Assembly (NCBI GenBank): GCA_028286865.1
Contig: JAQBQU010000001.1
Span: 1 to 40,200, forward strand
DNA: 40,200 bases
Origin: Candidatus Kaiserbacteria bacterium
GTDB lineage: Bacteria; Patescibacteriota; Minisyncoccia; Phycocordibacterales; UBA2100
Reading direction: 5' to 3'
Made by a program: the position numbers and the translations under genes. The notes beneath the pieces are model-generated. The model saw nothing but the letters and a program-made list of their open reading frames with translations. It made no database searches and was not told the DNA's origin. This document shows, piece after piece, positions 1 to 40,200 of this stretch (position 1 is the first letter of the stretch; every line of letters begins with the position of its first letter).

Positions 1-2
1 AC

Positions 3-656
3 CGCCTTGGCGTGATCCGCGACTGGAAGTCGCGCTGGTTCGCAAAGTCGCCGGCTGAATACCGTCAGAATGTGATGGTTGATGCCACGATCCGCCGCTT
101 CCTCAAGAAGCGCCTGCGCGGCATGTATGTCACTTCCGTCGAGATCGAGCGCACACAGAACACCATCCGTGTCCTCGTGAAGACCTCACGCCCGGGCCTC
201 GTCATCGGCCGCGGTGGGGAAGGCTCTACCAAGCTCGCAAAGGAGATCGAACAGAAGCTCTATGTCGTGAAGGGTGCTCCGAAGATGAAGGTCCGACTGG
301 ACATCGAAGAGGTCCGTTCTCCTGAATCACAGTCTCCGGTCGTTGCATACATGGTCGCTGAAGGTCTCGAGAAGCGCCAGACCTTCCGCCGCGTACTCAA
401 GCAGACCGTAGAAAAGGTCATGGCAAACCGCGATGTCTTGGGTGTGCGCATCGGAATCTCCGGACGTCTCGGCGGCGCTGAAATGTCACGCACCGAAGAG
501 ATCAAGCGCGGTCGTGTGCCGCTTCAGACCATCCGTGCGGACATCGACTTCGCCCGTGAACAGGCATACCTCCCGTACGGCGTCATCGGTATCAAGGTCT
601 GGATCTATCGCGGCGACATCTTCGATGAGAAGGGTACTCGCGCTCAGAATAAATAA
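3..656 (+). CDS. rpsC: 30S ribosomal protein S3, 5'-truncated by the window edge
   Basis: Reading frame is open from base 3 (R-L-G-V-I-R-D-W-K-S-R-W-F); the ORF-track start at 12 is an internal GTG Val. KH-domain motif VIGRGGEG and C-terminal GVIGIKVWIYRGD are typical of S3. Confidence 0.97.
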   Translation, partial: RLGVIRDWKSRWFAKSPAEYRQNVMVDATIRRFLKKRLRGMYVTSVEIERTQNTIRVLVKTSRPGLVIGRGGEGSTKLAKEIEQKLYVVKGAPKMKVRLDIEEVRSPESQSPVVAYMVAEGLEKRQTFRRVLKQTVEKVMANRDVLGVRIGISGRLGGAEMSRTEEIKRGRVPLQTIRADIDFAREQAYLPYGVIGIKVWIYRGDIFDEKGTRAQNK

Positions 657-659
657 TAT

Positions 660-1079
660 ATGTTGGCTCCTAAAAAAGTTAAATACCGCAAGTGGCAGTC
701 CGCTCGCCGCCAGGGCAAGCGTCGTGTTGCTCCGGACACCCGTGGTATCTCCATGGCATTCGGTGCATTCGGATTGAAGGCGATGACGCAATCGCGCGTC
801 ACCTCGAATCAGATCGAAGCAGCTCGCCGCGCACTTTCTCGTGCTGCAGGTAAGAGCGCCAAGATCTGGATCCGCATCTTCCCTGATCGTCCGTTCACTC
901 GTAAGCCTGCAGAAGTACGCATGGGTTCGGGAAAGGGAGATCCGGCAGGCTACATCTTTGATGTGCGTCCGGGACGAATCATCTTCGAAGTCGACGGTGC
1001 AACGGAGGCGGTCGCTCGTGAGGCGCTCCGCAAGGCAGGAACCAAGCTTCCGGTGAAGGTCCGCGTAATCGTTCGATAA
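660..1079 (+). CDS. rplP: 50S ribosomal protein L16
   Basis: MLAPKKVKYRKWQ...MGSGKGDPAGYIFDVRPGRIIFEVDG; operon position after rpsC. Confidence 0.97.
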   Translation: MLAPKKVKYRKWQSARRQGKRRVAPDTRGISMAFGAFGLKAMTQSRVTSNQIEAARRALSRAAGKSAKIWIRIFPDRPFTRKPAEVRMGSGKGDPAGYIFDVRPGRIIFEVDGATEAVAREALRKAGTKLPVKVRVIVR

Positions 1080-1084
1080 TATAT

Positions 1085-1288
1085 ATGTCTGATTTTAAGA
1101 AACAGGATGGAGCAGAACTCTCAAAGGCGCTTACCGACAAGCGTGAAGCACTTCGCGTGTTCCGCTTCACCGGTGCCGGATCCCGCACACGTAATGTGCG
1201 CGAAGGTCGCGGGCTTCGCCGAGAGATCGCACAGATCATGACCGAGCTGAACGCCCGAAAAATTGCATCTGAGGAGAAAACAGCGTAG
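1085..1288 (+). CDS. rpmC: 50S ribosomal protein L29
   Basis: 67-aa ORF between L16 and S17; helical, ends in REIAQIMTELNARK. Confidence 0.88.
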   Translation: MSDFKKQDGAELSKALTDKREALRVFRFTGAGSRTRNVREGRGLRREIAQIMTELNARKIASEEKTA

Positions 1289-1311
1289 AGTATCGATTCT
1301 TGAATCTATTT

Positions 1312-1575
1312 ATGGAAAACACAACTAACACAGGAAAAACATTCGAAGGCGTCGTCGTTAAGTCGGCGATGAAGGACACTGTTACTGTGTCAGTCGAGCG
1401 CTACGTAAAGCACCCGAAGTACAAGAAGTTCATGCGCCTCTCCAAGAAGTTCTTGGTACACGATGAGGGCAATACGGCACAGGTCGGCGAAAAGGTCACG
1501 ATCCGTGAGACCCGCCCTATTTCAAAGCGAAAGCACTTCATCATCGTAAAGTCAGCCGAAGGAGCTAATAAATAG
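1312..1575 (+). CDS. rpsQ: 30S ribosomal protein S17
   Basis: KTFEGVVVKSAMKDTVTVSVERYVKHPKYKKFMRLSKKFLVHDE; likely start MENTTNTG at 1312 rather than 1300. Confidence 0.95.
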   Translation: MENTTNTGKTFEGVVVKSAMKDTVTVSVERYVKHPKYKKFMRLSKKFLVHDEGNTAQVGEKVTIRETRPISKRKHFIIVKSAEGANK

Positions 1576-1577
1576 AT

Positions 1578-1949
1578 ATGTTGCAAGATCGATCACTCGT
1601 AAAAATTGCTGATAACTCCGGCGGACAGATCGGACGTGTCTTCAAAATTCTCGGCGGCTCAAAGAAGCGCTATGCGGAGATCGGGGATGAGATCGTCATC
1701 TCTATCCAATCCGCTCAGCCTCGTAAGGCCGTGAAGAAGAAGGACGTGCACCGCGCAGTCGTCGTCCGTCAGGTCAAGGCATTCCGCCGCAAAGACGGTT
1801 CCTACATCCGCTTCGACGAGAACGCAGTCGTACTCGTAGAAAAGGAGAAGAAGGAGCCGAAGGCAAACCGCGTGTTCGGTCCGATCCCGCGCGAAGTCAT
1901 CGAGCGCGGCTACAAAACCATCGGTACGCTCGCACCGGAAGTTGTATAA
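1578..1949 (+). CDS. rplN: 50S ribosomal protein L14
   Basis: MLQDRSLVKIADNSGGQIGRVFKILGG...FGPIPREVIERGYKTIGTLAPEVV. Confidence 0.97.
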   Translation: MLQDRSLVKIADNSGGQIGRVFKILGGSKKRYAEIGDEIVISIQSAQPRKAVKKKDVHRAVVVRQVKAFRRKDGSYIRFDENAVVLVEKEKKEPKANRVFGPIPREVIERGYKTIGTLAPEVV

Positions 1950-1953
1950 ATAT

Positions 1954-2265
1954 ATGAAACTCAAGAAAGGAGACAAAGTAATAGTGATCGCCGGTAAGGC
2001 ACGCGGAGAGACCGGTACCATCAGCCGTGCCATCCCAAAGGAGAACCGCGTCATGATCGAAGGTGTCAACATGGTCAAGCGCCATCGCAAGCCTTCTATG
2101 ACCAACCGCACGGGCCAGATCGTGGACAAGCCGATGACCATGCACGCTTCCAATGTCATGCTCATCGACCCGAAGACCGGCAAGGGCTCACGCATCAAGA
2201 TCACCCGTGATTCTGACGGCAAGCGCACACGTGTCGCGGTGAAGAGCGGAGAGACAGTTAAGTAA
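1954..2265 (+). CDS. rplX: 50S ribosomal protein L24
   Basis: MKLKKGDKVIVIAGKARGETGTI KOW motif; start 1954 preferred over 1942. Confidence 0.95.
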   Translation: MKLKKGDKVIVIAGKARGETGTISRAIPKENRVMIEGVNMVKRHRKPSMTNRTGQIVDKPMTMHASNVMLIDPKTGKGSRIKITRDSDGKRTRVAVKSGETVK

Positions 2266-2271
2266 TATTAT

Positions 2272-2799
2272 ATGGCAACAGCAACACAAACTAAGGTATT
2301 CGAGGCGCTCAAGGGTGAGTTGGGTTACACCAACATCATGCAGACGCCGAAGGTGAGCAAGATCATCGTCTCGACCGGTGTCGGATCGATCAAAGACAAG
2401 AAGAAGATCGAATTCATGGTCGGCCGCCTCTCTCAGATCACCGGTCAGGCTCCTGCAAAGCGCGTCACCAACAAGTCGATCGCGAACTTCAAGACCCGTA
2501 TCGGCGACGTTGCCGGCTATCAGGTGACACTCCGCGGCAAGCACATGGAGTCGTTCCTCTCGAAGCTCATCAATATCGTACTTCCGCGCGTGAAGGACTT
2601 CCGCGGTATCCGCCCGACATCTATCGATGCGATGGGTAACATCTCGATCGGATTCAAGGAGCACACCGTCTTCCCGGAAACTTCCGACGAAGACGCAAAG
2701 GACATCTTCGGTCTCGCGATCACGATCGTGACTACCGCGAAGTCCAAGAAGGAGGCAGAGGCTTATCTCAAGCACATCGGCATTCCTTTCAAGGCATAA
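2272..2799 (+). CDS. rplE: 50S ribosomal protein L5
   Basis: MQTPKVSKIIVSTGVG...LRGKHMESFLSKLINIVLPRVKDFRGI...GIPFKA. Confidence 0.97.
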   Translation: MATATQTKVFEALKGELGYTNIMQTPKVSKIIVSTGVGSIKDKKKIEFMVGRLSQITGQAPAKRVTNKSIANFKTRIGDVAGYQVTLRGKHMESFLSKLINIVLPRVKDFRGIRPTSIDAMGNISIGFKEHTVFPETSDEDAKDIFGLAITIVTTAKSKKEAEAYLKHIGIPFKA

Positions 2800-2804
2800 A
2801 ACGA

Positions 2805-2830
2805 CTTACCGCGCCGAAAGGCGCGGTAAG
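2805..2830 (+). terminator. Strong GNRA-capped hairpin after rplE (attenuator or processing element, no U-tract)
   Basis: CTTACCGCGCC-GAAA-GGCGCGGTAAG, 11-bp perfect stem; followed by CATTTATAG rather than a U run. Confidence 0.55.
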
Positions 2831-2843
2831 CATTTATAGACAT

Positions 2844-3545
2844 ATGGAACACAAAGACTTTTGGAATAAGGAATATAAAACGAGCGAACACCTCGCGCTT
2901 TCGACTGAGCCTTCTGAGGACCTCGAGAAATTCACCCGATTCCTCGAGCGCGAGACGAAGCGTCAGTATCTGAATTCTCAGGCACGCGTGCTTGATATCG
3001 GCTGCGGCAACGGTCGCAACCTCATCTACCTCGCACAAAGCTATGGCATGCGAGGCCTTGGCATCGATATCTCCGATGTGGCCATTGAGAAGGCCCAGGT
3101 GCTCAGCACGGATCTTCCCATCGAATACCTCGTCGGCTCCATTGCCGACCCGCTACCGGTCCCTGACGGCACGCAGACGCTTGTGCTGGATATGATGTCG
3201 TCGCACTTTCTGAAGAAAGCTGAGCGCGAGGCGCTGCTCGAAGAAGTCGTGCGCGTGCTCCGCACCGGCGGTTGGCTCTTTTTCAAATCATTTCTTGCTG
3301 ATGAAGACCTCCACACCAAGCGATTGCTCAAAGATCATCCGGCGGATGAAGAGGGGGCATACATCCACCCAGTACTCGGCGTGTATGAATACGTATGGAC
3401 CGAAGAGAAGGCCCGCGAATTCTTTGAGCCATACTTCGAGATCCACAAATTCGCGAAGTCGCATAAACACATCAATAGAGGGAAAATAGGGGAGGACAGA
3501 GCCTGGAAACGCCGCACCTTCTCGGCCTACCTGCAGAAGATGTAA
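2844..3545 (+). CDS. Class I SAM-dependent methyltransferase
   Basis: Motif I ARVLDIGCGNGRNLIYLA, GLGIDISDVAIEKA; LVLDMMSSHFL and VVRVLRTGGWLFFKSF. Confidence 0.9.
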   Translation: MEHKDFWNKEYKTSEHLALSTEPSEDLEKFTRFLERETKRQYLNSQARVLDIGCGNGRNLIYLAQSYGMRGLGIDISDVAIEKAQVLSTDLPIEYLVGSIADPLPVPDGTQTLVLDMMSSHFLKKAEREALLEEVVRVLRTGGWLFFKSFLADEDLHTKRLLKDHPADEEGAYIHPVLGVYEYVWTEEKAREFFEPYFEIHKFAKSHKHINRGKIGEDRAWKRRTFSAYLQKM

Positions 3546-3548
3546 ATT

Positions 3549-4019
3549 ATGGAAGATGAATTCTCGTCAATTGCAAAAGATCTTGAGATTCGCTCGGTTC
3601 GTTTAAGGATGGAAAACGATCCACGACACATTGGCAATGACGAAATTGTATTTGCGATTGCTAAATTGGTTCACATAACCGGCATTTCTAATCGTCAGAA
3701 CGAGCGCCTTGAAAGGTCGAATTTTCGTTTACAAATGGTCATGATGGCATTAACTGCCATCACCACACTCATAGCCCTCTATCCAGCCTTCAAGATAATT
3801 TTTACCTGGTTAGCTCCACTGATTACAAATGCGTTACAGATCGCAACGATTTCATCCGATTACTTGAACCTACTTTCTGGCCTAGTGTCTGTAATGGCAA
3901 TATACGGATCTTACAAGTATTTTGAATACAAAGTAAAACTCGAGGAAACAATCACCCTGACTGATGCCATGTCTGCCGTTCTAAAAGATAAAGACGGCAA
4001 CGTAAAGACTAGCCGCTAG
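3549..4019 (+). CDS. Hypothetical small membrane protein (about two TM segments)
   Basis: Hydrophobic stretches MVMMALTAITTLIALYPAFKIIFTWLAPLI and LLSGLVSVMAIYGSYKYF; noticeably AT-richer than neighbours. Confidence 0.75.
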   Translation: MEDEFSSIAKDLEIRSVRLRMENDPRHIGNDEIVFAIAKLVHITGISNRQNERLERSNFRLQMVMMALTAITTLIALYPAFKIIFTWLAPLITNALQIATISSDYLNLLSGLVSVMAIYGSYKYFEYKVKLEETITLTDAMSAVLKDKDGNVKTSR

Positions 4020-4058
4020 CCTTTGTTTGACTTTGAGGACCACTTCGCGTATATTTCT

Positions 4059-4085
4059 GAGGCCTCGCAGGGGGCCTTGTTTTTT
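4059..4085 (+). terminator. Intrinsic terminator candidate within the ribosomal operon
   Basis: GAGGCC-TCGCAGGG-GGCCTT followed by GTTTTTT. Confidence 0.6.
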
Positions 4086-4202
4086 AGCGGTCCGGCAACG
4101 GATACCCTCGAAAACTAAGGTCACGCAGGGAAGTATCCATAACTCAGGCCGTAAGGCTCGGGTGCAGGTCCTTCCAAGCTACTCCTTTTTGGCACAATCT
4201 AC

Positions 4203-4388
4203 ATGGCAAAGAAATCAATGATCATCAAGGCGAATCGCGCCCCGAAGTTCAAATCTCGGGTCGTTCGTCGTTGCTTCACCTGCGGTCGCCCTCGCGGCTT
4301 CATGCGTGATTTCAGCCTTTGCCGTATCTGCTTCCGTGAACAGGCCCTCGAGGGAAACATCCCGGGCGTTAAGAAATCTTCTTGGTAA
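4203..4388 (+). CDS. rpsN: 30S ribosomal protein S14 (zinc-binding, type Z)
   Basis: 61 aa with paired CxxC motifs (CFTC...CRIC), [24 protein letters not shown]. Confidence 0.95.
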
Positions 4389-4392
4389 TTTT

Positions 4393-4788
4393 ATGGTATC
4401 CGATCCAGTAGGAGATTTCATCATTCGTCTCACCAATGCCGGTGCTGTTAAGCACGCGGTAGTGTCTGTTCCATTTTCGAACTTCAAACTCGCCATCGCC
4501 GAGAAGCTTAAAGAGGCGGGATACATCGCCAATGTAGAGAAGAAGGGCAAAAAGATCCGCAAGACCCTCGACGTCGTCCTCAAGTACACTTCAGAAGGCA
4601 TGCCTCGCATCCAGGGCGTGAAGCGCGTCTCCAAGCCGGGCCGCCGCATGTACAAGGCTGCTCACGAGATCAATCGCGTGAAGTACGGCAAGGGCACACT
4701 CGTCCTCTCAACTCCTCAGGGAATCAAGACGGATAAGGAGGCTCGCAAGGACAACGTAGGCGGCGAAGCACTCTTCGAGATTTGGTAA
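4393..4788 (+). CDS. rpsH: 30S ribosomal protein S8
   Basis: MVSDPVGDFIIRLTNAG...RRMYKAAHEINRVKYGKGTLVLSTPQGIKTDKEARKDNVGGEALFEIW; start is 4393, the track ORF from 4306 overlaps rpsN. Confidence 0.95.
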   Translation: MVSDPVGDFIIRLTNAGAVKHAVVSVPFSNFKLAIAEKLKEAGYIANVEKKGKKIRKTLDVVLKYTSEGMPRIQGVKRVSKPGRRMYKAAHEINRVKYGKGTLVLSTPQGIKTDKEARKDNVGGEALFEIW

Positions 4789-4793
4789 TTTGT

Positions 4794-5330
4794 ATGTCAC
4801 GAACTGGTAAAAAATCTATCACTGTACCTGCGGGAACCGATATCACCATCGGCGTCTCTGAGGTGACCGTCAAGGGAAAGGGCGGCACGCTCGTGAAGTC
4901 TGTTCACCCTGCGGTCAAGATCGCGGTTGAGAACGGCGAATGCGTCGTCACTCCAGCCAACAACTCCCGCCTCGCCAAGGCATTGTGGGGCACATACGCA
5001 GCACACATGCGCAATATGATCTCCGGGGTAAATACTCCATTCATCAAGAAACTCCAGGTAGAAGGCATCGGTTTCCGCGCAGAGCTCTCCGGCAAGGCCC
5101 TCAAGCTCACGGTCGGTTTCTCACACCCGGTCTTGCTCACCGTGCCGGAGAATCTCACCGTTGCGATCGACAAGAACATCATCACCGTTTCCGGTGCTGA
5201 TAAGGAGGCAGTAGGGGAATTCTCAGCAACGATCCGCGCGACCAAGAAGCCGGAGCCATACAAGGGCAAGGGCATCCGTTACGAAGGCGAGGTCGTCCGC
5301 ATGAAGGCAGGTAAGAAGGTCGCCGCATAA
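4794..5330 (+). CDS. rplF: 50S ribosomal protein L6
   Basis: MSRTGKKSITVPAGTDITI...LQVEGIGFRAELSGKALKLTVGFSHPVLLTVP...EPYKGKGIRYEGEVVRMKAGK. Confidence 0.96.
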   Translation: MSRTGKKSITVPAGTDITIGVSEVTVKGKGGTLVKSVHPAVKIAVENGECVVTPANNSRLAKALWGTYAAHMRNMISGVNTPFIKKLQVEGIGFRAELSGKALKLTVGFSHPVLLTVPENLTVAIDKNIITVSGADKEAVGEFSATIRATKKPEPYKGKGIRYEGEVVRMKAGKKVAA

Positions 5331-5335
5331 TCTAT

Positions 5336-5683
5336 ATGAAATCACTCAACAAAAACACACGCCGCCAGTCACGCCACGCACGCGTCCGTGCAAAGGTGAT
5401 CGGCTCCGAGGCTCGTCCTCGTCTTTCGATCTACAAGTCGAACACTCGTTTGACCGCCCAGATCATCGACGACTCAAAGAGCGTCACACTCGCTGCGGTA
5501 TCTTCTTCACAGGAGAAGGGCAAGACCCCACGTGAGCGCGCTGAACAGGCTGCAGCAACACTTGCCAAGCGTGCCGCGGAGGTGGGCATCAAGGCAGTTG
5601 TCTTCGACCGCGGAGGCTTCATGTACGTCGGCACCATTAAGGCATTCGCAGATGCGGCGCGCGCAGCAGGACTAGAATTCTAA
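5336..5683 (+). CDS. rplR: 50S ribosomal protein L18
   Basis: RPRLSIYKSNTRLTAQIIDD...VFDRGGFMYVGTIKAFADAARAAGLEF. Confidence 0.96.
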   Translation: MKSLNKNTRRQSRHARVRAKVIGSEARPRLSIYKSNTRLTAQIIDDSKSVTLAAVSSSQEKGKTPRERAEQAAATLAKRAAEVGIKAVVFDRGGFMYVGTIKAFADAARAAGLEF

Positions 5684-5691
5684 ATATTTAT

Positions 5692-6273
5692 ATGACTGAA
5701 ATTACAAACACTACAGAAACGACAGCAGCAGCTCCTGCAGCTCCTGCAGCTCGCCCGGCGCCGGCCCGCAACGACCGCGACCGCCGCGGTGCTCCCGGTG
5801 CAGGACGCCCTCGCTCGAACCGTCCGCGCGACGACCGTCGAAGCGAGTTCGCTCAGAAGATGATCGGTATCCGCCGTGTCGCCCGCGTTATGGCAGGAGG
5901 CCGCCGCTTCAACTTCTCCGCCGCTATCGTTCTTGGCGACAAGAAGGGCAAGGTGGGAGTAGGGATCGGAAAGGCCGCTGACACCGCACTTGCTATCGAA
6001 AAGGCGATGCGCGATGCCAAGAGCAACATGATCACGGTCAATCTCACCAAGAACCGTTCGATCCGTCACAACATCGAAGCAAAGTTCTGCGCATCTGTCG
6101 TCGAGATCCGCCCATCAGCCGGTCGCGGACTCGTCGCAGGATCATCGGTCCGCGCTGTGCTCGAACTCGCCGGTGTCACCGACGTCACCGCAAAGCTTCT
6201 TTCCCGCTCAAAGAATCCGCTCAACAACGCACGTGCTGCTATCGAAGCACTCCGCGCTGTCTCAATGAAATAA
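5692..6273 (+). CDS. rpsE: 30S ribosomal protein S5 with Ala/Pro/Arg-rich N-terminal extension
   Basis: IRRVARVMAGGRRFNFSAAIVLGDKKGKVGVGIGKA; RPSAGRGLVAGSSVRAVLELAGVTDVTAKLLSRSKNPLN. Confidence 0.96.
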   Translation: MTEITNTTETTAAAPAAPAARPAPARNDRDRRGAPGAGRPRSNRPRDDRRSEFAQKMIGIRRVARVMAGGRRFNFSAAIVLGDKKGKVGVGIGKAADTALAIEKAMRDAKSNMITVNLTKNRSIRHNIEAKFCASVVEIRPSAGRGLVAGSSVRAVLELAGVTDVTAKLLSRSKNPLNNARAAIEALRAVSMK

Positions 6274-6274
6274 T

Positions 6275-6724
6275 ATGGCAAACCTCAACTCACTCAAACG
6301 AACAGGGGAGCGTGCATATCGCCGCGTCGGCCGCGGTCAGTCTTCGACCAAGGGCAAGCAGTCCGGTCGCGGAGGCAAGGGCCAGACAGCGCGCGCCGGT
6401 AACAAGCGCCGCCCGGAAATGCGCGACATCATCAAGAAGCTCCCGAAGCGCCGCGGATACGGTAAGAACCGTGCCCGCACCGTTGATCCTACCAAGCACA
6501 ACATCTTCGCTATCTCGCTCTCTCGCCTCGACAAGAGCTTCGAGAACGGTGCAGAGATCACACTCAAGACGCTCATCGAGCAGGGTGTCATCGGCCGCCG
6601 CCAGACCGCTAAGATCGTCGGAGGCGAAACTACTAAAAAATTCACTATCTCTGGCTGTGCCACGACCGCATCCGCTCGCGCGGCGATCGAGAAGGCCGGC
6701 GGCACCATCGTACAAGATAAGTAA
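6275..6724 (+). CDS. rplO: 50S ribosomal protein L15
   Basis: RVGRGQSSTKGKQSGRGGKGQTARAGNKRRPE; directly follows rpsE. Confidence 0.94.
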   Translation: MANLNSLKRTGERAYRRVGRGQSSTKGKQSGRGGKGQTARAGNKRRPEMRDIIKKLPKRRGYGKNRARTVDPTKHNIFAISLSRLDKSFENGAEITLKTLIEQGVIGRRQTAKIVGGETTKKFTISGCATTASARAAIEKAGGTIVQDK

Positions 6725-6730
6725 AACGGT

Positions 6731-8005
6731 ATGTTCGAAACATTCCTTCGTAAGACCAAGCTCGTGATCCAAGACGAGACCTTGCGCAGTCGCATCCTCT
6801 TCGTCCTCGGTGCGCTCGTCGTCTTCCGCTTGCTCGCCGCGATCCCGACACCGGGAGTCAATATTGCAGCGCTCGAAAATTTCATCAACGGCAGCCAGTT
6901 CGTCGGTCTTTTGAACATCTTCTCCGGCGGCGGATTCTCCAACCTTTCTATCGTCATGCTCGGCGTGGGTCCGTACATCACCGCATCGATCATCATGCAG
7001 CTTTTCACTATTCTCATCCCGAGCCTCAAGGAGATGTATCAGGAAGAAGGGGATGCCGGCCGTGAGCGCTTCGCGCAGTACTCGCGCTACCTCTCGGTAC
7101 CGCTCGCATTCGTGCAGGCCTTCGCATTCTTGCTCCTCTTGCAGCAGAACGGCATCGTCCCGGGGCTTACCACGCTCGGACTCATCACCAACGTGACCGT
7201 CATTGCCGCCGGATCGCTCCTCTTGATGTGGATCGGAGAACTCATCTCTGAATTCGGTGTCGGCAACGGCATTTCGCTCATCATCTTCGCCGGTATCGTG
7301 GCACGCATTCCGACGGCGCTCTCTCAGACACTCTTCTCGTTCGATGCTTCCCAGGTTCCGGCGTATCTCGGGTTCATCGCCGCAGGTATCGTGATCATGG
7401 CGGGAGTCGTATTTATCACTGAAGCAGAGCGCCCGATCCCGGTCACCTACGCACGACGCGTACGCGGCAACAAGGTCATGGGCGGCATCTCGACGTACCT
7501 GCCGCTTCGCGTGAACCAGGCGGGCGTTATCCCGATCATCTTCGCGCTTTCGTTCCTCCTCTTCCCTCAGATGATCGCAACCTTCCTCTCGAAGCTTTCC
7601 GTCTCATGGGTCGCCTCGGGCGCATCATGGGTGGTCGCCGCACTCGCGAATCAGTGGATCTACGGCTCGATCTACTTCGTGCTCGTCGTCGTCTTTACCT
7701 ACTTCTACACCGCTATCACCTTCGAGCCACACCAGGTCGCGAAGAATCTCCAGAAGAACGGTGCTTTCATTCCGGGCGTACGACCGGGAGCCACCACTTC
7801 TGAATACCTCGGCAACATCATCACGCGCATCACGCTCGTCGGCGCTCTCTTCTTGGGACTTCTCGCAGTACTTCCGCTCATCCTCAAGGGAGTCACCGGT
7901 ATCACCGCGCTTTCGATCGGCGGTACGGGCCTCCTCATCGTCGTATCCGTCGTACTCGACCTCGTGAAGAAGATTGACGCGCAAACGTCCATCAGAGAGT
8001 ATTAG
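6731..8005 (+). CDS. secY: Preprotein translocase subunit SecY
   Basis: Multi-TM protein; RLLAAIPTPGVN, MLGVGPYITASIIMQLFTILIPSLKEM, FITEAERPIPVTYARRVRG, EFGVGNGISLIIFAGI. Confidence 0.97.
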   Translation: MFETFLRKTKLVIQDETLRSRILFVLGALVVFRLLAAIPTPGVNIAALENFINGSQFVGLLNIFSGGGFSNLSIVMLGVGPYITASIIMQLFTILIPSLKEMYQEEGDAGRERFAQYSRYLSVPLAFVQAFAFLLLLQQNGIVPGLTTLGLITNVTVIAAGSLLLMWIGELISEFGVGNGISLIIFAGIVARIPTALSQTLFSFDASQVPAYLGFIAAGIVIMAGVVFITEAERPIPVTYARRVRGNKVMGGISTYLPLRVNQAGVIPIIFALSFLLFPQMIATFLSKLSVSWVASGASWVVAALANQWIYGSIYFVLVVVFTYFYTAITFEPHQVAKNLQKNGAFIPGVRPGATTSEYLGNIITRITLVGALFLGLLAVLPLILKGVTGITALSIGGTGLLIVVSVVLDLVKKIDAQTSIREY

Positions 8006-8008
8006 CGG

Positions 8009-8569
8009 ATGACGCGGGAGATCATCACTATTGCCGGCTCGCTCGGCTCCGGCAAATCATCGACCGCCAAGGCCGTAGCGCTTGCGCTCTCATATCGTCA
8101 CTTCTCATCGGGAGACCTCTTCCGACAGATCGCAGCTGAGCGCGGAGAGTCGATCGAGGCGATCAATCTTTCGGCCGAAGTGCAGAAAGATATCGACTAT
8201 CGCGTCGATGAACTTCTACAGGAGATGTACCACAATGATACGAAGCTCGTGATCGATTCGCGCATGGCGTGGCACTGGATGCCGGAATCATTCAAGGTGT
8301 TCCTCTCGCTCGATGCGGACACGGCTGCGCATCGCATTTTCGACCATGTGCAAAAGGAAGGGCGGGTGAGCGAGAATGCCACTTCGGTGGATGACGTGCG
8401 CGCAAGCATCGAACGAAGGTTCGCTTCGGAGCAGAAGCGCTATTTCTCTCTCTATGGCGTCAATGCGACGGATCCTGCCAACTTCGATCTCGTCATCAAC
8501 ACGAAGGAAAATGATTTGAAGACCGTCATTGCCATGGTACTTTCTGCGTATGACGCGAAGCGCCAATAA
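8009..8569 (+). CDS. (d)CMP kinase-like P-loop kinase
   Basis: Walker A GSLGSGKSST, FSSGDLFRQIAAERG, VIDSRMAWHW; resembles archaeal-type cytidylate kinases. Confidence 0.75.
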   Translation: MTREIITIAGSLGSGKSSTAKAVALALSYRHFSSGDLFRQIAAERGESIEAINLSAEVQKDIDYRVDELLQEMYHNDTKLVIDSRMAWHWMPESFKVFLSLDADTAAHRIFDHVQKEGRVSENATSVDDVRASIERRFASEQKRYFSLYGVNATDPANFDLVINTKENDLKTVIAMVLSAYDAKRQ

Positions 8570-8579
8570 CCAATAAAAT

Positions 8580-9161
8580 ATGAATAAAAAGATCGTCGTG
8601 ATCGCAGGGCCATCGGGGAGCGGAAAGAACACGCTCATCCGCAAGCTCAAAGAGCGATACCCGCGCATCGATACGCTGGTCACCGCAACCACCCGCATGG
8701 TCCGTCCCGGGGAAGAGGAGGGAAGAGATTATTTCTTTATGCCTATAGAACGTTTCGACGAGGAGACCGCCCGGGGAAATATCGCCGGAACCCGCTTCGT
8801 CCCGCTCTTCGGCGGCGTGCATTACGGTATATTCCTCCCGGATCTCAAGAAGAAGATCGATACCGCATCGGTGCTTTTCGCCCCGGTCGACCTCACGGGC
8901 GCGCGGTGGCTCAAGGAGAACTACGGAGCGCTTACCATATTCATCATGCCGGAATCATTCGAAGCGTATCGCTCCCGCGTGCATGCGCGCTCGCCCGAGA
9001 TGTCGGAGCGCGAGTTCAGTATGCGCATGAAGATCGCCGAAGACGAGTGCCGTACACACGCGCCGCAGTACGATTACCGCGTGGTGAACGCCGACGGCGC
9101 GCTCCAAGAGACCGTCGAGCAGGTCATAGAAATTTTGAAGAAAGAGGGCTATACTCTCTAA
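8580..9161 (+). CDS. gmk: Guanylate kinase-like protein
   Basis: GPSGSGKNTLIRKL, TATTRMVRPGEEEGRDYFFM, LTIFIMPES; gmk-type arrangement. Confidence 0.82.
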   Translation: MNKKIVVIAGPSGSGKNTLIRKLKERYPRIDTLVTATTRMVRPGEEEGRDYFFMPIERFDEETARGNIAGTRFVPLFGGVHYGIFLPDLKKKIDTASVLFAPVDLTGARWLKENYGALTIFIMPESFEAYRSRVHARSPEMSEREFSMRMKIAEDECRTHAPQYDYRVVNADGALQETVEQVIEILKKEGYTL

Positions 9162-9165
9162 AAAT

Positions 9166-9756
9166 ATGGAACCGGTAACATTACTTTTCTTCGGATCCCA
9201 GGGCGCGGGCAAGGGAACACAGGTCAAAATGTTGATGGATTTCTTGGCTTCAAAGTCTGATGCTCCGATAGTAAAGATCGATATGGGCGCGGAACTTCGC
9301 GGACTGCGCGATACGGGCTCGTACGCCGGTAAGCTCACAGGGACGGTCATCGACGCGGGCCATCGCATGCCGGATTTCATGCCGACATATCTCCAGACAA
9401 AAAAACTTGTTGATAATCTGGTGACCGGCAAGGAGCACATCATCGCCGACGGGCTCGCGCGCGGAGAAGATCAGACGCGCGCCTTTGACGATGCAATGAC
9501 CTTTTTCGGCCGTACCAATTTCCAGATCATCTCACTTGAGCTTCCCGAGGCGACCGTCATCCAGCGAATGCTCGCGCGCGGCCGCAACGACGACACCGAA
9601 GAAGGTATCCGTAATCGCCTGGGTTGGTACAAGACCGATGTCTTGCCGCAGCTCGCGATGCTTGAGGGTCGCGGCCGACCGGTGCATCACATCGACGGAG
9701 AACCCGACGTCGAGACCATTCATAAAAATATTCTCACAGCATTGAAGCTTGCATGA
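9166..9756 (+). CDS. adk: Adenylate kinase-like NMP kinase (short LID)
   Basis: FFGSQGAGKGTQVKML, VIDAGHRMPDFM, IADGLARGEDQ, short LID RGRNDDTEEGIRNRL. Confidence 0.78.
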   Translation: MEPVTLLFFGSQGAGKGTQVKMLMDFLASKSDAPIVKIDMGAELRGLRDTGSYAGKLTGTVIDAGHRMPDFMPTYLQTKKLVDNLVTGKEHIIADGLARGEDQTRAFDDAMTFFGRTNFQIISLELPEATVIQRMLARGRNDDTEEGIRNRLGWYKTDVLPQLAMLEGRGRPVHHIDGEPDVETIHKNILTALKLA

Positions 9757-10523
9757 TCGTAAAGACGGCAGAAGAACTCGCTATTTTGCGCGAAGGCGGA
9801 CGCAGGCTCGCACGCCATGTCCGCACGCTCTCTGAAATGGTGGCGCCCGGTATAACAGGGGACGAACTTGAAGCGAAGGCGCGTGCAATGGTGGAGGCCG
9901 ACGGCGATACCATGGCCTTTTATGATTACGGGTCCGGCAAGAAAGGCGAGAAATTTCCGGGCGGACTGTGCTTTTCGGTGAATGACATCATCGTGCATTC
10001 TCCGGCAGCAGGGAATGATACGCCGATCCAAGAAGGCGATGTCGTGTGCCTCGATTTTGGCATCCGCCACAAGGGTCTCGTCACCGACCATGCGGTGACC
10101 GTGATCGCGGGCAAAGCGCTCAATTCCGAGGATGAGCGGCTCGTGCGCGGAACCTTCGAAGCACTTCGTCTCGGTATCGCGCAGGCAAAAGTGGGCAATA
10201 CGACGGGGGATATCGGCTACGCGGTGGAGCGCTTCGCCAAGAAAGAAGGGTTCGGATACCCGAAGAATCTTTCGGGTCATGGTGTCGGCAAAGAGATACA
10301 CGAAGCACCCTATGTACCCAATTTCGGCGCGCCCGGATCCGGGGAGAAACTTCCCGAGGGTCTGGTCATCGCGATCGAGCCGATGTTCACCCTTGGCTCG
10401 GGAGAACTTTTCGTCGACAAAGATAATTTTTCATACCGGACCCGCGACGGCTCGCGCTCCGCGCATGCCGAACACACCGTAATAGTCACAAAGGACGGTC
10501 CTGAGATATTAACTGTCGAGTAA
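9753..10523 (+). CDS. map: Type I methionine aminopeptidase
   Basis: IVKTAEELAILREGGRRLA, DIIVHSPA, GDVVCLDFGI, NLSGHGVGKEIHEAPYVPNFG, IEPMFTLG. Confidence 0.96.
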   Translation: MIVKTAEELAILREGGRRLARHVRTLSEMVAPGITGDELEAKARAMVEADGDTMAFYDYGSGKKGEKFPGGLCFSVNDIIVHSPAAGNDTPIQEGDVVCLDFGIRHKGLVTDHAVTVIAGKALNSEDERLVRGTFEALRLGIAQAKVGNTTGDIGYAVERFAKKEGFGYPKNLSGHGVGKEIHEAPYVPNFGAPGSGEKLPEGLVIAIEPMFTLGSGELFVDKDNFSYRTRDGSRSAHAEHTVIVTKDGPEILTVE

Positions 10524-10600
10524 AGTGAGCGAAATGAAAAATATGCATTTTACATTTCCGAACGCACGAAGACAGAAAGCTTCGCTTACGAAGGAATAAT

Positions 10601-11134
10601 ATGAATGTCTGCGTCTTCTGCTCCGCAAGCCAGATCGCCGAAAAGTATACGAAGCCGGCAGAGGAGCTCGGAAAGATGCTCGGCGAAGCGGGGCACTCGC
10701 TCGTATGGGGAGGCTCCGACAAAGGGCTGATGAAACAGATCGCGACGAGTGTGGAGAATGCGGGCGGCAAACTCATCGGGGTCTCAGTCGAAATGTTCAG
10801 TCACGTGGCGCGTAAGAATGTGCACGAGATGATCATGACAAAGACGCTCGGGGAGCGTAAGGCGATCATGCTGGAGCGAGCTGATTCTATCGTTGTATTG
10901 GTGGGCGGTATCGGTACCCTCGATGAACTCACCGAAGTGCTCGAGCTCCGCAAGCACTCGATACATACGAAACCGATCGTGGTCCTCAACACTGACGGAT
11001 TCTATGACGGCATGAAAGCTCAGCTTGAACGCATGTCGAACGAGGGATTCCTCATGAGTGCGAATGTCCCGCGCCCGCTTGAAGAGCTCATCACGTTCGC
11101 AGATACACCGGCCGAGGTGATCAGCGCGATCTGA
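10601..11134 (+). CDS. LOG family (lysine decarboxylase-like/SLOG superfamily) protein
   Basis: MNVCVFCSAS, LVWGGSDKGLM, ERKAIMLERADSIVVLVGGIGTLDELTEVLELRKH. Confidence 0.85.
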   Translation: MNVCVFCSASQIAEKYTKPAEELGKMLGEAGHSLVWGGSDKGLMKQIATSVENAGGKLIGVSVEMFSHVARKNVHEMIMTKTLGERKAIMLERADSIVVLVGGIGTLDELTEVLELRKHSIHTKPIVVLNTDGFYDGMKAQLERMSNEGFLMSANVPRPLEELITFADTPAEVISAI

Positions 11135-11161
11135 ACCTGCTCCAAGTGATATAATTCGCTC

Positions 11162-13969
11162 ATGCCTCCATCGATGAGGGAGCGGCCGCGTGCCGCATCC
11201 GAAAGTAAATTCACCACTCCCGAAGAGGAGCTCGCATATCTGCGCGAACAGGTCGCCCAAAAAGAAAAAGCACTCGAGGTCCAATCGAGCGATTTTGAAC
11301 GCGAACGCATCGCAAAGCGGGAAGTGCGCGAATATGCCGAGGAGTCCCCAGCGACCGTCCTCCATGAGACGATCATCATGCCCGAGCACGAGACCGTCAG
11401 GCAGCTTTTGAAGCTTGAGCCGGAGACGCATGATGTGCAGCTCGACGGGCTCCTTAATATCGTCGCATCCCGCGGCATCCGCAACGCCCTTTCGGTGGCG
11501 GCGCGGATGAAGAATCCCCATCTCGAGGACGATTTTCACCGCGCACTCGTGCGCTATGTCTCCGAAGGGCTCCCGCGCAAAGGTATTCCCGCGCCGGAAA
11601 AGGTGATGCACTCGCTCGAACTCGTGCTCTTCGAGGTACAGCCGCAAGCGCAGGGAGAAGGGACCAAGGAAGAATCGCGCCAAGCAAAGCTCGAACAGAT
11701 ACTCTCATCTTCAGATCAATTGTACGCGGGGCTCTTGTCATTCGTGGGCCACAGCGAAGGCTTTTCTCTTGAGATAGCCGTTCCCGAAGGCTCGGAAGCG
11801 GCGGCACTCTACCTTGCGGTCCCGCACTCGAAAAAAGTGCTCGCAGAACACCTCATCTCCTCGATCTTCCCCAACGCCCGTATCTCTGAGAGCCGGGGAG
11901 ATTACAATATATTCAACTATCAGGGCGCTCATGCGGCCGCATATGCTTCGCTCGCGCATCATCCGGCGTATCCGCTCAAAACAGCAGAAATGTTCGAACT
12001 CGACCCGATGAATGTGCTCCTCTCTGCGTTCTCAAAGCTCGCCAAGCATGGCGAAGGCGCGGCGATCCAGATCACGGTCGGCAATGAAGGGGATCGGTAC
12101 AATCATCATTACAAAAAGATCCTCCGCGAGGTAGAAAAAGGGAAGCCCTTGCACGAAGCATTCAAAGTACCGGAGACGGAGCTGGGCGAAGCGCTCCACG
12201 GCATTGCAAAAAGTCTTTTTTCTTCCAAGGTCCAGAAAGAATACGACAAGGAGCATGACATGAAGCGGCAGGGCGACCAGGTGGCGACCGAAGCGATCGG
12301 GCGCAAGATAAAGACGCGTATCGCCCCCGTTTCGATCCGGCTCATTGCATCCGGGCCTTCGGGAGCGCGTGCCGAAGAGATATTGAACAATCTCATTGCA
12401 CCTTTCTCGCAGTTCGATGACCCGAAGGGTAATGCCTTGGTCTTCAAGCGTGTCTCGAGCTGGAGTATCGCGGGCTTCTTGCGCGATTACACATACCGCT
12501 CATTTGAATCCTCGATCGCCATGCCGCTCTCCCTTGGCGAGATCACCGCGATGTATCACTTTACCGCCGAGCGCGTGACCACCTCGCGCGAACTGAAGCG
12601 GAATTTCTCGAAGCAATCTCCCGCGCCGGTCGGTATCGGGGGCGAGGGGATCGTGATCGGCATCAACCACTTTGGAGGAGACGAGACGCCGGTGCATTTC
12701 GCCCCCGCGGACCGCTTGCGCCATACGTACGTGATAGGACAGACTGGTACCGGTAAGACCGGGCTCATCAAGAATATGATCCTGCAGGATATTCAAAATG
12801 GCGAAGGTGTGTGCTTCATCGATCCGCACGGCAACGATATCGAGGACATCCTCGCAGCGATACCCCCTGAACGGGCCAAAGACGTGATCTATTTCGATCC
12901 CGCATATACCAAGCGCCCGATGGGCCTCAATATGCTCGAATACGATCAGTCGCGCCCCGAAATGAAGACGTTCGTCATCGATGAGGTGTACGGCATCTTC
13001 CGCAAGCTTTATTCCGACGTGCCCGAAGCATTCGGTCCGATGTTCGAACAGTATTACCGCAACGCGGTGCAGCTCGTGATAGAAGACCCGGAATCGGGAT
13101 GCACCTTCGTAGAGGTCCCGCGCGTATTCGCGGACGCCGCATTCCGCAAGCTCAAACTTTCGAAATGCAAAAATCCGATAGTCGTACAATTTTGGAAGAA
13201 GATCGCCGAAGCGGCGGGAGGGGATGCGGCGCTCGAGAACATCGTGCCGTATATTTCGAGCAAGTTCGATGTGTTCCTCTCTAATGACATTATGCGTCCG
13301 ATCGTTTCCCAAGAGAGATCGGCTTTCAATTTCCGCGAGATCATGGACGGAAAGAAGATATTTCTCGCCAATCTCTCCAAGGGCCGCTTGGGCGACCGCA
13401 ACACATCACTGCTCGGTCTTGTCCTTGTGTCCAAGTTCCTCCAGGCGGCATTCTCACGTGCCGACACCCGCGAAGTGCTCCCGACCTTCTATATGTATAT
13501 CGACGAATTCCAGAACTTCGCGACACCTTCGATCTCGACCATTCTCTCGGAAGCGCGTAAGTACAAGCTGAGCCTCACGGTCGCGCATCAATATATCGCT
13601 CAGCTCGAAGACGACATCCGCGACTCGGTCATCGGCAACGTCGGCACCAAGATATCGATGCGCATCGGTACCACCGACGCGGAATTCCTGGAAAAGCAGT
13701 TCGCGCCCACATTCAATGCGCAGGATCTCGAAAATCTTCCGAATCGCACCGGTGTCGCGGCACTTTTGGTCAATGGTGTACCGGCGAAGCCGTTCACGAT
13801 CGAGACGGTGAACCTTCCGAAGATCGACTACACCCGACTCGATGAAATGAAGAAGCTCTCATATGAGAAGTACGGCCGCGATAGGGCGGAAGTCGAGGCT
13901 GATGTGGACCGCAAATTCGCCCCCGTCCCGCGTCCCGTCATCGACCTGAGTGCCGCAACAGGTCTCTAG
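11162..13969 (+). CDS. VirD4/TraG/DUF87-like ATPase (type IV secretion coupling-protein family)
   Basis: Walker A HTYVIGQTGTGKTGLIKNMILQD, GEGVCFIDPHGNDIEDIL, FYMYIDEFQNFATPSISTILSEARKYKLSLTVAHQYIAQL. Confidence 0.88.
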   Translation: MPPSMRERPRAASESKFTTPEEELAYLREQVAQKEKALEVQSSDFERERIAKREVREYAEESPATVLHETIIMPEHETVRQLLKLEPETHDVQLDGLLNIVASRGIRNALSVAARMKNPHLEDDFHRALVRYVSEGLPRKGIPAPEKVMHSLELVLFEVQPQAQGEGTKEESRQAKLEQILSSSDQLYAGLLSFVGHSEGFSLEIAVPEGSEAAALYLAVPHSKKVLAEHLISSIFPNARISESRGDYNIFNYQGAHAAAYASLAHHPAYPLKTAEMFELDPMNVLLSAFSKLAKHGEGAAIQITVGNEGDRYNHHYKKILREVEKGKPLHEAFKVPETELGEALHGIAKSLFSSKVQKEYDKEHDMKRQGDQVATEAIGRKIKTRIAPVSIRLIASGPSGARAEEILNNLIAPFSQFDDPKGNALVFKRVSSWSIAGFLRDYTYRSFESSIAMPLSLGEITAMYHFTAERVTTSRELKRNFSKQSPAPVGIGGEGIVIGINHFGGDETPVHFAPADRLRHTYVIGQTGTGKTGLIKNMILQDIQNGEGVCFIDPHGNDIEDILAAIPPERAKDVIYFDPAYTKRPMGLNMLEYDQSRPEMKTFVIDEVYGIFRKLYSDVPEAFGPMFEQYYRNAVQLVIEDPESGCTFVEVPRVFADAAFRKLKLSKCKNPIVVQFWKKIAEAAGGDAALENIVPYISSKFDVFLSNDIMRPIVSQERSAFNFREIMDGKKIFLANLSKGRLGDRNTSLLGLVLVSKFLQAAFSRADTREVLPTFYMYIDEFQNFATPSISTILSEARKYKLSLTVAHQYIAQLEDDIRDSVIGNVGTKISMRIGTTDAEFLEKQFAPTFNAQDLENLPNRTGVAALLVNGVPAKPFTIETVNLPKIDYTRLDEMKKLSYEKYGRDRAEVEADVDRKFAPVPRPVIDLSAATGL

Positions 13970-14023
13970 GATACTTTTTGGCTGGATGCTACGATTTCTT
14001 CATTAATCCTTAGGGGTCATATT

Positions 14024-15091
14024 ATGAACCAAAAAGGTTTTTCCGTACTTCCATTACTTAGTATTCTCGCGCTGATTGCAGTTCTCGGGGGCGGATTTTG
14101 GATGGTCAAACAGAATATCGCACAGACGGGCCCTGCGATCGATGAATTGCCAACACTTCAGACAAATACTTCCACTCAAACATCAGTTCAGGTATCTGCA
14201 GAAACTGCTTCACAAGCCGTGCAGACATTCTCTTCTACACCGTCTTCGGGCAACGCCCCACTCAGAGTCACATTCAATGGATTTTCGTTCTCTACATTAA
14301 TAGGTGCATACGTCGACTTCGGCGACGGGTCAAAGGCTTTCTGCAGTGAGGGTGATTGTCCGATCGAGCCGCTTCAATATACCTACACTTCGCCGGGCAC
14401 GTATACTGCGACACTTTCAAAAATGACGAACGGCAATCTACATAAGATTGCTTCTGCAACGATCACGGTAACCGGTGCAACTACTTCATCAATCTCTGTC
14501 TCGGGCATGACCATATATACCGACGCTGATTTCGGTTTCTCATTCTGGTATCCGAGCGGATGGAAGCTTACGAGCAATAAGTATGATACCTATTCAGACG
14601 GAGAGGGAAGAACCACAGGGAAAATAGTAGTTTCGTCGGGAGATTCGCAGGATAATGGAGTAACGATCGTCACCTATGTTTCAAGTTCAACTCAATACAC
14701 CAGTCGTGGCGCGTGCGGGACCTGTGCCCCCATCACATACTATTTCGACGCCCCGAATCATATATGGATGAGGCAAATGCCCGATGGAGTGGGAGGTGAT
14801 CCGGAAGGTGTCCAAGATCGTACGAAAACTACTGCACCAGCACCCGCGGATACATCCGTAAATACGATGGGCGGACTCCATATTTTTGGAGGTAATTATT
14901 CAGAGATCGTACCGCTTACGGCGAGAAATTTTCTTCTTATAACTGAGAACAGCTACAGAAACAGCTATTTTAGCGAGGTTCCACTCATCAATACCATCGT
15001 TGCTACCGATCCTGCGGTCGCGACGCCCGTGAGTGCCGCGAAGCAGCAGGCGACCATTCAGGCTGAGAAGGACGCATACGCAAATCAGTAA
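14024..15091 (+). CDS. Membrane-anchored secreted protein with PKD-like domain
   Basis: N-terminal TM MNQKGFSVLPLLSILALIAVLGGGFWMV; YVDFGDGSKAFCSEGDCPIEPLQYTYTSPGTYTATLS. Confidence 0.8.
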   Translation: MNQKGFSVLPLLSILALIAVLGGGFWMVKQNIAQTGPAIDELPTLQTNTSTQTSVQVSAETASQAVQTFSSTPSSGNAPLRVTFNGFSFSTLIGAYVDFGDGSKAFCSEGDCPIEPLQYTYTSPGTYTATLSKMTNGNLHKIASATITVTGATTSSISVSGMTIYTDADFGFSFWYPSGWKLTSNKYDTYSDGEGRTTGKIVVSSGDSQDNGVTIVTYVSSSTQYTSRGACGTCAPITYYFDAPNHIWMRQMPDGVGGDPEGVQDRTKTTAPAPADTSVNTMGGLHIFGGNYSEIVPLTARNFLLITENSYRNSYFSEVPLINTIVATDPAVATPVSAAKQQATIQAEKDAYANQ

Positions 15092-15112
15092 TTTCGTGGT
15101 AAAGTATCGGCC

Positions 15113-15715
15113 ATGCCACATCCTAAAAAAGAACGCACATTCGTCATTATTAAGCCCGACGGCGTCCAGCGCGGTCTCGTAGGCGAGATCATCCAGCGCT
15201 ATGAACGCACCGGTCTCAAGCTCGTAGGTATGCGCTTTGGCGTCGCCGATGAGAAGAAGTTCTGGGTCCATTACAACAAAGACGATGCCTGGTTCCTCAA
15301 GAAGGGGACCAAGATCGCAGAAGATAAGAAGGCCAACGGTCTTCCATCTGATAAGGAGCCGCTCGAATACGGGAAGGACATCATCCGACAGCTCGTGAAG
15401 TTCATGACCTCCGGTCCTGTGCTCATGATGGTCTGGGAAGGTAACCAGGCGGCGCTCGTCGTGAAGAAGCTCACCGGGGAAACCGAGCCTTCGACATCTG
15501 ACGTCGGAACGATCCGCGGCGACTTCACGCTCGACTCGTACAACATAGCTGCCGTCGACGACCGCGCGGTACGCAATCTCATCCACTGCTCAGAATCCGC
15601 TGAAGAAGCGGCTCGCGAGATCGCGATCTGGTTCACCGATGCCGAAATGACCGAATATCGCCACATCAACGAGCAGATCCTCTACGACGTGAACCTCGAC
15701 GGTATACTCGAATAA
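15113..15715 (+). CDS. ndk: Nucleoside diphosphate kinase with internal insertions
   Basis: ERTFVIIKPDGVQRGLVGEIIQRYERTGLKLVGM, FMTSGPVLMMVWEG, GTIRGDF, active-site-like NLIHCSES. Confidence 0.93.
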   Translation: MPHPKKERTFVIIKPDGVQRGLVGEIIQRYERTGLKLVGMRFGVADEKKFWVHYNKDDAWFLKKGTKIAEDKKANGLPSDKEPLEYGKDIIRQLVKFMTSGPVLMMVWEGNQAALVVKKLTGETEPSTSDVGTIRGDFTLDSYNIAAVDDRAVRNLIHCSESAEEAAREIAIWFTDAEMTEYRHINEQILYDVNLDGILE

Positions 15716-15725
15716 GACCCTCGCT

Positions 15726-16022
15726 ATGGAGTACATCCATCAAACGACGTACGGACATGCCGGCGGATTCCATACCGCAAAACCCATCATGGCGATCGAC
15801 CGCGCAAAGGGTCATATCTACGATATGAAGAATGGCCGGCCGGATATGGCGAAGCCGCTCTACGCTATCCGCGATAATCATGCCTTTGCGACCTCATTTC
15901 ATCCCGGAGGCGAAAGTCAGCACGCGGTCTTCGAGATCCGCGGCGACAAAGTGCACACCACGGTGAATCACCCCGAACACAATCCCGCATCTCCCGCGTT
16001 CGAGATACGCATGCAGACATAA
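15726..16022 (+). CDS. Hypothetical protein (98 aa)
   Basis: ORF directly after ndk; His-rich, no recognised family. Confidence 0.5.
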   Translation: MEYIHQTTYGHAGGFHTAKPIMAIDRAKGHIYDMKNGRPDMAKPLYAIRDNHAFATSFHPGGESQHAVFEIRGDKVHTTVNHPEHNPASPAFEIRMQT

Positions 16023-16060
16023 TTCACATGCGCTTCAGTCGCAGAGGTGTATACTCATTT

Positions 16061-16213
16061 GTAGGCGGTCAGTACTAATACCTGCTTGGCTCAATCAGGG
16101 TCGCCCACATTGCTGTATGCCTTGGTATACATGCTGCGGCAGCCCACCTGGTCCTCAAACCCAGGCTTGCCGTACTACCGCTTACCGAACGATCCGCCAT
16201 CCGGCGGATTTTT
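16061..16213 (+). ncRNA. Candidate structured small RNA (6S-like or unclassified) with intrinsic terminator
   Basis: TATACT at 16050-16055; terminal helix GTAGGCGGTCAGTAC (16061-16075) / GTACTACCGCTTAC (16172-16185), about 14 bp with one bulge; internal hairpin GTATGC-CTTG-GTATAC; terminator ATCCGCC-ATCC-GGCGGAT-TTTT (16192-16213). No ORF. Confidence 0.6.
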
Positions 16214-16229
16214 GGGTTAGAATGTCGCA

Positions 16230-16592
16230 ATGGCTTTGAAGATATTCCTCTCCGGCGTCGCCGTGTTCTGCGCTTTGGCCATTGTCTATGTATATAGTTT
16301 ATACGCAGGCTTCTTTTTTTCGATCTGGTGGTGGGATATTCCGATGCATATCGGCGGCGGCGTTCTCGCGGGCCTCATCGGCGCATGGTTTTCGATCATA
16401 TTCAGCGGTCGAGTGTCGCTTCTTTCGATCTTTGCGGGCGTCATAGTACTTGGCGTAGCTGTGGAGGCACTCGAATACGCACTCGGCTTCACATATTCAC
16501 CGTTCATGAGCTATCCCGTCGATACCGCTAAGGACTTAGTAGATGATCTCGTGGGCGGTGTCATTGTAGGCTATCTGCTCGCGCGTGTATGA
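16230..16592 (+). CDS. Small multi-TM membrane protein (DUF2238/VanZ-like flavour)
   Basis: Four hydrophobic segments; DIPMHIGGGVLAG, EALEYALG, DTAKDLVDDLVGGVIVGYLL. Confidence 0.7.
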   Translation: MALKIFLSGVAVFCALAIVYVYSLYAGFFFSIWWWDIPMHIGGGVLAGLIGAWFSIIFSGRVSLLSIFAGVIVLGVAVEALEYALGFTYSPFMSYPVDTAKDLVDDLVGGVIVGYLLARV

Positions 16593-17959
16593 CATCAAAG
16601 ATCACATTCCACGGCGGAGCAGGCACGGTGACGGGCGCAAATTTTTTACTTGAGACCGGCGAGAAGAAAATACTCGTGGATTGCGGCGCGCTCGAGCGCG
16701 AACATCACACGGGCGACGTGTGCGACACCACCAATGCGCTGCCGTTCCCGTATGATCCCGCGTCGATCGATGTGCTCATCGTGACGCATGCACATGCTGA
16801 TCATATCGGGCGCATCCCGAAGCTCGTACGCGACGGTTTTCGCGGTGCCATTATCTCTACGCCGGCGACGCGTGACCTGGCTCAGATCATGTTCGCCGAT
16901 GCGCTCAATATCATGTCGCTCAATGAGGGCCTCCACCACTGCGACCCGCTCTATTCGCAGGAAGATATCGACGCGACGGTGCCGCTCTGGCAGGTACACG
17001 AATACCACGAACATTTTGAAGTAGGGGATACGCGCGTGGAATTTTCTGATGCGGGACACATCTTGGGTTCCGCTCTTGTGAAGTTCACCCGCGGCGGTCG
17101 CACACTGATGTTCACGGGAGACCTGGGCAATACTCCCGAGCCACTTCTCAATGCCACCGAGAGCCCCGTGGGAGCACATTACATCGTAATGGAGAGCGTG
17201 TACGGCGATCGCGTGCACGAAGGCAGGGAAGGGCGCAAAGAGCGCCTACGCCAGGCGATCGAAGATACCCGCGAGCGCAAGGGCGTACTGCTCATTCCGT
17301 CATTCTCTATCGAGCGCACGCAGATACTCCTCTCCGAGATCAATGAAATGGTCGAAAGCGGGGCGCTCAAGCCGCTCCCCATCTATCTCGATGCGCCGCT
17401 CGCGAATAAAGTGACGCAGGTGTTCCGGGAGTACAGCACAATACTCAATCCCGATGTACGGCAGCATTTTGAAAGCGGTGACGACCCGTTCACCTTTAAG
17501 GGGCTCACCATCGTGGCGCATACCGGCGAATCGCGGGCACTGCATACGAAGCCGGATCCGAAGGTCATCATCGCGGGGGCCGGCATGTCGGTCGGCGGCC
17601 GCATCCGCGCGCACGAAAAGGCATATCTTGGTAATGAGAATACGACGGTGCTCTTCGTGGGATACCAGGCACCGGGGAGTTTGGGTCGCCGTCTCTACGA
17701 CGGAGAGAAAAAAGTGCGCATCGACGATGAGTGGATCCGCGTACGCGCGCAGATCGATATGCTCACCGGATATTCCGGTCATGCCGATCGCGATCAGCTT
17801 CTGGATTTCATCGAACAGGCGGGGGAGTCACTCGAAAAAGTATTTATTACGATGGGTGAACCGAAAGCATCGCTCTTTTTAGCGCAACGCGCAAAAGATT
17901 TTCTCGGTGTGAACGCTATTGTCCCCGAAAAAGATCAGGTCGTTGAGATCGATCTCTGA
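16589..17959 (+). CDS. MBL-fold beta-CASP RNA metallohydrolase
   Basis: THAHADHIGRIPKL, SDAGHILGSALV, FTGDLGN, IIAGAGMSVGGRIRAHEKAYLGNENTTVLFVGYQAPGSLGR, GYSGHADRDQLLDFI. Confidence 0.93.
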   Translation: MTSKITFHGGAGTVTGANFLLETGEKKILVDCGALEREHHTGDVCDTTNALPFPYDPASIDVLIVTHAHADHIGRIPKLVRDGFRGAIISTPATRDLAQIMFADALNIMSLNEGLHHCDPLYSQEDIDATVPLWQVHEYHEHFEVGDTRVEFSDAGHILGSALVKFTRGGRTLMFTGDLGNTPEPLLNATESPVGAHYIVMESVYGDRVHEGREGRKERLRQAIEDTRERKGVLLIPSFSIERTQILLSEINEMVESGALKPLPIYLDAPLANKVTQVFREYSTILNPDVRQHFESGDDPFTFKGLTIVAHTGESRALHTKPDPKVIIAGAGMSVGGRIRAHEKAYLGNENTTVLFVGYQAPGSLGRRLYDGEKKVRIDDEWIRVRAQIDMLTGYSGHADRDQLLDFIEQAGESLEKVFITMGEPKASLFLAQRAKDFLGVNAIVPEKDQVVEIDL

Positions 17960-18011
17960 CCTGAGGAAAAGTCATCACCTCGCTCACTTTGCTAGGTTAT
18001 AATATTCATTC

Positions 18012-18695
18012 ATGGCCAAAAAAGTTCTCCATCCTAATCACACCGCGACGCCGGAATTCTTTCAGCGCCTGCCGAACGGCTATGGCGTTGTGAAGATCGG
18101 TGTCTCGGGCTCTGCAGATACCCGCTACTCGGGACTCGATGCATTCGAAAAGGGTAAAGAGATCGGCCGCGAGATCGCACGACAAGGAGCGATCATCGTG
18201 ACCGGGGCCACGACCGGGTTCCCGATGTATGCCGCGATGGGTGCTAAAGACGAGAGGGGATTCTCGATCGGACTCTCGCCTGCGGCGACCGAGCGCGAAC
18301 ACGTCGAGACATACAAACTCCCACTCGATTATATGGACGTGGTCATCTATACCGGATTCGGCTACTCCGGCCGCGACCTGCTCTTTGTCCGTTCTGCCGA
18401 CGCGATGATCATCGGCCCGGGACGCGTGGGCACGATCAATGAATTCGCTGTCGCTTTCGAAGACCACCGGCCGATCGGTATTTTGCGCGCATCGTCGGAT
18501 ACCGATGAATTGCTGGAGCTCATCATCGACGCGGCGCATCGTCCGAATCCGAACATCGTATTTGATACTGATCCCAAGGCACTCGTCGAGCGTCTCATTG
18601 AAATGGCACACAAGATCCGCGAAGACGACATGCTCGTCTACAACAACCACGACGGCTGGTCGGGCACCGGCAAGAACGCCGATGTTATTCTCTAA
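18012..18695 (+). CDS. SLOG/LOG-like Rossmann-fold protein (TIGR00725-like)
   Basis: VVKIGVSGSADTRYSG, GREIARQGAIIVTGATTGFPMYAAMGA, RDLLFVRSADAMIIGPGRVGTINEFAVAF. Confidence 0.75.
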   Translation: MAKKVLHPNHTATPEFFQRLPNGYGVVKIGVSGSADTRYSGLDAFEKGKEIGREIARQGAIIVTGATTGFPMYAAMGAKDERGFSIGLSPAATEREHVETYKLPLDYMDVVIYTGFGYSGRDLLFVRSADAMIIGPGRVGTINEFAVAFEDHRPIGILRASSDTDELLELIIDAAHRPNPNIVFDTDPKALVERLIEMAHKIREDDMLVYNNHDGWSGTGKNADVIL

Positions 18696-18719
18696 ATATT
18701 TACTACTAGTAGAATAAGT

Positions 18720-19063
18720 GTGATAGAAAATCCGATTAAACGATGGACATCGGTGACACTGTCTCTCGTCGCAGGAGCACTTTTGGGCATCGGTTTTTTT
18801 ATTCCCTTTTTTTGGCCCCTTGTTTTCGTCGGAGTTGCGATCGCTCTGGGCATAGTTGTGCGTATGGGGTCGTATCAGCGAGTTTTTTTCTTCGGATGGA
18901 GCATGGGGAATTTCCGGGCGGCGGCGGCAACGATCTTCTGCTTGCGCAATATGGCGGCGGCGGGGGCGGGGGCGGGTATGCATCAAATACATATGCACCC
19001 GGTGCGCTGACGCCCGGACAGAGTGCGACGGTGAATGTTATTCCGGTGTTTCAGGAGCAGTGA
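18720..19063 (+). pseudogene. Chimeric remnant: N-terminal piece of an Lnt-like membrane protein abutting, in another frame, the Gly-rich C-terminal tail of a surface protein
   Basis: Frame 18720: LSLVAGALLGIGFFIPFFWPLVFVGVAIALGIVVRMGSYQRVFFFGWSMG; frame 18743 from about 18900: FPGGGGNDLLLAQYGGGGGGGGYASNTYAPGALTPGQSATVNVIPVFQEQ*, whose end matches the end of the 24781-25707 protein. Confidence 0.6.
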
Positions 19064-19088
19064 TATTTTATAGTCTATAATTATAGGA

Positions 19089-22000
19089 ATGCGTTACGCT
19101 TGGGGTCTATTGTTCGCCCTCATTCTCCTGCCTGTCTTTGCAACGGCGGACACGTGTCCTTCGCTCTCTCTCGGATCGACCGGCACATCAGTGACGGCGG
19201 TACAAAAGATCTTGTACGCCGCATACGCCAATTTCCCATCGCCAACGGGTACATTCGATGTGACCACTCAAACAGCGATCAAGCAGTGGCAAAGCGAGCA
19301 TGGTATTTCACAGACCGGGACGATCGGCCCGCTCACGGCAGCAGCAATGAAACTTTGTGTTGCAACGCCCACGACTGTGACAACAACGAAACCATCCGCC
19401 CCTGTCGCCACAGATCCGGTGAGTGGCACACGCACGCTCTCTCGCGGTCTCTCAGGGACGGATGTCACTTCGCTCCAGCAATTCCTCATTTCGCAAAAGC
19501 TTCTTTCAGCTGATTCCGCCACCGGATTCTTCGGCGCACTGACCGAAGCCGCCGTTAAATCATTCCAGCGATCGAAGGGGATCGTTTCGGCCGGTACCCC
19601 GAGTACGACGGGATATGGAGCAGTGGGACCGAAGACGCGGGGGGTCATTGCAAGCACGGCAGGAACAACAAGCGTGCCGACACCCGTCGTCACCGGACCA
19701 ACGATTACCGGTACTGGCACAACAATATCCGGCGGTACTACTACGGGTGGTGGAGGTGGGGGCGGAGGAGGCGGAACGACATCGTCCTGTGCATTCAATG
19801 GGGGAACAATACCGCAGGGGGCATCTGTCACTGCGTATCAATATTCGTCAGTTGCAACGGGACAATCGTGTGCGTCGCAGTCGCGTACGTGCAGCGCAGG
19901 AACACTTTCGGGAACATATCAGTACTCCTCCTGTACCATTGGGGTCGCCCAGTCGTGTACGCTCAACGGCACAACCGTCGCCTCCGGCGCATCGCAATCG
20001 TTCTACTCGGCTCAGAGTGTCGCTTCCGGCCTCCTGTGCTCATCCGTCTCTCAAAGCCGTACATGCACCAATGGCGTACTTTCAGGAGATCAGTCGTATC
20101 AATATTCGTCATGTGTTGTCGGCCAGCCCACCTCATGCGTTTTCAACGGCAGTGCGATCATAAGCGGCGGCACGGTCACCGCATATCAAGCGGCATCGGT
20201 CGCTGCCGGACAGACATGCGTATCACAGACCCGCAGCTGTTCCAACGGCACGCTCTCGGGCTCGTATCAATACGCATCGTGCACGGTCGCGGCGAGTAGC
20301 GGGCCCGTCTCGGTTGCGCTCACCGTCAACGACAAAGAAGGCGCGACCACGCTCGCGAGCGGCGGGGCGTATACGGTCAAATGGAGTTCCACGAACGCGA
20401 TCTCGTGCTCGGCCTCCACCTACAGCGTCAATGGAGGGACAGCGGTGCCATGGACCATAACTCCGAACATTAGCGTGACGTATCCGACAACACTGGCAGT
20501 GAATTCGATCAGCTATACGATCTCCTGCACTGGAGCAAGCGGTTCTGCTGCTACGAAAACAGTGACGGTTACCGAACAAACACTGACATCCGGGATATAC
20601 GACAAAGACGGCTACCTGATCATTCCAGCAAAGAGCATTTTTCCCTCGAAGTTCTCGATCTTGCCGAGTGGGGTGACCTATACCGATACCGTTCCCGATA
20701 CGCTTGATCTCGCGTTCCGAGCGGCACAATTCCTTCACAGCGAAGTCACTACTTCAATATCATCGCTCTACAACGCTCCGGCACATGCAATATTCGGCGG
20801 GTTTGTTCCGGGCGAAGGAGAGAGTACACAAGGGCAGGGAACATTTACGGGGACGTGGTGCAAAAATACATTCCCATGTTTGTGGCCCGATGTAGGAGAT
20901 TGGGGGCTCGAAATGATAGCGATGACGCGAGCGCGCGAAATGACCGCCTACGATCGGGACGATGCTGCAGGGAGTTTGTCGGGACAATACACGATGCTCA
21001 CCAATCTCTACGATATTTCCGCACAGAAGGTCGTCGACGCATATACCGGCGCCGGATTGTTGAGGCCACAGAAGATCACTCCGACCGATACCGCATACGG
21101 AACAGTACCCGAATCACCGATCACGGGGAGCACCTTCGCGATGGAAGCACTCATGGCATATCTGCCTGATCAGCCGGGAAATACGCTGCTGCAAACTGCT
21201 GTCCAGGCGTATATTCAAATGCATAAGGACTATCTGAGTACCTCAAGGACCGGCGGCGGGACATTTTCATATTTTTACAATGTACCGCTCGATAACTGGG
21301 CGGGCGGCGAACAAGGCGTTACTCCGATCTACCCCGTATTCGTTCAGGGCCGCGCGGCATACGGACTCCTTACGGCGTACCAATTGACCGGCAATGCAAC
21401 GGCCCTTTCGATCGGGAACAGCCTGATGAATTTTCTTCAGAATTGGATCGCGCCGTACAGCGGGAAGACAGTGCTACCGTCATCGGGGACATTCACCGAT
21501 CATATCTACAGCGAGGAGCAGGGTCTTTCGGCGCTCATAACCGATGCAGAGATCCACAAGCAAGCAGGAGATACTGCCACAGCGAATGCGGAATTTGCTC
21601 AGGCTGACCGGATATTCCAATACATCATCACGGCGACCAATGCCGGCATCATCGGTGACTTTGGGGAGTCCGGAACCAGCGGCGAAATGATCCGCGACGC
21701 CATCAGACTCACCGATAATGGCATCGGTAGTTACTACGACAAAGCGGAATATTGGACACGCAATCAGCTCGCGGAAGAGCAACTGGGAGTGAGTTCGCAG
21801 ATCGGCTGGAACACAGCGATCGGAGGCATGTTCTGGTCGGATGCGACGCATCCATTCTCGATACCGACCAACAACAAGAATTATCGCTACAACGTAGACG
21901 GAAGTGCCAATGCCATGATCGCAATGTCGGACGTATGGAGTCATATTGTGACGACCAAGGGCTCGGTCGCATATGTGAATTTCCTGCTCAACGGCACGAG

Positions 22001-23102
22001 CAAATATGTGACGGTGCGCAGCGATCTGCCGTATCGCGGACAGATCGAAGCGCAGACCGCGCAGAGCCTCGATAGTATCAATGCGCTCGCGGTGCGCATT
22101 CCGGATTGGACGGATCATACGTATGCCGCGGTATCCATTACAGCGCGTGACGCGCAGGGAGAGCGAACACTAACTGGTGGCACTGAACTCGGTTGGCTAT
22201 TCAATGGCGCGTACGCGTATATTTACAGTGCCAAACCGAATACGGTATACACGGTGCATTTCCCGATCAAGATCTACACCGCGACCGTGTATCAAATGCG
22301 CCCGCCTGAGACATTTTGGTACGAAAGCAGCGTTCCGAGTTCTTCAGGTCCTGCAGTAGCGACGACCTACACAGGCACATTCCGCGGCTATGAATTGGTA
22401 AGCGCGACGCCGGCGCCAAACTATGCCGGCATTGCGCTCTATCAGCGCCAAGCACTTGCCGCACTCCCAGCCGGGGATGTGGCGCCGCCGACAAAGACCG
22501 TTCAGCGCTTCATTCATAACGGTACGTCGAGTTCCATTCCGACGACGATCGTGAGTCCCACCGTTTCCATTACCGTCAACGCCCAAGCGTCCATTACGCT
22601 CGCGCATCAGGGCGACGGATACACGGTCGCCTGGAACTCTTCAAATGTGAGCGGCACGTGCACACTTTCGTATGTTCCCGGATGGGGAGAATCTTCACCG
22701 GGCGGATCATCATCGGTCGGCGCGAACGTTTCCGGCACCCTGGCGAACACATATATCGGTACATACACGTATACCTGCCCGACGGCGAACGGGAATGTTT
22801 CGAAAACGGCAACAGTGAGCCTGCCTACGACGGCAGCCGTCGCATTGCTCAATGCCGACGGCAAGACCGCGCTCACGCTCGCGCAAGGAAGCGTGTACAC
22901 GCTCTCATGGAGTTCCGCCAATGTCGCGTCCTGTAATCTTTCGTGGACGCCGGGAGCAGGGAATACCGCCGCCGGAGGCTCGGCGCCGATCGATCAAAAC
23001 ACCTCGGGATCGAGCAGTGGCGGATGGATCGGTTCATATACATTCGCGTGTACCGGAGCGGATGGTTCGGCTGTGTCTCGGACCGTTACCATCACTCGAT
23101 AA
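19089..23102 (+). CDS. Large secreted modular protein: signal peptide, two PG-binding-like domains, three Cys-rich repeats, Ig-like domain, GH127-like six-hairpin domain, Ig-like domains
   Basis: SLSLGSTGTSVTAVQKILYAAYANFPSPTGTFDVTTQTAIKQWQ and LSRGLSGTDVTSLQQFL...GYGAVGPKTR; C-terminal region SGEMIRDAIRLTDNGIGSYYDKAEYWTRNQLAEEQ, VRSDLPYRGQI, LAVRIPDW. Confidence 0.85.
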   Translation: MRYAWGLLFALILLPVFATADTCPSLSLGSTGTSVTAVQKILYAAYANFPSPTGTFDVTTQTAIKQWQSEHGISQTGTIGPLTAAAMKLCVATPTTVTTTKPSAPVATDPVSGTRTLSRGLSGTDVTSLQQFLISQKLLSADSATGFFGALTEAAVKSFQRSKGIVSAGTPSTTGYGAVGPKTRGVIASTAGTTSVPTPVVTGPTITGTGTTISGGTTTGGGGGGGGGGTTSSCAFNGGTIPQGASVTAYQYSSVATGQSCASQSRTCSAGTLSGTYQYSSCTIGVAQSCTLNGTTVASGASQSFYSAQSVASGLLCSSVSQSRTCTNGVLSGDQSYQYSSCVVGQPTSCVFNGSAIISGGTVTAYQAASVAAGQTCVSQTRSCSNGTLSGSYQYASCTVAASSGPVSVALTVNDKEGATTLASGGAYTVKWSSTNAISCSASTYSVNGGTAVPWTITPNISVTYPTTLAVNSISYTISCTGASGSAATKTVTVTEQTLTSGIYDKDGYLIIPAKSIFPSKFSILPSGVTYTDTVPDTLDLAFRAAQFLHSEVTTSISSLYNAPAHAIFGGFVPGEGESTQGQGTFTGTWCKNTFPCLWPDVGDWGLEMIAMTRAREMTAYDRDDAAGSLSGQYTMLTNLYDISAQKVVDAYTGAGLLRPQKITPTDTAYGTVPESPITGSTFAMEALMAYLPDQPGNTLLQTAVQAYIQMHKDYLSTSRTGGGTFSYFYNVPLDNWAGGEQGVTPIYPVFVQGRAAYGLLTAYQLTGNATALSIGNSLMNFLQNWIAPYSGKTVLPSSGTFTDHIYSEEQGLSALITDAEIHKQAGDTATANAEFAQADRIFQYIITATNAGIIGDFGESGTSGEMIRDAIRLTDNGIGSYYDKAEYWTRNQLAEEQLGVSSQIGWNTAIGGMFWSDATHPFSIPTNNKNYRYNVDGSANAMIAMSDVWSHIVTTKGSVAYVNFLLNGTSKYVTVRSDLPYRGQIEAQTAQSLDSINALAVRIPDWTDHTYAAVSITARDAQGERTLTGGTELGWLFNGAYAYIYSAKPNTVYTVHFPIKIYTATVYQMRPPETFWYESSVPSSSGPAVATTYTGTFRGYELVSATPAPNYAGIALYQRQALAALPAGDVAPPTKTVQRFIHNGTSSSIPTTIVSPTVSITVNAQASITLAHQGDGYTVAWNSSNVSGTCTLSYVPGWGESSPGGSSSVGANVSGTLANTYIGTYTYTCPTANGNVSKTATVSLPTTAAVALLNADGKTALTLAQGSVYTLSWSSANVASCNLSWTPGAGNTAAGGSAPIDQNTSGSSSGGWIGSYTFACTGADGSAVSRTVTITR
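19788..20297 (+). repeat. Three Cys-rich ~55-aa repeats
   Basis: CAFNGGTIPQGASVTAYQYSSVATGQSCASQSRTCSAGTLSGTYQYSSC and two variants. Confidence 0.85.
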
Positions 23103-23179
23103 ATAACCTCACCGTTGGTGAGGGAGAGATTTCCCCACATCAGCTCGGGCATATACCGCACGCGTGCGACAATGTACTG

Positions 23180-24304
23180 GTGAACCGTTCGCGATCACTC
23201 ATCCTTTCCATATTGGTGGTACTCGCGCTCAGCAGTGCCTCCGCCTCCGCCTGGACCGGCCCCACCGCCTCGCCGCCAAGCGGCAACGTCGCGGCCCCGC
23301 TGAACGTCAGTACCGCCGACCAGCTCAAGCACGGATGGATCGGACTCGACTCGATGTCCATCCTCAATCACCTCATCATCTCCGGCGCCGCAAACAGCCC
23401 CAACACCGTCCGCTACCTCAATTTCGGTGCGACCTGGGACGCTGCGGGATACGGTATCCGCGACAACGCCGGCACCCTTGAGTTCAAGAACTCCGGAGGC
23501 AGCTGGGCGAGCATCCAAAGTATCGTCAGCACGCTCACCGGCGGCGGCTCAGGTTCCTGGGCATCTTCGGGATCGAATATTTATTACACTACCGGCAATG
23601 TGGGTATCGGGACTTCAGCCCCGTCGTTTCCGTTGGATGTCACCGGGTCAGGCTCTCGCGCTGCTGTCGTGCGCGGTACCGCGAATCAGCTCTACATCAC
23701 CGACACCAACGGCACTGCCGGAGCAAGCACGGTGAAGTTCAACGTCGATGGAGATATTTTTCACTTGCAGATCGTCAGCGCGCTTCCGGAGAATGACAGT
23801 ATTCCCGCAAGCGGCACGAGCCCGATCGCTGTCCCGCTCAGCGGCGCCAATCGTGGCTTCGTCGGCATTGGAACAGGGAACCCAACGGGGCAATTGGAAG
23901 TCGATACGGGTGGTGCTGGTGTCTGGGCGGGCATGTTTAACTACAGCGGCGGCGGCTCATATGGCATTTGGGCACATGGCACCTCATATGCGCTCTATGC
24001 AGACGGTCCGATCGTATCAAGCGGCAATGTGACGGCGGGCGGCGCGATACTCGGTACCAATGGTGACCTCTATATGCCGTGGAAAGCGCAGTGGCTATCG
24101 ACCGTGCTGACCCAATCCGCCCCGAATGTTGCCTCGATAGTTACCGGTTCATCCGGTTACATCGGAAATTATAAATATTGCGCATGGGGCGGCGGCGGGG
24201 TGCTCAACGGGATATACCCGGCATCCGGCCAATACGGCGACGGGACATATACATGGTATGTGGACATTTCTGACGGGCAAGTCTCGCGCATTAATTGTTT
24301 TTGA
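23180..24304 (+). CDS. Secreted protein with tail-fibre/adhesin-like GIGT-P-x-LDV motifs
   Basis: Signal peptide VNRSRSLILSILVVLALSSASASA; NVGIGTSAPSFPLDVTG and GFVGIGTGNPTGQLEVDTG. GTG start at 23180 inferred from signal peptide and upstream -10-like TGCGACAAT. Confidence 0.75.
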   Translation: MNRSRSLILSILVVLALSSASASAWTGPTASPPSGNVAAPLNVSTADQLKHGWIGLDSMSILNHLIISGAANSPNTVRYLNFGATWDAAGYGIRDNAGTLEFKNSGGSWASIQSIVSTLTGGGSGSWASSGSNIYYTTGNVGIGTSAPSFPLDVTGSGSRAAVVRGTANQLYITDTNGTAGASTVKFNVDGDIFHLQIVSALPENDSIPASGTSPIAVPLSGANRGFVGIGTGNPTGQLEVDTGGAGVWAGMFNYSGGGSYGIWAHGTSYALYADGPIVSSGNVTAGGAILGTNGDLYMPWKAQWLSTVLTQSAPNVASIVTGSSGYIGNYKYCAWGGGGVLNGIYPASGQYGDGTYTWYVDISDGQVSRINCF

Positions 24305-24314
24305 TACATTCGAT

Positions 24315-24764
24315 ATGAATAAACTCAGAACGATCGATATTGCTTTTGCGGCCGCCCTCTGCCTGCTCTTTATTCTCCAGGTATATACAGTAAGTTCACA
24401 CACGCGTCCGACAGCACTCAATACGGTACAAGGTCAGCAGGTTCCTGCCGCGTCTTCTACTGCGAGCTCGCGTACCATAGTTGCTCAGGCTACAGCATTG
24501 TCTTCATTCGAAGCGACGATCAAGGAAGTGGGGAGCAAAAGCATCACCATTTCGGTTGCAAGCACGACCGCAGGTCTTTCGTCGGAGCAAACATTTCCGC
24601 TTTCATCCGGAGTACACGTCATACAGCTGACCGGCAGCGCTCAGACCCGCACTATTACCTCGAAAGAGACGGGAGCTGAGTCACTCAAAGCAGGACAGAC
24701 AGTCACCGTATTCCTCGATACCGATAAAAAAATAGTCCAGATCATTATCGAGCCCGGAATGTAA
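24315..24764 (+). CDS. Hypothetical membrane-anchored/secreted protein
   Basis: MNKLRTIDIAFAAALCLLFILQVYTVSS N-terminal TM, then FEATIKEVGSKSITISVASTT and AGQTVTVFLDTDKKIVQIIIEPGM (DUF5666-like beta-strand pattern, tentative). Confidence 0.65.
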   Translation: MNKLRTIDIAFAAALCLLFILQVYTVSSHTRPTALNTVQGQQVPAASSTASSRTIVAQATALSSFEATIKEVGSKSITISVASTTAGLSSEQTFPLSSGVHVIQLTGSAQTRTITSKETGAESLKAGQTVTVFLDTDKKIVQIIIEPGM

Positions 24765-24780
24765 GAACGAAGCTGTCATT

Positions 24781-25707
24781 ATGATGTATACATTTACACA
24801 ATCTCTGTCGACTACTCTGATCCGCAGTGCGGGATATATTGCGGTAGCGATCCTGCTGCTCGCACTTTTTTTCGCGGCACCTACTAAGTCGTTCTCCCAA
24901 GGCACCGGCTCGGCCATCACCGGATACGGATGGAGCGATACCATCGGATGGATATCGTTCGACGGTCCGAGTTATGGCCTTGCGGTAGCGAGTGACGGTA
25001 CCGTTAGCGGGTATGCGTGGAGCGATACTATCGGATGGATATCCGCAAATACATCTGACCTCTCCGGATGCCCGTCGGCACCGTGCTCCGCCACACTTTC
25101 GCACGGCGCACTTTCCGGCTGGCTCAAGGTGCTCTCCGCGGACAGCGGATGGGACGGTTGGATCAGCCTCTCCGGCTCCGGATACGGACCGACACTTTCG
25201 GGCGGTAATTTCTCCGGATACGCGTGGGGAAGCACCAATGTCGGATGGCTCGATATGGCACTGGCACACAGCACGTTCCATCAATGCGGCGCTTTCTACG
25301 GGTGTTCCGCCAACGACGTGACCTACACCGATACGGAATGCAATGTCACGACCGCCGCGACGTGTGTCGCGCCCATGGCGTGTGTGACCGGCGTCTCGAC
25401 GTGTCAGTATCCTGCGATCGTATACAATCCCGGGTCCGGCACGACCGGGCATTTGCAGGTACGTCCCCAGGTCGTCCGACCCGGAACGACTGCGACGGTG
25501 TTCTGGAACATATCCAATGTCTCATCCTGTGCTGTCACGGGATCCAATGGTGATTCATGGACGGGAGCGAGCTCCGGCTCCGGCGGCAAGACGACCGCCG
25601 CCATCACCGAGCGGACCACCTACACGCTCACCTGCACCGGGCTCGACAGCTCACATATATCGGAAAGTGCCGTGCTCAATGTGATACCGGTGTTCCAGGA
25701 GCAGTGA
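24781..25707 (+). CDS. Secreted protein with GYxWSDTIGWIS repeats and C-terminal Ig-like domain ending NVIPVFQEQ
   Basis: GYGWSDTIGWISFDG, GYAWSDTIGWISANT, GYAWGSTNVGWLDM; C-terminal VRPGTTATVFWNISNVSSCAVTGSNGDSW...AVLNVIPVFQEQ. Confidence 0.82.
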   Translation: MMYTFTQSLSTTLIRSAGYIAVAILLLALFFAAPTKSFSQGTGSAITGYGWSDTIGWISFDGPSYGLAVASDGTVSGYAWSDTIGWISANTSDLSGCPSAPCSATLSHGALSGWLKVLSADSGWDGWISLSGSGYGPTLSGGNFSGYAWGSTNVGWLDMALAHSTFHQCGAFYGCSANDVTYTDTECNVTTAATCVAPMACVTGVSTCQYPAIVYNPGSGTTGHLQVRPQVVRPGTTATVFWNISNVSSCAVTGSNGDSWTGASSGSGGKTTAAITERTTYTLTCTGLDSSHISESAVLNVIPVFQEQ

Positions 25708-25733
25708 TGCACGCGCGTGCTACACTTTTTTAA

Positions 25734-27224
25734 ATGCGGCGGCTCGTGCTCTCAATGATAGTGCTCGTGCTTATTGCACTGAGTTACCTTGGCTATCAAT
25801 TTTATGTGTATTACACGGACGCTCGCGCAGCGATGAGAGCGGATCAATTGCGACAACAACAGATCAATATCAATCGCACGCAGGTGCACGATGCGCTTCT
25901 TTCGGCCGGCGTCGATCCGCATGAGGTAACTTCCGGATTCTGGTATATATCAACTGATGAGAACGGCGATCAGAGCGTCGCATATTTCGATCCCGAGGTG
26001 GTCGCGACCGAAGCGCAGGAGCTCAGCGCGACCGACCTCATGCTCCTCACTGCTCAGATGAAGCGTGTTCAGATCAGCGGTGCAGCATCGATGAAAGAGC
26101 TGGCGAACGATCAACTTCCCCCGGATCTGCAATTTCATAATCAGCTCTACAACGGCCAGGCAGCAGGCGCGTATGCAGGCACACAAGTGTCGCTCGAGAC
26201 TGCATACGCGAGCGGAAAGGCGACAGCGGATCAACTCTGGCAGCTTTCGTATATGTACGAGTTTGAAGGTAATTATAAAAAGCGCGATGAGGTAAATGCG
26301 CTCAGCTGCTCCGTATACAAGGTGCGCTGCACGGGGGCCATCCCGATCATGATCACTGGTGTCGTGAAGGACACAGCCGGGCATCCGGTACAGGGTGCGC
26401 ACGTATCCGTCCTAAGCCACTCCGAAAATAAAGGGGCTACCACGAATGAGAAGGGGGAGTACTCGCTGTCGCTGTCGGTATTGCCGATGGAAAAGCTGCG
26501 TCTCTCGGCAGGGAAGCGCAATTTCTCAGAGGGTATTGCGAGCCTGATCGTACTCACGGGCGGAAAAAAACAATACGCTGTTGACGCGATCGTGCTGGGC
26601 ACTCCGATCACGGTCGTTTCTATCGATACCGTCAAGCATACGGTGACCGATCCCCTCGATGAGGCACATGCCGACGGCAGTTTCGTCCTCCATGCCACCT
26701 CGAGTACTTATGAGATACCGGCGGGAGCGATCGTCGACCGGAACGGGAAGCCATACCGGGGCGTGGTGGATGTCTATATATACGAGTTTACCCGCGATAC
26801 CGTGCCGCAAAGCCTGATCACGCTTGATACCTTTGATCAGGTCATGGGATATGCGGGGGATCTCATGCAGTCGTACGGCATGCCGTACATACAATTCTTT
26901 GCTACTGACGGCACCGAGCTTGATGTGGCGAGCGCGCATCCGATGCTGCTCACGTACAAGATCGCCGCCATGGACGTGCTTCGCGCAAATGCCGACAAGA
27001 ATCCCGCGGGCACGCTCACCGATGTGCAGATGCAAAAGCTCGTCGATGTCTCGCTCTTCGATCGGGGATTCCCCGTGACGCGCGCGTACCTCGTCGAGCA
27101 GAAGCTGTACACCTTTCCGCCGTTCTGGGTCTTTGACCGTGCGAGCGGTGTCTGGGACAATGTGGGCATTCGGGTACTCGATACAGCGGGCACGATACAG
27201 GCACCTTTTTATACTAAAAAATAA
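25734..27224 (+). CDS. Membrane-anchored protein with carboxypeptidase-regulatory-like domain
   Basis: N-terminal TM; GVVKDTAGHPVQGAHVSVLSHSENKGATTNEKGEYSLSL. Confidence 0.78.
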   Translation: MRRLVLSMIVLVLIALSYLGYQFYVYYTDARAAMRADQLRQQQININRTQVHDALLSAGVDPHEVTSGFWYISTDENGDQSVAYFDPEVVATEAQELSATDLMLLTAQMKRVQISGAASMKELANDQLPPDLQFHNQLYNGQAAGAYAGTQVSLETAYASGKATADQLWQLSYMYEFEGNYKKRDEVNALSCSVYKVRCTGAIPIMITGVVKDTAGHPVQGAHVSVLSHSENKGATTNEKGEYSLSLSVLPMEKLRLSAGKRNFSEGIASLIVLTGGKKQYAVDAIVLGTPITVVSIDTVKHTVTDPLDEAHADGSFVLHATSSTYEIPAGAIVDRNGKPYRGVVDVYIYEFTRDTVPQSLITLDTFDQVMGYAGDLMQSYGMPYIQFFATDGTELDVASAHPMLLTYKIAAMDVLRANADKNPAGTLTDVQMQKLVDVSLFDRGFPVTRAYLVEQKLYTFPPFWVFDRASGVWDNVGIRVLDTAGTIQAPFYTKK

Positions 27225-27235
27225 TATTTATTTGT

Positions 27236-28093
27236 ATGGCCAAACAAAATACGACGATGAGCATCTATCAGCTTCTCATCTCGCTCGCGCTTGCGGTGGC
27301 GGCTCTCGTCATTGTGCTCATCTTCGGCGCAGGGCTTAAGGTGGCGCACGGCAATTCCGACATCATCTGTTCGCGCAGCTTCAGCGACCAGGGTTCATGC
27401 ACCTCCGGTGCGTGGGGACCGTGGACCGTATCCTCGCAGAACACCGACCAGAACTCCTGCCAGACCACCTACCAGGAATCCCGCACCTATACCGGGCTCA
27501 AGAACACGGTCGTTGGCACCTTCAGCGTAAGTGCGAACCTGCACACGCACTGCGCACTTTCCGACGCGGCCTTCCAGAACGGAAACGGCACGGTCGTCTC
27601 ACAATATTCCGCGTGCCAGATCCAGGAAACCCGCGCCCGTGTCGTAGCCGGCACCGGATCGGGAACATCGTGCCAGATGCCGGCCGGCAGCTCGGATCCC
27701 AACGCATCAGGCGCATCACACGGAACGGTCACCGGCAGCCAGACAACGGAGAGCGGAGGCGCCGTCGATGAGTCAAAGACGACGACCGTCAGCGCTACGT
27801 ATCAGCAGTATCTCGATATGCTTGATGCGCGTCTCGCGGCGGGCGCGATCACACTCTCGCCGGCATTGGTACGCCCCGGCGATGTGACGCACGTTACCTG
27901 GAACGCGGGCCATGTCTTGAGCTGTGCGGTCACCGGCACCAACGGCGACGCATGGTCCACGGTGACGGGCACAGAGACATCGGCTCCTATCACGGCACAG
28001 ACCACGTTCACCCTTGTCTGCCCGACCGCGCTCGGTACCACGATCACCGGCTCTGCGGTCGTGAACATAACTCCGACATTCCAGGAAAATTAA
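27236..28093 (+). CDS. Membrane-anchored surface protein with C-terminal Ig-like domain ending NITPTFQEN
   Basis: TM IYQLLISLALAVAALVIVLIFGAGL; VRPGDVTHVTWNAGHVLSCAVTGTNGDAW...SAVVNITPTFQEN. Confidence 0.8.
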   Translation: MAKQNTTMSIYQLLISLALAVAALVIVLIFGAGLKVAHGNSDIICSRSFSDQGSCTSGAWGPWTVSSQNTDQNSCQTTYQESRTYTGLKNTVVGTFSVSANLHTHCALSDAAFQNGNGTVVSQYSACQIQETRARVVAGTGSGTSCQMPAGSSDPNASGASHGTVTGSQTTESGGAVDESKTTTVSATYQQYLDMLDARLAAGAITLSPALVRPGDVTHVTWNAGHVLSCAVTGTNGDAWSTVTGTETSAPITAQTTFTLVCPTALGTTITGSAVVNITPTFQEN

Positions 28094-28107
28094 GTCGCCG
28101 TGACGGC

Positions 28108-28141
28108 TATAAAAACACTCCTGCTCGGGAGTGTTTTTATA
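28108..28141 (+). terminator. Intrinsic bidirectional terminator
   Basis: TATAAAAACACTCC-TGCTCG-GGAGTGTTTTTATA, about 14 bp stem with U/A flanks. Confidence 0.9.
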
Positions 28142-28161
28142 GAGGGGAATACGGGCAAAAG

Positions 28162-28189
28162 TTGACGCACGTGGCTCGTTTGTTAGTAT
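28162..28189 (+). promoter_or_regulatory. Sigma70-like promoter for tuf
   Basis: TTGACG (28162-28167), 16-nt spacer, TAGTAT (28184-28189); located between terminator and tuf. Confidence 0.65.
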
Positions 28190-28339
28190 ATGCAAACGCA
28201 CGCCTCGTGCGTATTCTTTTGCCTCAATTCAGCCCTCGTGCGGACTAGCGACCCGCGACAAGCGAAGGCGGAATACAAAAGAAGACCAGAGGCACCCAAA
28301 CGCGTTGGCAAAATATTAATAGCTAATACATTTATTTGT

Positions 28340-29539
28340 ATGGCAGGAGATTTCAATCGCACCAAGCCACACGTCAACGTCGGCACCATTGGTCACGTCG
28401 ACCACGGAAAGACGACCCTCACCGCAGCCATCCTCACCGTCCTTTCAAAGGCGGGCAACGGATACTCTGCAACGGTCAAAGGAGTTGAGGACATCGACAA
28501 GGCACCGGAAGAGAAGGCACGCGGAATTACGATCTCGCTCTCGCACTCTGAGTACGAGACACCGACTCGTCACTACGCGCACGTCGACGCACCGGGCCAC
28601 GCCGACTACATCAAGAACATGATCACCGGCGCCGCACAGATGGACGGTGCTATCCTCGTGATCGCAGCATCCGACGGCGTTATGCCTCAGACTCGTGAGC
28701 ACGTGTTGCTCGCAAAGCAGGTGGGCGTTCCGAAGATGATCGTCTTCTTGAACAAGGTAGACCAGGTGGACGATAAAGACCTCGTCGACCTCGTCGAAGA
28801 GGAAGTCCGCGAATTGCTCGACAAGCAGGGCTTCGACGGAAAGAACACCCCGATCATCCGCGGCTCAGGCCTCAAGGCTCTCGAGAATCCGGAGCAGGGT
28901 AACGAGTGGTCAGACAAGGTGATGGAGCTCATCAAAGCACTCGATGAGTACATCCCGACACCTGAGCGCGATGTCACCAAGCCGTTCCTCATGCCTATCG
29001 AAGACGTGTTCTCGATCGAAGGCCGCGGAACAGTGGTCACCGGACGCATCGAGCGCGGTCAGATCAAGGTCGGTCAGGAGATCGAGATCGTCGGTATCGT
29101 TGATGCTGCGAAGACGACCGTGACCGGTATCGAAATGTTCAACAAGTCACTCCAGGAAGGTCAGGCAGGCGACAACGCCGGCGTACTCCTCCGTGGAACA
29201 AAGAAAGACGACGTTCACCGCGGTCAGGTGCTTTGCGCACCGGGCTCAGTGAAGCCTCACACCGAATTCGAATCAGAAGTGTACATTCTGACGAAGGAGG
29301 AAGGCGGTCGTCACACCCCGTTCTTCACCGGTTACAAGCCACAGTTCTACGTTCGTACTACGGACGTGACGGGCGAAGTGACATTGGCAGAAGGAGTGGA
29401 GATGGTTATGCCGGGCGATACCGTGACCTTCAAGGTCAAGCTCGTAGCGCCTATCGCGCTTGAAGAGCAGACCCGTTTTGCAATCCGTGAGGGTGGTAAA
29501 ACCGTCGGAGCCGGAGTTGTTACGAAGGTCGTAGCATAG
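28340..29539 (+). CDS. tuf: Elongation factor Tu
   Basis: [32 protein letters not shown]...[13 protein letters not shown]...[27 protein letters not shown]...[17 protein letters not shown]; start 28340, not 28190. Confidence 0.98.
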
Positions 29540-29551
29540 CTCATGCTTCGC

Positions 29552-29567
29552 TCCGCCAGCTGGCGGA
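29552..29567. repeat. Perfect 16-nt palindrome between tuf and its orphan 3' tail
   Basis: TCCGCCAGCTGGCGGA, outer pairing CTTCGC...GCGAAG. Confidence 0.85.
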
Positions 29568-29568
29568 C

Positions 29569-29622
29569 CGCGAAGGAGGTAAGACTGTCGGCGCAGGCGT
29601 CGTGACCAAGGTTGTTGCTTAA
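29569..29622 (+). pseudogene. Orphan second copy of the last 17 codons plus stop of tuf
   Basis: CGC GAA GGA GGT AAG ACT GTC GGC GCA GGC GTC GTG ACC AAG GTT GTT GCT TAA = [17 protein letters not shown], identical protein to the tuf C-terminus, synonymous differences in most codons. Confidence 0.9.
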
Positions 29623-29641
29623 TCGCACTCGATTACGCACG

Positions 29642-29673
29642 AAGAAAACCCCACCGTACGGTGGGGTTTTCTT
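29642..29673. terminator. Bidirectional intrinsic terminator after tuf
   Basis: AAGAAAACCCCACCGT/ACGGTGGGGTTTTCTT perfect 32-nt inverted repeat. Confidence 0.92.
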
Positions 29674-29724
29674 ATTATGTGCACAAAGACTCAGAAGGGC
29701 TCAGTGGACTGGTAATATAGATAT

Positions 29725-32700
29725 ATGTCAGCTCGTGCTCGCTTTCTTCTTGCAGGGCTCATAGCGGCGGCCTCCACATTGCCTTTCCTGGCAGCGGCCG
29801 ACAGCTGTCCGATACTCTCACTTGGTTCGAGCGGCACATCGGTGACTTCAGTACAAAAAATCTTGTACGCCGCGTACGCAAACTTTCCGGTGCCGACGGG
29901 TAGATTCGATACGACCACACAAGCAGCATTGAAGCAGTGGCAAAAGGAGCGCGGTATTTCACAAACCGGCACCGTGGGCCCCGTCACCGCAGCCGCAATG
30001 AAGCTCTGTGTGGCGGCTCCCGCCGCGATAGCAACAAAATCGACTACTTCCGTGATCTCTTCTTCTGTTACCGGCACACGCACGCTTTCCCGCGGACTTT
30101 CGGGGCCCGATGTCACGGCACTCCAACAGTTCCTCATATCACAAAATCTTCTTGCAGCTGGAAATGCATCAGGATTCTTCGGTGCACTCACGGAGGCAGC
30201 GGTGCAAGCTTTCCAGCGCTCGAAGGGGATCGCGTCATCGGGTACTCCTGCCTCGACCGGCTATGGCGCGGTGGGGCCGAGGACCAGAACGACCATGGCA
30301 TCGATCATGATCGGAATCATTACCCCCGTATCATCGACCACCACCACAGTTATAAGCAGTAGCAGTAGCAGTAGCAGTAGCAGTAGCAGTAGCAGTAGCA
30401 GTGGTAGTGGTAGTGGTAGTGGTTGGGGAGGGGGAGGTGCAAGCTGTACTCCACTCTCACCACAGGCACAAACCCTCACGTGTCCCTCGGGTCAGACCGG
30501 CTCTATCACACAGACGCGAATCTCGTCGTGTCCGGGCCCCACCTGGTCTGGCTGGGTGACAACGATAAATACCTGTGCGTCACGTGGAGGAACCAACTCC
30601 TGCACACTCGACAGTGTCACTGTCGCTCACGGTGCGTCGAAAACATTCTTTTCCGCTTCCACTGTCCCATACGGCCAAACCTGCACCGGACAATCGAGAG
30701 TCTGCACCAATGGCACTCTTTCGGGGGACTCGGCCAACAACAAGGCGTCGTGTACTGTCGCAAGTGCGCCGCTTGCCACTGCGAGCCTCACTCTGAACGG
30801 ATCCGCTGCTCAGGCCCAGTCCTTCATTGCCGGCGACGTGATCACCTGGGCGTGGTCTTCCACGCATGGCGTGAGCGCATCTTCACGCCTGACACCTGAT
30901 GCCCAGGGAGCCACGGCATGTAGCTGGCCAGCCACCATAAATGATTGGGTCGCGAATTCGTTGAACGGGAGTTACGCACCAACTGCTATTCCTGTCTGTT
31001 TGGGTGGTCACGCTTTTACTGCGGCGTACACGGTGACAAGTGCCGAGGGAAAGACCGCGACAGCAAGCATATCGGTTGCGGTGTCTGCACAGGGAGACGC
31101 GCCGGCGCCCACTGCCAGCCTCACGGTGAACGGTTCATTCGCACAACCACAAACTTTCACTGCCGGCGACGTGATCACCTGGGCGTGGTCTTCCACGCAT
31201 GGCGTGAGCGCATCTTCACGCCTGACACCTGATGCCCAAGGCGCTGTAGCGTGTGGCTGGCCATCAAGCATAAATGATTGGGTCGCCAATACATTGAACG
31301 GGAGTTTCGCGCCAACTGCTATCCCTGCCTGTTTGGCAGGTCACGCGTTTACTGCTGCGTACACCGTGACAAGTGCCGAGGGAAAGACCGCGACAGCAAG
31401 CATATCGGCTTCGGTCGCTGCAAGCTCTTGCGTGTTCAATAATCAAGCCGTTGCGCACGGTGGTACCGTGACGGCGTACCAATCTTCCACGGTTCAATCC
31501 GGCTCATCGTGCGTCAGTGAGACACGCACGTGCAACAACGGTACGCTATCCGGCTCGTATACCAATGCGGCATGTACGGTTGCCGTGCAGAATATTGCGG
31601 AGCCGACGTATGCATCATTTTTGGAGCTTGCGAAAACGCCGTTCTTCCACAGTTACTATTTTGCTCCCAAGATCGTCGACGAGATTCGCGATACGGGCAC
31701 ACACGTCTACAGTATCGATACCAACCTCTTCGGCGACGATACGGGATTCACGCAGCCGGTGGGCACTGGTCCGGGAGAATGGGATTTTTCACCGCTGACC
31801 GATACGATGGCAATGATCCTGAGGGAAGATCCGCAGGCGAAGTTCATGGTGCGCCCCTATGCCGGCACGCCGCAATGGTGGGACGATCTCGCGCCGGGGT
31901 GCCTCGAGCGACATGAAGATGGTTCGACCGGTAGTCAGAACATCGCAAGCGGAGTTTGCCCCAACGTGCGCACTCTCTGGGCACTCGGCATCCAACAGCT
32001 CGATGCGGCGCTCACCGCAAAGGGATATAAGAATCTCGTGGTGGCGCTGACGCTTACCGGGGAGAGTAGTCAGGAATGGATCAATTTCGATAACGGCTTC
32101 AATGTGTGGTCGAACTTTACGCCTCTCGCCTATGGGACTGCAGATAAGGCCGACTATGCCAATTGGGCCTCCGCAAAAGGCTGGCAAACAAATGTGCCGA
32201 CAGAGGCGCAGTTCCGTGCCGCATCGTTCATTGGAGGCGCATCGCGGTCTACTTTCCTGGACCCGGGCGCCAACAACGATGTCCTCCACTACTATCTCTA
32301 CCGCAGTCACGCGACCGCCGAGACGATCACATTCCTCGCACAAAAACTGCGTGCAACATTCCCGGGTCGCGCCATCGGCGTCATCTACGGATACATGAAT
32401 GAATTCTCCGGCAATCCGACAGCGGGACATAACGCACTGAGCGAAATAATCGCGTCGCCGTACATCGATTTCATCAATCCCATGCCGTCGTATCAGGATC
32501 GTGTGGTCGGCGGCGCAGACATGGAGCGCCAGCCGATCACATCGCTCGCGGTGCACAACAAATTGATATTCAACGACTGGGATCTCGGCACATCGATCTC
32601 AAAGCAGAATTATGATGCGCTCTGTGAACAGTACCACTCGTCTTCGGATCCACACCTGCAAGCCGTCTATGTCACCAGCTGTACGGGCGATACTTACTTG

Positions 32701-33768
32701 AGAGCTATGATCGGACTGTTCGGCTCTAATGGCGCCGGCGGTTTCGTGCAGCCGTCGCTCTATAGTGATGTGAGTAATCTCCGCCGCTGGCTCGGTTACA
32801 CGATTGCCCGCAACATGGATTTCAGCTACCTCTCGCTTCACAACGACCCAGTTCAGAGCAAGAGTAATCTCAGCGATGCAACACTGCTCGGCGTGGTGTC
32901 CCAGATCAATACCGTGAAGGCCCGTGCCGCAAATCAAGACCTTTCATCTATCGCGCAGGTCTTGGTGGTGACCGACGAAGACTCGAATGCGTTCGTGCGC
33001 TACGGGTACGGAGATATCACGGAACATTCTCTGGGGAAGCCTCTGATCGCGCTCAACAAAATGGGGGCTCCGTATGACCATGTGCTTCTGCGCGATCTTG
33101 CGTATGTAAATCCCGCCAATTACCGACTCGTCATCTTCCTCAATGCGTGGTCGGTGGATGCCACGATGCGCTCCATCATCGCGCAGAAATTCAAGAACAG
33201 CGGGCGCGTGCTGATGTTCAATTACGCGGACGGCATGTTCGATAGTGCGTCCGGCAGCGAGGCAAACATGCAGGACTTCACCGGGATCAAGATCGTAAAC
33301 TCACACACCAAGAAAAACCCGGTCATCGATGTGCCCACATCGCCCGACTCCTGGTTCAAGCAGGCCTATGATGTGCGTCCGTCATTCAGCACCGCTCCTG
33401 ATTTCCTCATCGGGGCGACGGGTACGCAAATAGGCTGGGACGACGACGGGTACGCAACTGCCGTGTACGCAGCGCAAGACGGTTGGACATCGCTCTGGTT
33501 CGAAAGCGTCGACCTGCCGCCGGGAGTGTTCCGTGACATCGCGCGCGGCGCCGGTGTGCATATCTATTCTGAGACCAATGATCCGCTCTATGCCAACAAA
33601 TCGTTCCTCACGCTGGTCGCGGGTTCTGGGGGCCACAAAAAGATCGTTTTCCCAAGCCCTGTCACGGTCCACGAGCTCATCAGCGATCAGGTGCTGCAGG
33701 CAAATACGACATCTTACGAATACGATGCGGGCCTCGGTGACGTGCATCTCCTCCGGATCGAAAGATAG
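29725..33768 (+). CDS. Large secreted modular protein: signal peptide, two PG-binding-like domains, Ser/Gly linker, Cys-rich repeats, duplicated 111-aa domain, GH-A/GH42-like catalytic region
   Basis: ILSLGSSGTSVTSVQKILYAAYANFPVPTGRFDTTTQAALKQWQ; 2x ASLTxNGSxAQxQxFxAGDVITWAWSSTHGVSASS; C-terminal FMVRPYAGTPQWWDD, VIYGYMNEFSG, then QVLVVTDEDSNAF...VIFLNAWSVDATMRSIIAQKFKNSGRVLMFNYADG (amidotransferase-like domain as in GH42). Confidence 0.82.
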   Translation: MSARARFLLAGLIAAASTLPFLAAADSCPILSLGSSGTSVTSVQKILYAAYANFPVPTGRFDTTTQAALKQWQKERGISQTGTVGPVTAAAMKLCVAAPAAIATKSTTSVISSSVTGTRTLSRGLSGPDVTALQQFLISQNLLAAGNASGFFGALTEAAVQAFQRSKGIASSGTPASTGYGAVGPRTRTTMASIMIGIITPVSSTTTTVISSSSSSSSSSSSSSSSGSGSGSGWGGGGASCTPLSPQAQTLTCPSGQTGSITQTRISSCPGPTWSGWVTTINTCASRGGTNSCTLDSVTVAHGASKTFFSASTVPYGQTCTGQSRVCTNGTLSGDSANNKASCTVASAPLATASLTLNGSAAQAQSFIAGDVITWAWSSTHGVSASSRLTPDAQGATACSWPATINDWVANSLNGSYAPTAIPVCLGGHAFTAAYTVTSAEGKTATASISVAVSAQGDAPAPTASLTVNGSFAQPQTFTAGDVITWAWSSTHGVSASSRLTPDAQGAVACGWPSSINDWVANTLNGSFAPTAIPACLAGHAFTAAYTVTSAEGKTATASISASVAASSCVFNNQAVAHGGTVTAYQSSTVQSGSSCVSETRTCNNGTLSGSYTNAACTVAVQNIAEPTYASFLELAKTPFFHSYYFAPKIVDEIRDTGTHVYSIDTNLFGDDTGFTQPVGTGPGEWDFSPLTDTMAMILREDPQAKFMVRPYAGTPQWWDDLAPGCLERHEDGSTGSQNIASGVCPNVRTLWALGIQQLDAALTAKGYKNLVVALTLTGESSQEWINFDNGFNVWSNFTPLAYGTADKADYANWASAKGWQTNVPTEAQFRAASFIGGASRSTFLDPGANNDVLHYYLYRSHATAETITFLAQKLRATFPGRAIGVIYGYMNEFSGNPTAGHNALSEIIASPYIDFINPMPSYQDRVVGGADMERQPITSLAVHNKLIFNDWDLGTSISKQNYDALCEQYHSSSDPHLQAVYVTSCTGDTYLRAMIGLFGSNGAGGFVQPSLYSDVSNLRRWLGYTIARNMDFSYLSLHNDPVQSKSNLSDATLLGVVSQINTVKARAANQDLSSIAQVLVVTDEDSNAFVRYGYGDITEHSLGKPLIALNKMGAPYDHVLLRDLAYVNPANYRLVIFLNAWSVDATMRSIIAQKFKNSGRVLMFNYADGMFDSASGSEANMQDFTGIKIVNSHTKKNPVIDVPTSPDSWFKQAYDVRPSFSTAPDFLIGATGTQIGWDDDGYATAVYAAQDGWTSLWFESVDLPPGVFRDIARGAGVHIYSETNDPLYANKSFLTLVAGSGGHKKIVFPSPVTVHELISDQVLQANTTSYEYDAGLGDVHLLRIER
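30355..30420 (+). repeat. Hexanucleotide microsatellite (AGCAGT)x8 (GGTAGT)x3 encoding Ser/Gly linker
   Basis: Direct reading of sequence. Confidence 0.97.
30780..31425 (+). repeat. Tandem 333-bp (111-aa) domain duplication
   Basis: TGCCGGCGACGTGATCACCTGGGCGTGG... begins at 30828 and again at 31161; 78-nt identical block plus a later near-identical block GTGACAAGTGCCGAGGGAAAGACCGCGACAGCAAGCATATCGG. Confidence 0.95.
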
Positions 33769-33797
33769 TGGGGGAGAGCGTGGTAGAATTTTTAGAC

Positions 33798-36700
33798 ATG
33801 AGCGCGCACCGCTTCATAATCCTCGCCGCCCTTACCCTGGTCTTCGCGACACCTTCCGGCGTGTTCGCGCAGGCGAAACCGTGTGTCACCCTCACGCACA
33901 CCCTCTCACTCGGAAGCACCGGCACGGAAGTGAGCGCCCTGCAAACATTCTTCACCAAAATATATGCCAACTTTCCTTCACCCACCGGGAAGTTCGACCT
34001 CACGACCGAAGATGCGGTGAAGCAGTGGCAGAAAACGAAGGGGATCGTCGCATCGGGAAATGCTGCCACGACAGGATACGGAAGTGTGGGCGCACGGACA
34101 CGGGCGGCGATGGTATGCGCATCTGCCTCGGCGACAAACACTTCGAATTCTACGGTAAGCAGTACGATCATCAGTCGCACCCTGTCCTTTGGGATGCGTG
34201 GTACCGACGTCACAACGCTACAATTACAACTCGTCGCAAAAGGCTACTTGAGTGCTGAGTCAGCGACCGGTTACTTCGGTGTTCTCACCGAAGCTGCAGT
34301 GCAGAAATTCCAGGCACAGCAGGGCATCGTTTCGAATGGTGCTCCGGCAACGACCGGCTATGGTGCTGTGGGACCGCGAACTCGAGCCGCGCTCTCTTCA
34401 GTCGCGACAACCACTACGTCTTCGAGTGACACATCCACGAATACGACATCATCGGGCACTGGCACAAGCGGTTCGACCACGACATCGAATACAAGTACCG
34501 TCCCGACCACTAACTCCTGTACGTTTTACGGCACGACTGTGGTCCATGGCGCAATCGTGACAGCGTACCAATCATCGTCAGTCGCGTACGGACAGACGTG
34601 TACGCAGGAAGTGCGCACGTGTTCCAACGGGACGCTCAGCGGTTCATATACCAATGCAGCATGCGGTGTACTTGGCTCGACCACCAATTCCTGTACATTC
34701 AATAATGCTGCGGTCGCACATGGCGCAAGTGTGACCGCGTACCAATCATCGAGCGTTGCATATGGAAGCTCCTGCACTTCACAATCGAGAATATGTTCAA
34801 ACGGAACTCTCTCGGGAAGTTACACTAATGCGGCGTGTACGGTCGGTACCGCGGCGTCGTGCACATTCAATGGGCAAACGGTCGCCAACGGAGCTGCCGT
34901 GACCGCGTACCAGTCTTCATCGGTGGCATCCGGATCTTCGTGCGTGTCACAGGCGCGTACCTGTACGAACGGTACACTTTCCGGTTCATACACCAACGCG
35001 GCGTGCAGCGTGCTTGGCTCGACCACCAACTCCTGTACGTTCAACGGCACGACTGTGGCCCATGGCGCAGCAGTGACGGCGTATCAGGCATCTTCGGTCG
35101 CATATGGAAGCACCTGCACTTCGCAGTCGAGAACATGCAGCAACGGCACACTATCGGGAAGCTATACATACGGCGCATGTACGGTCGCTACCGCGACATC
35201 CTGTACATTCAATAATGCTACGGTCGCACATGGCGCGTCTGTCGCCGCGTACCAGGCATCATCGGTCGCATATGGAAGCTCCTGTGTCTCACAGTCGCGT
35301 ACTTGTACGAACGGTACACTTTCGGGCAGTTACACCAATGCGGCTTGTACGGTGGCTGCAGCGACGTCATGTATATTCAACGGAAGTGCAATTGCAAATG
35401 GAGCAGCGGTGACGGCATATCAGGCTTCGTCAGTCGCGTCCGGATCTTTGTGCGTATCACAATCGCGTACTTGTACGAACGGCACGCTCTCTGGCACGTA
35501 TACCAACGCAACGTGCAACGTACTGACCTCGACCACCAATTCCTGTACATTCAATAATGCTACCGTCGCACATGGCGCGTCTGTCGCGGCATACCAATCA
35601 TCGAGCGTCGCGTACGGACAGACCTGCACGCAGCAAACACGCACGTGCTCTAATGGAACGCTCAGCGGCTCGTATACCAATGCAACCTGCAGCGTACTTG
35701 CTTCGACCGATCTCTGTCTTGTGACGGCCGAAAGCGGCGGCCCTTCGATCGGGGCGTGGCAGGCGCCGACACGATATCGTGTCTATCAGCGACACGGCAG
35801 CTCAGCCGACGTTCCGGTGGGCATTACGCTCGGGGGTACAACACAATGCGTCCAATCACGTGTGCTCGATAGTAATGGCACAGAAATCGTTCCATGGACC
35901 ACGATATCGAGCGGGACGTACTCCGCAGGCCAGAATGTCTCAGGAACGATCACTATTCCAAACGGTGGCTGGTATAAAGTGATGGTGCGTGCGATCAATA
36001 GCGGCGCAGCCGGTCCCGCCGGCGGAATCGACTTCGTCGGTGTCGGTGAAGTATTCGTGACGGCAGGACAATCAAACTCGACGTTCTGGGGGCAAGTGCC
36101 CCAACATACGGCAACCGGAAAGGTGAGTTACTTTGACGGCGCTACGTGGCAACTGTGCCAAGACCCGCTTCCCGCCGTTGATTCGCAATCAGCGGGTGGC
36201 TCGCCATGGTGTCTCTTGGGGGATCAAATTGTAAATGGTTACGGCGTCCCCGCGGCATTTGCACCTACCGGCTGGGGAGGCACAAACATCACTCAATGGC
36301 AGAAAGATTCGCCGACGAGTCCTGCGGGTACTGGAGTTTTGTATGCGCGACTCATGCAGATGGTGCAGTACTTCGGCGCCAACGGTATCCGTGCCGTCCT
36401 ATGGCATCAGGGCGAATCTGATATCGGAACTTCTCAATACGACTATGCCAGCAAACTTGTCGCACTTATTCTGGGATCACGAGCGTCTTCGGGCTCAGCT
36501 ACGCCCTGGATCGTTGCAATGGCAACCTATCCGAATGATTGGACTACTTCGCAAGCCACGTTCTGGAGGAATTTTGCCGCAGCCTGCGGAGATGCTGCAT
36601 GTATCGCAGGGCAAGAAGCGGCCCGCTCAGAAGTGAGGCAGGCTCAGGCGTCAGTGGCGCAAGGAAATAGCAATGCGGTATATCCAGGGCCTGATACGGA

Positions 36701-36818
36701 TACGCTTACTACGTCCTATCGCTACGATGGCATCCACATGAACGTTGCCGGACTGAATGCACATGCCACGTTGTGGGCAGGGGCGATCAATACCGCGATC
36801 CAGCAAATGGGGAATTAA
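33798..36818 (+). CDS. Large secreted modular protein: signal peptide, two PG-binding-like domains, seven Cys-rich repeats, SASA/sialate O-acetylesterase-like domain
   Basis: MSAHRFIILAALTLVFATPSGVFAQA; LSLGSTGTEVSALQTFFTKIYANFPSPTGKFDLTTEDAVKQWQ; C-terminal VGEVFVTAGQSNSTFWGQ, GWGGTNITQWQ, IRAVLWHQGESDIG, YRYDGIHMNVAGLNAHA. Confidence 0.86.
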   Translation: MSAHRFIILAALTLVFATPSGVFAQAKPCVTLTHTLSLGSTGTEVSALQTFFTKIYANFPSPTGKFDLTTEDAVKQWQKTKGIVASGNAATTGYGSVGARTRAAMVCASASATNTSNSTVSSTIISRTLSFGMRGTDVTTLQLQLVAKGYLSAESATGYFGVLTEAAVQKFQAQQGIVSNGAPATTGYGAVGPRTRAALSSVATTTTSSSDTSTNTTSSGTGTSGSTTTSNTSTVPTTNSCTFYGTTVVHGAIVTAYQSSSVAYGQTCTQEVRTCSNGTLSGSYTNAACGVLGSTTNSCTFNNAAVAHGASVTAYQSSSVAYGSSCTSQSRICSNGTLSGSYTNAACTVGTAASCTFNGQTVANGAAVTAYQSSSVASGSSCVSQARTCTNGTLSGSYTNAACSVLGSTTNSCTFNGTTVAHGAAVTAYQASSVAYGSTCTSQSRTCSNGTLSGSYTYGACTVATATSCTFNNATVAHGASVAAYQASSVAYGSSCVSQSRTCTNGTLSGSYTNAACTVAAATSCIFNGSAIANGAAVTAYQASSVASGSLCVSQSRTCTNGTLSGTYTNATCNVLTSTTNSCTFNNATVAHGASVAAYQSSSVAYGQTCTQQTRTCSNGTLSGSYTNATCSVLASTDLCLVTAESGGPSIGAWQAPTRYRVYQRHGSSADVPVGITLGGTTQCVQSRVLDSNGTEIVPWTTISSGTYSAGQNVSGTITIPNGGWYKVMVRAINSGAAGPAGGIDFVGVGEVFVTAGQSNSTFWGQVPQHTATGKVSYFDGATWQLCQDPLPAVDSQSAGGSPWCLLGDQIVNGYGVPAAFAPTGWGGTNITQWQKDSPTSPAGTGVLYARLMQMVQYFGANGIRAVLWHQGESDIGTSQYDYASKLVALILGSRASSGSATPWIVAMATYPNDWTTSQATFWRNFAAACGDAACIAGQEAARSEVRQAQASVAQGNSNAVYPGPDTDTLTTSYRYDGIHMNVAGLNAHATLWAGAINTAIQQMGN
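34518..35712 (+). repeat. Seven tandem Cys-rich ~55-59-aa repeats
   Basis: Consensus CTFNxxxVAHGAxVTAYQxSSVAYGSSCxSQSRTCxNGTLSGSYTNAACTV, four Cys per unit; alternating linker types (VLGSTTNS vs VATAxS). Confidence 0.95.
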
Positions 36819-36863
36819 TAATTTTTTGAGTAAGCGTTGCTCCGTGATATCCTCAAATCACAT

Positions 36864-36944
36864 ATGAGTCGAATCTTGCACATAACGAAAGTAAATGTGG
36901 TGCCATTCCCGCCGGCATATTCGATGTACGAGCCGCGGGGCTAA
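36864..36944 (+). CDS. Candidate 26-aa small ORF upstream of a terminator (leader peptide or GT4 gene-start remnant)
   Basis: MSRILHITKVNVVPFPPAYSMYEPRG*; TTGAGT-16 nt-TATCCT upstream (36826-36853). Confidence 0.35.
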   Translation: MSRILHITKVNVVPFPPAYSMYEPRG

Positions 36945-36973
36945 ACTAATACTGCACGTCTTCTATTCGACAA

Positions 36974-36996
36974 CCCCGCTCCTGGCGGGGCTTTTT
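36974..36996 (+). terminator. Intrinsic terminator 16 nt upstream of the ornithine cyclodeaminase family gene
   Basis: CCCCGC-TCCTG-GCGGGG-C-TTTTT. Confidence 0.75.
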
Positions 36997-37011
36997 AGTT
37001 AAAAAATCACC

Positions 37012-38004
37012 ATGAAAATCATCACAACAAAAGACATTACCCGATCCGGACTCGACGCGCTCTTTGCCGACGCACTCCGCTTTCTCGAAGAAGATCTCGG
37101 TCGCTGGCAGGAGTTCAAAAAAAGCGCACGGCACGCTATCCATTACGAGCACGGCGTCTTCGAGCTTATGCCGTGCGCCGACAATGCACACTACTCATAC
37201 AAGTATGTGAACGCGCACCCGGGTAATCCTGCGCTCGGGAAGCTCTCGATCGTAGCCCTCGGTATGCTCGCCGACGTGGCCACCGGATACCCGCAGCTCG
37301 TGTGCGACATGACGCTGCTCACGGCTATCCGCACCGCGGCCATGTCGGCGCTTGCGGCGAAACACCTGGCGAAACCTGATTCAAAAGTACTCGGGCTTAT
37401 CGGCACCGGCGCGCAATCAGAATTCCAGGTGTACGCGATGCGGCAGATGTTCAATATCACCACGATCCGATATTACGATCATGATGTTGCAGCCATGCAA
37501 AAGTTCGCGCAGAATATGAAAGATTCCGGCATCACGCTGGTCGCATGTAAAGACGGCGAGGAAGTTGTGCAAGGCGTCGACATTCTTACTACCTGCATCT
37601 GCGAGAAGGCCCGCGTAAAGCTCTTCGACTACGCGTCGGTCAAAGACAATACACATCTCTTTATCAACGCGATCGGCGGTGACTGTCCGGGCAAGACCGA
37701 GCTCGATATCGAACTCGTGCGAAATGCGCGCATTGTCGTCGAATTCTACGAGCAGACTAAATATGAAGGCGAGATACAGCATCTCGAAGGGGAAGTGGCA
37801 CACGATGAGATCTGGGAGATCGTGCAGGGTCTTAAGCCGGGGCGTCGGGCCGAAGACGGCATCATCCTCTTCGATTCCGTCGGCTTCGCACTCGCCGATT
37901 TCTCGATGATGCGGATGCTTCACAAACGGGAGATCGGCTCAGAGACCGAGATCCTCCCACAGCTCGAGAATCCGAAGGACCTTATCTCGCTCTTCAAATC
38001 CTGA
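37012..38004 (+). CDS. Ornithine cyclodeaminase/mu-crystallin family protein
   Basis: DMTLLTAIRTAAMSALAAKHLAKPDSKVLGLIGTGAQSEFQVYAM; HLFINAIGGDCPGKTELD. Confidence 0.92.
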   Translation: MKIITTKDITRSGLDALFADALRFLEEDLGRWQEFKKSARHAIHYEHGVFELMPCADNAHYSYKYVNAHPGNPALGKLSIVALGMLADVATGYPQLVCDMTLLTAIRTAAMSALAAKHLAKPDSKVLGLIGTGAQSEFQVYAMRQMFNITTIRYYDHDVAAMQKFAQNMKDSGITLVACKDGEEVVQGVDILTTCICEKARVKLFDYASVKDNTHLFINAIGGDCPGKTELDIELVRNARIVVEFYEQTKYEGEIQHLEGEVAHDEIWEIVQGLKPGRRAEDGIILFDSVGFALADFSMMRMLHKREIGSETEILPQLENPKDLISLFKS

Positions 38005-38016
38005 TATTGTGCAGGT

Positions 38017-38550
38017 ATGGAACTAGTACGGCCGGCGGTGGTATACAAAGACTCGTTCATCGAGGCGTTACGGGAATACCAGCATGATAACGATTTCACG
38101 CATCGAAGCCTTGCGTACAAGAAGCTCTCCGTAGAAGACGTGGAGGCCGCCTTTGAGTCGTTCGTGGAAACCGAGCTGAGCTATGCAAATGGTGAAAATC
38201 TTCCCGACGGCTACGTTCCGTGCACCGAGCTCTGGTTAGTTGATAACGATGTATTTCTTGGTCGCGCGAGCATCCGCCACCGGCTCACTGAAAAACTGAC
38301 ACGCATCGGCGGGCACATCGGCTACGACATCCGGCCCAGCAAACGGCACCTCGGCTACGGCAACATGATACTCAAGCTCGTGCTTGAGAAGGCGCAAGGA
38401 CTTGGCCTTTCGCGGGTGCTGCTAACTTCGGATATACGCAACGTCGGTTCGCGGAAGATCATCGAGAAGAACGGCGGAGTGCTTGAGAATCAGATCCCGA
38501 ATCCCGAAATGGGCCACGACGCGCTGCGTTTCTGGATCGAGATCAAATAA
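38017..38550 (+). CDS. GNAT family N-acetyltransferase
   Basis: LWLVDNDVFLGRASIRHRL...GGHIGYDIRPSKRHLGYGNMILKLVLEKAQGLGLSRVLLTSDIRNVGSRKIIEKNGG. Confidence 0.93.
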   Translation: MELVRPAVVYKDSFIEALREYQHDNDFTHRSLAYKKLSVEDVEAAFESFVETELSYANGENLPDGYVPCTELWLVDNDVFLGRASIRHRLTEKLTRIGGHIGYDIRPSKRHLGYGNMILKLVLEKAQGLGLSRVLLTSDIRNVGSRKIIEKNGGVLENQIPNPEMGHDALRFWIEIK

Positions 38551-38613
38551 GCACTCATGCGCGCCTCATGAAGCTGGAGTATACTGGGCAGACTATAAGC
38601 CTAGAATAAACTC

Positions 38614-38964
38614 ATGAAAAAATTTGTTGTGATGTACCGCGTTCCCGTCGAGGTTATGCAAGAGTGGCAGAAGAACACCCCACCGGAAGAAATGAAGGCG
38701 CAGGGAATGAAGCTCGGGCAAGATATGGCGGCGTGGAGCCAGAAGAATGAGAAATCGATCATCGACAAGGGGTTGCCATTGGGCAAGAACACGCGCATGA
38801 CGAAAGAGGGCGCTACCCAGGTTTCCAACGACCTCAACTACTACTGCGTCGTTGAAGCGGAATCGATCGATGCCGTCGTCACGATGTTCAGCGACAATCC
38901 TCACATTCTTACGATCCCATCATCCTTCCTCGACATCATGGAGGTCTCCCACATGGCGATGTAG
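38614..38964 (+). CDS. YCII-like/DUF small protein
   Basis: MKKFVVMYRVPVEVMQEW...YYCVVEAESIDAVVTMFSDNPHI; ferredoxin-like YCII pattern. Confidence 0.6.
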   Translation: MKKFVVMYRVPVEVMQEWQKNTPPEEMKAQGMKLGQDMAAWSQKNEKSIIDKGLPLGKNTRMTKEGATQVSNDLNYYCVVEAESIDAVVTMFSDNPHILTIPSSFLDIMEVSHMAM

Positions 38965-38986
38965 CAAAGAAGCGATCGTTTAAGCC

Positions 38987-39016
38987 AGGAAATTCCGCCG
39001 AAAGGCGGAATTTCCT
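38987..39016. terminator. GAAA-capped bidirectional hairpin
   Basis: AGGAAATTCCGCC-GAAA-GGCGGAATTTCCT, 13-bp stem. Confidence 0.8.
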
Positions 39017-39054
39017 ATTTGTGTGAGTAAGTCAGGGAATGGTATTCTGCCGAT

Positions 39055-39849
39055 ATGAGATTTGCGATCATATCGGATATCCATGTGGGGGATGAAGCCG
39101 AATACAAGGGAGTCGTACGCAAGCTCTCACGGCACTCAGTTCCTTTCTTGACGGATTTTGTCGAGAAAATGAAAGGCGAGCCACTTGATCTTGTTGTAAA
39201 TCTTGGCGATGCGATCAACGACGTTGAACACGACGTCGACGTCGCGAATCTGAAGATGGTCCTCAATAAATTGGATGACCTTACTGTCCCGGTGATAAAT
39301 CTCGTTGGCAATCACGAACAATGGGCCATGAATGAGACCGAGCTGGAAGAAATACTCGGAATTGAATCACTCTACTATTCTAAGGATATTAATGGCCACC
39401 ACATCGTTGCGTTGCATTCCGAGGCTTTCCTGGGAGAAGATTCAAAAATAGGAGATGAACAAAAGGAGTGGCTAGTAGACGATCTGAAACACACGGATCT
39501 ACCTGCAATAGTATTCATCCATCATCCGCTCGCGGACCAAGATCTCACGGGCAATTTCTGGTTCGAGGGGAAGCCTAGCAGGGGATTGCTCAGTAATAGA
39601 CAGGAAGTGCGGGAGATCCTTGAGCGATCGGGAAAGGTGATCGCCGTATTCAACGGCCACACACATTGGAATAAAATGAACGTTCACAATGATATTCCAT
39701 ATTTCAATATAAATTCTATCGTAGAAAATTTCCGCAATGACGACACTCCCAGCGGATGCTACGCGCTTGTCACTATCGATTCGAAGAGTGTGAGCGTCGA
39801 TATTCGCGGTACTGATGCGCAGCAGTATCAGTTCGCTTTCAAACAATAA
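39055..39849 (+). CDS. Calcineurin-like metallophosphoesterase
   Basis: MRFAIISDIHVGD, VVNLGDAINDV, NLVGNHEQW, FIHHPLAD, FNGHTHWNK. Confidence 0.94.
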   Translation: MRFAIISDIHVGDEAEYKGVVRKLSRHSVPFLTDFVEKMKGEPLDLVVNLGDAINDVEHDVDVANLKMVLNKLDDLTVPVINLVGNHEQWAMNETELEEILGIESLYYSKDINGHHIVALHSEAFLGEDSKIGDEQKEWLVDDLKHTDLPAIVFIHHPLADQDLTGNFWFEGKPSRGLLSNRQEVREILERSGKVIAVFNGHTHWNKMNVHNDIPYFNINSIVENFRNDDTPSGCYALVTIDSKSVSVDIRGTDAQQYQFAFKQ

Positions 39850-39851
39850 GT

Positions 39852-40200
39852 ATGGAATACGTGGCTTTTTTGCTCGGGATCAATGTTGGGAAGCGGGTGG
39901 TTAAGATGCCCGAATTGAAGGCTTTGATGGAAAAGGAGGGATATACGGAGGTTCGGACATATCTGGCGAGCGGGAACGTGAAGTTTGCGGCGGGGAAGAC
40001 CACGCCCGAGGCACTCACGAAAAAACTCGAAGCGGCGTATGCAAAGAAATTCGGATTCACTGTCGGCGTCATTGTGCGCACCGTAGGAGAGTTGGAAAAA
40101 ATGTTGAAGGCTACTCCATTCAAGAAGGTGAAGGTCACCAAAAATACCCGCCGCTATGTGACGTTCCTCTCCGGCAACCCTATTGCCCCGCTCAAGGCCC
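39852..40200 (+). CDS. DUF1697 family protein, truncated at window end
   Basis: MEYVAFLLGINVGKRVVKMPELKALMEKEGYTEVRTYLASGNVKF; continues past 40200. Confidence 0.88.
   Translation, partial: MEYVAFLLGINVGKRVVKMPELKALMEKEGYTEVRTYLASGNVKFAAGKTTPEALTKKLEAAYAKKFGFTVGVIVRTVGELEKMLKATPFKKVKVTKNTRRYVTFLSGNPIAPLKA

Follow-up and report, generated by a model that had tools for sequence, protein, structure and literature searches.

Among the RNAs that regulate bacterial RNA polymerase, 6S RNA is the best known; it holds the enzyme by mimicking an open promoter. Known 6S RNAs (SsrS, RF00013) measure about 160 nt and more, that of Aquifex (~160 nt) being one of the shortest cited (PMC9130861). The Ms1 RNA of Actinobacteria has a 6S-like architecture but is bound by core RNA polymerase (PMC9130861), and the 4.5S RNA of the signal recognition particle (SRP; RF00169, RF01854) is a further housekeeping RNA of similar length. 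In the open-access papers searched, 6S RNA did not occur together with Candidate Phyla Radiation, Parcubacteria or Saccharibacteria; for Patescibacteria, the combination returned a single paper, on the mitochondrial SRP.

Judged from comparative sequence analysis, the feature described here is, with a probability of roughly 0.92, ssrS, the gene for 6S RNA, in a genome of Candidatus Kaiserbacteria (Patescibacteria). Within the known 6S family, the RNA forms a very short branch that has diverged strongly and is missed by the Rfam model in this lineage. Shared with 6S RNA are the closing helix, a central bubble whose 3' strand forms a hairpin, the terminal stem with GGG/CCC at its base, the CCCACCUGG...CCAGG motif, and the single-copy gene; moreover, orthologues in other classes match RF00013. 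Differences from E. coli 6S RNA concern length (183 nt compared to a fold of about 125 nt here) and the terminal stem, which is shorter here, while the genus and order of the window go undetected by RF00013 and the gene follows ndk instead of lying between zapA and fau. Ms1 is alike in its 6S-like architecture and unlike in that it binds core polymerase, has no Rfam match here, and belongs to another phylum. The 4.5S RNA is alike in length and housekeeping role, but the SRP models are without a match here and the Ffh M domain is undetected in the lineage.

Locus, fold and gene context

The RNA and its surroundings were delimited in the window, i.e., the whole stretch of 40,200 nt that was analysed, and comprise the following parts (all on the + strand).

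16050..16055, +, -10 box TATACT (read from the sequence)
16061..16185, +, 6S-like RNA (putative ssrS homologue), closing-helix 5' end to 3' end (fold, match of model R2, covariation)
16061..16075, +, closing helix, 5' strand, with bulged C16070 (minimum-energy fold; 11/11 modelled pairs with two-sided changes across the order)
16076..16097, +, central bubble, 5' strand (UAAUACCUGCUUGGCUCAAUCA), predicted pRNA template (register to RF00013 and E. coli U44)
16098..16145, +, terminal stem consisting of GGGU/GCCC, internal loop, GCC/GGC and apical hairpin (fold, covariation)
16121-16124, +, CUUG loop of the apical hairpin, which spans 16114-16131
16143-16149, +, 6S CCCACCU motif
16146..16171, +, central bubble, 3' strand (unchanged among 20 genus sequences; motif shared with the RF00013 consensus)
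16147-16151 / 16161-16165, +, P4 hairpin CCUGG / CCAGG on the 3' strand of the bubble
16172..16185, +, closing helix, 3' strand (fold, covariation)
16191..16213 (stem 16191-16210), +, intrinsic terminator, GATCCGCC/GGCGGATT plus T run (terminator scan)
15113..15715, +, ndk (nucleoside diphosphate kinase), conserved upstream neighbour (PF00334)
16589..17959, +, beta-CASP/RMMBL metallo-beta-lactamase ribonuclease, frequent downstream neighbour (PF10996, PF07521)

A preceding reading of the DNA without database searches (the sequence-only reading) had proposed a 14-bp closing helix, which was identical to the minimum-energy fold (16061-16069 and 16071-16075 with 16172-16185). Further local elements named there, namely a TATACT five bases ahead of this helix, a CUUG-capped hairpin, a local CCUGG..CCAGG hairpin (P4), and a terminator after the RNA, were likewise recovered. 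With the terminator included, the fold energy of the RNA was better than that of 200/200 shuffles (z -4.0); for the RNA without the terminator, z was -2.8 and 4/200 shuffles were equally good. The promoter scan gave no two-hexamer site and no -35-like box was found upstream of the RNA; in many relatives the -10 box takes the form TGnTATACT. The RNA measures 125 nt from helix to helix and about 150 nt with the terminator, and the primary transcript probably reads on through the terminator to about position 16213.

Both flanking signals recur in relatives. A -10 hexamer with at least 5/6 agreement was located immediately upstream in 22/23 genus loci (5% of control windows) and in 22/26 order loci (19% of control windows), and a terminator-like hairpin followed downstream in 18/23 genus and 18/26 order loci (controls, 4%). 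On the same strand, ndk was found upstream in all 23 genus loci and in 21 of the 26 order loci (44/49 together), and the beta-CASP ribonuclease was found downstream in 20/26 order loci. The gene is thus predicted to be a stand-alone transcription unit with a conserved -10 box and terminator, and nearly all genomes contained one match each; an RNA gene that is nearly universal, present once per genome and independent of its neighbours has the appearance expected of a housekeeping RNA. Between ndk and the RNA, the window carries a 98-aa open reading frame (15726-16022, +) without a Pfam match, which was present in just 2/23 genus loci, including the window's own. Further upstream (11162-13969, +) lies the gene of a 935-aa protein that carries coupling-protein domains of the TraG/TrwB type (type IV secretion).

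Conservation and covariation across Patescibacteria

Relatives across the genus were retrieved by DNA search, and 20 sequences were aligned (alignment A1, made without structure). The blocks ACCUGCU(U)GG and CCCACCUGG...CCAGGCU were invariant in all 20, and compensatory changes backed every helix except for the invariant P4. Homologues were then counted with two covariance models: R1, built from the genus sequences, and R2, built from 76 sequences of order-level relatives only and without any Rfam input. R1 found a homologue in 49/52 genomes of the genus (Ca. Kaiserbacteria), with one copy each, and a match in 66/197 genomes of the order. R2 matched 124/148 order genomes and 116/287 genomes sampled across the phylum; in the window, its match spanned 16062-16183 with 85.9 bits. 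The order-level hits shared the core GGGAGYCUYAUAU-[hairpin]-UGCGGRCACCCACCUAG...CUAGG; most were preceded by a -10 box and followed by a terminator.

Two-sided changes were observed for 15/32 pairs in the genus alignment and for 26/32 pairs in the order alignment (76 sequences), and likewise for 26/32 pairs at the phylum level. In the order alignment, 91.7% of the cells were paired compared to 64.5% in shuffles; since the order and phylum alignments were fitted to the model, this pairing is somewhat inflated, and the same signal was present in A1. None of 500 shuffles reached either the observed pairing or the observed covariation score, and sliding the helix partners against each other lowered the covariation score of the order alignment from 0.69 to 0.13 or less; the phylum alignment responded alike. 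The feature is consequently a real, conserved structured RNA across Patescibacteria. The look for conservation and covariation in relatives that the sequence-only reading had suggested returned both, and the comparative evidence for helices, promoter and terminator supports its view of the locus as a gene for a structured RNA, equipped with its own -10 box and terminator.

Relationship to the 6S family

The Rfam scan of the window, also suggested beforehand, returned nothing relevant at gathering or permissive thresholds; for RF00013 there was no match at the gathering score or even at E ≤ 10. Searching the 31 genus and order genomes with RF00013 did not identify a homologue of this RNA and gave one chance-level match elsewhere. 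A tmRNA was rejected, as ARAGORN found none in the window. Across 145 genomes of the phylum, RF00013 gave 14 matches, of which 13 were located in other classes at the same place and on the same strand as the R2 matches. Twelve of these overlapped R2 matches on the same strand (G283, G257, G249, G293, G286, G295, G332, G387, G318, G264, G336, and G262), and for the thirteenth (G340, L185) R2 agreed on the place when scored directly. The best score (G283, L175; 60.2 bits; E. coli 6S, 139.8 bits) exceeded the gathering score of 46.4, and the 12 other orthologues scored below this cut-off. Where cmscan of the loci fetched with R2 reported a match at the R2 place, that match was 6S (L148, L153, L154, L168).

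The chance that a match of ~150 nt coincides with one particular site in a ~1 Mb genome was estimated at roughly one in several thousand per genome. Because R2 was independent of Rfam and these odds are low, the coincidence of the R2 and RF00013 matches is decisive for homology. The agreement extends to the register: in the RF00013 consensus, the terminal stem has GGG...CCC at its base, and CCCACCUgg..CaGG comes next on the bubble's 3' strand; the helices found here and the motif CCCACCUGG...CCAGG on that strand align with these elements, and E. coli 6S RNA carries CACCU at the corresponding place. Neither R2 nor R3 matched E. coli ssrS, i.e., there is no direct sequence bridge; since E. coli 6S RNA is unmatched by R3 and the window is unscored by RF00013, the link to 6S RNA runs through the other classes of Patescibacteria. 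This indirect link and the shortness of the RNA count against the assignment. Homology with accepted 6S RNA was thus found in place, strand and register, together with the covarying succession of closing helix, central bubble and terminal stem. The 6S-like layout noted in the sequence-only reading stands, and its label "unclassified" is superseded, as the RF00013 matches in other Patescibacteria fall on homologues of this RNA. One weak RF00013 match (G252:C7:45254-45408, -; 23.4 bits) was without an R2 match, and is either a chance match or a second, different type of 6S RNA.

An RNA specific to Patescibacteria that has an unrelated function and resembles 6S RNA in layout only would explain why the window sequence scores nothing in Rfam, but 13/14 RF00013 matches in the phylum, one of them above the curated cut-off, coincide with homologues in place and strand, which makes this reading very improbable. 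A divergent SRP (4.5S) RNA was considered because SRP RNA is undetected in the lineage, and a single-copy, lineage-wide small RNA in genomes without a detected SRP RNA would suit this identity. RF00169 and RF01854 gave no match in the window or the lineage, and the orthologues match RF00013 and not the SRP models. In addition, the Ffh M domain (PF02978) was absent from genome G000 and 30 relatives (31/31) with 14/14 controls positive, so that no partner is apparent. In this order, the signal recognition particle seems to be lost, which argues against an SRP RNA here; this identity was rejected and is the least credible of those considered.

Proposed mechanism and copy number

By analogy with 6S RNA, we infer that this RNA binds RNA polymerase and serves as a template for pRNA. 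Transcription from its own -10 promoter to the intrinsic terminator would yield an RNA of about 125-150 nt, in which closing helix, bubble and terminal stem would imitate an open promoter, so that the RNA polymerase holoenzyme with the housekeeping sigma factor would be bound and kept off promoters. Upon the return of nucleotides, the polymerase would template a short pRNA on the 5' strand of the bubble, starting around 16083-16087 and proceeding toward the closing helix; this position is obtained by carrying the pRNA start of E. coli 6S RNA (U44) over via the RF00013 register. The bubble would then refold, with the 3'-strand hairpin CCUGG/CCAGG and base pairing between the 5' and 3' strands both assisting, and the polymerase would be released.

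Two long-range pairings had been proposed in the sequence-only reading. The pairing GCUUGG/CCAGGC is possible on paper and fits a collapse of the bubble after pRNA synthesis; Rfam's own pairing of the 5' and 3' bubble strands has a somewhat different register. In line with such a collapse, bubble strands of the same species paired better than species-swapped strands (mean -5.6 vs -3.6 kcal/mol; 0/2000 permutations) in a test that includes the extension of the closing helix, and when the test was restricted to the P4 arm the support was modest (14/2000; order-only sequences). Within the genus, the bubble bases hardly vary and are uninformative for alternative pairing. As for the second pairing (UCAGG/CCUGG), both strands are already engaged in other conserved helices, i.e., the GGG of the terminal stem and P4.

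It is conceivable, though unlikely, that the RNA represents a compact 6S lineage with a reduced mechanism and the smallest known 6S-type RNA, operating either by a bubble with two stable states, where CCUG/CUAG on the 5' strand would compete with the 3'-strand hairpin, or by Ms1-like core binding. A 6S-related RNA that stores core RNA polymerase in the manner of actinobacterial Ms1, without blocking the sigma holoenzyme, is considerably less probable still. Ms1 has the 6S architecture and differs in binding core polymerase (PMC9130861), and neither sequence nor structure by itself tells the two binding modes apart; however, among families of this kind the orthologues match RF00013 only, the bubble motif of 6S RNA is in register, and Ms1 has been described from Actinobacteria.

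If the assignment as 6S RNA is right, organisms with tiny genomes, whose signal recognition particle is seemingly lost in this order, have kept a single-copy 6S RNA across classes, and the RNA would be one of the smallest natural 6S RNAs available for work on mechanism and structure. The alignment also allows for an improved Rfam model. In some genomes of the order, two copies lay on one strand, separated by a few hundred bases (G088:C47 at 2386 and 2850, L073; G111:C10 at 7121 and 6925; G099:C2 at 9880 and 10171), possibly a duplication of the 6S-1/6S-2 type.
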